From a virus: a stretch of 42,726 bases of DNA. The position numbers were made by a program, and so were the translations under genes. Under the pieces are notes generated by a model. The model saw only the letters and a program-made list of their open reading frames with translations, did not search any database and was not told the DNA's origin. The stretch is from IMG/VR virus record IMGVR_UViG_3300036770_002393, positions 1 to 42,726 of that record; one strand, 5' to 3'. Shown here piece by piece: positions 1 to 42,726 of the stretch. Each line of letters begins with the position of its first letter. The first letter of the stretch is position 1.

Positions 1-127
1 GCATTCAGCGCGTCAAGCCAACGCTGCACGTCCATCAAATTTCTGGCTCCTCACGGGCAAAGGAAACTGTAAACGGCTTCGGATACCAAACACCGTCAGG
101 TGCTTCTCGAAGAATCAAGCCGCCAAA
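1..127. repeat. Terminal direct repeat (circular overlap)
   Basis: Bases 1-127 are identical to 42600-42726. A gene crosses the joint: the winged-helix gene starting at 42634 corresponds to position 35, where it overlaps the stop of the metallophosphoesterase gene by ATGA. This shows a circular or circularly permuted molecule of 42,599 unique bases. A length of exactly 127 is a common assembler k-mer, so this is more likely an assembly overlap than a physical terminal repeat. Confidence 0.95.
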
Positions 128-877
128 CTGCGGCTGGCTCTGACGCGCACCGGGAATCTTCCAAGTGAACGGAGTCTTGCCCTGCCACGCGGGCGTGACT
201 ATCGAGTACGCCGTCTCCTTGCTCGCTGGCATCATGCACTGGTACGCCCGGTGACGATGGCTGCGGACAATCACGTCAGGAGGCTGGCGACCCCAACGAC
301 CCGCTTCCGTGTACGCCTCGGTCAACTCCTTGTGGACCGCCGTGCTCTCGTACGCTTGGCTACCCGTGCTTCCAATGTGGTGGAGCGCGTGCAGGAGAAT
401 GTCGTTCTGAACGCCAAAGCGAAGCCACAACTCGTACCGCGAATGGTTCCCGGTCGAATCAGGGTACGCCCCGAGTATTCGCGCCAAGGTCTCCTCGTGC
501 TGGGCACTCGGGCCGACGTGCGCCTCCGTCCCACGGATGTGGTAGTACCGCTCCGCTTTCTTCACCTCGTCAGCCAACACCGCCTCGGCTATGTTGATCT
601 GATCCTTCCAGTTGTTCGTGATGGTCGTCGTCGTCCCGTGGTGCATCCCGTCCAAAGCATCGCCGTTGTGGATCAGGTAGAACGGCTCGTCGTGGATGGT
701 CTCAGGGATAAACACGTCCCAGAAGTAACGCCATTGCTCCCACATCCAAAGCTGGAAGTCGCTCGGGACGTATTTCCCGCCCTCGTCGAGCGACACGCCC
801 TCCGGTGGACACAAAGCCAACTTGCAACCGGAATGCGTGTCAGAGATGACGACGACGTTGTTGATCTTGGGAGGCAT
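35..877 (-). CDS. Calcineurin-like metallophosphoesterase
   Basis: A 280-residue protein with the ligand series of a two-metal phosphoesterase: DTH (13-15), NGD (71-73), RGTEAH ending at His120, His163/166/167 and SHRHR (206-210). The family hydrolyses phosphodiesters; phage members are often linked to nucleic acid processing, but the substrate cannot be read from sequence. It lies downstream of the endolysin and two small genes in the same minus-strand run, 12 bases after a 65-residue gene. Its stop overlaps the start of the next gene (winged helix, across the circle joint) as ATGA, so the two are probably translationally coupled. The fold is well supported; the role is unknown. Confidence 0.88.
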   Translation of the reverse strand: MPPKINNVVVISDTHSGCKLALCPPEGVSLDEGGKYVPSDFQLWMWEQWRYFWDVFIPETIHDEPFYLIHNGDALDGMHHGTTTTITNNWKDQINIAEAVLADEVKKAERYYHIRGTEAHVGPSAQHEETLARILGAYPDSTGNHSRYELWLRFGVQNDILLHALHHIGSTGSQAYESTAVHKELTEAYTEAGRWGRQPPDVIVRSHRHRAYQCMMPASKETAYSIVTPAWQGKTPFTWKIPGARQSQPQFGGLILREAPDGVWYPKPFTVSFAREEPEI

Positions 878-889
878 TTGAATCTTTTC

Positions 890-1087
890 CTACGAACAGT
901 TGACTGGAACGCCGTTCAATCTGCACCACTCGCGCCAGTAACGAACGCCTTCAGCACACTCCCACGCCGCCCAATCACTGGCATCAAAGACCCTCTGGAA
1001 AGCCTTGACACCATCAACCGTAATCCCCTCACGGGGCGGCAAGGCGGGCTTCTCATGCGGGTTGCTTCCAAGCGACGGCCACTTCAT
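890..1087 (-). CDS. Hypothetical protein, 65 aa
   Basis: A short, aromatic-rich protein (many Trp in the second half, including WAAWECAEGVRYWREWC) with no membrane segment and no family I recognise. It sits tightly between the small membrane protein gene and the metallophosphoesterase gene on the same strand. The ATG follows the upstream stop by four bases, and the SD is weak, suggesting coupled translation. Its place in the lysis-side operon is the only clue to a role. Confidence 0.6.
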   Translation of the reverse strand: MKWPSLGSNPHEKPALPPREGITVDGVKAFQRVFDASDWAAWECAEGVRYWREWCRLNGVPVNCS

Positions 1088-1091
1088 CGGA

Positions 1092-1220
1092 CTACCCGAA
1101 CAACGTCACAAGTGTAGCCAGCAGACTACCCAAGGCAAACGCCAGCGAGTACACCTGCTCCAACAGACCAAACACCTCGGGGTCCAGCAACAGACCAATC
1201 AAGCGATCAAGAATCTCCAT
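1092..1220 (-). CDS. Small one-helix membrane protein, possible holin-like peptide
   Basis: A 42-residue protein (begins MEILDRLIGLLLD) that is almost entirely hydrophobic in its second half (SLAFALGSLLATLVTLFG). It has a strong SD (AAGGAG, 7 bases before the ATG), and its start lies next to the stop of the upstream 58-residue gene. It lies two genes after the M15 endolysin, where holins or other lysis effectors are often found. A holin role is inference: it is very short, with only one likely membrane helix and no family signature. Confidence 0.6.
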   Translation of the reverse strand: MEILDRLIGLLLDPEVFGLLEQVYSLAFALGSLLATLVTLFG

Positions 1221-1221
1221 C

Positions 1222-1398
1222 TCACGACTCCTTTATGCCGGGGCGACGAAACCCCGCGTTGTGCTCGTCCTGCAAAAGACGACGCAATTCCTCGCAACAA
1301 CCCGACACCACCTCACGCGCCGCTCGGGACAACGGAACAGCCTCAAGACGCTCCAGAACCGAACTCACCTTCACAATCTCGTTGAACAGCATCATCAT
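1222..1398 (-). CDS. Hypothetical protein, 58 aa
   Basis: A small charged, helical-looking protein starting with three consecutive Met codons. AGGGGA precedes them and best fits the second or third ATG (1395 or 1392). The gene starts four bases after the endolysin stop and ends one base before the next small gene, so it fits an operon. It has a Cys-Cys pair near residue 35 and a basic C-terminus; no membrane helix or known family is visible. It could be a lysis accessory protein by position only. Confidence 0.55.
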   Translation of the reverse strand: MMMLFNEIVKVSSVLERLEAVPLSRAAREVVSGCCEELRRLLQDEHNAGFRRPGIKES

Positions 1399-1402
1399 TC
1401 CC

Positions 1403-1894
1403 CTACTGGTTCCATCGGGCTTTTACCCCGCGCACGTCCACATGAATGAACCCCTGACCAGGGTACGTCCCTATTCCTCCCCGCTCGAACGCAGGCACCC
1501 GCGTCGCCGCCGTCTTCATACGGGATACGCTCATACCGGAAATCACAATGTCCGCCGCCTTCCCCAACAAGTGCTGCGAGTACGGAGAACCCTCAACCTT
1601 CCGGTTGTACGCCACCGTCCTGTACCCACTGTTCACCGCAATGGGCACGCCCACCAGACTACGCAACGCCTGCAAGCCGTCCAGCAACCGAACGTCCAAC
1701 ACCAGCACCTTCGACAAGTCACGGCTGCGAAACTCCCACGGCTGAAAGTCAGGCCAGCGGCGGGACAAATGCTCCTCCGGCCAAGACTCCCATGCACCCC
1801 CAGCAGGAACGTACAACGGGCCACCACCGTCGCCATACCCCACAAGGTGCAACTCAAGGTTCCCAGAACAAAGCTCCGACTTACTCCGGCGCAC
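1403..1894 (-). CDS. Endolysin, M15-type zinc D,D-peptidase
   Basis: A 163-residue protein with the zinc peptidase signature of the M15 (VanY/peptidase M15A) group: SGYRT at 89-93, SQHLLGKAAD with ligands His108 and Asp115, and HVDVRG at 151-156 supplying His151. Such enzymes cut peptide cross-links of peptidoglycan and serve as phage endolysins. No signal peptide is visible, so release would need a holin or similar. The GTG at 1894 is chosen because GAGGAG lies seven bases upstream; it overlaps the end of the DUF1937-type gene by 14 bases. Confidence 0.88.
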   Translation of the reverse strand: MRRSKSELCSGNLELHLVGYGDGGGPLYVPAGGAWESWPEEHLSRRWPDFQPWEFRSRDLSKVLVLDVRLLDGLQALRSLVGVPIAVNSGYRTVAYNRKVEGSPYSQHLLGKAADIVISGMSVSRMKTAATRVPAFERGGIGTYPGQGFIHVDVRGVKARWNQ

Positions 1895-2309
1895 AGGAAG
1901 ACTCCTCGGGCGCGTCCATCTCCACGCGATCCTGAAACCCGCGAACCAACACCTTGCGGCTGTCTCGCTGGTAAATCCGCTCCGGAAGAACGTACAGCAC
2001 GCGAAGTCCCAACTCCCGCGCTATACCCACCTCGGCTCGAACCCCTACACTCTCACGCCAGCCGTCCAGCATCATCACCCACATCTCGCGGCTGGAGGCG
2101 ATGAACTTCCGGTCCACCTCCTTCCAGTGCTCCCACTTGTGACCCAAGCCGTGCTCGTCGCACATAACCGCGCTGTGCGTGATCGGACTGAACACCGCCA
2201 AACCCTCGCCCGTCAGCAACGCCGCGCCCCGCGTCAAGCTCTCGTATCGGCTACCCATCACCTCACGGCTCTCGTCCGTGTACGGGCCAGCAAAGTAGAT
2301 GTCGATCAT
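1881..2309 (-). CDS. DUF1937 / nucleoside 2-deoxyribosyltransferase-like protein
   Basis: A 142-residue protein opening with a Rossmann-like strand and loop, IDIYFAGPYTD, followed by a helix. This pattern is typical of DUF1937 and related nucleoside deoxyribosyltransferase-fold proteins, which act on nucleotides or their bases. The middle carries WEHWKEVDRKFI and an active-site-like SVGVRAEVGIA segment. The start at 2309 overlaps the methyltransferase stop (TGATG), so the pair is coupled. Together they suggest base or nucleotide modification in the lysis-side operon, but the substrate is not known. Confidence 0.7.
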   Translation of the reverse strand: MIDIYFAGPYTDESREVMGSRYESLTRGAALLTGEGLAVFSPITHSAVMCDEHGLGHKWEHWKEVDRKFIASSREMWVMMLDGWRESVGVRAEVGIARELGLRVLYVLPERIYQRDSRKVLVRGFQDRVEMDAPEESSCAPE

Positions 2310-3016
2310 CAGCAGAGCACCTCCTGCGCCAACCGCCGCACCGCGATCTCGCAATACTTCTCCTCCAACTCAATCCCAATCGCCCGCCGCCCCAAATCCT
2401 TCGCCGCCCGCAACGTCGTCCCCGAACCCATGAACGGGTCAAGAATGGTGTCGCCTTCACGAGAATAGTCGCCGACAATAGATGTCATCAGGCGCAAAGG
2501 CTTGCCGCCCATACGCTCGCGCTCACGCCAACCGTCCCCCTGGACGTAGCCGCCCGGAAGCGTGCCCCAACGACTTAAAGACGCTGGGCGGGAAACCGTT
2601 ATCCAAATAGTCCAAGACGAGGGGCCATCACCCGAAAGGCGAACACGAGACCCCGGAGCAAAGAATGGAAGCGGGGCAAAAACATACCGCCCTAATTCTT
2701 CAAGGCTCGATTGAATGGACGGGGCTAAAGTGTGATCCGACATCCAGACAATCCAACCAGAAGCTACTGAATGGAAAAGCCTTGACAACACAGCAACATC
2801 GTCAAAAGAAAGGGCCGTGTACCCCAACTCCTGCCTGATAGCAGCATCACGACCAAAGCCCTTGTGCCCGTTCGCGCTTGCGTCATGGCCCTTGTGCGTG
2901 CGCTCGCTGTACGGTGGGTCCGTAATCACATGGTCAACAACACCCAAATGCGGAATCACCTCCCGGCAGTCCCCGTGGTAAATCACGCAAGCGTCGTCTT
3001 CGTAGTAAGGCCGCAT
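2309..3016 (-). CDS. DNA adenine or cytosine-N4 methyltransferase
   Basis: A 235-residue amino-methyltransferase with the catalytic DPPY at 33-36 near the N-terminus and the S-adenosylmethionine-binding DPFMGSGTT at 193-201 near the C-terminus, followed by IGIELEEKY. This motif order is that of the beta class, which methylates adenine N6 or cytosine N4. No cognate endonuclease is next to it, so it is probably an orphan enzyme protecting phage DNA or altering its regulation. The ATG at 3016 follows a GTG; GAGGGG lies upstream. It is the first gene after a good promoter at 3047-3075. Confidence 0.93.
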   Translation of the reverse strand: MRPYYEDDACVIYHGDCREVIPHLGVVDHVITDPPYSERTHKGHDASANGHKGFGRDAAIRQELGYTALSFDDVAVLSRLFHSVASGWIVWMSDHTLAPSIQSSLEELGRYVFAPLPFFAPGSRVRLSGDGPSSWTIWITVSRPASLSRWGTLPGGYVQGDGWRERERMGGKPLRLMTSIVGDYSREGDTILDPFMGSGTTLRAAKDLGRRAIGIELEEKYCEIAVRRLAQEVLC

Positions 3017-3046
3017 CACATACCCCTCTGGTGCTCAGGCAAGCAC

Positions 3047-3075
3047 AATCTAGCACAGGATAGCCGGAGCGTCAA
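3047..3075 (-). promoter_or_regulatory. Sigma70-type promoter for the methyltransferase operon
   Basis: Read on the minus strand: TTGACG, a 17-base spacer, then TAGATT, with transcription expected to start near 3040, 25 bases before the methyltransferase ATG. TGGTGC, the half-site of the immunity-region operator, occurs at 3029-3034 close to the start point, and GCACAA at 3043-3048; that link is weak because a 6-mer is expected many times by chance. Confidence 0.6.
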
Positions 3076-3338
3076 GGAGTTTTTTTGGTGCGGCGCGATG
3101 GAACGAGGCAGTCGGGCGCAAAAAACTTTTCTGCGGAGAGGGGGAGGACATGGTGAGGGCAGGAATCGCTGCGGGGGTGGCGGGGGATGGCCTCGCGGGC
3201 GTGGTCTGGAATCCGCCACCTGGGGTGGGCTTGCGAGGGTGTTCCGGGCTTGTTCCGCCCGTATTCCGTGGGCTTTACGCTGTGCTCCGACGTACAAAGT
3301 CGGGGGCACAGGAACGCAACGGCATGGAACGCAAGGGC
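3076..3338. other. Non-coding stretch, G-rich on the plus strand
   Basis: About 260 bases between the end of the 170-residue gene and the methyltransferase promoter. The plus strand is rich in G runs (for example around 3137-3200). An open frame on the minus strand here encodes only a Pro/Arg-rich peptide with no SD, so I do not call a gene. No clear hairpin terminator was found. Confidence 0.5.
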
Positions 3339-3851
3339 TTAGAGTAGGCCGTACCCCTCACCGTACCCCTTGACGTGCTCCGGGAGGTGCTCCGCCATGA
3401 ATAGGGAAAGCTCGTGCGGCACGTCCACCGCCTTGATCTGCTGTTCATTCCGGGCGAGGAGATCGGTATAGGCTTTCAAGGCGGACACCCTGGACGACTC
3501 GCTGGCATCCTTGCTTTGCATGATGTTTCGCGCCACTTGGAGCGCGACCGCCAGCCCGTCTTCATGGACAGTCGATCGGGCTTTCCTGCCCCGTTTCGCG
3601 CCTATTCCGCCCGCCCGTGTTGCGCTGGCGTTGTATCCGGCGACCTCTTCCCCCGCTTCCCGTGCTGCCTTGCGTGCTTGCGTGTTTGCGTCCCGTACGG
3701 CGCGGGCTTTAGCTGCGTTCTCCCGAAGCTTTGCCAGCCGTTGCGCTTCCCGTTCCTCTGCCGTCGTTGGCGCGTCCGCCGTTGTTTCGGGCTTGTTTCG
3801 CGGGCGTTTTGTGCCGGGAGGTAGGATCGTGCGATACCGTGGCGTGGGCAT
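3339..3851 (-). CDS. Hypothetical protein, 170 aa; possible terminase small subunit
   Basis: The N-terminal 100 residues are basic, Pro- and Ala-rich and probably disordered. The C-terminal 70 are helical (ARNIMQSKDASESSRVSAL and following) with a short tail. The start at 3851 (MPTPRYRTI) is preferred over the upstream Met at 3899 because only the former has an upstream GAGG. It is the first gene of the minus block after a promoter at 3986-4015. No small terminase was recognised next to terL, and the size and helical C-terminus would fit one, but this is a guess; a DNA-binding or regulatory role is equally possible. Confidence 0.65.
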   Translation of the reverse strand: MPTPRYRTILPPGTKRPRNKPETTADAPTTAEEREAQRLAKLRENAAKARAVRDANTQARKAAREAGEEVAGYNASATRAGGIGAKRGRKARSTVHEDGLAVALQVARNIMQSKDASESSRVSALKAYTDLLARNEQQIKAVDVPHELSLFMAEHLPEHVKGYGEGYGLL

Positions 3852-3985
3852 GTGGTGTACCTCGTTGGGTGTAGGGTGTCGGGCGTTGGGTGCATCCAAG
3901 GGCCGCTATTCCTTGCTGCGCTACGGGCATCCCTTGATAGCGGGCCTTCAGTCCGTCCGCCGTCCTACCGGACTCCCTTCCGGGG

Positions 3986-4015
3986 ATTGTAAGGGGTTTT
4001 TCATCTGTTTGTCAA
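3986..4015 (-). promoter_or_regulatory. Sigma70-type promoter reading left
   Basis: Minus strand: TTGACA, 18 bases, TACAAT (five of six matches to the -10 consensus). It would start transcription near 3979, about 128 bases before the 170-residue gene, and it diverges from the plus promoter at 4194-4222. Confidence 0.6.
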
Positions 4016-4085
4016 GTCAATACAAAATACCAGTTAATGAGAATGAATTATCAATTACATTCAAAGCCTCTTCCTTCTTAAAAGA
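4016..4085. promoter_or_regulatory. AT-rich block in the divergent intergenic region
   Basis: A strongly AT-rich stretch in otherwise GC-rich DNA, upstream of both divergent promoters. It contains ATTATCAATTA at 4047-4057, an 11-mer that recurs on the opposite strand at 7814-7824 inside a palindrome before the integrase. It could be an UP element, a binding site for a bending protein, or a remnant edge of the accessory module. Confidence 0.35.
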
Positions 4086-4193
4086 TCACTATGCCCCCCC
4101 CTAGCGCGGGCGTGGCGGGCGCGTGGATCGCGCAATGATTCCGGGCTATTTCGGGGTTGTTTCCGGCTGTGTTCCCATGGTGAAAAAAAGTGC

Positions 4194-4222
4194 TTGACAC
4201 TGGCGAATATTTATGGCAAGAT
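4194..4222 (+). promoter_or_regulatory. Sigma70-type promoter for the accessory module
   Basis: TTGACA, a 17-base spacer, then CAAGAT. It lies about 64 bases before the ArdC-like start and opens the plus-strand block. The -35 is perfect and the -10 is poor (three of six), which suggests activation or control by the inverted repeat just downstream. Confidence 0.6.
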
Positions 4223-4231
4223 TACACCAGA

Positions 4232-4250
4232 TAAGCACACAGGGTGCTTA
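4232..4250. promoter_or_regulatory. Inverted repeat, operator-like
   Basis: TAAGCAC-ACAGG-GTGCTTA, a perfect 7-bp inverted repeat with a 5-base gap, starting 10 bases after the -10 of the accessory promoter and so overlapping the start of transcription. This is a typical position for a repressor site. No gene for a matching regulator is evident in the module. It is too short to be a convincing terminator. Confidence 0.45.
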
Positions 4251-4285
4251 GCAAGCCGTCACCAGCGGCTAGAGGAGATCGGATC

Positions 4286-4654
4286 ATGAACGGTGTTACC
4301 ACGTCCCCGCGTACGCGCAAGCGTAAACTTTCCCCGGCGGAGCGGGCCGCTATGCAAGCCGAAAGCTTGGATCGGGCGCGGGCTTGTCGCTCCCTGTCCA
4401 ACATAGCGATCGTGATCGCGGCTTTCGTTGAACGCGGGATCCCGGCGGCGGAGATTATCCCCGGTGAAAACGTCCTCACCTTTAACGCTTGGCGTGCCCT
4501 CGGGCGGACTGTCAAGCGCGGGGAGCGGGGCGTGAAAGTTCCCGTCTTCTATCAAGTGGAACGCTTGACGGATTCCGGGGAGCGCGAAAGCCGCAAGGTG
4601 TTAACAGGCGCGGCGGTGTTCCACGTTTCCCAGACTGCGGAGGTCACGCAATGA
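4286..4654 (+). CDS. ArdC N-terminal domain-like protein (ssDNA-binding, antirestriction type)
   Basis: A 122-residue protein whose second half matches the ArdC N-terminal domain pattern: TFNAWRALGR (65-74), a basic turn KRGERGVKVPVF and the terminal VFHVSQT (111-117). In full ArdC this domain binds single-stranded DNA and is followed by a zinc metalloprotease; here the protease is absent, so the gene encodes a stand-alone domain. The ATG at 4286 has GAGGAGATCGG just upstream. Its stop overlaps the next ATG (ATGA). It leads a module that also holds ArdA, which supports an anti-defence role, but activity without the protease is inference. Confidence 0.75.
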   Translation: MNGVTTSPRTRKRKLSPAERAAMQAESLDRARACRSLSNIAIVIAAFVERGIPAAEIIPGENVLTFNAWRALGRTVKRGERGVKVPVFYQVERLTDSGERESRKVLTGAAVFHVSQTAEVTQ

Positions 4655-4887
4655 GTACGCGCACAATCTCCGATCTTTATTCGCAAGCCTTGCGCGGGAT
4701 CACCGTCCCCGGCGACGTGGATCGCCATGAGGGCCGTTATTGGACGTTGATCCGCCTTGCTGTAAATCACCGCCGGGAGGCGGAGTTATGCGATCGTTTT
4801 GGATTGTACGCGCCGGCGGAGTTTCACAAGTGCAAGGCTATTTGTGCCCTCGCGGCGGCCCGCCTGTACCGGGAGGTCACGCAATGA
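4651..4887 (+). CDS. Hypothetical protein, 78 aa
   Basis: A soluble helical protein beginning MSTRTISDLYSQALRG, with a helical C-terminus rich in Ala and Leu. It overlaps both neighbours by four bases (ATGA on each side), so it is translated with the ArdC-like and clamp-loader-like genes. No motif or family is recognised. The position between an ssDNA-binding domain and an AAA+ protein suggests a partner of one of them. Confidence 0.72.
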   Translation: MSTRTISDLYSQALRGITVPGDVDRHEGRYWTLIRLAVNHRREAELCDRFGLYAPAEFHKCKAICALAAARLYREVTQ

Positions 4888-5528
4888 AACTTTATGAAAA
4901 ATACCGCCCGCGCACCTTGGATCAAATGGTCGCGCAAGATTCCGCATGCGCCCGCGTGCGAGTCATGATCGAGCGTGGGGCGTTGGGCGGCAATGCGTAC
5001 GCTATCACGGGCGGGAGTGGAACGGGCAAGACCACGCTTGCGTGGATTATGGCGCGGGAACTGGCGGAGGAGTGGAATATCACGGAGTTTGACGCGATCG
5101 ATTGCACCCCGGCCCGTATCGCGGAAATTGAATCCGGTATGGCATACGCGGGCATGGGCGACAAGCGCGGGCGGGCGTGGATCGTCAATGAGTTCCACAC
5201 CATGAGCGGCGCGGCGGTGGGCAAGTGGCTTACCGTCCTGGAACGCCTCCCCGATCACGCCATCGTGATCTTTACCTCCACCGTTGACGGGGTAGAGGCC
5301 TTCGGGGAATCCAAGCGGGACGCTAAACCATTTCTAAGCCGTTGCGTATGGTTAAACCTCGCGCAACGCGGACTCGCGGACGGTTTCGCCCTCGCGGCCC
5401 AGCGTATCGCGCAAGCCGAGGGCTTGGACGGAAAGCCGCTGGAACGCTACAAGCGGCTGGTGCAGGACAAGGGGAACAACATGCGGGCGGTGCTGCAGTT
5501 CATCGAAAGCGGCGGCATGCTGGACTAG
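4884..5528 (+). CDS. Clamp-loader-like AAA+ ATPase (DnaX/RFC small-subunit type)
   Basis: A 214-residue AAA+ protein. It starts like clamp-loader subunits (YEKYRPRTLDQMV at 4-16), has a Walker A GGSGTGKTT at 43-51, a Walker B-position NEFH at 102-105 and a sensor-1-like IFTST near 133. In DnaX and RFC the Walker B box is normally DE-x-H/C; here Asp is replaced by Asn while the Glu remains. It lacks the long C-terminal collar of full DnaX. No sliding clamp is encoded nearby, so it may load the host clamp or act in DNA repair or anti-defence. The ATG at 4884 overlaps the previous stop and has GGGAGG upstream. Confidence 0.82.
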   Translation: MKLYEKYRPRTLDQMVAQDSACARVRVMIERGALGGNAYAITGGSGTGKTTLAWIMARELAEEWNITEFDAIDCTPARIAEIESGMAYAGMGDKRGRAWIVNEFHTMSGAAVGKWLTVLERLPDHAIVIFTSTVDGVEAFGESKRDAKPFLSRCVWLNLAQRGLADGFALAAQRIAQAEGLDGKPLERYKRLVQDKGNNMRAVLQFIESGGMLD

Positions 5529-5536
5529 TTGAAAGT

Positions 5537-5565
5537 AGCCGGGGCGGATGGTGCCCGCCCCGGCT
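5537..5565 (+). terminator. Strong GC hairpin between ATPase gene and ardA
   Basis: AGCCGGGGCGG and CCGCCCCGGCT form a perfect 11-bp stem around a 7-base loop (ATGGTGC), nine bases after the ATPase stop. No T-run follows, so it is more likely an attenuator or an RNA-stability element than a full terminator. The ardA SD lies about 25 bases downstream. Confidence 0.6.
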
Positions 5566-5601
5566 TGGGAACACGGCCAAACACTTACAGGAGGATCGGC
5601 C

Positions 5602-6189
5602 ATGAGTCAGCAGAGCGTACAACAGATCGGACAGGGGACACAAGAGGGCGGACAGGGAACGCGGGAATGGCCCGGCGCATTGCCCGAGCGCGGTATCTAT
5701 GCGGCCTGCCTTGCAAGCTACAATTCCGGCATGCTCCATGGCTGCTGGATCGATGTCGAGGGCAAAGACGCGGACGACATCCAGAGCGAGATCGCGGCCA
5801 TGCTGGAAGCCAGCCCGGAACCCGGCGCGGAAGAGTGGGCGATCCACGATTACGCGGGCATCCCGTCATCGTTCGGGGAATACCCCGATCTTAAGAAGAT
5901 CGTCCAGTGGGTGGAGATGAGCGAACAACACGGGGAAGCCTGGGCGGCTTATGTGGACGCGGCAGGGGAACATTACGCCACCCCGGAAGGGTTCAGCGAC
6001 GCATTCCTCGGTGAGTACGATAGCGCGGAGGATTACGCGGCGGAACTTTACGAGGGATATCTTGCCGACCTGCCGGACAACATCAAGTATTGCATGGATT
6101 GGGGGCAGGTCGTTCAGTGCCTCGACTGCAATGATGGGATCATCTTTGCGGAACGTGGCGGCTCCTGCTTTGTTTTTTCCAACTGCTAA
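5602..6189 (+). CDS. ardA: ArdA antirestriction protein (DNA mimic)
   Basis: A 195-residue, very acidic protein matching ArdA along its length: IYAACLASYNSGMLHGCWID at 31-50, EEWAIHDYAGI, a central acidic helical part with EHGEAWAAYV, and GEYDSAEDYAAELYEG in the third domain. ArdA forms an elongated dimer that imitates bent B-DNA and blocks type I restriction-modification enzymes. The ATG at 5602 has AGGAGGATCGG upstream. Odd feature: the N-terminal about 25 residues contain two copies of the dispersed GGACAGGG repeat, translated as IGQGT and GGQGT, ahead of the usual ArdA start; they look like an insertion-derived extension. Confidence 0.92.
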   Translation: MSQQSVQQIGQGTQEGGQGTREWPGALPERGIYAACLASYNSGMLHGCWIDVEGKDADDIQSEIAAMLEASPEPGAEEWAIHDYAGIPSSFGEYPDLKKIVQWVEMSEQHGEAWAAYVDAAGEHYATPEGFSDAFLGEYDSAEDYAAELYEGYLADLPDNIKYCMDWGQVVQCLDCNDGIIFAERGGSCFVFSNC

Positions 6190-6214
6190 CCCACACCACG
6201 AGGAGACCTGACCC

Positions 6215-6508
6215 ATGAGCACGAAGCACACGCCCGGCCCTTGGATAGTGCGCCACTTGGCCGGATTCCCCCTAATGATCGCCACCGCCCCTGATGCGGA
6301 CGGCTTTGGAAAACCCGTTGCGGACTGTTCCCGTCATCGCCTGCCGGGCGAGGCCCTAGCCAACGCCCGCCTAATCGCGGCGGCTCCCGACCTGCTGGAA
6401 ATTGCCAAAGCATACCGCAACCTCTTGCGCACTATGGCACACACAGACGGAGACATCGCCACCTTCCACCATGTAGAAGCCGCCATCGCGCAAGCGGAGG
6501 GCCGGTAA
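6215..6508 (+). CDS. Phage protein of the HTPGPW...ANARLIAAAPDLLE family
   Basis: A 97-residue protein with an N-terminal HTPGPWIV motif and a central ANARLIAAAPDLLEIA helix. This combination is very common in small proteins of unknown function in phages and prophages of many Gram-negative bacteria. GAGGAGACC precedes the ATG. It follows ardA by 25 bases and is probably in the same transcript. No enzymatic motif is visible. Confidence 0.82.
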   Translation: MSTKHTPGPWIVRHLAGFPLMIATAPDADGFGKPVADCSRHRLPGEALANARLIAAAPDLLEIAKAYRNLLRTMAHTDGDIATFHHVEAAIAQAEGR

Positions 6509-6509
6509 C

Positions 6510-6644
6510 ATGTGGCAGTTAATCAATCTCGAAACTGGCGAGGTGTACTCCACGCATCGAAACTACTGGTACGCGGTCGGCGCAATGAATAAGCGGATCA
6601 AGGCTGGGGTCCTGCCTGACATTCTAGCGATTGTCACACCATAA
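6510..6644 (+). CDS. Hypothetical protein, 44 aa
   Basis: A small protein (begins MWQLINLETGEVYS) starting one base after the stop of the preceding gene, so probably coupled to it. The start MWQLINLETGEVYSTHRNYW resembles short beta-hairpin proteins common in phages. Its stop lies at the 5' edge of the hammerhead ribozyme, so ribosomes finishing here would sit on stem I. No function is recognised. Confidence 0.6.
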   Translation: MWQLINLETGEVYSTHRNYWYAVGAMNKRIKAGVLPDILAIVTP

Positions 6645-6698
6645 CCCGCTGACGAGTCCCTTGCCACGGGACGAAACGGGGAGCGATCCCCGTCCGGG
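6645..6698 (+). ncRNA. Type I hammerhead self-cleaving ribozyme
   Basis: All conserved hammerhead elements are present in order: stem I 5' strand CCCG (6645-6648); core CTGACGA (6649-6655); stem II GTCCC/GGGAC (6656-6660, 6668-6672) with loop TTGCCAC and the conserved first G-C pair; core GAAA (6673-6676); stem III ACGGGG/CCCCGT (6676-6681, 6688-6693) with loop AGCGAT and the conserved A-U pair; cleavage nucleotide C at 6694; stem I 3' strand CGGG (6695-6698). Stems II and III are closed by loops and stem I is open, so it is type I. Cleavage after 6694 would leave a new 5' end 35 bases before the GTG of the next gene. Confidence 0.92.
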
Positions 6699-6729
6699 AA
6701 TAGGCCCGACACCACAGGAGGATCGGATC

Positions 6730-6981
6730 GTGAAAGTCTACACAGTAAACGACGAGGGGCGGCGGCAAATCTTGGGGTATCTCCGTGCACACTTGGCCGG
6801 GGCCGCGCTTGAACGGCTTGATACGCCCGAAGCGCAAGCGGCCTGGTTCAGTGATGCGGAAGATAACGCCACAGCGGACGGCGGCGGCTTCGAGATTACC
6901 GCCCGATTTAGCCACACAGGCAACCCGATCCCGGTCACGTTTGGGCCGGAATGCTTCGACGTTGAGACCATCGAAGAGTAA
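6730..6981 (+). CDS. Hypothetical acidic protein, 83 aa
   Basis: A GTG-started gene with AGGAGGATCGG just upstream, the module's usual SD. The protein is acidic (KVYTVNDEGRRQILGYL..., then AAWFSDAEDNA and FGPECFDVETIEE) with a helix followed by a probable beta-sheet half (GFEITARFSHTG). Similar short acidic proteins occur in mobile elements, but I do not recognise a named family. It is the gene directly downstream of the hammerhead ribozyme, so its mRNA would begin with a ribozyme-cut 5'-hydroxyl end. Its small size, acidity and neighbours would suit an inhibitor of a defence system, which is speculation. Confidence 0.7.
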   Translation: MKVYTVNDEGRRQILGYLRAHLAGAALERLDTPEAQAAWFSDAEDNATADGGGFEITARFSHTGNPIPVTFGPECFDVETIEE

Positions 6982-7034
6982 CCCCACGGGGGCCGCGCAT
7001 CCTGCACGCGGGCAACAAACAAGGAGATCGGACA

Positions 7035-7349
7035 GTGAACGCAAACGAGATCAGATCAAAGCGGGACACGCTGGCGGCGGAAATCCGGGAATTTCGCCGG
7101 GAGGGGCGGCAGGTCAACATATCCCCGCGCAACCTGGCGCGGATACTGCGCAAGGCATACCGTCACGACCTGCCGCGACTCGACAGAGAACACCTGCGGC
7201 GGCGGATCGTCAACCTGTCCCGCTTTGCCGCCTCACCTATCCCGTGGCATCTTCCCTGTGGGGCGGACGATTACGCGGCGGAGCAGCGCGACAATGCGCG
7301 GCGGCTGGCTGCTGAACTTGGGAAACTTTATAAGGAGATCGGAAAATGA
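7035..7349 (+). CDS. Hypothetical basic protein, 104 aa
   Basis: Starts at GTG 7035 after AAGGAGATCGG. The protein is very basic and helical, with RREGRQVNISPRNLARILR and RLDREHLRRRIV and no enzymatic motif. It may bind nucleic acid. Its stop overlaps the next start, which lies inside its own last codons (the SD of the next gene, AAGGAGATCGG, encodes its KEIGK tail). No family recognised. Confidence 0.7.
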   Translation: MNANEIRSKRDTLAAEIREFRREGRQVNISPRNLARILRKAYRHDLPRLDREHLRRRIVNLSRFAASPIPWHLPCGADDYAAEQRDNARRLAAELGKLYKEIGK

Positions 7350-7564
7350 TCGGAATAACACCCGGCAAGGGCTGCTATTTGCGCGAGCCTGAGAGAGTCC
7401 AGACTATCAAGACCGGGGATCAACCCTGCCCCGGCTGTGGCAAGAATACCACGCGCCAACTTGTGCGCGAGGTCTACGCCGCCACGCCCTGGGAGCCTGA
7501 AACCATAACCGAAAGCTGGCGCGGATACTGCCCGGCTTGCTTTGCTAAGGAGATCACCCGATGA
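7346..7564 (+). CDS. Zinc-ribbon protein, 72 aa
   Basis: Carries two Cys pairs, CPGCGK (28-33) and CPACF (61-65), the spacing of a small zinc ribbon, separated by a beta-rich linker. Such proteins bind nucleic acid or partners through the zinc fold. It overlaps its upstream neighbour by four bases and the next short frame by ATGA. The function is unknown. Confidence 0.72.
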   Translation: MIGITPGKGCYLREPERVQTIKTGDQPCPGCGKNTTRQLVREVYAATPWEPETITESWRGYCPACFAKEITR

Positions 7565-7623
7565 CCACCACCACCACGCCCACGGGGGCACAGGAAGCGG
7601 GACAGGGAGCACGCCATGAGTGA
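7561..7623 (+). CDS. Possible 20-residue leader peptide carrying a repeat copy
   Basis: Starts with ATG overlapping the zinc-ribbon stop (ATGA), preceded by AAGGAGATC. It encodes a Thr-rich start, then AQEAGQGARHE, the last part coming from one copy of the GGACAGGG repeat. It overlaps the start of the 65-residue gene in another frame. It may simply couple translation between its neighbours, or be a former N-terminus of the next gene that a repeat insertion put out of frame. Confidence 0.4.
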   Translation: MTTTTTPTGAQEAGQGARHE

Positions 7624-7813
7624 ACCGATTTACGCCCGCCGGGAAATCCACCGGACCACCGTTGATCTGGATGTGGGGGTGTATACCTGGCTCCGGTGGC
7701 AATGCTGCCGTGACCGGGTATCTTCCCGCGAAATGCTGGATCGCTTGCTCCGGGAGGAACACGCCCGGCGGCGGGCGGACGATCCCACGATACCACCGAT
7801 CATTGATGATTGA
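7616..7813 (+). CDS. Hypothetical protein, 65 aa, possible ribbon-helix-helix
   Basis: Begins MSEPIYARREIHRTTVDLDV, a short basic strand followed by two helices (VYTWLRWQCC and SSREMLDRLLREEHARRR). That strand-helix-helix outline and size fit a ribbon-helix-helix DNA-binding protein, possibly an excisionase or module regulator, given that it lies directly before the integrase. No motif proves this. Its SD is not strong (GGAGC 9 bases upstream, part of the repeat copy). Its stop lies within the AT-rich palindrome. Confidence 0.62.
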   Translation: MSEPIYARREIHRTTVDLDVGVYTWLRWQCCRDRVSSREMLDRLLREEHARRRADDPTIPPIIDD

Positions 7814-7833
7814 TAATTGATAATCAATTATCA
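7811..7833. promoter_or_regulatory. Perfect AT-rich palindrome before the integrase
   Basis: TGATAATTGAT-A-ATCAATTATCA: 11-bp arms around one base. It lies 60 bases before the integrase start and includes the stop codon of the previous gene. It could be an operator for integrase or a binding site of an excisionase-like protein. It shares an 11-mer with the AT-rich block at 4047-4057. Confidence 0.6.
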
Positions 7834-7894
7834 GTAAGGCGGGGGGTCCAATAGGCCGGACAGGGAACACTTTCAACCAGTGGAGGTTATGCCC

Positions 7895-9037
7895 ATGAGC
7901 TACTTAAAGAAGCCCAAAGGCCGGGCGACGTGGTACATCATTGACAAGGCGCGAGGTACCAGCGTGTCCACCGGGACAGGGAACAAGCGGGAAGCGGAGG
8001 CGGCGCGGCGGGAGTATGACCGCCGCCAAGCGGGACAGGGGGGAGGCCGGGCGCGTGACAACCCCGAGATCGCGGAGGTCTGGGGGCTGTATGCTTCCCT
8101 TGTCAAGGGGGCCATCACTGAGCGCACCCTAACCGGGACTCACATCTATCGTTGGAACCGTTTCCAGCGGTGGGTTACGTCTCGGGGCGGGGTATCCCGC
8201 ATGCGTGACGTGACGGTCGGTGTATGCAATGAATACCGGGCGTGGCTGCACGACCGGGCGGGGGCACTGGAGGCCGGACAGAGAACGGAACAGCAAGCGG
8301 CCTATTTGCGCCGTGCTGCCATGCGGGGCTTCAATGCCGACAAGCGAACCCTCCAAGCTATTTGGAACGTTCTGATCGAATCTGAACGATTCTCCGGGGT
8401 GAATCCCTGGGTGCGGGTGCGCGGGGTGGATAAGAGCGTGGCCGGGGAGGAGTCCGAATCCAGCATGGTGCTGTCGCCCCGGCAAGTGTCCGCCCTGTTT
8501 GCCGCGCTGCAATCGGAGGGGTCGTTGCTACGGGTGGCGCAGTGCGGGTATTACCTCGGGGCGCGGCGCGGGGAAATTCTCGGGCTGCGGTGGGAACATG
8601 TCAACTTCGATGCGGGAACCGTGCGCCTCGGTGGAAAGCAGGGGCGGTATCGGACAATCGAGGTGCCCCGCGTGTTTCTGGAAGTGCTGAGGGCGGACAG
8701 GGGCGCACCGTTGGGCTGGGTGGTTAAGGCTCCGTCCGATGAACGGGGAACCAAGGGGCTGCGGTGGAACTGGAACCGTCAATGGCGGCGGGTCTGTCGG
8801 TCGCTGGGGTTGCTCAAGCCATGCGGGGATGCCATCGGGGTGCACGATTTGCGCCACAGTTACGCGACACACCTTGTCGAGCAAGGCGTGGGCGCACAGG
8901 ACGTGCAACGCCTCCTCGGGCATTCTACGCTGCGCATGACGGAACGATACACCCACTTGACAAACCAGCGACGGGTGACGGACGTGCTGGATCGGTTGGT
9001 GCCGGGGGTCTCGGAAGCGGGACAGGGAGCACTCTAG
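7895..9037 (+). CDS. int: Tyrosine recombinase (phage integrase)
   Basis: A 380-residue site-specific recombinase. From the start at 7895 the catalytic residues are Arg224 (in GARRGEILGLRW), His317/Arg320 (HDLRHS), His343 (GHST) and the nucleophile Tyr352 (MTERYTHL). A SAM-like core-binding domain precedes this, and the N-terminus (YLKKPKGRATWYI) resembles arm-binding domains. The ATG at 7895 is chosen because GGAGG lies eight bases upstream; earlier ATG and GTG codons are too close. It catalyses integration and excision at the attP just downstream. Copies of the GGACAGGG repeat lie inside the gene, one forming the final residues (EAGQGAL). Confidence 0.95.
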   Translation: MSYLKKPKGRATWYIIDKARGTSVSTGTGNKREAEAARREYDRRQAGQGGGRARDNPEIAEVWGLYASLVKGAITERTLTGTHIYRWNRFQRWVTSRGGVSRMRDVTVGVCNEYRAWLHDRAGALEAGQRTEQQAAYLRRAAMRGFNADKRTLQAIWNVLIESERFSGVNPWVRVRGVDKSVAGEESESSMVLSPRQVSALFAALQSEGSLLRVAQCGYYLGARRGEILGLRWEHVNFDAGTVRLGGKQGRYRTIEVPRVFLEVLRADRGAPLGWVVKAPSDERGTKGLRWNWNRQWRRVCRSLGLLKPCGDAIGVHDLRHSYATHLVEQGVGAQDVQRLLGHSTLRMTERYTHLTNQRRVTDVLDRLVPGVSEAGQGAL

Positions 9038-9060
9038 GGGGTACGCAAGGGGGTACAGCA

Positions 9061-9102
9061 CAAAAAAGCACAGGGCCGGGAGTCGCGTAAACTCCCGGCC
9101 CT
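9061..9102 (-). terminator. Intrinsic terminator downstream of the tRNA fragment (minus strand)
   Basis: AGGGCCGGGAGT and ACTCCCGGCCCT form a perfect 12-bp stem with a 7-base loop (9072-9102). Read on the minus strand it is followed by GTGCTTTTTTG, a proper U-tract; on the plus strand there is none. It thus faces the same way as the tRNA-Val fragment at 9115-9164 and begins 13 bases after its CCA end. It looks like the terminator of the host tRNA gene captured in attP, and it may also stop antisense transcription into int. Confidence 0.85.
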
Positions 9103-9114
9103 CAACGTCTTAAA

Positions 9115-9164
9115 TGGTGGGCGATACTGGACTCGAACCAGTGGCCTCCGCCGTGTGAAGACGG
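9115..9164 (-). other. Partial tRNA-Val(CAC), 3' half: probable attP core
   Basis: On the minus strand the sequence folds as the 3' part of a tRNA: anticodon arm CCGTC-TTCACAC-GGCGG with anticodon CAC (Val), variable region AGGCC, T arm ACTGG-TTCGAGT-CCAGT, acceptor strand ATCGCCC, discriminator A and CCA. The D arm and 5' acceptor strand are missing upstream, so it is not a functional gene. Next to an integrase, this is the classic attP layout in which integration restores the host tRNA. The identity core probably spans from the anticodon loop to CCA or through the terminator. Confidence 0.88.
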
Positions 9165-9273
9165 CGCGGACAGGGAAAGCACACTTTCGCACACGTCCGA
9201 GCCAATGAAAAGGGGTACAACAAGCCGGACAGGGAACGCCACGGTGCTTGATTGTGTTCCCTGCTGACGGGGA

Positions 9274-9654
9274 TCAGCGGTGGTCCGGGGGTGCGGCGGG
9301 GGGAACGTGGAAGGGGGTTCCACAGTTCAGGCAGACTTTGCACTGCTCTGGTCCGGGGACGTGTGCGCCACAGGTAGCGCACCTGATGGTGGCCACGAAT
9401 ACAGGCTTAGCCTGCATGGACGCGATGGGGTCGTCCTGCACCCCTTCGATGGAACGCCACTGGTACAACAGGTCACGAAGAATCTCTGAGTTCTTCCTTG
9501 ACGGGCGGGTCGGTGCCTTTCGCTCCATGTTGGCGATGATCGACCTGCTGATGTTCGCCTGTTCAGCAGCTTCGTACTGCGAGATTCCCAGCTTGCGGCG
9601 GTAACGGATGAAGTCGGCAATCTCCTGGTCTGACAATCTCCCTTTCCTGAACAT
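9274..9654 (-). CDS. XRE-type repressor with C-terminal zinc ribbon (CI analogue)
   Basis: A 126-residue protein with a helix-turn-helix at about 24-46 (SQYEAAEQANISRSIIANME) of the XRE/lambda-repressor type. Unlike lambda CI it has no LexA-like peptidase; its C-terminal part has CATCG (92-96) and CKVCLNCG (105-112), a zinc ribbon with five Cys. It is transcribed divergently from a Cro-like gene, across a 152-bp region with two operator-like palindromes. This arrangement fits the lysogeny repressor. How it would be inactivated on induction is not obvious, since autocleavage is not expected. AGGAG precedes the ATG. Confidence 0.82.
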   Translation of the reverse strand: MFRKGRLSDQEIADFIRYRRKLGISQYEAAEQANISRSIIANMERKAPTRPSRKNSEILRDLLYQWRSIEGVQDDPIASMQAKPVFVATIRCATCGAHVPGPEQCKVCLNCGTPFHVPPAAPPDHR

Positions 9655-9678
9655 TTCCTGATACTCCTAATGTCTTCG

Positions 9679-9696
9679 TGGTGCGAAGATGCTACA
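9679..9696. promoter_or_regulatory. Operator-like site, repressor promoter side
   Basis: TGGTGC-GAAGAT-GCTACA, an imperfect version (four of six bases in the second arm) of the perfect 18-bp palindrome at 9769-9786. It lies immediately downstream of the -10 box of the repressor promoter, where binding would block it, suggesting autoregulation. Confidence 0.5.
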
Positions 9697-9725
9697 AGTT
9701 TAACATCTAAACCGCACAAAAGCAA
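9697..9725 (-). promoter_or_regulatory. Putative repressor promoter
   Basis: Minus strand: TTGCTT, 17 bases, TAAACT, starting transcription near 9690, about 35 bases before the repressor ATG. The boxes are moderate (four of six each). The operator-like site at 9679-9696 covers the start point. Confidence 0.45.
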
Positions 9726-9751
9726 GGAGTTGCGTGTGTCAAAAATTGTGC

Positions 9752-9780
9752 TTGAATTGTAGCGTCAATGGTGCTAATAT
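9752..9780 (+). promoter_or_regulatory. Strong promoter for cro-like gene and replication block
   Basis: TTGAAT, 17 bases, TAATAT. Transcription would start near 9787 and read into the Cro-like gene and the recombination/replication operon. The -10 box is the centre of the perfect palindrome at 9769-9786, so repressor binding would shut it off. The spacer shares GTCAATGGTGCTA with the promoter at 41851-41879. Confidence 0.75.
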
Positions 9781-9786
9781 GCACCA
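9769..9786. promoter_or_regulatory. Perfect 18-bp operator palindrome
   Basis: TGGTGC-TAATAT-GCACCA: two 6-bp arms around the -10 hexamer of the rightward promoter. The position and symmetry are those of a lambda-like repressor/Cro operator. Confidence 0.72.
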
Positions 9787-9806
9787 ACCTTACGGGAGAT
9801 TCGCAT

Positions 9807-10013
9807 ATGAAAGCACCAGACTTGGCACGGGATTGTCGGCTTCGGAAGGGGTGGTCGCTCCGAGAAGCAGCACAAAGAATGGGCATTCACTACACCACCC
9901 TTGGACGCTACGAGCGGGGCGATTTCCCTATCACCCTTGAAGCTGCCAAGGCGATGGCACGGCTGTACGGGAAGTCCGCCGTCCAGTTCCTTCCGGCCTT
10001 GAAAGATATATGA
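9807..10013 (+). CDS. Cro-like XRE helix-turn-helix protein
   Basis: A 68-residue single-domain XRE protein: SLREAAQRMGIHYTTLGRYE (17-36) is a typical helix-turn-helix, with the helical rest LEAAKAMARLYG. The start at 9807 is preferred because GGGAG lies just upstream; a longer frame would begin inside the promoter. It is the first gene of the rightward operon, opposite the repressor, so a Cro-type role (antagonising the repressor) is likely. Its stop overlaps the next start (ATGA). Confidence 0.82.
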   Translation: MKAPDLARDCRLRKGWSLREAAQRMGIHYTTLGRYERGDFPITLEAAKAMARLYGKSAVQFLPALKDI

Positions 10014-10402
10014 GCAGGGGCGCAAAGCCGGTGTCCGACCGGACCAACTTCACTCTGCGGGAAGTCCCGTTGACGCTCATCCAGGTGGTGGATGCCTGCG
10101 CCAAAAAGGACGGGGTAAGCGCGGGAAGCTGGATCATCCTCGCTGCGGCACAGGCTGCTGCACGCCGGGGATTCAACAACCCCTGCCCCGGCTTTGTTCC
10201 AAAGCGGTACCAGTCCGCCCCGATCAAGGAGGTGGCGGAGGTGGGCAAGAGCATCCGCCAAGCCGCCAAGGTTGTGAAGGTCAATCGGTACTCCGAGACC
10301 ATGCACAAGCACCGCCAGCGGGCTTTCGAGATGGGGCTGGAGCTTCCTGCGTACTGGAAGTGGCTGCGCGAGGAACGCCGCAAGGGGAACACGGATGTCT
10401 GA
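10010..10402 (+). CDS. Hypothetical protein, 130 aa
   Basis: A basic soluble protein starting MSRGAKPVSDRTNFTLREVP, coupled to the Cro-like gene through ATGA and to the nuclease gene by an 8-base overlap. The N-terminal part (LTLIQVVDACAKKDGVSAGSW) resembles short ribbon-helix-helix-type segments, while the C-terminal part is a basic helix with many Arg/Lys. It may bind DNA; no known family is recognised. Confidence 0.7.
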   Translation: MSRGAKPVSDRTNFTLREVPLTLIQVVDACAKKDGVSAGSWIILAAAQAAARRGFNNPCPGFVPKRYQSAPIKEVAEVGKSIRQAAKVVKVNRYSETMHKHRQRAFEMGLELPAYWKWLREERRKGNTDV

Positions 10403-11465
10403 CCTCATCACCCACTCCGAAATGGCGTGCGCGGATTCCTGCCTGCGGAAGCACCGCATTCTTTACGGGAAGTGCCTGCGTCCCGTGCGTACCGCTGAGG
10501 CTTTGCGTGTAGGCTCCGCCGTCCACGAGGGCTTGGACCTTCGGGCACAGGGGATCGCCCCGCACGAGGCCATCCTGCGCGTCCGTGGGGCATACGTCCC
10601 TGCCTCCGCCAACGCGGACCCTGACTACGCCTACAAGCTGGCGTGTGAGAACGAAATGGTGGCGCAACTGCTGACCCTGTACTTCTGGTATTGGGAAAGC
10701 CTTGACGCAACGATGGAGGTGGTGCACACGGAACAGCAGTTCAGCGTCCCGATCATCAACCCGGCCACCGGACGGCCCATGCGGGGCAAGCGGTACGGTG
10801 GGAAGATCGACAAGATCATCCGAGTGGACGGCGTGCTGTCCATCATGGAGCACAAGACCACATCAGACTCCATCGACCCTGACAGCGACTACTTCAAGCG
10901 GCTGCGCATCGACAGCCAGATCGGCAACTACTTCCTAGCCTGTCGCCAGATGGGCATCCCGGTTCAGCAGATCATCTACGACGTGATCCGAAAGCCGGGA
11001 CTTCGCCCGTCCCAGGTTCCTGTGCTGGACGAGGACGGTTTGAAGATCGTGGTGGACGAGAACGGGGAACGGGAGCGGAACAGCAAGGGAGGAGGCTGGA
11101 AACAAGCCCCGGATTCCAAGGCTGGATACTCCCTGCTGACCCGCCCGGAATCCCCTGAGGAGTACGGCCAGCGCGTCCGTGGGGCGATCCTTGCCGAACC
11201 TGAAAAGCACTTCACCCGGCGCGTGATTGGCCTGACAGAGGCGGACGTGCTGGAAGCCCGGCAAACCCTCTACGACAAGGCGCAACGCCTGATGTACCAC
11301 GAGCGCGTCAACTCGTGGCCTCGGAACGACAAGGCGTGCATCGGCTTCGGTCGCTGCCCTGCCTTCGACCTTTGCACCAACGGCTTCAACCCTGACGACG
11401 GCGTGGTGCCGGACGGCTGGGTGAAAGTCAACAACCCGCACCAAGAATTGGAGATCACGGAATGA
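10395..11465 (+). CDS. PD-(D/E)XK exonuclease, Cas4/RecB-like with probable Fe-S cluster
   Basis: A 356-residue nuclease with the PD-(D/E)XK layout: RVGSAVHEGLD with His44, Asp139 in GGKIDKI, and the catalytic EHK at 152-154. Cys12 and Cys16 near the N-terminus, plus a C-terminal group (CIGFGRCPAFDLC, about 315-327), match the 4Fe-4S staple of Cas4- and AddB-type nucleases. In phages such enzymes resect DNA for homologous recombination. It is directly followed, with a 4-base overlap, by a Sak4-like ATPase and then an SSB-like protein, forming a recombination module. Confidence 0.85.
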   Translation: MSDLITHSEMACADSCLRKHRILYGKCLRPVRTAEALRVGSAVHEGLDLRAQGIAPHEAILRVRGAYVPASANADPDYAYKLACENEMVAQLLTLYFWYWESLDATMEVVHTEQQFSVPIINPATGRPMRGKRYGGKIDKIIRVDGVLSIMEHKTTSDSIDPDSDYFKRLRIDSQIGNYFLACRQMGIPVQQIIYDVIRKPGLRPSQVPVLDEDGLKIVVDENGERERNSKGGGWKQAPDSKAGYSLLTRPESPEEYGQRVRGAILAEPEKHFTRRVIGLTEADVLEARQTLYDKAQRLMYHERVNSWPRNDKACIGFGRCPAFDLCTNGFNPDDGVVPDGWVKVNNPHQELEITE

Positions 11466-12310
11466 GTCCACCCACTGCACCACCTCCCGCCGCCCCGCCG
11501 CCCCCGGCAAAGTCCGCCGCTCCGCCTGCAGGCGTTGACATCCCCGAGATGACGCTGCGCCCGGCTGTGTTTACCCCGCCGCGCATCGTCCTGACGGGCA
11601 TGGAAGGCGTTGGCAAGACCTCCGTGGTGGCCTACGCCCCCGGAGCAGCCATCATCGAATGCGGCAACGAGACCGGATACTCCACGCTGGTGGGCGCGGG
11701 ACGTGTCCCGCAAATCCCTTCGGCGCATGTAACCAACTGGCTACAAGTGCTTGGCCTGCTGGACAGCCTGACGAAGAACCCACCCAAGTTCCTCGGACTG
11801 GATGCCATCGGTGGACTGGAGCGCATGTGTCACGAGCACGTTTGCCAGCGGGACTTTAAGGGCGAATGGGGGGAGACCGGATTCGCCGCGTTCGCCAAGG
11901 GCTACGACATGGCCATCACAGACTGGCTGCTGATGCTGTCCAAGTTGGATGTCCTGAACGCCCTGGGCACGTCCATCATCCTGCTGGCGCACTGCAAGGT
12001 GAAGCCGTTCCGCAACCCCGAGGGCGCGGACTTCGACCGCTACACCGCCGACATCCACGACAAGACGTGGGCGGCTACCCACCGCTGGGCTGACGCTGCC
12101 TTGTTTATGAAGTTCGAGACCATCATTGACAAGGACAAGAACAAGCGCGTCCGTGGCCTTGGTGGCGACACGCGCATTCTCTACACCACACGGTCTGATG
12201 CCCGCGACGCAAAGAACCGCTACGGCATGCCGCCCGAGATCGAGATGCCGAACGACCCGTCCCAAATGTTCAACGCCATCTGGCAATACATCGCGCCGAA
12301 AGGAAACTGA
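11462..12310 (+). CDS. Sak4-like RecA-fold ATPase (phage recombinase)
   Basis: A 282-residue ATPase. A Pro/Ala-rich N-terminal tail of about 25 residues leads to Walker A GMEGVGKTS (46-54) and a Walker B ending in Asp114 (KFLGLDAIGG), with a probable sensor strand TSIILLAH. This matches the AAA_24/Sak4 phage nucleotide-binding proteins, single-strand-annealing-type recombinases that work with SSB. The neighbours (nuclease before, SSB-like after) support this. The alternative is a general RecA-fold ATPase of phage replication. Confidence 0.82.
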   Translation: MSPPTAPPPAAPPPPAKSAAPPAGVDIPEMTLRPAVFTPPRIVLTGMEGVGKTSVVAYAPGAAIIECGNETGYSTLVGAGRVPQIPSAHVTNWLQVLGLLDSLTKNPPKFLGLDAIGGLERMCHEHVCQRDFKGEWGETGFAAFAKGYDMAITDWLLMLSKLDVLNALGTSIILLAHCKVKPFRNPEGADFDRYTADIHDKTWAATHRWADAALFMKFETIIDKDKNKRVRGLGGDTRILYTTRSDARDAKNRYGMPPEIEMPNDPSQMFNAIWQYIAPKGN

Positions 12311-12311
12311 C

Positions 12312-12821
12312 ATGCAAGCTGGAATCTACCTTGGCAAACACATCACTGCCGGGACCGCTAAGAGCGGGGAGAAGCAGACCCCGTATCTCTACATCGAGAT
12401 GTTGGTCGAGTACGTCGCGGAGAATGGGCAGTGGAGTCCCATTGAACCCGTGAAGCGTGACCTGCGCTTCTGGCTGTCCGAGAAGGCGTGGGACGTTTCC
12501 ATGCGCGATCTCAAGACCCTTGGGTTCAACGGTGATCTGGAGAACCCCAAGTTCGCGCCGGAGGTGTACACCGGAATCAACATGGAGTGCACGCTCGAAG
12601 AGTACAACGGCAAGCAGCAGGAGCGGTGGGGGCTTCCCTATAACCGCACCCTTGAGCGTGTCGAGATGGACCGCGCCGAGGTGCGCACCTTGCAAGCGCG
12701 GCTGTCTCAGGAGTTCAACAAGCGTCCCGCCACCGCGCCCCCGGCTGCGCCCGTCGCTGCCCCTACCCCGCCCGTCCACACCCCCGGCGACACACACGCC
12801 GAGGATTCCCTTCCGTTCTAA
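12312..12821 (+). CDS. SSB-like single-stranded DNA-binding protein
   Basis: A 169-residue protein, one base after the Sak4-like stop. The N-terminal 120 residues look like a beta-rich domain (AGIYLGKHITAG, PYLYIEMLVEYV). A Pro/Ala-rich disordered linker follows, ending in an acidic tip EDSLPF that resembles the DDIPF tail through which SSB binds partners. It probably coats single-stranded DNA and recruits the recombinase and helicase. The identification rests on the tail, the architecture and the neighbours rather than a clear domain match. Confidence 0.7.
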   Translation: MQAGIYLGKHITAGTAKSGEKQTPYLYIEMLVEYVAENGQWSPIEPVKRDLRFWLSEKAWDVSMRDLKTLGFNGDLENPKFAPEVYTGINMECTLEEYNGKQQERWGLPYNRTLERVEMDRAEVRTLQARLSQEFNKRPATAPPAAPVAAPTPPVHTPGDTHAEDSLPF

Positions 12822-12855
12822 TTCACCTGACTCAACAACACCAAGGAGACACAAC

Positions 12856-13074
12856 ATGATGCTGATTATCGCGCTTATCACCGCCGCCCTTGTCGGCCTG
12901 TTCTTCGGCTACCTTGCCGGATACTTACATTCCGACAAGTATTGGGCCTCGTTCCACGATTCCGTCGTGGCCGACCTCACGGAGTCCCGTGGCCGGGCGT
13001 GGCGGGAGTTGAACAAGTACGCCCGTGGCCAGTACAGCTTCGGCGTGACGGAGAGCAGCCATGTCAATGAGTAA
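12856..13074 (+). CDS. Small membrane protein, 72 aa
   Basis: The N-terminus (MMLIIALITAALVGLFFGYLAG) is a single strong membrane helix, followed by a charged cytoplasmic-type tail with YWASFHDSVVADL. AAGGAG precedes the ATG. It overlaps the start of the RuvC-like gene by 14 bases. The role is unknown; single-helix proteins among replication genes may anchor complexes or act in superinfection exclusion. Confidence 0.72.
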   Translation: MMLIIALITAALVGLFFGYLAGYLHSDKYWASFHDSVVADLTESRGRAWRELNKYARGQYSFGVTESSHVNE

Positions 13075-13594
13075 CGCCGTGCTGGCCTTCGACTTCGCCA
13101 CGAGCACCGGGTGGGCAATGGCGCAAGGGGACACCATCCTTTACGGGAGCGTGAACCTGGGCGCGGGCTGCACGTTCAAGGGGACGGAGCACAGGCACGG
13201 GTACATCTTCCAGCAGGCCACGAGTCTGCTGGACCCTGAACGCCTGTGCAACGGAGCCACCCCGCAGGCCGTGTTCTTCGAGGACGTGGGCATCGGCCAA
13301 GCCAAGGGCACGCCGACCGTCCAGATCATCTTCGGATTGCGCTGCCTCACCCTGCTCAAATGCCACAAGCTGGGAATCCATCCGGTTCCCTTCGGCACAT
13401 CCCATTGGAAGAAGCAGTTCGGACTCAAGGGCAACTGCGGCAAGGAGGCCGTGACGGAATGCGTCAACGCCCTTGGGTTCGAGTGCGACAACAACGATCA
13501 GTCTGACGCTCTGGGCATTCTCAATGCGGGGCTGCTCATGTATGGATGTTCCTTGAAGGACTTCAAGCACAAGCACAAGGGGATCGTGCAATGA
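13061..13594 (+). CDS. RuvC-like Holliday junction resolvase
   Basis: A 177-residue protein with the RNase H-fold acidic residues of RuvC: Asp11 in AFDFATSTGWA, Glu74 in VFFEDVGIG, and Asp146/Asp149 in DNNDQSDALGI. RuvC-family nucleases cut four-way junctions; phage versions resolve branched DNA before packaging. The size is close to bacterial RuvC. It belongs to the recombination/replication operon, with 4-base overlap to the next gene. Confidence 0.86.
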   Translation: MSMSNAVLAFDFATSTGWAMAQGDTILYGSVNLGAGCTFKGTEHRHGYIFQQATSLLDPERLCNGATPQAVFFEDVGIGQAKGTPTVQIIFGLRCLTLLKCHKLGIHPVPFGTSHWKKQFGLKGNCGKEAVTECVNALGFECDNNDQSDALGILNAGLLMYGCSLKDFKHKHKGIVQ

Positions 13595-13839
13595 CACAAC
13601 TCAACCTGCCATTGACCAGCCTGTCACGGGAGACACAGCGCGGGGCGATCTACGAATGGTTGTACCTGCGCGGGGAAGAAGGCGGCACGGATGCGGAGAT
13701 TCAGGCCGCGCTCACCCTGCCCGGCGACACCGAACGCCCCCGTCGTGGGGAGCTTCAAGCGATGGGAATGATTGTGGACTCCGGGCGCAAACGCCGGACG
13801 CAATTCAACCGTCTTGCGACGATCTGGATTGCCAAATGA
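13591..13839 (+). CDS. Winged-helix-like small protein, 82 aa
   Basis: Starts MTQLNLPLTSLSRETQRGAI, followed by a helix-turn-helix-like segment (GGTDAEIQAALTLPGDTERPR) and a short beta-wing-like end (GMIVDSGRKRRTQFNRLATIW). Such small winged-helix proteins are common just before phage replication initiators. Overlaps of four bases on both sides indicate coupled translation. It is assumed to bind DNA; the specific role is unknown. Confidence 0.7.
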   Translation: MTQLNLPLTSLSRETQRGAIYEWLYLRGEEGGTDAEIQAALTLPGDTERPRRGELQAMGMIVDSGRKRRTQFNRLATIWIAK

Positions 13840-14213
13840 GCACGCCACCTATCACCAGCGCAACGATCACCAGCAAGTGGAACGCCCTGTGCGACAAGTA
13901 TCCGGGCAAGTTCCGCAAGGTCAACAAGTTCCGTCCGGGTTGGCTTCCCATGCTGCATGCCCGGAACAAGGATGACTACTGGCGCGACAACATCGACGAG
14001 GCGTTGAAGCGCATCCCCCGGTCCCGGTATCTCATGGGCGATACACCGCGTGACGCGAAGTACGCGATGTGGCGACCCAACATGGAATGGTTTCTCCGGC
14101 CCGACACCATCTACAAACTGCTGGACGGCGACTATGAGGAAAGCAACACCACCGCGCCAGACATGGTGCAGCTTGCGCCTCACCTCATGGCGTTGCGGAA
14201 CAACCTGTCGTGA
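13836..14213 (+). CDS. Possible replisome organiser or helicase-loader fragment
   Basis: A 125-residue protein with a C-terminal WFLRPDTIYKLLDGDYEE segment resembling the C-terminal region of phage replication-initiation (O-like) proteins, where FLxPDTxYK is common. The expected N-terminal winged helix is absent but is provided by the preceding 82-residue gene; the two may be a split initiator. It directly precedes the DnaB helicase with a 4-base overlap, a classic place for a helicase loader. Confidence 0.6.
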   Translation: MSTPPITSATITSKWNALCDKYPGKFRKVNKFRPGWLPMLHARNKDDYWRDNIDEALKRIPRSRYLMGDTPRDAKYAMWRPNMEWFLRPDTIYKLLDGDYEESNTTAPDMVQLAPHLMALRNNLS

Positions 14214-15667
14214 CCACCATGCCACCACACCCCAAGCGCGGACTGTTCGATCGTGTTCCTCCACAGAACATCGACGCTGAACGGTCCGTGCTTGGGGCCA
14301 TCCTGATCAACCCGGACGCGACCGCGCTTGCCGTGGAAATACTTCTCGGGGACCCTGAACGGTTGTTCTACCACGAGCCGCACCAGTACCTTTACGCCTC
14401 CATCCTGCGCTTGTTCGCTGAGAGCAAGCCGATTGATGCGGTTACACTGTTGAACGATCTGGTTTCACACAAGACGCTAGACAAGGCGGGCGGTGCTGCC
14501 TACATCGCGGAGCTTACCCGTGCCGTGCCTACGTCGGCCAACGTGCAGGTGTACGCGAAGATCGTTAAGGACTGCTCGGTTCTCCGGGGGGTAATCACCC
14601 TTGCCACCCGTGTTTGCTCCGAGGCATACGCTCAGGAGGCGGATGCTCAGGAGCTTATCAGCGGGGCTGTGGCCCGACTGCAAACCCTCAGCGCGGACGG
14701 GTTCGTGTCGGAAGTGGCGGAGTTCCGGGACGTGCTGGACTCCGTTGTGCGAGAGTTCCATTACATTGCCGACCGCCCGGACGTGGAGCCGTGGATACCT
14801 TACGGCATCCCCAAGCTGGACACACTCGTTGGATTGCGTTCAGGGGAGATGACCGTGGGGGCTGCGCGTCCATCGGTGGGCAAGACCGCGTTCGCTCTGC
14901 GCACCCTGCACCACGCCGCAAAACGCGGTATCCCCTGCCTGTTCGTCAGCGCGGAGATGGACAAGTCCTCCATCGTTAAGCGAATGCTGCAACGGGAGCA
15001 GGGTTTGCCGTCCATGTCCCGGCTGCGGTGGGACGCGAGCCGCCAGCACGAGTTGCAGCGTATGGAGGATGCCCGGCGCACCCTGCTGAACCTTCCCCTA
15101 GAAATATACGACAAGCCGGGGCCGACCATCCCGGAGGTGTCCGCCGTGATCCGTCAGTTCGCACGCCGGAATGCAAAGGGCGTGGTGGCCGTAGATTACT
15201 TGCAACTGCTGCGCCTTGGGAACAAGTACACAAAGCGACTGGAGGAAGTGAGCGAGATTTCCCGTAGCCTCAAGGCGTTGGCGCGGGAGACGAAGCTGCC
15301 CCTGCTTGTTCTGTGCCAGTTGAACCGTGGGGCCGAAGACGAAACCAGCGGGTACAAGTTGTTGGCGCACCTGCGGGAGTCCGGGAGCATCGAGCAGGAC
15401 GCGGACGTGGTGCTGACCATCCGGCGGTTGACGGACAAAGAGAAGAAGAGCATGAGCCGGGACGATGCCGACTCGCTCATCGACCTGACCGTGGCCAAGC
15501 ACAGGAACGGTCCCACCGGGGCCGTGGTGCTGCGCTTCGACGGGGTGAAGCAGGATTTCTACGAGCCGGGAAGTGCGGCGGAATTGCCGCCACCGCCGCC
15601 CACCTACGTTCACAAGGTCATCGAGAATATCGAAGACCAGTACGAAGAAGACGACGCTTTGTTTTAA
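14210..15667 (+). CDS. dnaB: Replicative DNA helicase, DnaB family
   Basis: A 485-residue protein with the full DnaB plan: an N-terminal domain (PPQNIDAERSVLGAILINPD), a linker, and a RecA-fold motor with Walker A AARPSVGKT (218-226), VSAEM, Walker B VVAVDYLQLL and the CQLNR motif. It unwinds DNA at the phage fork as a hexamer. The C-terminus is acidic. The GTG at 14210 overlaps the previous stop; an ATG at 14219 is an alternative, and neither has a clear SD, so translation is likely coupled. Confidence 0.95.
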   Translation: MTTMPPHPKRGLFDRVPPQNIDAERSVLGAILINPDATALAVEILLGDPERLFYHEPHQYLYASILRLFAESKPIDAVTLLNDLVSHKTLDKAGGAAYIAELTRAVPTSANVQVYAKIVKDCSVLRGVITLATRVCSEAYAQEADAQELISGAVARLQTLSADGFVSEVAEFRDVLDSVVREFHYIADRPDVEPWIPYGIPKLDTLVGLRSGEMTVGAARPSVGKTAFALRTLHHAAKRGIPCLFVSAEMDKSSIVKRMLQREQGLPSMSRLRWDASRQHELQRMEDARRTLLNLPLEIYDKPGPTIPEVSAVIRQFARRNAKGVVAVDYLQLLRLGNKYTKRLEEVSEISRSLKALARETKLPLLVLCQLNRGAEDETSGYKLLAHLRESGSIEQDADVVLTIRRLTDKEKKSMSRDDADSLIDLTVAKHRNGPTGAVVLRFDGVKQDFYEPGSAAELPPPPPTYVHKVIENIEDQYEEDDALF

Positions 15668-15699
15668 CCACCGCGCTGCGGTAACGAAAGGAGAAGGTA

Positions 15700-16164
15700 A
15701 TGGCACGTTCGTTTGGAGTGGGAGGACTTGATCCCGGAGAAATCCTCCGTGGGGCTGCGCGGGATTCCCGGAATTGGGAGGACGAGCCGGGCGAGTTCAC
15801 GCCCCCCGTCCCGGCTGCGCCTGTGAGTGCCGCCGACAAGATCAGGGATGCCATCGTGAACCTCGCCCGCCGCTTCGACGTGATGGACGAGATTCTCCGG
15901 CGTGCGCTGCCGGGGAAGGATGGCCCCATGACCCGTGGGGAGTACATCGAGTTGAAGGAGGCGGTAGAGAAGGACCTGTTTGCCCCCAAGCCGCCGCCCG
16001 GAATGGTGACGGTGGAACAGATGGAGGCGAAGATTCAGGAGCGCATCGGGGAGTTGTTGGAGTTCATCGACTCCCGGCTTCCGCCGCCTGCGCCGGAGGC
16101 TACTTGGACGACGCCTGCTACCAAGGCTGAACCGGAAGCCCCGGCCACCCCGAAGAAGAAGTAG
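15700..16164 (+). CDS. Hypothetical protein, 154 aa
   Basis: Last gene of the plus block, with AAAGGAG before the ATG. It has Pro-rich segments at both ends and a helical middle (KIRDAIVNLARRFDVMDEILRRA and a second helix near 112-128), ending PATPKKK. It lies between the helicase gene and the convergent terminator. No family recognised; it might be a replication accessory protein or a small virion protein. Confidence 0.72.
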   Translation: MARSFGVGGLDPGEILRGAARDSRNWEDEPGEFTPPVPAAPVSAADKIRDAIVNLARRFDVMDEILRRALPGKDGPMTRGEYIELKEAVEKDLFAPKPPPGMVTVEQMEAKIQERIGELLEFIDSRLPPPAPEATWTTPATKAEPEAPATPKKK

Positions 16165-16176
16165 CCTGTAAGGCGG

Positions 16177-16207
16177 GGCGGCGGATAGTACCTCTCTATC
16201 CGCCGCC
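16177..16207. terminator. Convergent bidirectional terminator
   Basis: GGCGGCGGATAG and CTATCCGCCGCC form a perfect 12-bp stem with a 7-base loop, between the ends of the plus (16164) and minus (16215) blocks. Plus-strand transcripts are followed by CATCTATTT, a weak U-rich tail. It separates the replication and morphogenesis transcripts. Confidence 0.82.
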
Positions 16208-16214
16208 CATCTAT

Positions 16215-16451
16215 TTAATCGGACTCCCTCTTCGGGATATTCCGGTGGATGTCATTCAGGATCAACTTCATGTCCTTCACGTCGGTGCGGATGTCCGTCA
16301 TCTGCGACTTGAGAATCCCGATGTCGGAGTGAACCCCGACCGCCCAAGGGATGAGCTTGGCAAGTACCGCACCAAAGGCCACGTTTACGCCTCCCAGAAT
16401 CCACGGGAGCAGGTGAACCTCGTCGCTACCTGTGGCCATCGCGTTCTTCAC
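16215..16451 (-). CDS. Small membrane protein with coiled coil, holin-like
   Basis: A 78-residue protein, GTG start with GGAGG seven bases upstream. Residues 14-40 form a membrane helix (LLPWILGGVNVAFGAVLAKL...), followed by a hydrophilic coiled-coil segment (SQMTDIRTDVKDMKLIL). It is the last gene of the morphogenesis run and overlaps the previous gene by 26 bases. This layout resembles small holin-like or i-spanin-like phage membrane proteins, but no specific family is recognised. Confidence 0.7.
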   Translation of the reverse strand: MKNAMATGSDEVHLLPWILGGVNVAFGAVLAKLIPWAVGVHSDIGILKSQMTDIRTDVKDMKLILNDIHRNIPKRESD

Positions 16452-16842
16452 TTTCTGCCTCCTCTGCTTTGAGGATCGCCTTCATCGCCGCAACATCCTT
16501 GGGGACTTCCACGTTCTCACCACGGGCTTTCATGGCGCGGCGTTCTTCGAGTGCACGCTTGGCAAGCGCGTCAAACTCCGCGTCCTTGATGATCTCGAGA
16601 TCAGCCTTGGCCTCGTCGGCGCGTTCCTTGATCTCCGCCTTGGCCTCCGGGGTGAGCTTGTCGGCGTGCTGGTCCAGCAGGTCCGCGTCGGCGCGTAGCT
16701 GCTGCGCCGTGGCGATTGCGTCCAGATACGCCTGCTGCGCCTCGCGTTCGATGTGCGTCGCCTTTTCCCGCAACGCATCCGCCTCGCTGCCGTGGGCCGT
16801 GGTGGCGGCAAGCAGCAGGGCCAGTAGAATCAAGTGCTTCAT
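16426..16842 (-). CDS. Exported coiled-coil protein, 138 aa
   Basis: The N-terminus MKHLILLALLLAATTAHGSE is a typical cleavable signal peptide (Lys, hydrophobic core, small residues before HGS). The rest is a long Ala/Glu/Lys-rich coiled coil (about 22-120). It should be exported to the periplasm, where it could act at the cell wall during lysis (spanin-like) or in exclusion. A second exported protein is encoded just upstream. No lipobox is visible. Confidence 0.75.
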   Translation of the reverse strand: MKHLILLALLLAATTAHGSEADALREKATHIEREAQQAYLDAIATAQQLRADADLLDQHADKLTPEAKAEIKERADEAKADLEIIKDAEFDALAKRALEERRAMKARGENVEVPKDVAAMKAILKAEEAESEERDGHR

Positions 16843-16869
16843 AGTCTGAGTCCTTTCCTTATACTTTAC

Positions 16870-18093
16870 TTAGAAAAGTTGCGTTGCGGTGAATAGCGAC
16901 AGGCCCGCATCCCACATGATCAGGGCGCGTTGTGTCGTGTTACCGAGGGTGATGTCCGCGCTGCCAAGGCAACGGATGTTCCCGGTGCCGTGCTTGATAA
17001 CCACGTCGCGGGTGCTGGAGACAGAGCGGATGATGAACAGCGTTCCGCCCTGGAGTCCCGTCCCGGTGATGGTGTCTAGGTCGTCGGAAGCTGCCGCCCC
17101 CTCGGTGTCCACCTGCTGGTTGGTGCGGGACGGGGTGATTACGCCAGACGCGATGGTGACAGCCCCGCCGCTACTGCTGCCAAGGGAGAAGAAGCGCGTG
17201 TTGCGCAAGTCCTGTGTGGCGATGAGATGCCGCCCCGCCGTGATGTCTTGGTAGGAGAGGATGTCGCCGTCCGTCTCAAACTCGTGGCGGAAGGTGCCTG
17301 TGTTGGGGGATATTGAGAGGCTTCCGTTGGTGTACCCTAATATACTCCAGTCGTTTACTGTACCATCCTGATCCGCGCCGTTCTGGATGTTGACAATGCC
17401 GCCAGAATTGCCGCTGCCGCCGTAGACTTGCACGACTCCGGATGTGGTGTCCGCCACGCCTGCGTTGACCTGAGTGAAGTCTGGACTGCCTTGCAAATTG
17501 ATCGCGCCCCCGTCCGCTATCGTGGCCTCCCCGCTGGCCGTAACAAACTTCGCCTGCCCCGGTCCAAGGTACTGGAGGATTTGCCCGCTCGCGCCGGAAG
17601 TCATGGGGATGTTGGCATCGCCCCGCTGGATGCGGAGATTACGCGCCACCTGCACCTGAACGATACCCTTGGTGGCTGGGCCAGCGTTGCTCACCTGAAT
17701 GCGAATCTTCCCGCTGCACGTCTGCACGGTGTCCGGCCACAGGTTCACAAGCTGCACGGAGTTGGTCGTGTTGGGACGGTTCAGCAGGTCGCCATCGAAC
17801 AGGTCCGTGCTCGTAACCACATCGCTGCCGCCGTCCACGTCGGTGAACTGCTGGTACACCACCACGTCGTAAAGGTTGGTCGGCTGCGCCACGGCGGAAA
17901 CGGAAGTCCTCGCCGCGAACACCACGCCGGGGACCGCAACGGACGTGGCCCCGGTGGCGTTGCCGCTGCCATCGGAAGTCCATGAGTAGGTGATGGTGGT
18001 GATGGTGCCGTCGGTGGAGTCTGAAATAGACAACACATCCTGAGCGTAGGCCACAGGGGAAAGCAACAGCAGCAAAGCAATCAGGTATCGCAT
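16870..18093 (-). CDS. Exported beta-rich protein, possible surface or tail-fibre-like
   Basis: A 407-residue protein beginning MRYLIALLLLLSPVAYAQDV, a signal peptide with a clear AYA-Q cleavage site. The rest is beta-rich with Gly/Thr/Ser runs and short repeated hairpin-like stretches (GGIVNIQNGADQDG, GGAVTIASGVI), like trimeric tail fibres or head appendages. A signal peptide is unusual for a virion component. It may instead be displayed or secreted by the lysogen. It follows the large internal-virion-type gene by one base; GAGGAG precedes the ATG. Confidence 0.72.
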   Translation of the reverse strand: MRYLIALLLLLSPVAYAQDVLSISDSTDGTITTITYSWTSDGSGNATGATSVAVPGVVFAARTSVSAVAQPTNLYDVVVYQQFTDVDGGSDVVTSTDLFDGDLLNRPNTTNSVQLVNLWPDTVQTCSGKIRIQVSNAGPATKGIVQVQVARNLRIQRGDANIPMTSGASGQILQYLGPGQAKFVTASGEATIADGGAINLQGSPDFTQVNAGVADTTSGVVQVYGGSGNSGGIVNIQNGADQDGTVNDWSILGYTNGSLSISPNTGTFRHEFETDGDILSYQDITAGRHLIATQDLRNTRFFSLGSSSGGAVTIASGVITPSRTNQQVDTEGAAASDDLDTITGTGLQGGTLFIIRSVSSTRDVVIKHGTGNIRCLGSADITLGNTTQRALIMWDAGLSLFTATQLF

Positions 18094-18094
18094 G

Positions 18095-21000
18095 TCAGAC
18101 TCCTCTATTCTTCGCCGCCACCTGCATGGCCTTCTCGCGGCGTAGTTGGTTCACTCGTTGAGCAGCCGCACGGGCTTTCTCCATCGACTGCATGTATTCG
18201 TCCATCAGGCTTTCGTACTCCCTGATCTGTCCGTACTTGGCAGCAACCTTGGCGGCGGACTTGCTCTTGCCCGCGTCACGCTGCGCGTCGAGATACGTCC
18301 GTTGTGCCTCCTCCAAGGCATTCACGTTGTAGAAGTTGAGACCCACAAGCTGCTTCAAGCCGCGCTCCATACCGGAAGCCTCGCGGCGGTGCGGTCTGCC
18401 TGCGCCCTCGGTGGCGTTCCCGGTGCGCTCCCATATCTCCGTCCACATTCCGCCCGGATTCATCTTGTCGATTTCATTCACAAGGCGGAGGTTCCTGAGT
18501 AGGTGCTGCAACCGGGGGTGCACCTCCACGCCGAACATCTCCACCGTCTGGCCACGGTCGATCTCCCGGCCAAGGTAGGAGTCGTAATTCATGGCCTGCT
18601 CGAAGAACTCCTTGAACGCGGGGTTCATGCGCTCGGCCACGAAGTTGAGGAAGCCCGTGCCACGGAACGCCCCGGCAAGCTCGTTAAGCTCCGTTTGGGG
18701 AAGCCAGCCGCGCAGGGTCAGCACGCTGTATGTGTCGTTGCCGTCCTTGTCCTTGACCTTGCGGAAGGGCATCCCAACAGACTCCTGCAACCAGTCGGTC
18801 AAGTCCTCGTACTGGATGTCGTTCTGTTCGTCCTCGCCCGTGGCCCACGCCCCTTGGAACATGCGGTTAATCCACGCCTGACGGGACGGTTCGGTCAAAG
18901 TCTTTTCCAGTTGCAGGGGGATGTTCTTTGCGGTGAACGTGTAGAAGGGAATCACCAGCCGCATCACGTCGCGCTCGAAGGAGGTCAAGTCCTGATAGTC
19001 GAACAGGTGCTTGCGTACCGTGCCCGTGGCGTAGGTCATGGCATCGTCAATGCTGTCCGCCACCTCCAAGCCTTCCTTGAAAGCATGGACAAAAAGCGCG
19101 GAACGGGTCACGTCCTGCATCCGCTGGCCAGCCTTGAAGCCGCCCTGGACAATGGCCGACCGCTCCACCGGGGCAAAGGGCATGAAGTCGCCCAGCTTGG
19201 CCTTGAGGGGACGCTTCTTCCGTGCCTCCTTGATCAGCGCGGTGTCGTTCATGGTCAGGAGATCGAGATCACCCCGAAGCGTATTCGTGTGGATGATCCC
19301 TTCCTTCTGCATGTAGTCAGTCAATTTCTCCACCGTCATCTCCGCCTCGGGGAACTTGGCGTTGATGCTGTCGATGAAGTTGGAGAGGTTGCCGGGGGCC
19401 AGCTTCCATTGCTTGTCCGTGCTGGGGAGGTCAGCGTTACGGGTGGCCAAGGCGAACCCGGCCATGTACGCGCTCTGCCCGCTAGGGGCTTTCAACAAGT
19501 CCTGCGCCGGGCTGAGACCCGCCAGCCTGTTCAGCACCATGTCGCCCGCCACGTTGCGCACATGGAACGCCGGGAACGGGGCAAGCGTCCACCCGCTCCA
19601 CCACCGCCGGAAGCCGTGAAGCATTTGCAGCAGTCCATCCCATTCACCGCTGGAGGTGAACGCCTGCATGGCCTGCCCGTGCTTCTGCATGATCTGGTTC
19701 ACATCGCGCTTGATGTAGATGTCGCGGAAGGGATTCTTCGACGGGTCCACGAAGGGAAGGTGAAAGTCCATCTGGACGTACGCCTTGCGCTCTGCTGTGG
19801 ACAGTTGTCGGAAGTCGTCGCCCTTGATGGTGTAGCCGTTGTCCACGGCGAACTTGTGGAGGTCGTGCGCGAAGGCCCACCGCTTGGAGTCACGGAACAT
19901 GGCCTCCGCGATGTTAAACGCGCTGTCTTCAAACTGTGTCGGTATCTCCCCTTTCTGAAAAGCCTCTCGAAGCTCCATCAATGTCATCTTGTGCTGGCGT
20001 TGCTTGAACTGCGGGAAGTTGCCCCGGATGGCCTCGTCGTCAAGGAACGGTCGCGCCGTGGCAATACCCCGCTCCTTCTTCAAGTCCAGCGCAACAGCCT
20101 GCTGAATCGCCTCGTCGGAGTATCCCTTGTCAGCATACATGCGGCGAAGCTCGGCCTCGCGTATCCGCAACTTCTCCGTGTCCGCCGCCGCCTTCTTCAT
20201 CTGCTTGCGGGACAGGCGGGCTGAGTGCGCCGGGAACATGTGTTTCAAGTAGTCCTCAATGGGGAACTCCACCTTGGGATCGTACTTGCGCAGGCGGGAT
20301 AGATACTCCTCGCCCACCTCGTCCAGCATGGGCCGAAGGGTGTTTGCCAGCATCACGGCATCGCTCGTGGCTGTGTCGTGCAGCTTGGTGATGCGGTCGA
20401 TCTGCTTGGTCACTTCCTCCCGCTGGCGCAAAAGCAATTCACGCGGGGGGAGATCGTTGGGGTCGGGGACTACGGACTTGAGGATGTGAAGCTCATCCTT
20501 GCGCTCGGCCATGAGTCCGTCGAACGCCTTGTTCATCGCGTCGGAAATAGCAGGCTCGGCCTTGCCCTCGATGGCGGCTAGGTTCTGCGCGGCGGTCTCC
20601 AGCGCGGACGTGCGGGCATCAACGGGGGCCTCCGGCTCCGACAGCTTGGCGATCTCATCCTCCAACTCCGCCTTCCGTGCCTGTGCCTGCTTCTGGTCGA
20701 GCGCACCCAGCACGGAGTCCTCCAGCACTTCCTCCTGCGTCTTGGCAACAGGCTGCACCTCGGGGTACAGGCCAGCGTCAATGTCCGCCAGTTGCCCCTC
20801 CAGCTTCATCAGCTTGTCCTTGGGGGACTCCAGCAGGTCCGCCGCCTGTTGCGCGATCAGATCGATCTCGTCGTCCGTCTTGCCCGCCGTGCTGAGTCCA
20901 CCCATCATCTCGGCAAGCGTCTGGGAGAACTGCCGCTCGGACTTCATCGTTTCGTGCTGGCCATTGCGCAACCACGGCACGATGTCCGGGTAGTCCTCCT

Positions 21001-21682
21001 CCAGTTTCTTCACCCCGCCGAAGTGTTTGGCGAACGAGTTGTACCGGGCGAAGCGGGTCACCTTGTCGGCTACGGCATCCGCCCCCTTGGCCGCAAGCAC
21101 GGAGAGGGAGCGCGGGACAACCGACTGTCCAGCTATACTGAGTGGAGACCAAAGCTGTTTGCCATGCGAAAAAACTTTAACGGAACCATCATCGCTGGTG
21201 TCTATCAACCGTAAGTTTTCCGCCGCCGACACACGGGTGAATAGATTGGCGTGCTTGGCTCCCTTGGTGGCCTTGGCGATTGACCTCCCGGCCTTGGCAC
21301 TCTTGTTCACGAAGCCAACGCCCACGGCGTTCAGGGGGTCGAGAGGATTGAGCACGTCCGCCGCCAACGCCACGGCGCGTACCTTGGTGCTCGCGGGGTC
21401 GAAGCCAAGCTGCTCCGCCGTGTCCAGCATGGAGAAACTACGCTCGCCCGTGAGACCTTGATAGGCTCCTTCGCCCACGCCCAGGTCGGGATCGAGTGCG
21501 CCCGTGATGCCGCCCATGACCGTGGAGTATGGACGGTTGGCAATGTCCAGCGTCTTCCACAGCAGGGATTCGTCGTCGCCTACGTCCTCGCGCATGCCTC
21601 CCACGGCGCGGTTGAGCATTTGTGCTCCCATCGCCCGATTGGACTGCGTGAAGTCTCCGAAGTTGGCAAGGGTAATCGCCAT
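18095..21682 (-). CDS. Large internal virion / DNA ejection protein, 1195 aa
   Basis: The largest gene of the window. It has long charged helical stretches (about 290-500), a hydrophobic, aromatic segment WWSGWTLAPFPAFHVRN (about 690-705) and a motif RLVIPFYTFTAKNIPLQLEK near 910-930. Those last two features recall the large multidomain proteins of podovirus internal cores and phage polyvalent proteins. No lytic transglycosylase or polymerase motif was found. It lies next to three other candidate internal proteins, so it probably enters the cell with DNA at infection. GGGGA precedes the ATG. Confidence 0.7.
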   Translation of the reverse strand: MAITLANFGDFTQSNRAMGAQMLNRAVGGMREDVGDDESLLWKTLDIANRPYSTVMGGITGALDPDLGVGEGAYQGLTGERSFSMLDTAEQLGFDPASTKVRAVALAADVLNPLDPLNAVGVGFVNKSAKAGRSIAKATKGAKHANLFTRVSAAENLRLIDTSDDGSVKVFSHGKQLWSPLSIAGQSVVPRSLSVLAAKGADAVADKVTRFARYNSFAKHFGGVKKLEEDYPDIVPWLRNGQHETMKSERQFSQTLAEMMGGLSTAGKTDDEIDLIAQQAADLLESPKDKLMKLEGQLADIDAGLYPEVQPVAKTQEEVLEDSVLGALDQKQAQARKAELEDEIAKLSEPEAPVDARTSALETAAQNLAAIEGKAEPAISDAMNKAFDGLMAERKDELHILKSVVPDPNDLPPRELLLRQREEVTKQIDRITKLHDTATSDAVMLANTLRPMLDEVGEEYLSRLRKYDPKVEFPIEDYLKHMFPAHSARLSRKQMKKAAADTEKLRIREAELRRMYADKGYSDEAIQQAVALDLKKERGIATARPFLDDEAIRGNFPQFKQRQHKMTLMELREAFQKGEIPTQFEDSAFNIAEAMFRDSKRWAFAHDLHKFAVDNGYTIKGDDFRQLSTAERKAYVQMDFHLPFVDPSKNPFRDIYIKRDVNQIMQKHGQAMQAFTSSGEWDGLLQMLHGFRRWWSGWTLAPFPAFHVRNVAGDMVLNRLAGLSPAQDLLKAPSGQSAYMAGFALATRNADLPSTDKQWKLAPGNLSNFIDSINAKFPEAEMTVEKLTDYMQKEGIIHTNTLRGDLDLLTMNDTALIKEARKKRPLKAKLGDFMPFAPVERSAIVQGGFKAGQRMQDVTRSALFVHAFKEGLEVADSIDDAMTYATGTVRKHLFDYQDLTSFERDVMRLVIPFYTFTAKNIPLQLEKTLTEPSRQAWINRMFQGAWATGEDEQNDIQYEDLTDWLQESVGMPFRKVKDKDGNDTYSVLTLRGWLPQTELNELAGAFRGTGFLNFVAERMNPAFKEFFEQAMNYDSYLGREIDRGQTVEMFGVEVHPRLQHLLRNLRLVNEIDKMNPGGMWTEIWERTGNATEGAGRPHRREASGMERGLKQLVGLNFYNVNALEEAQRTYLDAQRDAGKSKSAAKVAAKYGQIREYESLMDEYMQSMEKARAAAQRVNQLRREKAMQVAAKNRGV

Positions 21683-21684
21683 TG

Positions 21685-23070
21685 TTAATCCCCGAACAGT
21701 TGGAGGAGGGTGTCGTTAAACCCTTCCCACGCCCCCTTTGCGGAAGCGGGGATTTTCTTGGCTTGATCGATGCCACCAAGCCCCATAGCCCTAAGTTGAT
21801 TGTCGGTAAACGACCTTAGAACGGGTGTTACGAATTCACTTAACTCCCGCCCGTACTGCTGGAATGTGGAACGATCTGTACGCCACTGGTTAAGCGCGTC
21901 GTCGTAGGGCTTTCCCGTGAGCACGTCAAATTCCGCAAGGTTGATACCGGGCACCTGCTTGGGGTCAATGGTTACAGTCTGATTCGTCTTCTTATCACGA
22001 GCGAAGATCACCGGGACATCGCTAACATCTCGTGTAGTCGCTCCCGGCTCGGACAATGATGCCTGTGAAACACCCTGCACCAAAGCCGACAGTGGGACCA
22101 CGGGGGACGGTGCGCCTTGTGGTTCCACCACGCCAGCGTAGGCACTCAACTGTTTGGCAAGCTCGTTGTACCGCTCTGCTGCCGGGCCTTCGGTCGGGGG
22201 TGTGATGTTGATCACACGCCCGTCAATGTCGGTTGTCGGTGTGCCGTACTGCTCAAGGATGATGTCCATCTGTCCCTGAATCTGGCGGGGGTCAGTCTGC
22301 TTGCCACGGCTGGTCAACTCGCCGTACCGCTTCTGCTCCTCGGGAGTCCATGAGTCCATCGGCTTCTTGTTCAGGTTCTGCAATTCCACGGAGTCTTCTG
22401 GAGACAGGTTCGATCCAATTTCCGTCAACTGCCCAGGGGTGAGGTTTCCATCGAAGTCGGAGTCCTTCATCAAGTCCTTTGCCTTGCTGCTCAAGGTCTC
22501 AAGCTCCGCCATCCCTGCGTCGTCGATGGTGCCTTCCACAAATTCGCTGTGAAGCAGCGCAAGCCGGGTCGCCTCTTGGATCGGCATCCCGGTCTTCTCG
22601 AACACCTGCAAGGCGTTTGCACGCAACCGCTCCGCCGCTGCATTCCGCTCCCGCCCTGCCGCCCCGGCGCGTAGGGCCATGCCTTGCTTGATCTCAGAGA
22701 TACGCAAGCGCGTTGATTCCATGTTAAGGGCGTGGGATTCCTTGGCCATCTGGTACTGCTCGATAGGGGCAAGCGCGGCAAAGTCCTCGTACGACGGGAA
22801 GCCGTACTGCTGCGCCACGCGCTCCTGCGCCTCCAGCATGGCAAGCTCCCGTTCGTCGTCGCGCTTGTTACGTTCCTTCTGGAAGTCGAACATCTCCCGC
22901 TGCATCTGCTGATCCTGCTCGGCACGCTGCTCCTGCTTCACCGCCAGCCGGGCGTAGAATTCCTTCCACCGCCGTTCCTCCGCATCGGAAGCCTGACGGT
23001 TGCGCTCGGAGACGTAGACGTTCGCAAAGGTCCGAGCCGCCTGTCCAAATGCCTGTCCTAGACTTGCCAT
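21685..23070 (-). CDS. Coiled-coil virion protein, 461 aa
   Basis: The N-terminal 120 residues form a long, highly charged coiled coil (RRWKEFYARLAVKQEQRAEQDQQMQ spans it), followed by a mixed region (about 200-330) and a C-terminal part ending in FNDTLLQLFGD. AAGGAGGC precedes the ATG. It is sandwiched between two similar large proteins in the tail/core gene cluster. An internal virion or ejection protein is the best guess from position and coiled-coil content. Confidence 0.7.
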   Translation of the reverse strand: MASLGQAFGQAARTFANVYVSERNRQASDAEERRWKEFYARLAVKQEQRAEQDQQMQREMFDFQKERNKRDDERELAMLEAQERVAQQYGFPSYEDFAALAPIEQYQMAKESHALNMESTRLRISEIKQGMALRAGAAGRERNAAAERLRANALQVFEKTGMPIQEATRLALLHSEFVEGTIDDAGMAELETLSSKAKDLMKDSDFDGNLTPGQLTEIGSNLSPEDSVELQNLNKKPMDSWTPEEQKRYGELTSRGKQTDPRQIQGQMDIILEQYGTPTTDIDGRVINITPPTEGPAAERYNELAKQLSAYAGVVEPQGAPSPVVPLSALVQGVSQASLSEPGATTRDVSDVPVIFARDKKTNQTVTIDPKQVPGINLAEFDVLTGKPYDDALNQWRTDRSTFQQYGRELSEFVTPVLRSFTDNQLRAMGLGGIDQAKKIPASAKGAWEGFNDTLLQLFGD

Positions 23071-23080
23071 TGCAGCCTCC

Positions 23081-23824
23081 TTATCTCATGCCAAGGGACA
23101 TGAGACGTGCCCGCATGTCGGCGTTCTTTGCCATGTAGTAGTCCCGCAGTCCAGTGATGGATCCCATCAGCCGTTCCTGCTTCATCATCCGCTCCTGATT
23201 CTTGGCCTGCTCCTCGGCTTGCTTGCCGCTATCGTCGAGCATACTCCCAAGAAGATCACCTCCAGCCGCGATGCCCGCCGCCGCCAAGGGGTTCACGGGA
23301 GCCATTGCCGCGCCTGCAATCATCCCGCCAGCGTTGTAAACATCACTGACCGCGTTCTTGTCCACCGCCGCCGTCTGGGCCGCTGGCTTGTTGCTGGTGT
23401 CCATGACACGGTTGCCACGGGAGGAAGTGGTGGTCCCGCCGCCCATGTCGCCAAGGGAGGCTTTCTGGGTGCTTGCCGAAGCCGTGGGCTGTGCGGCCTT
23501 GTCGCTCTTGCCGCCCATCATCCCTGCCAAGGCCAAGCCGCCAAGCAGCATTCCAAGGCTGGGTCCGCCCGCCATGTTGCTCATACTCATCCCAGCGTAG
23601 GCCATGTTCGCCTCGTCCTGCGTCAACTGTCGCTGGCCACTCAACGCACGCGACGCGCTGAACGTCTTGCCGGTGCCATTGGGGACGATGCTCGCGCCCT
23701 GCTGCATGGTCTGCATGGCCTGCGCCATCTTGATTGCCTGATCCTGCGGAATGCCCTGCTTCACAAACTCCTGCGCCTTCCGCTGAACGTCGTTAATCGG
23801 TTGTTGCTTGCGTCCCATCATCAT
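23081..23824 (-). CDS. Probable internal virion protein with glycine-rich hydrophobic segments
   Basis: The start at ATG 23824 (MMMGRKQQ) is chosen because GGGAG lies just upstream and it begins five bases after the upstream stop; a longer frame would overlap that gene. The 247-residue product has an N-terminal helix, a Gly/Met-rich hydrophobic block (LGMLLGGLALAGMMGG) and a second such block (AAMAPVNPLAAAGIAAGG), then a helical end. These segments suit membrane interaction during DNA ejection. No known family is recognised. Confidence 0.72.
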   Translation of the reverse strand: MMMGRKQQPINDVQRKAQEFVKQGIPQDQAIKMAQAMQTMQQGASIVPNGTGKTFSASRALSGQRQLTQDEANMAYAGMSMSNMAGGPSLGMLLGGLALAGMMGGKSDKAAQPTASASTQKASLGDMGGGTTTSSRGNRVMDTSNKPAAQTAAVDKNAVSDVYNAGGMIAGAAMAPVNPLAAAGIAAGGDLLGSMLDDSGKQAEEQAKNQERMMKQERLMGSITGLRDYYMAKNADMRARLMSLGMR

Positions 23825-23828
23825 GGCG

Positions 23829-25652
23829 TTAAGCTCCCGTGCCTGCGGTCTGCGGGAATCCCGCGCTCTGGCCAATCAGGCGGTCGATGTAGTCCTGAAG
23901 GAACTGCTCCTGACCTTGGTTCGCCCCGGCATCCGTGCCCGCCAGCGTGTCCTGTCGGCCAAGCAACGCCTGCAACAAGTCCATGCTGCGGTCGTACTGG
24001 CCAAACTGAACGTCGTTGCGGTGAATCTGCTCCTGCAACCCAAGGCCGCGCTCACCAAGGCCAAGCTGACCCTGGCCGAGCAGGCGGTCCAAGGCCATCT
24101 GCTCGTTGAATTGACGCTGGGCCTCACCAAACTGCTGGTTCTGCGCGAAGTTCTGGTCCTGCCGGGCGATGTCCAACTGCCCGCGTCCAAGTTCGCCTTG
24201 AAGGTTCGCAAGCTGGCGATCGATGCCAAGCCGCCCAAGGCCAAGCTGGGTGTCCAGTCCAAGCTGACCCCGGCCAAGTTCGCCTTGGAGATTGGCCAAC
24301 TGCTGCTGGACGTTCAGGCCACCCGTGCCCAGCAGGCGGTCGAGGGCAAGCTGACCGCGCCCGAGTTCCGCCGCGAGGTCTTGCTGGCGACGGCCAAGGC
24401 CGAGTTCGCCACGCCCAAGCTCTGCCGCCAAATTCTGCTGCTGCTGGGCGATGCCAAGGTTCCCGCGTCCAACGAAGTCCTGCAAGTTCGCCAACTGCTG
24501 TTCAACGCCGAGGCTCCCACGGCCAAGCTCACCCTGCAAGGCAAGCTGTCCCATGCCAAGGTTCCGGTCGAGGTCAAGCTGCCCGGTGCCCAGCCTGTCG
24601 CGCAAGGCGAGTTCCTGCTGGCTAAGGCCAAGCTGGCCGAGCGCGGTCTGCTGGTTGAGGCCAAACTGCGCCTTCGCCATCTCGTCGGCAAAGCGGCGAT
24701 TCTCCGCCTCAATGGCCAAGTCGCGGGCGAGGTTGGTCTTCTGCTGGTTCGCCGCCATCGAAGCCTCGAACATCTGGTTGTTGAGATTCCCGCCGAAAGC
24801 GTTCCCCTGGGCGGATGCCTGCTCCGCCAGCGCACGCCGCTGTCCCTGCAACTGCTGATTGATCTGCTCGTTGCCCTGAGACTGGATCATCCCCATGACG
24901 TTCGGGTTCAACCCAGCCGCCGGGAGGTTGGTGTTCGGGGCAAGTCCCTGACCTGCCGGGAACGAGGTGTTCGGGTTGACCATCAAACCCTTGTTGGGGG
25001 GCATGCCCGCTGCCGGGGGTGCAGGGATAGGGGGTGGGGCCATCGGCACCCCCGGCTGTCCAGGGGGTAGGGCTGCGGGATTCTGGTTGCGCGGGATAAT
25101 CGCTTCCCCTTGATGCACCACCGCAAGCCCGGTGTTCGGGACTGACGTGGTGCCCTGCTCGAAGAAGCCTTGGAAGAAGTTGCGTATGTTCTCCCCAAAC
25201 GTGGGGCCGACATTCTCCAAGGGAGGCGTAGGGGCAATGTTGGGATCGCGGGCCGTGCGCTCCGCCGTGGTCTGGTACGGCTGCGAGTACATGCTGGTGT
25301 CCCCCAGCGCACGGCTCAAGTCCGGCATCTTGAAGCTGGACGCGCCGGATGCCTCCGGGCTGATGCTGCCAAGGGAGGCCATCATGGGGTTGAGGATGTT
25401 GTCCTGCTGCCCGGTCATCTGCCCACGGGAATAGTTGCTCAAGTCGCGGAACGGGTTCTGGATGCCCGCCCCGCTGCCAGCCTCGCCCATGAGGCGGTTG
25501 TATTGGTTGATTCCCTGATTCTGCAACGCCCGCGTGTTCGGGTTGTTGCGAATACGGAAGTTGTCCACCATCTCCTGAATGCCCTGAAAAATGTCAAGGG
25601 CCATAGGGATGCTGAAGGTGGGGTCTTTCAAGTGCCCAAGTCCGCCTGACAT
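23829..25652 (-). CDS. Repeat-containing virion protein, 607 aa (18-residue helical repeats)
   Basis: The N-terminal 150 residues are mixed, followed by a Pro-rich linker (about 195-250). From about residue 330 to 540 come tandem repeats that alternate an 11-residue unit (LGRGQLGLDxQ type) with a 7-residue unit (LANLQGE type). The 11- and 7-residue units together give 18 residues, exactly five turns of a straight alpha helix. The C-terminus ends QSAGFPQTAGTGA. Its place between the nozzle-side genes and internal proteins suggests a tail-needle or core/ejection protein. The repeats make a long open frame on the opposite strand, which I treat as a shadow. Confidence 0.75.
   Translation of the reverse strand: MSGGLGHLKDPTFSIPMALDIFQGIQEMVDNFRIRNNPNTRALQNQGINQYNRLMGEAGSGAGIQNPFRDLSNYSRGQMTGQQDNILNPMMASLGSISPEASGASSFKMPDLSRALGDTSMYSQPYQTTAERTARDPNIAPTPPLENVGPTFGENIRNFFQGFFEQGTTSVPNTGLAVVHQGEAIIPRNQNPAALPPGQPGVPMAPPPIPAPPAAGMPPNKGLMVNPNTSFPAGQGLAPNTNLPAAGLNPNVMGMIQSQGNEQINQQLQGQRRALAEQASAQGNAFGGNLNNQMFEASMAANQQKTNLARDLAIEAENRRFADEMAKAQFGLNQQTALGQLGLSQQELALRDRLGTGQLDLDRNLGMGQLALQGELGRGSLGVEQQLANLQDFVGRGNLGIAQQQQNLAAELGRGELGLGRRQQDLAAELGRGQLALDRLLGTGGLNVQQQLANLQGELGRGQLGLDTQLGLGRLGIDRQLANLQGELGRGQLDIARQDQNFAQNQQFGEAQRQFNEQMALDRLLGQGQLGLGERGLGLQEQIHRNDVQFGQYDRSMDLLQALLGRQDTLAGTDAGANQGQEQFLQDYIDRLIGQSAGFPQTAGTGA
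24040..24660. repeat. Imperfect tandem repeat DNA within the virion protein gene
   Basis: Repeated words of the type GGCCAAGCTG, AAGTTCGCC and CAACTGCTG recur through this stretch of the plus strand. They are the DNA counterpart of the 11+7-residue units. Copies have diverged, mostly at third positions, suggesting old duplication with selection on protein sequence. Boundaries are approximate. Confidence 0.65.
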
Positions 25653-25988
25653 TTAGAATACCTCCACAAGTACACGCAGGTTCGCGTGGCTGAATCGAAT
25701 GTCCATGTCCGTCGTGGTCCATGGATCGTCGTCGGTTGCTGGATTGCCGCTGTCCTTGCGATACCATCCGGGCGAAGCCGGGGCACTGCCGGAAGGAAGG
25801 GCTACGTTCACAATGCGAAGGCCGCGGGGGATACGCCCGAGGCCGTGATGTATGGTATTGACGGAATCCGCCGCGCCCGTGTCCGTGATCTCGAACAGGT
25901 GCGGATTGAGCAACGTGTCCATCGTCAGGATGTCAACGCTTCCTGAAACGAACGTCGGACGCTCTGTGCTGAATCGCCCTACGCTCAT
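25653..25988 (-). CDS. Hypothetical small virion protein, 111 aa
   Basis: A beta-rich protein (SVDILTMDTLLNPHLFEITD, then DSVNTIHHGLGRIPRGLRIVNV). The HHGLGRIPRG motif is typical of short proteins in phage tail clusters that carry an N-terminal domain of tail fibres or spikes. It overlaps the nozzle-like gene by four bases and precedes the repeat protein gene. It may be a tail-associated adaptor; evidence is limited to this motif and position. Confidence 0.65.
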   Translation of the reverse strand: MSVGRFSTERPTFVSGSVDILTMDTLLNPHLFEITDTGAADSVNTIHHGLGRIPRGLRIVNVALPSGSAPASPGWYRKDSGNPATDDDPWTTTDMDIRFSHANLRVLVEVF

Positions 25989-28801
25989 GGCCGTGGCTCC
26001 CGCTGCTGGTAGGACGGCTGGAACCCGGCCATCGTGAATTTCTTGTTGGCGGAGGACTCGGTGAACGCCACCTTAATCTCGTCCCCGCGCATGTTCAGTT
26101 GCTTGCGTTCGATACGACGGCTGGTGTCTAAAGTGAACGTTTGCGTCACCGCGCTCTCCGTTACCCTATCCTCACCCGTGACAGTCGCGGTAAGCGTGGC
26201 GTTGCCGCCGGGCTGAAACAGGAACCTGATGCGCTCCCACTTCTTCTCGTCGTCAATCATCCCGTCGTAGCTTTGCAGCCCGGTGGTCCACGAACATTCA
26301 ATGGGCTGAACGTGGATCACGGTGCCCGTGGGGATAGGGGGAGACCCAACGCCAGTGACCGCGCTTTGCAGGAAGATGTTGTTGTCGTTCGAGTAGAGCG
26401 CAGTCGCCCATTCGGACGTGCCGTTGGGGTACTTCAAGAGCAGGCCAAGATTCTGGAAGGGGCCACCCGCCGTTGCGGGGATGGTTGTCGTTACGCCGTT
26501 GATGTCGATCTGGTCCGGGGTAATGGAGTTTCCGACAGTAAACACCCCAGCGTCAAAGCCTGTCGTCGTGGTCGTGCTCGATCCGTCGTTCTGGTAGTTG
26601 TCGTCCAAGGTGGCTGCGTACCCACGGAAGCCAACGATCACCTCCGGCTCCGCGCCCTCGGGACGGGCAATGCAAAAGCTGTCCGCCTCCAAGGTCCACA
26701 AGGCCCACGCTTGCGTCCGCTGGTCGTAGACAAGCACCCGCCGCTCGCCGTTCAGGGTGAGGCTGGTGAAGTACCGCTGGTTCACGTTGTCGAAGATGCC
26801 GAAGGTGTTCCGGCGTTGATCATCCCGAAGTCCGCCGAAAAGCGACCGCTGCGAGTTTTCCGTGATGTCCACAGGCGGGCCGGACTGCACGGGCAACGGC
26901 ATGAGGTACACCCCGTCGTTGCTCTGGAAGTACACCCCGGCCTGACTCGCGCCAATGGTGGCGTGATGGACGCACCCCACGCCGTCGTAAACCTTTCGGG
27001 CGGTGTAACTAGACGGCCCAGAACCAAGCACAACCCACACGGAATTGCGCTTGAATAGCACCGGAACACCGGAGACAACGATGCCCCCGGTCAGTTCGTC
27101 ACCGTCGCCCACGCCCGCGAAAAAGAAGTTGTTGAAGTAAAAGTCCCCGGCAGTCCCCGGCTCGGAGAAACGAATCCGCGTGGTGTACCCGTCCTGATTG
27201 CAGGCCAGCACGTTGCCGTTGTGCTCCAACAGGAAGAGGCTTGGCTCCGCGTACCCCTTGAACTTGTACCACGGGGCGGTCAGGTCAACCGTGCCATCGC
27301 CAGCCGTGCCGGAATTGGTGTCCACATAGGTTGTCCCCACGCCGTAGGGAATGGTCTTGAGGCGGTAGTAAGTGCTGCCGCCGACCTCGGTGCGGTAGAT
27401 GCGGATGCTGGTAACGCCCGGCTGGTCTGTCAGGGGAAGGTTGCTGATCGTCACCTTGTCCGTGCCCGCTGCCAGCGTGGCGGTCTTTTCCGCGTTCAGG
27501 GGATAGCTTTCCTGCCCCGTCACGCTGTCGTAATAGGCGAACAGGTACTTCACCACCCCTGCGCCGCCGAACGAACCTCCAGTGGCTGATACGGTCAACG
27601 TGAAGCCGCTGGAGGGTGCGTCAAGGGAAAGGCTCCGCACGCCCCCGGCAATGGAGTACCGGAGATTGCGGCTTTCCCCGTTGGACAGCAGGATGTAGCT
27701 GGTGTGCTGGGCAAACGACCACCGCGTCAGGCTGGGCTGGTCGAGCAGGTGAACGGAGGCAATCGAATCTGTGGCGTAGTCCAGCAGGTAGATCGCGTTC
27801 TCCGTGCAGACCAATAGGCTGGACTCCACGCCGTCGCTGTTGTACACCGGGGACAGACCCGTAACCGTCGCCTTGGCGGTCCCAAGAACAAGCCCACGGG
27901 AAAGCTGGACAAGCCCGTCGTTGCTTTCCACGGAGGCAAAGGCTCCGGTGAGCGTGCCCGCGTTGGAGGCGAAGCTGCGGTTGGTCTCGCGGGAATCAAA
28001 TCGCCACAACCCAAGCAGGTTGCCGTCGTCCACATACTCGGTAATTTCTTCCGGGCGCAGGGTGCGCTTGATGTTGTAGAGGCTGTCGAGGATGGGGGAT
28101 CGGTTCAGCGTCGCCCACACCCGGAAGTCGTCAATCACCACGCGCAAGCCAGCCGGGGACCAGTCATAGGAATCCGATCCCATGATCAGGTACGTCCCGG
28201 AGTTGTATACGAACGTGCCGCTAGTGTAGTTCCCGGTGACCGTAACCCCGTTGACGTTCAGGCCAAAGTCGCCCGTCCCGGTGCCGCGCTGCATCCGCAC
28301 GTCGTAAACCGTGTTGGCCTCTAGGTCCGTCGTGTGGTCAAGGGTGTCCGTCCCCGGCGTAGACTGGCCGATATACAGCCGCAACCGCCACGCCGTGCCG
28401 TTCCACCGCATCACAACCTTGATGCCCGTGTTGCTCGTCAGGTCGTTGATCAGGTCAAACTCCGCCCCGGCAATGGAGGAGTCAGGCGTGACCTTCTCGT
28501 CAAACAGGAACGTGAACTCGTACTCGAACGCATCACTCGCGCCGAAGTTAAGCCCACTGGTGCGCGTCAGCCGGATGTAACGGTCGCCGTTACGCGCATC
28601 CCCAAGCAGCACGCCGCCCGTGGTGAGGCATTCAAGATGCCGCCTGCGTAGTCCAGGCCGCTTCTTCAATGTCCCATCCGCGTAGTCGATGTTGAGGGCA
28701 GACGGCGCAATGTTGGGCGGCAAGGCGTGATCCGGCAACACCCGGTTCTCACCTCGAAAGCCCGTAACCCATCCCGTGGGCACACTGCGCGGGTCAGACA
28801 T
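25985..28801 (-). CDS. Tail nozzle-like protein with LamG/concanavalin-type insert
   Basis: A 938-residue protein. The start (DPRSVPTGWVTGFRGENRV..NIAPSALNIDYADGTLKKRPG) and a later propeller-like part (RFSEPGTAGDF, LFKRNSVWVVLG, VYLMPLPVQSG, RRVLVYDQRTQAWALW) match the beta-propeller platform seen in podovirus nozzle (T7 gp12-like) proteins. In between, residues about 60-290 contain a lectin-like jelly roll (YIRLTRTSGLNF...EYEFTFLF, NLLGLWRFD), an unusual insertion that may bind glycans. It forms the lower tail end contacting the cell. It overlaps the upstream gene by eight bases. Confidence 0.78.
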   Translation of the reverse strand: MSDPRSVPTGWVTGFRGENRVLPDHALPPNIAPSALNIDYADGTLKKRPGLRRRHLECLTTGGVLLGDARNGDRYIRLTRTSGLNFGASDAFEYEFTFLFDEKVTPDSSIAGAEFDLINDLTSNTGIKVVMRWNGTAWRLRLYIGQSTPGTDTLDHTTDLEANTVYDVRMQRGTGTGDFGLNVNGVTVTGNYTSGTFVYNSGTYLIMGSDSYDWSPAGLRVVIDDFRVWATLNRSPILDSLYNIKRTLRPEEITEYVDDGNLLGLWRFDSRETNRSFASNAGTLTGAFASVESNDGLVQLSRGLVLGTAKATVTGLSPVYNSDGVESSLLVCTENAIYLLDYATDSIASVHLLDQPSLTRWSFAQHTSYILLSNGESRNLRYSIAGGVRSLSLDAPSSGFTLTVSATGGSFGGAGVVKYLFAYYDSVTGQESYPLNAEKTATLAAGTDKVTISNLPLTDQPGVTSIRIYRTEVGGSTYYRLKTIPYGVGTTYVDTNSGTAGDGTVDLTAPWYKFKGYAEPSLFLLEHNGNVLACNQDGYTTRIRFSEPGTAGDFYFNNFFFAGVGDGDELTGGIVVSGVPVLFKRNSVWVVLGSGPSSYTARKVYDGVGCVHHATIGASQAGVYFQSNDGVYLMPLPVQSGPPVDITENSQRSLFGGLRDDQRRNTFGIFDNVNQRYFTSLTLNGERRVLVYDQRTQAWALWTLEADSFCIARPEGAEPEVIVGFRGYAATLDDNYQNDGSSTTTTTGFDAGVFTVGNSITPDQIDINGVTTTIPATAGGPFQNLGLLLKYPNGTSEWATALYSNDNNIFLQSAVTGVGSPPIPTGTVIHVQPIECSWTTGLQSYDGMIDDEKKWERIRFLFQPGGNATLTATVTGEDRVTESAVTQTFTLDTSRRIERKQLNMRGDEIKVAFTESSANKKFTMAGFQPSYQQREPRP

Positions 28802-29615
28802 AGCGGTTCGTCCGCAACAGCGTGCGCTGGTTTACCCACGTCGGGCGACGGCGCATGGTGTCCTGATACTTCGCCTGCGCCAAAGCCTCCTCGTACATGC
28901 GGGAGTTTTCCTGAATGCGCAAAGCAAACGGGTCCTCGATGCCCCGCGTCGCCATACGCCGCAACAGCCGCCCCGTCACCATCAGGTAGAACAACCGCTC
29001 GTGCCCGCTGTCAATGTCAATGGTGTCGTTCGGGTCGTTCACCTCGGTGTCGTGGCGGTAGTAGTCCACCACGATGGAGTCCGTGGAAGTCGGCTGGCGA
29101 TGCCACACCAATAGCTCGCGGTTGTCGCTGGTGCGCTTGTCGAAGGTGTAGTCGTAGGGATCGTGCAGCCGCTTTCCATCGGACTCGTAACTCACATATC
29201 GCAAAGTGCGGAAGTCCGTAGGAAGCCGCCAGTCGCTACGCCGGGAAAGGGTGATCGTCGCCGCGCTGGTCGTGGTGTACGCCCACGCCGCCGACAAGGT
29301 AAGCGTGGTCGCGCTGTTGACGGTGCTGATGGTTAGATCGTAATCCGTCCCGCCAACGCTCGCCGTCAGACCTTTGCCGTTAAGGACGCTCGCCTGCAAG
29401 TACGCCCCGGTCAGCGTGACCGCCGCGCTACCGTTGGTCAGCGTCACGTTGGTGAAGATTTCCGGGAGATCAAACGTGGTCCGCCCACGGTAGTACGTCC
29501 AGTCGTGCAGGGAAAGCAACCGCTTCACCTCGTCGTTGACAAGCCGGAAGAAGTCGCGCATGGGCGCACCGGGAATCTCCCGGTTGATGTCCGTCATCAG
29601 GGCGATCACTTTCAT
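28794..29615 (-). CDS. Head-tail connector or tail adaptor protein, 273 aa
   Basis: The N-terminal helix contains LMTDINREIPGAPMRDFFR and a WTYYRG pair. A beta-domain insert follows (LTNGSAAVTLTG..., about 55-130), and then a helical end (LFYLMVTGRLLRRMATRG). This helix-insert-helix design resembles short-tailed phage adaptor (gp11-like/gatekeeper) proteins, with a decorating beta domain. It is located between the nozzle-like gene and the 207-residue adaptor gene, with which it overlaps by ATGA. Confidence 0.7.
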   Translation of the reverse strand: MKVIALMTDINREIPGAPMRDFFRLVNDEVKRLLSLHDWTYYRGRTTFDLPEIFTNVTLTNGSAAVTLTGAYLQASVLNGKGLTASVGGTDYDLTISTVNSATTLTLSAAWAYTTTSAATITLSRRSDWRLPTDFRTLRYVSYESDGKRLHDPYDYTFDKRTSDNRELLVWHRQPTSTDSIVVDYYRHDTEVNDPNDTIDIDSGHERLFYLMVTGRLLRRMATRGIEDPFALRIQENSRMYEEALAQAKYQDTMRRRPTWVNQRTLLRTNRYV

Positions 29616-30235
29616 CGGAACACCTTTGTCTGTCGTGAGTCTTCTTCAATCAGCGCGGCAAGCAACCGCTGGTACTCCGCCTCCTTCTCCTGCGCGGCTT
29701 GAAGCTGCCCTTCCGTTCGCATCATTTGAAGCTCTGCACCCACCACAACCACCATGCGGTAGTCCTTTGGGAGCGCACTCTGGGAACCTTGATCGTCGCT
29801 GAGGACGTTGGAACGCCGCTCCTTGACGATGCGCATGTCCATGACCGTGCTCGGCGCGGGGTACATGCTGATGCGGCACGTCCCCTGAGACTCCTTGGGC
29901 AACATGGTCCACGCCTTGGGAGTCCCCACGTCGGAGGTGTACGGAGCAAGCAGTCGGTTGAACGTCTCCGGGGGGAAGTATTCAATGGGCGTGCCGTTGT
30001 CCAAGGCAAGCTGGGAGACGTTGTTGCACGGCTCGTTGATCGTGTACGTCGCCGTGCCGACCGCCGTTTGCACCGTGTCCTCCTCCTGCCGGAACCACCA
30101 GTCGCGGATTGCCCACACGGACTCCTCGGATGCTTGAAGGTAGGCCAGCAGGCGGGCACGATCCGTTGTCTCGTTCAGGCCATGCCTGTAAACGAGATAG
30201 TTGATCATGGACTGTGTGTCGTCTGTTACCGCCAT
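29612..30235 (-). CDS. Probable head-to-tail adaptor protein, 207 aa
   Basis: A 207-residue protein with N-terminal helices (YLVYRHGLNETTDRARLLAY), a beta middle (TATYTINEPCNNVSQLALDN) and a C-terminal helix (AELQMMRTEGQLQAAQEKE). Size, helix-strand-helix order and position directly below the head genes fit a connector/adaptor that seals the portal to the tail. AAGGAGG precedes the ATG. No precise family is assigned. Confidence 0.68.
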   Translation of the reverse strand: MAVTDDTQSMINYLVYRHGLNETTDRARLLAYLQASEESVWAIRDWWFRQEEDTVQTAVGTATYTINEPCNNVSQLALDNGTPIEYFPPETFNRLLAPYTSDVGTPKAWTMLPKESQGTCRISMYPAPSTVMDMRIVKERRSNVLSDDQGSQSALPKDYRMVVVVGAELQMMRTEGQLQAAQEKEAEYQRLLAALIEEDSRQTKVFR

Positions 30236-30251
30236 GCTGGCCTCCTTGTAA

Positions 30252-30279
30252 GGCGGGGGCAGGTTGCCCCACCCCCGCC
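30252..30279 (-). terminator. GC hairpin after the head-protein genes
   Basis: GGCGGGGG and CCCCCGCC form an 8-bp stem (with a partly paired inner region) seven bases after the stop of the 345-residue head protein and before the adaptor genes. There is no U-tract, so it probably attenuates transcription or protects the capsid mRNA 3' end rather than terminating fully. Confidence 0.55.
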
Positions 30280-30286
30280 GTTGGGG

Positions 30287-31324
30287 TTAGTGAACGAAAC
30301 GCGCCTGAAGAATCTTCGAGCCGTCCGGGGCCGTGTTGAACGTGATCCCGTTGGACTCGATGTCGTCCTTGTCAAGCGTCAGCGTGGGAGCCGTGCCTTC
30401 CACGGTGTTGTCCGCAACCGCCTCGACAAGCGCGGGGCGACCGCTGAAGGTGAAGGGAAGCTGGTACTTCGCGCCGTGGCCGAAGTCGATCACGGTCGTC
30501 GCGTCAGGCGCGGCAACCGCAATTCCGGTCACGCGGGCGAACACCTTGGCTCCCAGCACGGTGGACGTGGAGTTGGGCACCGTCAACGCCTCGGTGATCG
30601 CGTCACCGCGCACGTTGTACCCGCTCACCGTCGCCACGAACGTACCCGTGTTCGCGTCGTCGCCCGTAAGCGACACGTTCACAGGGATATTGTCCGGGGG
30701 GAACTGGTTGGTCAGCGTGACCGTCGTGGCAACGCCGCTGGTCGCGGAGTGGTTCGCCTTGAAGTAGTCCACGTCCGCCGTCTCGCCAGCGTAATGAACC
30801 GCAAAGGAACCGCCCTGGGGAAGAATCTCGATCAGGGCACCCGTGCCAACATCCACCTTGCCGTAGGTGTTGTCGGTGCGGGTGGTCAAGTCTTCCGCCA
30901 AACGGAAGGGCGTGCTCACCGTGGTGTAGGTGAAATACCCGTAGCCGTTGGTGTCCACGCCCATCGGGATGAGGTTCACGCCCTTGGTGAAGTTGCTGGC
31001 CGTGGTGACGAGGATGTTCGCCTTGACCAGACCCTCGCACTCGCAAATGGCGGTCTGATCGCCAAGCAGGTCCGAAGTCAGGTCCTTCTTGAGAACACCC
31101 TCGAAGAACGCGCCGTTGAAGAACGGGATCACGCTTGCGCCATCCGTGCGCTCCGGCAGCGCAGCCACCGGGGAACCCTTCTTGATGGTGAAGCCAGCCG
31201 TGAAAGCGTAGGCGGACGTACCATCGCCAAGGATGTTGTTGATCGCAGGGTAAGCCGTGCCCGTCGCGTTGATGACGGTCTTCACCCTGTTGTTCGGAGA
31301 ACCGAGAGAGCTTACGTTGCTCAT
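30287..31324 (-). CDS. Head-associated protein, possible decoration or second coat protein
   Basis: A 345-residue, beta-rich and Thr/Val-rich protein (NATGTAYPAINNILGDGTSA..., VTLTNQFPPDNIPVNVSLTG). The middle part (about 200-260) looks like an Ig-like fold. The gene sits directly after the major capsid gene (30-base gap with AAGGA SD), the usual position of a decoration or accessory capsid protein. It is long for a simple cement protein, so a composite head protein is likely. No family recognised. Confidence 0.68.
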   Translation of the reverse strand: MSNVSSLGSPNNRVKTVINATGTAYPAINNILGDGTSAYAFTAGFTIKKGSPVAALPERTDGASVIPFFNGAFFEGVLKKDLTSDLLGDQTAICECEGLVKANILVTTASNFTKGVNLIPMGVDTNGYGYFTYTTVSTPFRLAEDLTTRTDNTYGKVDVGTGALIEILPQGGSFAVHYAGETADVDYFKANHSATSGVATTVTLTNQFPPDNIPVNVSLTGDDANTGTFVATVSGYNVRGDAITEALTVPNSTSTVLGAKVFARVTGIAVAAPDATTVIDFGHGAKYQLPFTFSGRPALVEAVADNTVEGTAPTLTLDKDDIESNGITFNTAPDGSKILQARFVH

Positions 31325-31354
31325 AGTGCTGTCCTTTCCTTAGTTGGTTGAGAA

Positions 31355-32413
31355 TCAGGGGGTGTAGGCCTGAACGCCCCAGAACACGCCGTTCTTGCGG
31401 CGGTCCTTGACCGTCATGGCGACCTGCATCACACACTCCCACTGATAGCCCGTCTTGCCTTCCATCTTGACCATGTTGCCCCACTTCTTCTTGAGACCGG
31501 AGGCGTACAGCCAACGCATGCTGGAGCTGTTCAGCAGGTAGCAGTTGCCTTCGCCAGCCGTGAAGGTCGGGCAGTCGTAGTCGTGGTAGATGGTCGCGCC
31601 GTGGAAGCTGAATCCGTCCACGCCCAATTCCACGTTGGAGGCGGAATCACGGAAGATGCGGCCCTCGTTGTGGAGGTTCGTGCAGAAGCGCATGAACTCA
31701 AGGTTGCAGGGGATCAGGTCCGGCTTGGCGTTCACGCCGTTGTTCGCGCACTCGGTGAAGATGTCGAGCAGACCGTTCGCCTTGTCGAGGAACGAGTACT
31801 CAAGGTGACCACCGGCCGAAACATCCTTGAACTCACCGTTGTAGTTCTTGTACTGGTTCGCCCAGGTCGGAATGTTCGACACCGAAATGCGGCCAACCGC
31901 ACCACGCGAGGGATCGCTGGTCGGAGTCTGCTGCACGATGTCCTTGATGCCGAACAGGTTGTGGGTACCAACGGTCACGCCGTTCCACAGGTAGGACACC
32001 TGCTTCTCCATGAGGCCGTCGTCAAGAGCCTGCATGCGCTTGGTGATCAGCTTGGTCATGCCCGCGCCGGACGTGGCATTCTCGTACTCGTACTTGCCGA
32101 TCACGAGGTGTTGAAGCACCATCACCCAATCGTACTGCGCCTGAGTGGAGACTTCCACAGGGGTCGTTTCGATGGTCTGGTAGTCCTGCGAGCGGGACAA
32201 TTCGATGGTGCGATCCGGCTGGGCGTACTGCACGTCCTCCACCGGACCCTGACCCGGCTCGTCCTCGCCAATCATCCCCTTCGCCTCAAGACGCTTGAAC
32301 GTCGGGTGCGACGGGGTGATGATGTTGGTGGTCTCCTTGGAGACCTTGCGCACGGTGGCCAACACGAAGTCGTCCAGCCTGCTTTCATTGATCGTTGCGC
32401 TAAAACCTGCCAT
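31355..32413 (-). CDS. Major capsid protein (HK97-fold type, SU10/DUF5309-like)
   Basis: A 352-residue protein located between scaffold and head-associated genes. The N-terminal part (FVLATVRKVSKETTNIITPS, then HPTFKRLEAKGM) and a C-terminal region with GFSFHGATIYHDYDCP, followed by CYLLNSSSMRWLYA, match DUF5309/SU10-like capsid proteins, which build the icosahedral shell. No protease is encoded nearby, and the scaffold is a separate gene. AGGAG precedes the ATG. The family match is from memory of such motifs, but the gene order strongly supports it. Confidence 0.85.
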   Translation of the reverse strand: MAGFSATINESRLDDFVLATVRKVSKETTNIITPSHPTFKRLEAKGMIGEDEPGQGPVEDVQYAQPDRTIELSRSQDYQTIETTPVEVSTQAQYDWVMVLQHLVIGKYEYENATSGAGMTKLITKRMQALDDGLMEKQVSYLWNGVTVGTHNLFGIKDIVQQTPTSDPSRGAVGRISVSNIPTWANQYKNYNGEFKDVSAGGHLEYSFLDKANGLLDIFTECANNGVNAKPDLIPCNLEFMRFCTNLHNEGRIFRDSASNVELGVDGFSFHGATIYHDYDCPTFTAGEGNCYLLNSSSMRWLYASGLKKKWGNMVKMEGKTGYQWECVMQVAMTVKDRRKNGVFWGVQAYTP

Positions 32414-32430
32414 TGGTTAGCTCCTTCTCG

Positions 32431-33249
32431 TTATGGGTTAATGCCAAGTTCGCGGCACGTCTGGCGGTACATCGCGTCTGCGTCGATGTCCTGATAGGTC
32501 TTGGTCTGCCTGCTGTCCGCACGCAAGCGGCCCATATCCACGTTGGGAGGGCTGCTGCGGCGGCTGCTGGTCAGACCTTCCGTGTGCCGGGAACTCTGCC
32601 GCTCGTTCTTGTTGCGCTTGGCCTCCACCATGAGGCTGGCCATGCGTTCAGGATGACGCTCGAACAGAATCATCTCCGGCACCACGCGCTCGCCGCGACG
32701 AAGCGCATTGACGATCTGTTCGCGCACCTCGGGGGTCATCAACTTGCGCACCTCGGGGGTGTACTGAGTCACCATCTTTTCCCGGACGTACTTGTCGATG
32801 GCCTTCGAGTATTGTTCTTCCACGACAGCCTCACGGACGGGCGCAACGCGCTGGTCCACCTGCTTGCCCATGTGGTCGATCAAGGTCCGCCCGAACTTCG
32901 TCAGGATTTGCTTGACCGCCGCACTTTGGTCGCTGCCGTCGTCGAACTCCGCCAAAGCGGCTTCCAGTGGGTCGGCTTCCTTGTCGTTGCCGAAACCGCC
33001 GTCCTTGCCCTGCATGTAGCCAGCCAAAGCCGCCACCTGCTGTTTCAGGGTGTTGATCTCGGAGGACTCCGCCTGACGCTTGCGGGTGTAGTCGCTCTGG
33101 CGCAGGTAACCCTTCTGGATTTCCTGCACCAGATCGTCATCAATGCCAGCGTCACGAAGCCGATCAATGACATCGCCGTTGTCTCGGTCCTGAGTGGAGT
33201 AATCGTCTCCGTGTTCAAGACCTTCATCTATGTACTCTTCCACTTCCAC
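32431..33249 (-). CDS. Capsid scaffolding protein
   Basis: A 272-residue, highly charged, helical protein: very acidic N-terminus (MEVEEYIDEGLEHGDDYSTQ), coiled coil around 55-80, and a long basic, polar C-terminus rich in Arg, Ser and Asn. It starts 160 bases after the zinc-ribbon gene and ends 17 bases before the major capsid gene, the standard position of a scaffold that guides procapsid assembly and leaves. GTG start with GAGGAAAAG upstream. Confidence 0.82.
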   Translation of the reverse strand: MEVEEYIDEGLEHGDDYSTQDRDNGDVIDRLRDAGIDDDLVQEIQKGYLRQSDYTRKRQAESSEINTLKQQVAALAGYMQGKDGGFGNDKEADPLEAALAEFDDGSDQSAAVKQILTKFGRTLIDHMGKQVDQRVAPVREAVVEEQYSKAIDKYVREKMVTQYTPEVRKLMTPEVREQIVNALRRGERVVPEMILFERHPERMASLMVEAKRNKNERQSSRHTEGLTSSRRSSPPNVDMGRLRADSRQTKTYQDIDADAMYRQTCRELGINP

Positions 33250-33290
33250 TGTCTTTTCCTCGGCTCACTTGTTCGCTCGGAAACCAAAAT

Positions 33291-33331
33291 GCGGGGTGCG
33301 GGTTGTTCCACTAAGGAGTCCCGCACCCCGC
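33291..33331 (-). terminator. Hairpin between portal/zinc-ribbon and scaffold genes
   Basis: GCGGGGTGCGGG and CCCGCACCCCGC form a perfect 12-bp stem around a 17-base loop. On the minus strand it is followed by ATTTTGGTTT, a partial U-tract. It would lower readthrough from terL/portal into the scaffold and capsid genes, yet no clear new promoter is visible below it; it may be an mRNA-processing or stabilising element. Confidence 0.6.
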
Positions 33332-33409
33332 ACAGGGTGCTCCAAGTCGAGTGTGCGCTCGTAAGGTCCCCGTCGGGACCGCCTTGGCTATATCGGCAAC
33401 CTGCCTACG

Positions 33410-33706
33410 TCAGTCGTAGACAAGGCTCCAACCGTGTTTCTTGTTCTGCGCCTCCAGCCACTTCTTCTTCTCGGTACGGGATTGCACCACGTCGGGGGTG
33501 TCGCCCGTCTTGCCGTTCAACGGTGGGTACGCTCCCATTCGGTGCCCACGGCGGTAGGTGTCACGCACAACCTCCGCAGGCTGATAAACCCGGTGCATCG
33601 CTTTCTTGCAGTCGGGGCACTTCTCCTTCGCTTCTGCCTTCGAGATAGGTTTGACCACCTCTTCGACACGCTTGCACTCCTTGCACTCATAGGTATAGCT
33701 GGGCAT
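33410..33706 (-). CDS. FmdB-type zinc-ribbon protein, 98 aa
   Basis: Starts MPSYTYECKECKRVEEVVKP and contains a second pair CPDCKK (34-39): the FmdB putative regulatory zinc ribbon (YxYxC-x2-C ... C-x2-C). In bacteria these are small proteins of unknown role, and phages often carry them in head-gene clusters. The ATG at 33706 overlaps the portal stop (ATGA) and follows a GTG. The C-terminal half is basic and probably flexible. It could help late transcription or assembly. Confidence 0.82.
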   Translation of the reverse strand: MPSYTYECKECKRVEEVVKPISKAEAKEKCPDCKKAMHRVYQPAEVVRDTYRRGHRMGAYPPLNGKTGDTPDVVQSRTEKKKWLEAQNKKHGWSLVYD

Positions 33707-35691
33707 CACGCCGCTCCTGCCTCGGACAGCATTCGTCCGCTGATGTTCCCCGCCATGTCCTGTGGGGCTGCGCCGCCCGCAAGCTGGGGCTGTGCCGGAG
33801 CTGCCGGGGTGCGCTCTTGGCCGGGTGCGCCAAGCTGCTGCATATTGGGAAGCTGCCGACCCTGGGCAATCATGGCCCGCAACTGCGCCTCAAGCTCTGG
33901 ACTCATGTTCACGGGGACAATGCCGTGCTGCTGAATCAGGCGTATCGCAAGCTGCGCCGGATCGCGCTGGTTGAGAATCTTGTGCGGCAGGGTAGTGTCG
34001 AACATCTCCAGTGTAATCCTGAGTATTTCGGTCAGGTTTAACGGAGAGGTGGGCATACCCTGCATCTGGCGTTGCTTGTCCATGTCAATGCGGTCGGCAA
34101 TCGCCATGATCTGCGGAAGTATCTCGCCCCACTGACGGCGGTAGGTCAGCTTGTCCACGCGCTCGGTAGATCCAGCGACAATCTTGATGTTGAAATTGTT
34201 CAACACCCGACGGCGTTCAAGGGGAACCCAGAAATAAAGCTCCGGGGACGGGCCGACAATGCGGACCATCTTCTCTTCCGGCCACTCTGCCACCATGATC
34301 TGGCAAATCGCCGCCGCGCACTCTTCTTGGAACTCTTCGTTCTTCTGGACGAACTGTTCGACGTTAAGCCCCTGCTGCTGATTGCGGCTGTTGATCTCCG
34401 TCGCCGTGGTGTCGTTGCCGGGGGTATTCCGCGCCGCGTCCGTCAGGCCGGATACCCACGCCTGATCAGACTCCACCATTGACATGAGGCGAAGTATCTC
34501 CGCCGATGCCCCGCCGAACTCAACGGTGTGGACCGGGGGACGCTCGCCGTTCTTCAGGCCGTCGTATTCGATAAACTCGCCGTGGCTGGCCGCATTGATG
34601 CGATCAACAAAGTCGTCCTGTCTACTGCCGGACGGGTCGATAAAGTGGATGCGCTTCCCGTCGCGTTGAATCTGGTCAATCAGGACCGCCCGCAGGTGGT
34701 TCATCGCCTGTGAATGGTTCAGCAGCAGGGAGGCATAGGAAATGCCCCACAAGGTCTCCGGGTGTTCAATCGGAGTAAGTCTGAAATAAGGGTTGTCTAT
34801 CGGCAAACCGAACGGTGTCCAGTCGCGTAAGGGAACTGTGCATCCTTCCGCGAACACGCAGAATTGCCGGGAAGCGTGGTCGAAGCACTCGACGATCTCG
34901 CAATAGTAAGCGTCGTCCAACCGCTCGCTGTACTGCTCTTCGGTCAAGTAAAAGTCGTCGTCGCGGGGACTCGGGGACAGCCCGGCGATTTCCCTGCGGG
35001 CCTTCTTGCTGTAACGAACGTCGTGCTTCACGTCCACAAGGCGGCGGCGTTGACGGTGATAGGTCCGGGCAACCTCGTTGGCGCGACGAGCACCAGGGTT
35101 GAAGAAGATGTCCGTCGAGGGGACCCACACCATCGAGGGCCATTCGTCCTTGATGGCAAAATTCTGGAATTCGGTCGTTGGACCGTAGGGGAGAAGACGG
35201 TCGATTTCCGCAAGGTTGTCCGTGCCCGCCGGGATGTCGTCAGCCCACGCGGTCTCGCCATAGACATATTGAGACGACAGGCCGATCTTCGCAAAGCCTG
35301 TACCGAACAGAACGGCACTGAGCACCACCTTGCGCATTTCCGGGGTCCAGTCGATGCGCTCCTTAACCACGTTGAACGCCTGCTCCAGCACCGCCGCAAT
35401 AGGCTCGTCCCACGGGTGTTCGTTGTCGATGCGGAACTCTGGATTCTTGAGGGTCGCCAGCACCACCATCTTCCGGGCGATGACGTTCAGGGAAGCGACA
35501 CGCCCGTTGATCGTAATAAACGCGCTTTCGTCAAGGTGCGTCCTGCCTTCGATGGCCATAAGCAACTGCTCGAAGTTGCTTACGCCATACTCGTTCAGGA
35601 TGATACGCCAATACTCGTGAAGCCCTTCCGTCTTGAGCTTCTTCGCCCGGACGTACTCGGCTTTGAGTGCTTCAAAGGTTTCCTGCTTCAC
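33706..35691 (-). CDS. Portal protein
   Basis: A 661-residue protein in the expected position, between a membrane gene next to terL and the scaffold/capsid genes. It is mostly helical at the N-terminus (FEALKAEYVRAKKLKTEGLH), then has a long mixed body including WGISYASLLLNHSQAMNHLR and QAWVSGLTDAARNTPGNDTTATE, a common feature of podovirus portals, and a Gln/Pro/Ala-rich C-terminal tail. It forms the dodecameric DNA channel of the head. The length and content fit the portal families of short-tailed phages. Confidence 0.85.
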   Translation of the reverse strand: MKQETFEALKAEYVRAKKLKTEGLHEYWRIILNEYGVSNFEQLLMAIEGRTHLDESAFITINGRVASLNVIARKMVVLATLKNPEFRIDNEHPWDEPIAAVLEQAFNVVKERIDWTPEMRKVVLSAVLFGTGFAKIGLSSQYVYGETAWADDIPAGTDNLAEIDRLLPYGPTTEFQNFAIKDEWPSMVWVPSTDIFFNPGARRANEVARTYHRQRRRLVDVKHDVRYSKKARREIAGLSPSPRDDDFYLTEEQYSERLDDAYYCEIVECFDHASRQFCVFAEGCTVPLRDWTPFGLPIDNPYFRLTPIEHPETLWGISYASLLLNHSQAMNHLRAVLIDQIQRDGKRIHFIDPSGSRQDDFVDRINAASHGEFIEYDGLKNGERPPVHTVEFGGASAEILRLMSMVESDQAWVSGLTDAARNTPGNDTTATEINSRNQQQGLNVEQFVQKNEEFQEECAAAICQIMVAEWPEEKMVRIVGPSPELYFWVPLERRRVLNNFNIKIVAGSTERVDKLTYRRQWGEILPQIMAIADRIDMDKQRQMQGMPTSPLNLTEILRITLEMFDTTLPHKILNQRDPAQLAIRLIQQHGIVPVNMSPELEAQLRAMIAQGRQLPNMQQLGAPGQERTPAAPAQPQLAGGAAPQDMAGNISGRMLSEAGAA

Positions 35692-36089
35692 TAGCGGAAT
35701 CCCTTCGCCTTGGCAATCTTGCGCCGTTTGACTTCCTTCTCGATACTCTGTTCAAGACGCTCGGGGTCGGAAAGGTAGGAGGCTACGCTGGGACTCAACA
35801 CGGTTGTCGCGGAGTCCTCCAGTTTGGCCACCTCGACGATCTCGCGCTTGGCCTTCTCCAGCACTTCCTTGCCCTGCTCCGGGGTCAGGTCGTACTGCCC
35901 GATCTCCTGTTGGTTGGCCTTCTTCGCAGGCACAACCTCGCGCTCGTCAAGGTTCGCCACAACGATCTGGACGATCTTCAATGCCTTGCGGACCAGCCAG
36001 CGTTGACGCGCATACCAGCCCGTGCTGAACACAACGCCAAGAATCGCCAGCGTTACCTGAACCGCAATGTCGAACATCTCGTCGCTCAT
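35691..36089 (-). CDS. Small membrane protein, 132 aa
   Basis: A membrane helix at about 8-25 (VQVTLAILGVVFSTGWYA), then a charged helical body (KALKIVQIVVANLDEREVVPA...) and a basic C-terminus (KRRKIAKAKGFR). AGGAG precedes the ATG. The stop overlaps the portal start. Between terL and portal is unusual for a membrane protein; it might help anchor packaging at the membrane or act in lysis. No family recognised. Confidence 0.72.
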   Translation of the reverse strand: MSDEMFDIAVQVTLAILGVVFSTGWYARQRWLVRKALKIVQIVVANLDEREVVPAKKANQQEIGQYDLTPEQGKEVLEKAKREIVEVAKLEDSATTVLSPSVASYLSDPERLEQSIEKEVKRRKIAKAKGFR

Positions 36090-36098
36090 GGTGTTCTC

Positions 36099-38141
36099 CT
36101 AAGCAAGCGGGCGGACAATCGAAAGTCCGTTCCGCGCAATGGCGTTCTGGAATCGCGCACGGCGTTGCATCTGGGCGAACTTGCTCGCGCCCTGCGCCTT
36201 GGATGTCGGGATGCGCGGGGGCACGCCGTTCGAGATCAGGTCATGCAGGGTGTCCAGAATGTCGTAGGACTCCTTGCCCTCCAGCCGGAAGTACCGCGCC
36301 TCGTCCTTCAACGCCTCAAAGGCGGTGGTGTCAACGAACCCTGGACCGACAACGACGTGGATACGCCCCGACTCCCAATACGGCTGTTGGCTGGAGATAC
36401 GCACAGGCTTGTTGATGTTGCTCGGACGGCCAAGCGTCAGGCGATTGATGCGGACTGCATTCAGCCCCTTGAACATCTGCTCGGCGTAGGCTGCGTACTT
36501 GCCGCCACGGTCGTTGAAGAACTTGTAGGGGTCGCGCTCGGCTTCAATCAGGAACTTGTCCAAGGTGTTCTCAAGGGATGCTTTCTCGAAGCTCGTCCAC
36601 TCAAGATGCCCGCCAAGATTCTGGACGCGGAGACACCCAACGATAAGCTCAAGGATTTTATCCAAGTCCGCCATCTGCCGCTCGTGCGCGATGTGGGTGA
36701 TGTAGAACCCGGTGTCATGGAAGAACCCGGTGGTCATGGCGGTGTAGGCCGTGCCTAGCTTGTCGGAAGCGTAGTCGCAGGAGCGATACCACCGCTTGGG
36801 TCCGTCAGGCAGGCCGTCTGGTTTCACAACCACCAGCTTGTCTGGATTCAACAGCATGTTCGCCGGGTCGGATGGGTCGAGCATCATCTGCGAGGAGTAG
36901 ACCAAAGACCCTTGCTCGATCTTCTTTTCAGGGAGACTTTTGCGGATCAGCAGGTCCGTCACGCCCTCGGCAGGATGATCGTCAATCACGTCCAGCGTGA
37001 AACGGTTGGGGGCAACAGGCTTCTCGTTGCCGATGATGTAGGAGATCGGTTGACCAAGGATGTGAGGGAACGGGCGATTGACCCGGAAGTGGGTCCCGTC
37101 GTTCCATACAACCTCGCGGATTTCCTCCACGGTGTCGCGGGCCGCTTGGCTGAAGAAGCGCACGCGGGCTTGGCAGGTCTCAAGGTTGCCCTCAATCGTC
37201 GGGAACGCCTGCGCCGTGTCGCGGATGGTAACGCGGTCGTCAAACAGCACGGGTTCCTCGCCAGCGATGGGCTTCCAGTCCATGCGCTCGACACAAGGGC
37301 GATAGAAGATGTCGTAGTTGTGATCCTCGAACAGCCCCTTGCGGTTGACCACGTTGTACATGATGCCCTTGCGGCTCCATGTCGTGCCGCACACGATGGT
37401 CTTGCTACCCGCGAGTCGAAGGTTCGAGTCGTTATGCCAAGTGTCCACCATGTCTTGGAGGCCGATCTCGGAATAAGCGTTCTCCAAGACCTCGAAGTCG
37501 TCGTAGTGACACCCGGAAAAGTGACCGCCTGTGGGGTCCACGCCAAGGCCGCACGCCTCGGCTGACGGTACGCGAACACCCGTGTCGTCGCGCTCCAGTT
37601 TGAATCGGTCCTTCTGCCACAACTCGGGCTGGGTGGAATTGTTCTTCATCTTGGGGCGCACCCAGGGGAAGTTACGCTTGAACTGCGGGGAGTCCAGAAG
37701 CTCCTTCACACCGCCAAGGATTTCCTCGGCCTTGGGCTTGGTGTACGCCCGGACCAGCAGCCGGAAGTTGGGATTCCGGGCGAACTGCCATGTATCCCAC
37801 GCGATGGCGATCTGCGTCTTGCAGTGCTCGCGGGCGATGACGACAAACTTCACGGAAACGGAACGCTCCTGCCCAAATTCGTCGGTGGAAGTCCAGTCCT
37901 GCAGGTATCCAGCCAGCCCGTCAGGGCCATGAAGCCGGGGGTAGTAGTGCTTCATTGCGTGCGTGTAAACACCAAAGCGCATGAAGTACCAGAAGTCGGT
38001 TACGCACTTTGCGGTCAGGTATTCCCGCATGAAGGGGATGAACAGACGGTGCCCCCGCATGGCCTCCCAGCCCTCTTTTGTGAGGGCGTTGAAGTCATCG
38101 ACGAGGTTCTGGCTATACGCTACCCTGTCCGTAATGACCAT
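36099..38141 (-). CDS. terL: Terminase large subunit
   Basis: A 680-residue packaging motor. The ATPase half contains a deviant Walker A REHCKTQ (104-110) after a hydrophobic strand (KFVVIA), a Walker B near HYDDF (about 212) and a coupling strand (TIVCGTTWS); the C-terminal half has an RNase H-like nuclease region starting near DYASDKLGTAYTA. It drives DNA into the head through the portal. It heads the late operon, after promoter 38188-38216. No small subunit was recognised beside it. Confidence 0.9.
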   Translation of the reverse strand: MVITDRVAYSQNLVDDFNALTKEGWEAMRGHRLFIPFMREYLTAKCVTDFWYFMRFGVYTHAMKHYYPRLHGPDGLAGYLQDWTSTDEFGQERSVSVKFVVIAREHCKTQIAIAWDTWQFARNPNFRLLVRAYTKPKAEEILGGVKELLDSPQFKRNFPWVRPKMKNNSTQPELWQKDRFKLERDDTGVRVPSAEACGLGVDPTGGHFSGCHYDDFEVLENAYSEIGLQDMVDTWHNDSNLRLAGSKTIVCGTTWSRKGIMYNVVNRKGLFEDHNYDIFYRPCVERMDWKPIAGEEPVLFDDRVTIRDTAQAFPTIEGNLETCQARVRFFSQAARDTVEEIREVVWNDGTHFRVNRPFPHILGQPISYIIGNEKPVAPNRFTLDVIDDHPAEGVTDLLIRKSLPEKKIEQGSLVYSSQMMLDPSDPANMLLNPDKLVVVKPDGLPDGPKRWYRSCDYASDKLGTAYTAMTTGFFHDTGFYITHIAHERQMADLDKILELIVGCLRVQNLGGHLEWTSFEKASLENTLDKFLIEAERDPYKFFNDRGGKYAAYAEQMFKGLNAVRINRLTLGRPSNINKPVRISSQQPYWESGRIHVVVGPGFVDTTAFEALKDEARYFRLEGKESYDILDTLHDLISNGVPPRIPTSKAQGASKFAQMQRRARFQNAIARNGLSIVRPLA

Positions 38142-38154
38142 CTACCCAAACCTC

Positions 38155-38179
38155 ATACCCGACCGTTTAGGTCAGGTAT
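38155..38179. promoter_or_regulatory. Operator-like palindrome at the late promoter
   Basis: ATACCCGACC-GTTTA-GGTCAGGTAT, 10-bp arms with one mismatch and a 5-base centre, starting just past the expected start point of the late promoter. The size and place fit a repressor or late regulator site. It differs from the immunity operator (TGGTGC-N6-GCACCA). Confidence 0.6.
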
Positions 38180-38187
38180 CTGGGCAG

Positions 38188-38216
38188 AGCATACGGCAAT
38201 GTGCTTCAAATGTCAA
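38188..38216 (-). promoter_or_regulatory. Late promoter for terL and morphogenesis operon
   Basis: Minus strand: TTGACA, 17 bases, TATGCT, with the start near 38181, about 40 bases before terL. The boxes and spacing are the same as in the early promoter at 41779-41807. Confidence 0.75.
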
Positions 38217-38266
38217 GGGGTGGTGTTTTCTAAAGGAAGGGGCAACAACCTGCTGCGGTGTAGGGG

Positions 38267-38563
38267 TTAAGCATTCGACTTTGCTTTCTTCACCGTCGCA
38301 TCATAGAACGCCACAAGCGCACGGAGTTGCTCAATTATCGGAGCAAGGTCGGAGTGCGTTGTGTAATTGAGATAGCGGGTTTCGTCATCTAGTCCGTTCC
38401 AGTCGATGTAGTCTGGTCTCCATTCCTCTTGAATGGATGCCCTTATGTGCATCTGTGGAACCTTGCCGTTTGCTGATAATCCCAACTCCATGATGACAGG
38501 CTCACTTCCAAACTGCACGGCTAAATCGAAGTCGTTGGAGGCAATGATAGGTGTGCTACTCAT
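38267..38563 (-). CDS. Hypothetical protein, 98 aa
   Basis: A soluble acidic protein (SNDFDLAVQFGSEPVIMELG; C-terminal helix DLAPIIEQLRALVAFYDATV). It is the last gene of the small-gene chain, upstream of the late promoter, and its ATG overlaps the stop of a 23-residue frame. The size would allow a small terminase role because it lies next to terL, but no DNA-binding motif is seen, and a late promoter separates them. Confidence 0.68.
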   Translation of the reverse strand: MSSTPIIASNDFDLAVQFGSEPVIMELGLSANGKVPQMHIRASIQEEWRPDYIDWNGLDDETRYLNYTTHSDLAPIIEQLRALVAFYDATVKKAKSNA

Positions 38564-38631
38564 CCCTCGCGGCCTCCAGCGCGGCTGTGCAGTCGGTTAC
38601 AAATTGACACCAACTCAGCCCATTGATTCAT
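38560..38631 (-). CDS. Tiny gene, 23 aa
   Basis: MNQWAELVSICNRLHSRAGG and three more residues, with GGAAAGGA before the ATG and ATGA overlaps at both ends with its neighbours. The overlap chain supports real translation. It may be a leader that couples translation rather than a functional protein. Confidence 0.45.
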   Translation of the reverse strand: MNQWAELVSICNRLHSRAGGREG

Positions 38632-38738
38632 AGGTCGGTCCTTTCCCCATGTATCGGGCAGTTGCGGTCTGCGATATACACGATGCACGAGGTGGCGGTG
38701 TTGGAACATAGGCAGGTGCATTGTGGTTGCTCAGTCAT
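38628..38738 (-). CDS. Cys-rich small protein, 36 aa
   Basis: MTEQPQCTCLCSNTATSCIV, then NCPIHGERTDL: five Cys and one His, in a C-x-C-x-C ... C ... C-P-I-H arrangement that could bind one zinc. Its start overlaps the previous stop, and its stop overlaps the next start (ATGA). Short Cys-rich proteins like this recur in phage early regions; no function is known. Confidence 0.55.
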   Translation of the reverse strand: MTEQPQCTCLCSNTATSCIVYIADRNCPIHGERTDL

Positions 38739-39090
38739 TGTTGCTGGCCTCCATCGCTTCCTTGGCCGCGCACGCCGCGTTGGTCAGGGCGCGTGCAAAT
38801 GTCGGCCCGTGGTGCGCCTGTTGCGGCGGGTTGCCTATCGGGTTGATGAACAATCGCACTCTGTAGTCTTTGCCACGTTGCAGGCAGTCGGCAATCTCCA
38901 ACCCCCACCGCTCGCACAGGGCGATGGCGGCGTTCGCGTCGTTCGCAGGTTCGCCCTCGTGGTCGAGTGTTGCGAGAATAGCCTTGCGTCTGTCGCCCCA
39001 CAATTCAATCATCTCCGGCGATTCATCGACACACTTGCCCGCCGCCCATCGGTTGATTTCGTCATCTGTCATCGCTGCGAAGTTGTCCAT
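38731..39090 (-). CDS. Phage ABA-sandwich domain protein, 119 aa
   Basis: The pattern MTDDEINRWAAGKC (7-20) followed by ANDANAAIALCERWGLEIADC and a beta-rich end, plus AALTNAACAAKEAM-type C-terminal helix, is that of the phage ABA sandwich proteins common in small-gene regions of phages and prophages. The function is unknown. It overlaps the previous gene by 22 bases. A second Met at 39072 is an alternative start. Confidence 0.8.
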   Translation of the reverse strand: MDNFAAMTDDEINRWAAGKCVDESPEMIELWGDRRKAILATLDHEGEPANDANAAIALCERWGLEIADCLQRGKDYRVRLFINPIGNPPQQAHHGPTFARALTNAACAAKEAMEASNND

Positions 39091-39326
39091 GATTCATCCC
39101 CATCGCGCTCGCGCTTGGCGTCGCTGTTGTGCCACGGCTTCACCTCCACGCGCACGCAGTCGTAGCCGTCGCGCTTGAATGATTGCCAGACTCTTTTTAC
39201 AGTACCACCGAAACAATCCTCAGCGAGGCGTTCAATAGCCGCCTTGCGAGTCTTGCCTGTGTATGCGTATTTCCAACGGCTAAAATACGGATTACCGTTT
39301 CTGTTGACGATTACCCAGAGTTTCAT
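39069..39326 (-). CDS. Hypothetical protein, 85 aa
   Basis: A basic, Trp/Tyr-rich protein: MKLWVIVNRNGNPYFSRWKY, then AYTGKTRKAAIERLAEDCF and CVRVEVKPW. This resembles small proteins in many Gram-negative phages that have a short beta-sheet and helix. It overlaps its neighbours at both ends (four bases with the 108-residue gene). No function is known. Confidence 0.75.
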   Translation of the reverse strand: MKLWVIVNRNGNPYFSRWKYAYTGKTRKAAIERLAEDCFGGTVKRVWQSFKRDGYDCVRVEVKPWHNSDAKRERDGDESWTTSQR

Positions 39327-39649
39327 TCACTCACCCTTTCAATCGTATTTCGCTTTTCAGCCTCTAGTTGCTGGTGAAGGTTTTTTGCTTCGGCGTATTC
39401 GTTGAGCAGCGAGTTGTCTACCTTTCCTTGAATAATCAAATCAGCAATAAGCCTGGCCACCCTGTTTCGCGACACCCTTGCCTCGTTCAACTCATTTGTA
39501 TTACGAGTGCTAACATGCACTGAAACCGCTGATGTTGTCCCACAATATGGGCATGTTGCCTTATCTGCTGAAATATTCATCCGCCATGTTTTGTTGCAGC
39601 TATGACATTTATAGCTATGCTTAATAAGCGGAAAATGAATATGTGTCAT
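39323..39649 (-). CDS. Zinc-ribbon and helical protein, 108 aa
   Basis: The N-terminus carries CHSCNKTW and CPYCGTT (15-40), a zinc ribbon, followed by a long helix (ARVSRNRVARLIADLI... LLNEYAEAKNLHQQLEAEK). It may bind nucleic acid or a partner. It overlaps both neighbours by four bases. The A+T content is visibly higher than in nearby genes (for example around 39420-39500), hinting at a separate origin. Confidence 0.75.
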   Translation of the reverse strand: MTHIHFPLIKHSYKCHSCNKTWRMNISADKATCPYCGTTSAVSVHVSTRNTNELNEARVSRNRVARLIADLIIQGKVDNSLLNEYAEAKNLHQQLEAEKRNTIERVSE

Positions 39650-40368
39650 TTGCCCGCCTCCCTATCCGCCAGCGTGCCGGGCGTGCGGCGGCGGTTGTTC
39701 TTGCCAAGCCTGTTACGAGACATGCCCTCCCACTTACCGTTGCGCATGTATTGGAATTCTGAATTGCATCTGGTTTGCTCCTTCCGCCTATCGCCCTTGC
39801 GCTCGTCCTGCGCGATAAGCTGGCGGTCGATGATGCGGGCAGTGTGGGTCTCAGTAGTTTTGTGACACCACCAGACCGGTGAGTGTTCGGACTCCCCATA
39901 CACCACCACCCCCGCGTCGATGCGGGCTTGCAGCGCGTCACGCTCTGTGGTGAGTTCTTCGATAACGCTTTTCAACCCACGAATGGTTTCATCACGACAC
40001 TCGATGCCATCGAAGTGTCTGTCTCGTTTGTCAGATGGAACTTCTTTGCGCTCGCCCGTGTGGCCGTCATATACGTGATCAATTTCTAAACGAGCCTCCA
40101 GCTTAGCGATACGTTCCTCGGCCTCGATGAGCGCGGCGGCAATCTCGGCGGCGTGGTTCGTGGCGTGTAGACAGAAATCCGCATTGTGTTCCGCTTTAAT
40201 TTCAAAGCTCTTGTTTTGCCAGTTTGCAAACTGTGCAAGAGTGTTGCGGTCCTTGTCGCGCAATAACCATGATGTGTGGTACGCATCGTTTTTGACGCAG
40301 TACCAGCCCCCCTGCGTAGCCTTCTCCCGCAGCGCGATAAGCTCGCGGGCGTGGTCCAGTGCGCTCAT
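39646..40368 (-). CDS. Coiled-coil protein with ADRE tail, 240 aa
   Basis: Starts MSALDHARELIALREKATQG (the HAREL-type N-terminus common in phage small-gene regions), has HNADFCLHATNHAAEIAAAL, a coiled coil (about 80-155) and a basic C-terminal segment ending NNRRRTPGTLADREAGK. The last part is nearly the same as the end of the 60-residue gene at 40809-40991, through a 40-base DNA repeat. The protein is possibly a fusion of commonly shuffled parts. Function unknown. Confidence 0.75.
   Translation of the reverse strand: MSALDHARELIALREKATQGGWYCVKNDAYHTSWLLRDKDRNTLAQFANWQNKSFEIKAEHNADFCLHATNHAAEIAAALIEAEERIAKLEARLEIDHVYDGHTGERKEVPSDKRDRHFDGIECRDETIRGLKSVIEELTTERDALQARIDAGVVVYGESEHSPVWWCHKTTETHTARIIDRQLIAQDERKGDRRKEQTRCNSEFQYMRNGKWEGMSRNRLGKNNRRRTPGTLADREAGK
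39661..39700. repeat. 40-bp repeat, copy 1 (gene 3' end)
   Basis: Matches 40821-40860 at 36 of 40 positions in the same orientation. Both copies encode the C-terminal NNRRR...GT.ADRE stretch of two otherwise unrelated genes. This suggests recombination or gene shuffling through shared 3' ends. Confidence 0.8.
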
Positions 40369-40583
40369 TCTCCGTCCTCCGCGCCCAGGATGCGGGCGAG
40401 TCCGTCACTTATTGGCGATTCGTAAAAGCTAAATCCATATTTACTCCCGCCTATTTCGTAATAGTCCATGCCAGTCCTGCGGCCCTCTGTAAATGCTAGC
40501 TTCACCAAAAACGCCAGCTCGCGCACCTGCTTGTCGCGGTCGAGGTAGGCGCGGGCGAGGGTGGCTGCGGTTTCAATATTCAT
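40365..40583 (-). CDS. Hypothetical protein, 72 aa
   Basis: MNIETAATLARAYLDRDKQV begins a helical protein with a short aromatic middle (MDYYEIGGSKYGFSFYES) and an acidic end. The ATG at 40583 is preferred over a Met at 40598 because it overlaps the previous stop (ATGAATATTGA). It overlaps the next gene by four bases. No family recognised. Confidence 0.7.
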   Translation of the reverse strand: MNIETAATLARAYLDRDKQVRELAFLVKLAFTEGRRTGMDYYEIGGSKYGFSFYESPISDGLARILGAEDGE

Positions 40584-40809
40584 GGGTATCTGCCTCATTA
40601 TCTGAAACGTTTTTCCACACCCCAGTATTAGAGTTGAAGTCCTTCAACTCGCGTTTAAGTGCTGCTAAAATGCTGGTAGATGGAACTTTCCTTAACCTTC
40701 CGCACAACAATCTGGCCATGTCATCAGACATACGATCAATGGACTTCAACTGTCTACTCATAGCAATATATTGTGACCATGCTTCGTAGAGATTCTCTTC
40801 TATGTTCAT
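40573..40809 (-). CDS. Hypothetical protein, 78 aa
   Basis: A helical, mostly polar protein (MNIEENLYEAWSQYIAMSRQ... MSDDMARLLCGRLRKV). Relatively AT-rich codon use compared with its neighbours (40600-40800), which again suggests separate origin. The ATG at 40809 overlaps the previous stop (ATGA). No function known. Confidence 0.68.
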   Translation of the reverse strand: MNIEENLYEAWSQYIAMSRQLKSIDRMSDDMARLLCGRLRKVPSTSILAALKRELKDFNSNTGVWKNVSDNEADTHEY

Positions 40810-40991
40810 CACTCCCCCTCCCTATCCGCCCGCGTGCCGTCCTTGCGGCGGCGGTTGTTCAGGATATCCGCCACTTCGGCCAAGTCGCCCGTGACCGCGA
40901 TGCCACCCTCCCGCCCGCGCAGTTCGGCCAGCAGTTCCTCGGCGGTCGTCATGCGGCTTTCGAGTTTGCTGATTCGCTCGCGTTTCGTCAT
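40809..40991 (-). CDS. Small coiled-coil protein with ADRE tail, 60 aa
   Basis: MTKRERISKLESRMTTAEEL forms a short coiled coil, followed by GDLAEVADILNNRRRKDGTR and ADREGE. The tail matches the end of the 240-residue gene. It overlaps both neighbours by four bases or less. Proteins with this helix and tail are common in phage early regions; no function is known. Confidence 0.7.
   Translation of the reverse strand: MTKRERISKLESRMTTAEELLAELRGREGGIAVTGDLAEVADILNNRRRKDGTRADREGE
40821..40860. repeat. 40-bp repeat, copy 2 (gene 3' end)
   Basis: Second copy of the repeat at 39661-39700 (36 of 40 identical), 1,160 bases away and at the same place relative to a stop codon. Confidence 0.8.
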
Positions 40992-41227
40992 AGTCCAATC
41001 TCCCTTCTGTAGCCAATCCGTTTGCGCTCAAGCTCTGCGGCCTCGGCTACGGTTTCGCGTTCCATTCCTTCAAACAGGTCCGCGCACCAGCCGCACGCGG
41101 CCTCGATGGTGCTGGCGTACGGCCCTTCCACGCCGTCTAGGTCAGCACGCCAGCCTTGAGGCCAGTTGGTCAGCGTAAACGATTCGGCGCGGCCAGCGGT
41201 GAGGATTTCGTGGATGCGCTCGGTCAT
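40988..41227 (-). CDS. Hypothetical protein, 79 aa
   Basis: MTERIHEILTAGRAESFTLT, a beta-like middle with WPQGWRADLDGVEGPYASTI, then a helix with CGWCADLFEGMERETV. The mix of Trp and Cys (CGWC, a possible redox or metal pair) is notable. Overlaps both neighbours by four bases. No family recognised. Confidence 0.7.
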   Translation of the reverse strand: MTERIHEILTAGRAESFTLTNWPQGWRADLDGVEGPYASTIEAACGWCADLFEGMERETVAEAAELERKRIGYRREIGL

Positions 41228-41490
41228 ATCTTCAACCCCTTCAACCGCGCATCTACATCGCGGTCAAGGTACAACTCCTGCAAGCTGTCACCACCCGCCG
41301 GAATCCGGCCCGCGTTGAAGTTGGGCGGCGTGCCGTCGAAGCCTGTGGAGTACTTGAGGGCCACGCCGTGACCGTTGACCACGCCGCCCGTCCATGCGGG
41401 GATGTCGTCGGGGTCTTTGTTGTAGGCGTAGGTGCGTTCCTTGCTGCCTATGATCTTCGCCGTCCCGCTAAGAGTCTGCGTGCGCTTCAT
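41224..41490 (-). CDS. Hypothetical protein, 88 aa
   Basis: Starts MKRTQTLSGTAKIIGSKERT at 41490, chosen because ATGA overlaps the previous stop. A beta-rich protein with repeated short strands (YAYNKDPDDIPAWTGGVVNG, VALKYSTGFDGTPPNFNAG). No catalytic motif or membrane helix. It belongs to the early small-gene chain. Confidence 0.68.
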   Translation of the reverse strand: MKRTQTLSGTAKIIGSKERTYAYNKDPDDIPAWTGGVVNGHGVALKYSTGFDGTPPNFNAGRIPAGGDSLQELYLDRDVDARLKGLKI

Positions 41491-41672
41491 GACGCGCACC
41501 GAAGGAAGTGGCGGAGAACAAGCCAGAAATGGCGCAGGAGCGCGGTGAACGCAAAGTCGGAAGCCCACTGCGGATCGCCATCACCAATCCCGTGCAGGTA
41601 GCGTCCGCCCGGTACCCGCGCCGTGAACACAAGCACCCCATTGACCGTCGTACGAATGTAAGGCTGCGTCAT
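41487..41672 (-). CDS. Hypothetical protein, 61 aa, first gene of the early leftward operon
   Basis: Starts at ATG 41672 (MTQPYIRTTVNGVLVFTARV) because GAGGGAG lies nine bases upstream; longer frames would run through the promoters and leader hairpin. The protein ends in a Leu/Phe/Arg-rich helix (FTALLRHFWLVLRHFLRCAS), which could associate with a membrane. Being the first gene after regulated promoters, it may be expressed early. No family recognised. Confidence 0.65.
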   Translation of the reverse strand: MTQPYIRTTVNGVLVFTARVPGGRYLHGIGDGDPQWASDFAFTALLRHFWLVLRHFLRCAS

Positions 41673-41706
41673 CCCAAGTCTCCCTCGTGGTGGTGGAAAA
41701 TAAATC

Positions 41707-41735
41707 GCGGCCCCCGCCGATTTGACGGGAGCCGC
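41707..41735 (-). terminator. Leader hairpin with U-rich tail (attenuator candidate)
   Basis: GCGGC...GCCGC with CCCG/CGGG inside gives a 10-bp stem (one mismatch) and a 9-base loop. On the minus strand it is followed by GATTTATTTT. It lies between the early promoters (41779-41879) and the first gene at 41672, so it would end most transcripts in the leader unless overridden. Confidence 0.6.
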
Positions 41736-41778
41736 GCACCAGTGGAGACTCGGATGATGCTCCGTGCCTTCAAGCAAG

Positions 41779-41807
41779 AGCATATCACTTCCTATAAAAC
41801 TTGTCAA
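41779..41807 (-). promoter_or_regulatory. Early leftward promoter, proximal
   Basis: Minus strand: TTGACA, 17 bases, TATGCT, with start near 41772. The same hexamers and spacing are used by the late promoter. The transcript would read through the leader hairpin into the small-gene chain. Confidence 0.75.
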
Positions 41808-41831
41808 TGCCTGCATCATCTTTGTGTCCGC

Positions 41832-41862
41832 TGGTGCTGCGACAAAGACAATCGTAGCACCA
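41832..41862. promoter_or_regulatory. Inverted repeat with repressor half-sites
   Basis: TGGTGCTGCGA-CAAAGACAA-TCGTAGCACCA: 11-bp arms with one mismatch around 9 bases, containing TGGTGC and GCACCA, the arms of the immunity operator, at wider spacing. One arm covers the -10 box of the distal promoter. Probably a second control site of the phage repressor. Confidence 0.6.
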
Positions 41863-41879
41863 TTGACACTAACTGTCAA
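41851..41879 (-). promoter_or_regulatory. Early leftward promoter, distal, with operator-like spacer
   Basis: Minus strand: TTGACA, 17 bases, TACGAT. Its spacer and -10 share the exact 13-mer GTCAATGGTGCTA with the rightward promoter at 9752-9780, in the same position relative to the -10. Confidence 0.65.
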
Positions 41880-41986
41880 GCAGAAAAAACACCACCGGAA
41901 AGCCCAAGAAATAAAGGCTAAAGTGGATACTGACGATCACGAAAAGCACATTCCGATAACACACAACGACCCTAAAAACACAAAGG
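41880..41986. other. Intergenic stretch without a gene
   Basis: About 100 bases of fairly AT-rich DNA between the distal early promoter and the terminator at 41987. No frame with an SD was found on either strand. Confidence 0.5.
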
Positions 41987-42018
41987 GCCGGGGCCAGGAG
42001 GGGGGAACTGGCCCCGGC
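41987..42018 (-). terminator. Intrinsic terminator after the HExxH gene
   Basis: GCCGGGGCCA and TGGCCCCGGC form a perfect 10-bp stem with a 12-base loop; on the minus strand CCTTTGTGTTTTT follows. It lies about 90 bases below the HExxH gene and ends the unit that starts near 4.0 kb. A smaller GGACACC/GGTGTCC hairpin sits at 42022-42044. Confidence 0.82.
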
Positions 42019-42105
42019 TATGGACACCCACGGGGATGGTGTCCAAACCGCGCTGGATCAAGGCGCGGGAGGAGAAGATCGCATTCAACTATCAGCTGTC
42101 AAGGA

Positions 42106-42414
42106 TTACTTGACTGCTCGCTTCCCCGCCGCCAGCAAACCGGACAACTCCGGGTTGTCGCTCAACACCTGAACGATCTGGTAAGCCAGACCATCCACCA
42201 ACCGCTCGTTGTGATTGCTGTACCCCAAGCTGAAAAGCATGGCGTGAACAATCTCGTGCCAAAGCGTGATGCGCGTCATCAAGGGGTCCATCCCCTCGCG
42301 AACAACTATCGTTCGCTGCGCCTCATCACACAAACCATACTCAGGTAGCGGGGCAACCGCTATCGCCCAATCACCTGGGCCTATACGGATGGTCTCAGGG
42401 AGCTTCAATGACAT
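42106..42414 (-). CDS. HExxH zinc-protease-like protein, 102 aa
   Basis: From ATG 42414 the protein has WHEIVHAMLF with the zinc motif His53-Glu54-x-x-His57 and a possible third ligand region NHNERLVDGLAYQ (68-80). The motif and helix resemble ImmA/IrrE- or SprT-type metallopeptidases, though the protein is very short. In phages, ImmA-like proteases can cleave a repressor. It overlaps the end of the winged-helix gene by 20 bases, and no strong SD is seen, so the pair is likely coupled. Confidence 0.72.
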   Translation of the reverse strand: MSLKLPETIRIGPGDWAIAVAPLPEYGLCDEAQRTIVVREGMDPLMTRITLWHEIVHAMLFSLGYSNHNERLVDGLAYQIVQVLSDNPELSGLLAAGKRAVK

Positions 42415-42634
42415 CGTAGGCAGGAGCCTGATAGTAGTTCCCGTCCACGCCAAGCGTCTGCTTCTTCCCGGTGCAGCGAATCATCTTCTTCGCGTGCAAC
42501 TTCTGCAACCGGGCGTTCGCCACCTTCCTGCTCACACCCCAAAGATCACTCAACTCGGCGCAGGTGAAACCATGCGCCACAACCTCAATCGTTCGCGCCG
42601 CATTCAGCGCGTCAAGCCAACGCTGCACGTCCAT
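42395..42634 (-). CDS. Winged-helix DNA-binding protein, 79 aa
   Basis: The start at ATG 42634 overlaps the metallophosphoesterase stop (ATGA) across the circle junction. The protein has a helix-turn-helix (GFTCAELSDLWGVSRKVANARLQKL, about 22-46) and a wing-like beta end (KKMIRCTGKKQTLGVDGNYY). A small MarR/ArsR-like regulator is likely. With the HExxH protein downstream it may form a regulator-protease pair, but the target is unknown. Confidence 0.78.
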   Translation of the reverse strand: MDVQRWLDALNAARTIEVVAHGFTCAELSDLWGVSRKVANARLQKLHAKKMIRCTGKKQTLGVDGNYYQAPAYDVIEAP

Positions 42635-42726
42635 CAAATTTCTGGCTCCTCACGGGCAAAGGAAACTGTAAACGGCTTCGGATACCAAACACCGTCAGGT
42701 GCTTCTCGAAGAATCAAGCCGCCAAA
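42600..42726. repeat. Terminal direct repeat, second copy
   Basis: Identical to bases 1-127; see the entry at position 1. It contains the start of the winged-helix gene and the end of the metallophosphoesterase gene. Count this sequence once when building the circle. Confidence 0.95.

Follow-up and report, generated by a model that had tools for sequence, protein, structure and literature searches.

A type I hammerhead ribozyme directly behind a stop codon in a phage gene run and its possible role in mRNA 3'-end formation

Hammerhead ribozymes have been described between the genes of phages and prophages, including around ardA, with their role left open (Perreault 2011, PMC3088659), and a 2023 paper (PMC10085705) from a group with earlier reports on gene associations still termed the reason for them unknown. 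The question why phages carry so many of them dates from 2011. Here, the IMG/VR viral record IMGVR_UViG_3300036770_002393 was analysed over its whole length of 42,726 nucleotides (the window). Its plus strand carries the integrase, ArdA and small genes, and its minus strand the portal, terminase, head and internal virion genes. Between co-oriented genes on the plus strand lies a complete type I hammerhead with all conserved positions present (Table 1). As argued below from comparison with its relatives, this ribozyme would probably (at roughly 60%) cut the polycistronic phage mRNA at 6694/6695 and serve mainly in forming the 3' end of the upstream mRNA.

Table 1. Positions of the hammerhead, its parts and the neighbouring features in the window
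Feature	Position	Strand	Evidence or detail
ardA-like anti-restriction gene	5602..6189	+	Pfam PF07275, E 6.6e-29; phrog_2059
97-aa gene, phrog_1273, without assigned function	6215..6508	+	
44-codon ORF, TAA 6642-6644 immediately 5' of the ribozyme	6510..6644	+	sequence
Type I hammerhead ribozyme	6645..6698	+	RF00163, 26.9 bits; 0/400 random windows
Stem I 5' strand CCCG	6645..6648	+	fold and sequence
Core CUGACGA (C3-A9), CTGACGA in DNA	6649..6655	+	RF00163 match and sequence
Stem II hairpin GUCCC-UUGCCAC-GGGAC	6656..6672	+	5 bp; strands 6656-6660 / 6668-6672
Core GAA (G12-A14)	6673..6675	+	sequence
Stem III hairpin, GCGA loop	6676..6693	+	7 bp; strands ACGGGGA 6676-6682 / TCCCCGT 6687-6693
Predicted cleavage site, 3' of C17 (6694)	6694..6695	+	GUC triplet in sequence and hammerhead chemistry
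Stem I 3' strand CGGG, opening bases of the predicted downstream product	6695..6698	+	fold and sequence; 4 bp
Alternative hairpin CGGG-AAUAGG-CCCG	6695..6708	+	rivals stem I before cleavage
Possible contact GGC with loop II GCC 6663-6665	6703..6705	+	3 bp; p about 0.26, weak
Shine-Dalgarno AGGAGG of the downstream gene	6716..6721	+	sequence
83-aa acidic protein gene, GTG start at 6730	6730..6981	+	
Tyrosine integrase gene, end of the gene run	7898..9037	+	Pfam PF00589, E 2.2e-22

The first-pass annotation had described a complete type I hammerhead, and every element that it named was found in its place. The core agrees with the Rfam model RF00163 (CTGACGA at 6649-6655, GAAA at 6673-6676, UC at 6693-6694), stem I is open, and the three stems consist of standard pairs throughout; the lengths given for stems I and II were correct, and stem III has 7 bp where 6 had been claimed. 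The covariance search proposed there as a check matched RF00163 to 6645-6698 from end to end, as the sole notable Rfam match in the window, with E values of 3.9e-6 (single family, whole record), 0.00016 (401 nt) and 0.017 (window against all 4227 families). Folded alone, the 54-mer adopted exactly the hammerhead structure, with an ordinary energy (z -1.5), and cutting 3' of C17, as predicted here, is established hammerhead chemistry.

At 26.9 bits, the match nevertheless stays under the Rfam gathering score (34 bits). This score was exceeded in only 2 of the 20 phage records examined, of which 19 were picked for carrying hammerheads; it is conservative, most phage type I hammerheads fall under it, and we treat the shortfall found here as a matter of threshold and not as a structural defect. 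Besides the score, the ribozyme, which shares with RF00163 the core, the three stems, the GUC triplet and the open stem I, differs in its 4-bp stem I without a closed internal loop and in a possible 3-bp contact of loop II. A pseudoknot between loop II and the 3' tail has been described in other hammerheads (Perreault 2011, PMC3088659); as a general rule it was rejected, with only 23 of 252 cases at p<=0.05, mainly from GC-rich phages. It is improbable that the motif is an inactive relic or a product of chance, since the invariant core and all three stems are intact, none of 400 composition-matched windows from a first-order Markov model had a hammerhead whose stems reached 4/5/6 bp, and the motif has the family-typical stop position and flanking bases described below, although the low score, the ordinary energy of the isolated fold and the short stem I, which is outcompeted in longer RNA, would fit such an origin. 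The window hammerhead is an ordinary, well-formed instance of its kind.

The surroundings also agreed with the earlier description, which had placed the ribozyme on the coding strand between a stop ending at 6644 and the GTG at 6730, with ArdA upstream, the integrase downstream and the predicted cut 35 nt before the small acidic gene; the 31 nt between the end of the ribozyme and this GTG include the AGGAGG. The 44-codon ORF has an SD-like GGAGGG before its ATG, and its GC content by codon position (0.52/0.39/0.66) is similar to that of its neighbours. Homology searches revealed no relative of its 44-aa product or of the 83-aa acidic protein, and with no near DNA match to the window the phage is a singleton. 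On the plus strand of the operon, no sigma-70-like promoter and no convincing terminator were found, which is weak evidence, as a sigma-70 model may not suit the host. A leader AGGAG(G)ATCGG is common to several genes of the operon just 5' of the start codon (at 4273, 5589, 6716, 7022 and 7333). Adjoining the integrase, a tRNA-like fragment at 9126-9190 on the minus strand scores 21.8 bits, under the cut-off, and has a good T-loop; it is possibly the attachment site.

The first-pass annotation had emphasized an anti-defence operon, and in this its reading was only partly supported: the hammerhead and its context stood, and the emphasis did not. RF00163 was found in none of 50 other ArdA-encoding viral records, a type I search of 80 ArdA loci was negative, the type II model (RF02276) matched only 2 of 49 such records, and besides the window only two hammerhead loci encode ArdA. 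A specific link to ardA, which has been reported for some members and is not a defining feature, was thus not seen; as a specific partner ArdA was rejected, and it is one passenger among many. In the ArdA records with type II hammerheads, these flank ardA and other genes alike and abut their stops. Arrays of four and seven type II hammerheads surround ardA in L208 (2837-4304) and L188 (4032-7234), with the stop overlapping the first base or two of most hammerheads. Among known systems, the triple array flanking ardA in Agrobacterium tumefaciens is likewise intergenic, on the coding strand and near ardA; for this and other prophage arrays cleavage has been shown, whereas the window has a single copy two genes downstream of ardA (Perreault 2011, PMC3088659). 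In the same study prophage arrays cleaved in vitro, one of them in E. coli, and 4 of 18 consensus hammerheads were inactive.

A stem-II-specific pattern was found in 56 stretches of viral contigs, whereas bacterial and archaeal genomes totalling 257 billion bases yielded only four. Almost every viral match was a complete, intergenic hammerhead. Many phages had more than one, e.g., L025 with eight in 6.6 kb and L112 with seven; several copies flanking genes are frequent and not universal, and the 42.7-kb record has one. The relatives were dereplicated into clusters before the position tests. With naive ORF calls (upstream ORFs of at least 30 codons) and clusters that are only partly independent when from related phages, the stop of the upstream ORF ended at ribozyme base 1 or one base inside in 48 of 164 type I clusters of the discovery set and in 36 of 87 of a held-out set with a different stem II sequence, against baselines of about 1.3 and 0.8, respectively, per position further upstream. 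Of the hammerheads, 46% had a stop within -12 to +3, as compared with 5.4% of positions drawn at random from those strands. Although type II motifs open with a strand of stem II and not of stem I, their 148 clusters had 120 upstream-ORF stops 2-8 nt before G12, with about 10 expected, a count to which one cluster may contribute more than one stop. The window hammerhead, whose first base directly follows the TAA, is placed as is typical of the family.

Because the stops abut the motif and the free gap lies almost all on its downstream side (the median share of free intergenic space upstream of the motif was 0.11 for type I and 0.09 for type II), the motif is tied to the end of the upstream gene. 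The earlier description was framed by the downstream gene; the relatives hug the upstream stop and not the downstream Shine-Dalgarno sequence. Stem I was preferentially preceded by A and followed by AA, as in the window, whatever the stop position; since the A is favoured even without an abutting stop, the exact phasing may partly be a sharing of letters. The UGA of the core was considered as the usual stop codon and rejected, with about 18 clear clusters; in L060, L100, L109, L131 and others it does appear to serve as the stop of the upstream gene. The text of Perreault 2011 (PMC3088659) contains no mention of stop codons, and none of stop-codon phasing or of the type III hairpin described below was found in the open-access papers searched.

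Type III hammerheads served as a natural control. After cleavage, the upstream product of types I and II still ends in the stem III hairpin, whereas in type III the cut splits stem III and this end would be unstructured. Type III motifs showed no stop abutment. Instead, a GC-rich hairpin lay flush upstream in 30 of 54 type III clusters (26 of 44 contigs) vs 16 of 397 of types I and II together (11 of 250 and 5 of 147, respectively), a contrast with a Fisher p of 9e-21 in a test that was conceived after the first type III sequences had been viewed. The stop mostly ended 4-11 nt before this hairpin, which was followed by a T tract in only 3 of 30 cases. Whichever of the three topologies is considered, the RNA predicted upstream of the cut therefore consists of a stop, a hairpin, a short tail and a cyclic phosphate, and it is mainly this common end for which a role in 3'-end formation is preferred; the extra hairpin of type III could then be explained by the splitting of its own stem III.

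Some hammerheads also lie flush behind tRNA 3' ends, which is a supporting context for this role. Type I hammerheads within a few nucleotides of tRNA 3' ends were observed in phage tRNA clusters of L144 (579), L150 (1432) and L162 (521), and another near a tRNA 3' end in such a cluster of L064 (minus strand, about 9750-9797). The theta (HDV-like) ribozymes of gut phages (PMC10879173) are also small, self-cleaving, located in phage transcripts and tRNA-linked, and differ from the window hammerhead in fold and in their tRNA-recoding context.

In another reading, the ribozyme would act mainly on the next gene, whose ribosome-binding site it would release or restructure. In L040, L053 and L103, the Shine-Dalgarno sequence (GGGAG or AGGAGG) coincides with the 3' strand of stem I, and cleavage would release it at the start of the downstream RNA, an arrangement that resembles engineered hammerhead switches. 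Such sites were located at 9598-11408 in L040, in L053 and at 1521 in L103, with four apiece in L040 and L053. However, only these three phages were clear, and unmasking was rejected as a general role; the motif tracks the upstream stop, and in the window the Shine-Dalgarno sequence lies outside the ribozyme, which makes control of the downstream gene an unlikely main function. Among known systems, the HHphage hammerhead of the haloarchaeal viruses HF1/HF2 is comparable: it belongs to an early operon, precedes a start codon by 13 nt and has a 5' end mapped close to its cut. It differs from the window hammerhead in having a variant core, which structurally resembles one dependent on high salt (Perreault 2011, PMC3088659).

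A further point is the fate of the short stem I. The CGGG at 6695-6698 can pair either with the CCCG at 6645-6648, forming stem I, or with the CCCG at 6705-6708. In nested folds stem I was favoured for transcripts ending at about 6698-6706 and lost once 6708 was made, and in longer transcripts the alternative hairpin outcompeted it, as judged by equilibrium folding in which tertiary contacts are ignored. Cleavage would therefore have to be co-transcriptional or aided by tertiary contacts. Short hairpins that re-use the 3' strand of stem I were enriched in the family, occurring in 37 of 167 contigs vs about 10 in shuffled, swapped and distal controls (mirror control, 57 vs 17); taken singly, the hairpin of the window was not significant. 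Such a hairpin could block religation or protect the 5'-OH end.

The same observations would suit a ribozyme that is gated by ribosomes and reports translation of the 44-codon ORF. A ribosome at the stop would cover stem I and the core, the CGGG would pair with the downstream CCCG and the mRNA would stay intact, whereas with the ORF untranslated the ribozyme would fold and cut. That stop and stem I abut exactly, here and in many relatives, that only a narrow range of transcript ends in the window favours stem I and that the competing hairpin is enriched are all consistent with gating. We nevertheless regard it as rather unlikely, if less so than the other alternatives: in 150 type I motifs, the addition of 25 nt of real 3' flank flipped stem I in 37 cases and that of shuffled flank in 39, by which the idea of stem I as a general thermodynamic switch was also rejected, type III motifs lack stop abutment, and hammerheads also occur behind tRNAs, where no ribosome terminates.

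Formation of the upstream 3' end is therefore the preferred reading. Speaking against it are the loss of stem I to the alternative hairpin in longer transcripts, the weak loop II contact and the inactive consensus hammerheads of the 2011 study. From the structure, the position and the family-wide pattern, all observed, we infer the cleavage, its timing and its effect on stability as follows. The cut at 6694/6695 would occur during or shortly after transcription. Its main product would be the 3' end for the genes up to the 44-codon ORF, consisting of the stop, stems II and III and a 2',3'-cyclic phosphate one base 3' of the GC-rich stem III hairpin, the predicted structure at this terminus. The second product would be a separate mRNA, from the 83-aa gene to the integrase, with a 5'-OH end that could fold into the alternative hairpin. 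Both new ends would be expected to resist exonucleolytic and 5'-phosphate-dependent decay, and the ribozyme would thereby replace a terminator and promoter, or an RNase site, between the two gene groups.

Phage hammerheads are already known, and the interesting part is the family-wide positional rule. That types I and II lie flush behind the stop, and that type III alone has an extra upstream hairpin, suggests that it is the 3' end of the upstream mRNA which is selected, and makes the role testable. Extended to the family, the reading is more tentative: all three topologies might be dedicated 3'-end formers, type III with an added hairpin, and the window hammerhead one instance in which the alternative hairpin may lock or gate cleavage. 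The hundreds of relatives suggest that phages form hairpin-capped mRNA ends right behind their genes.
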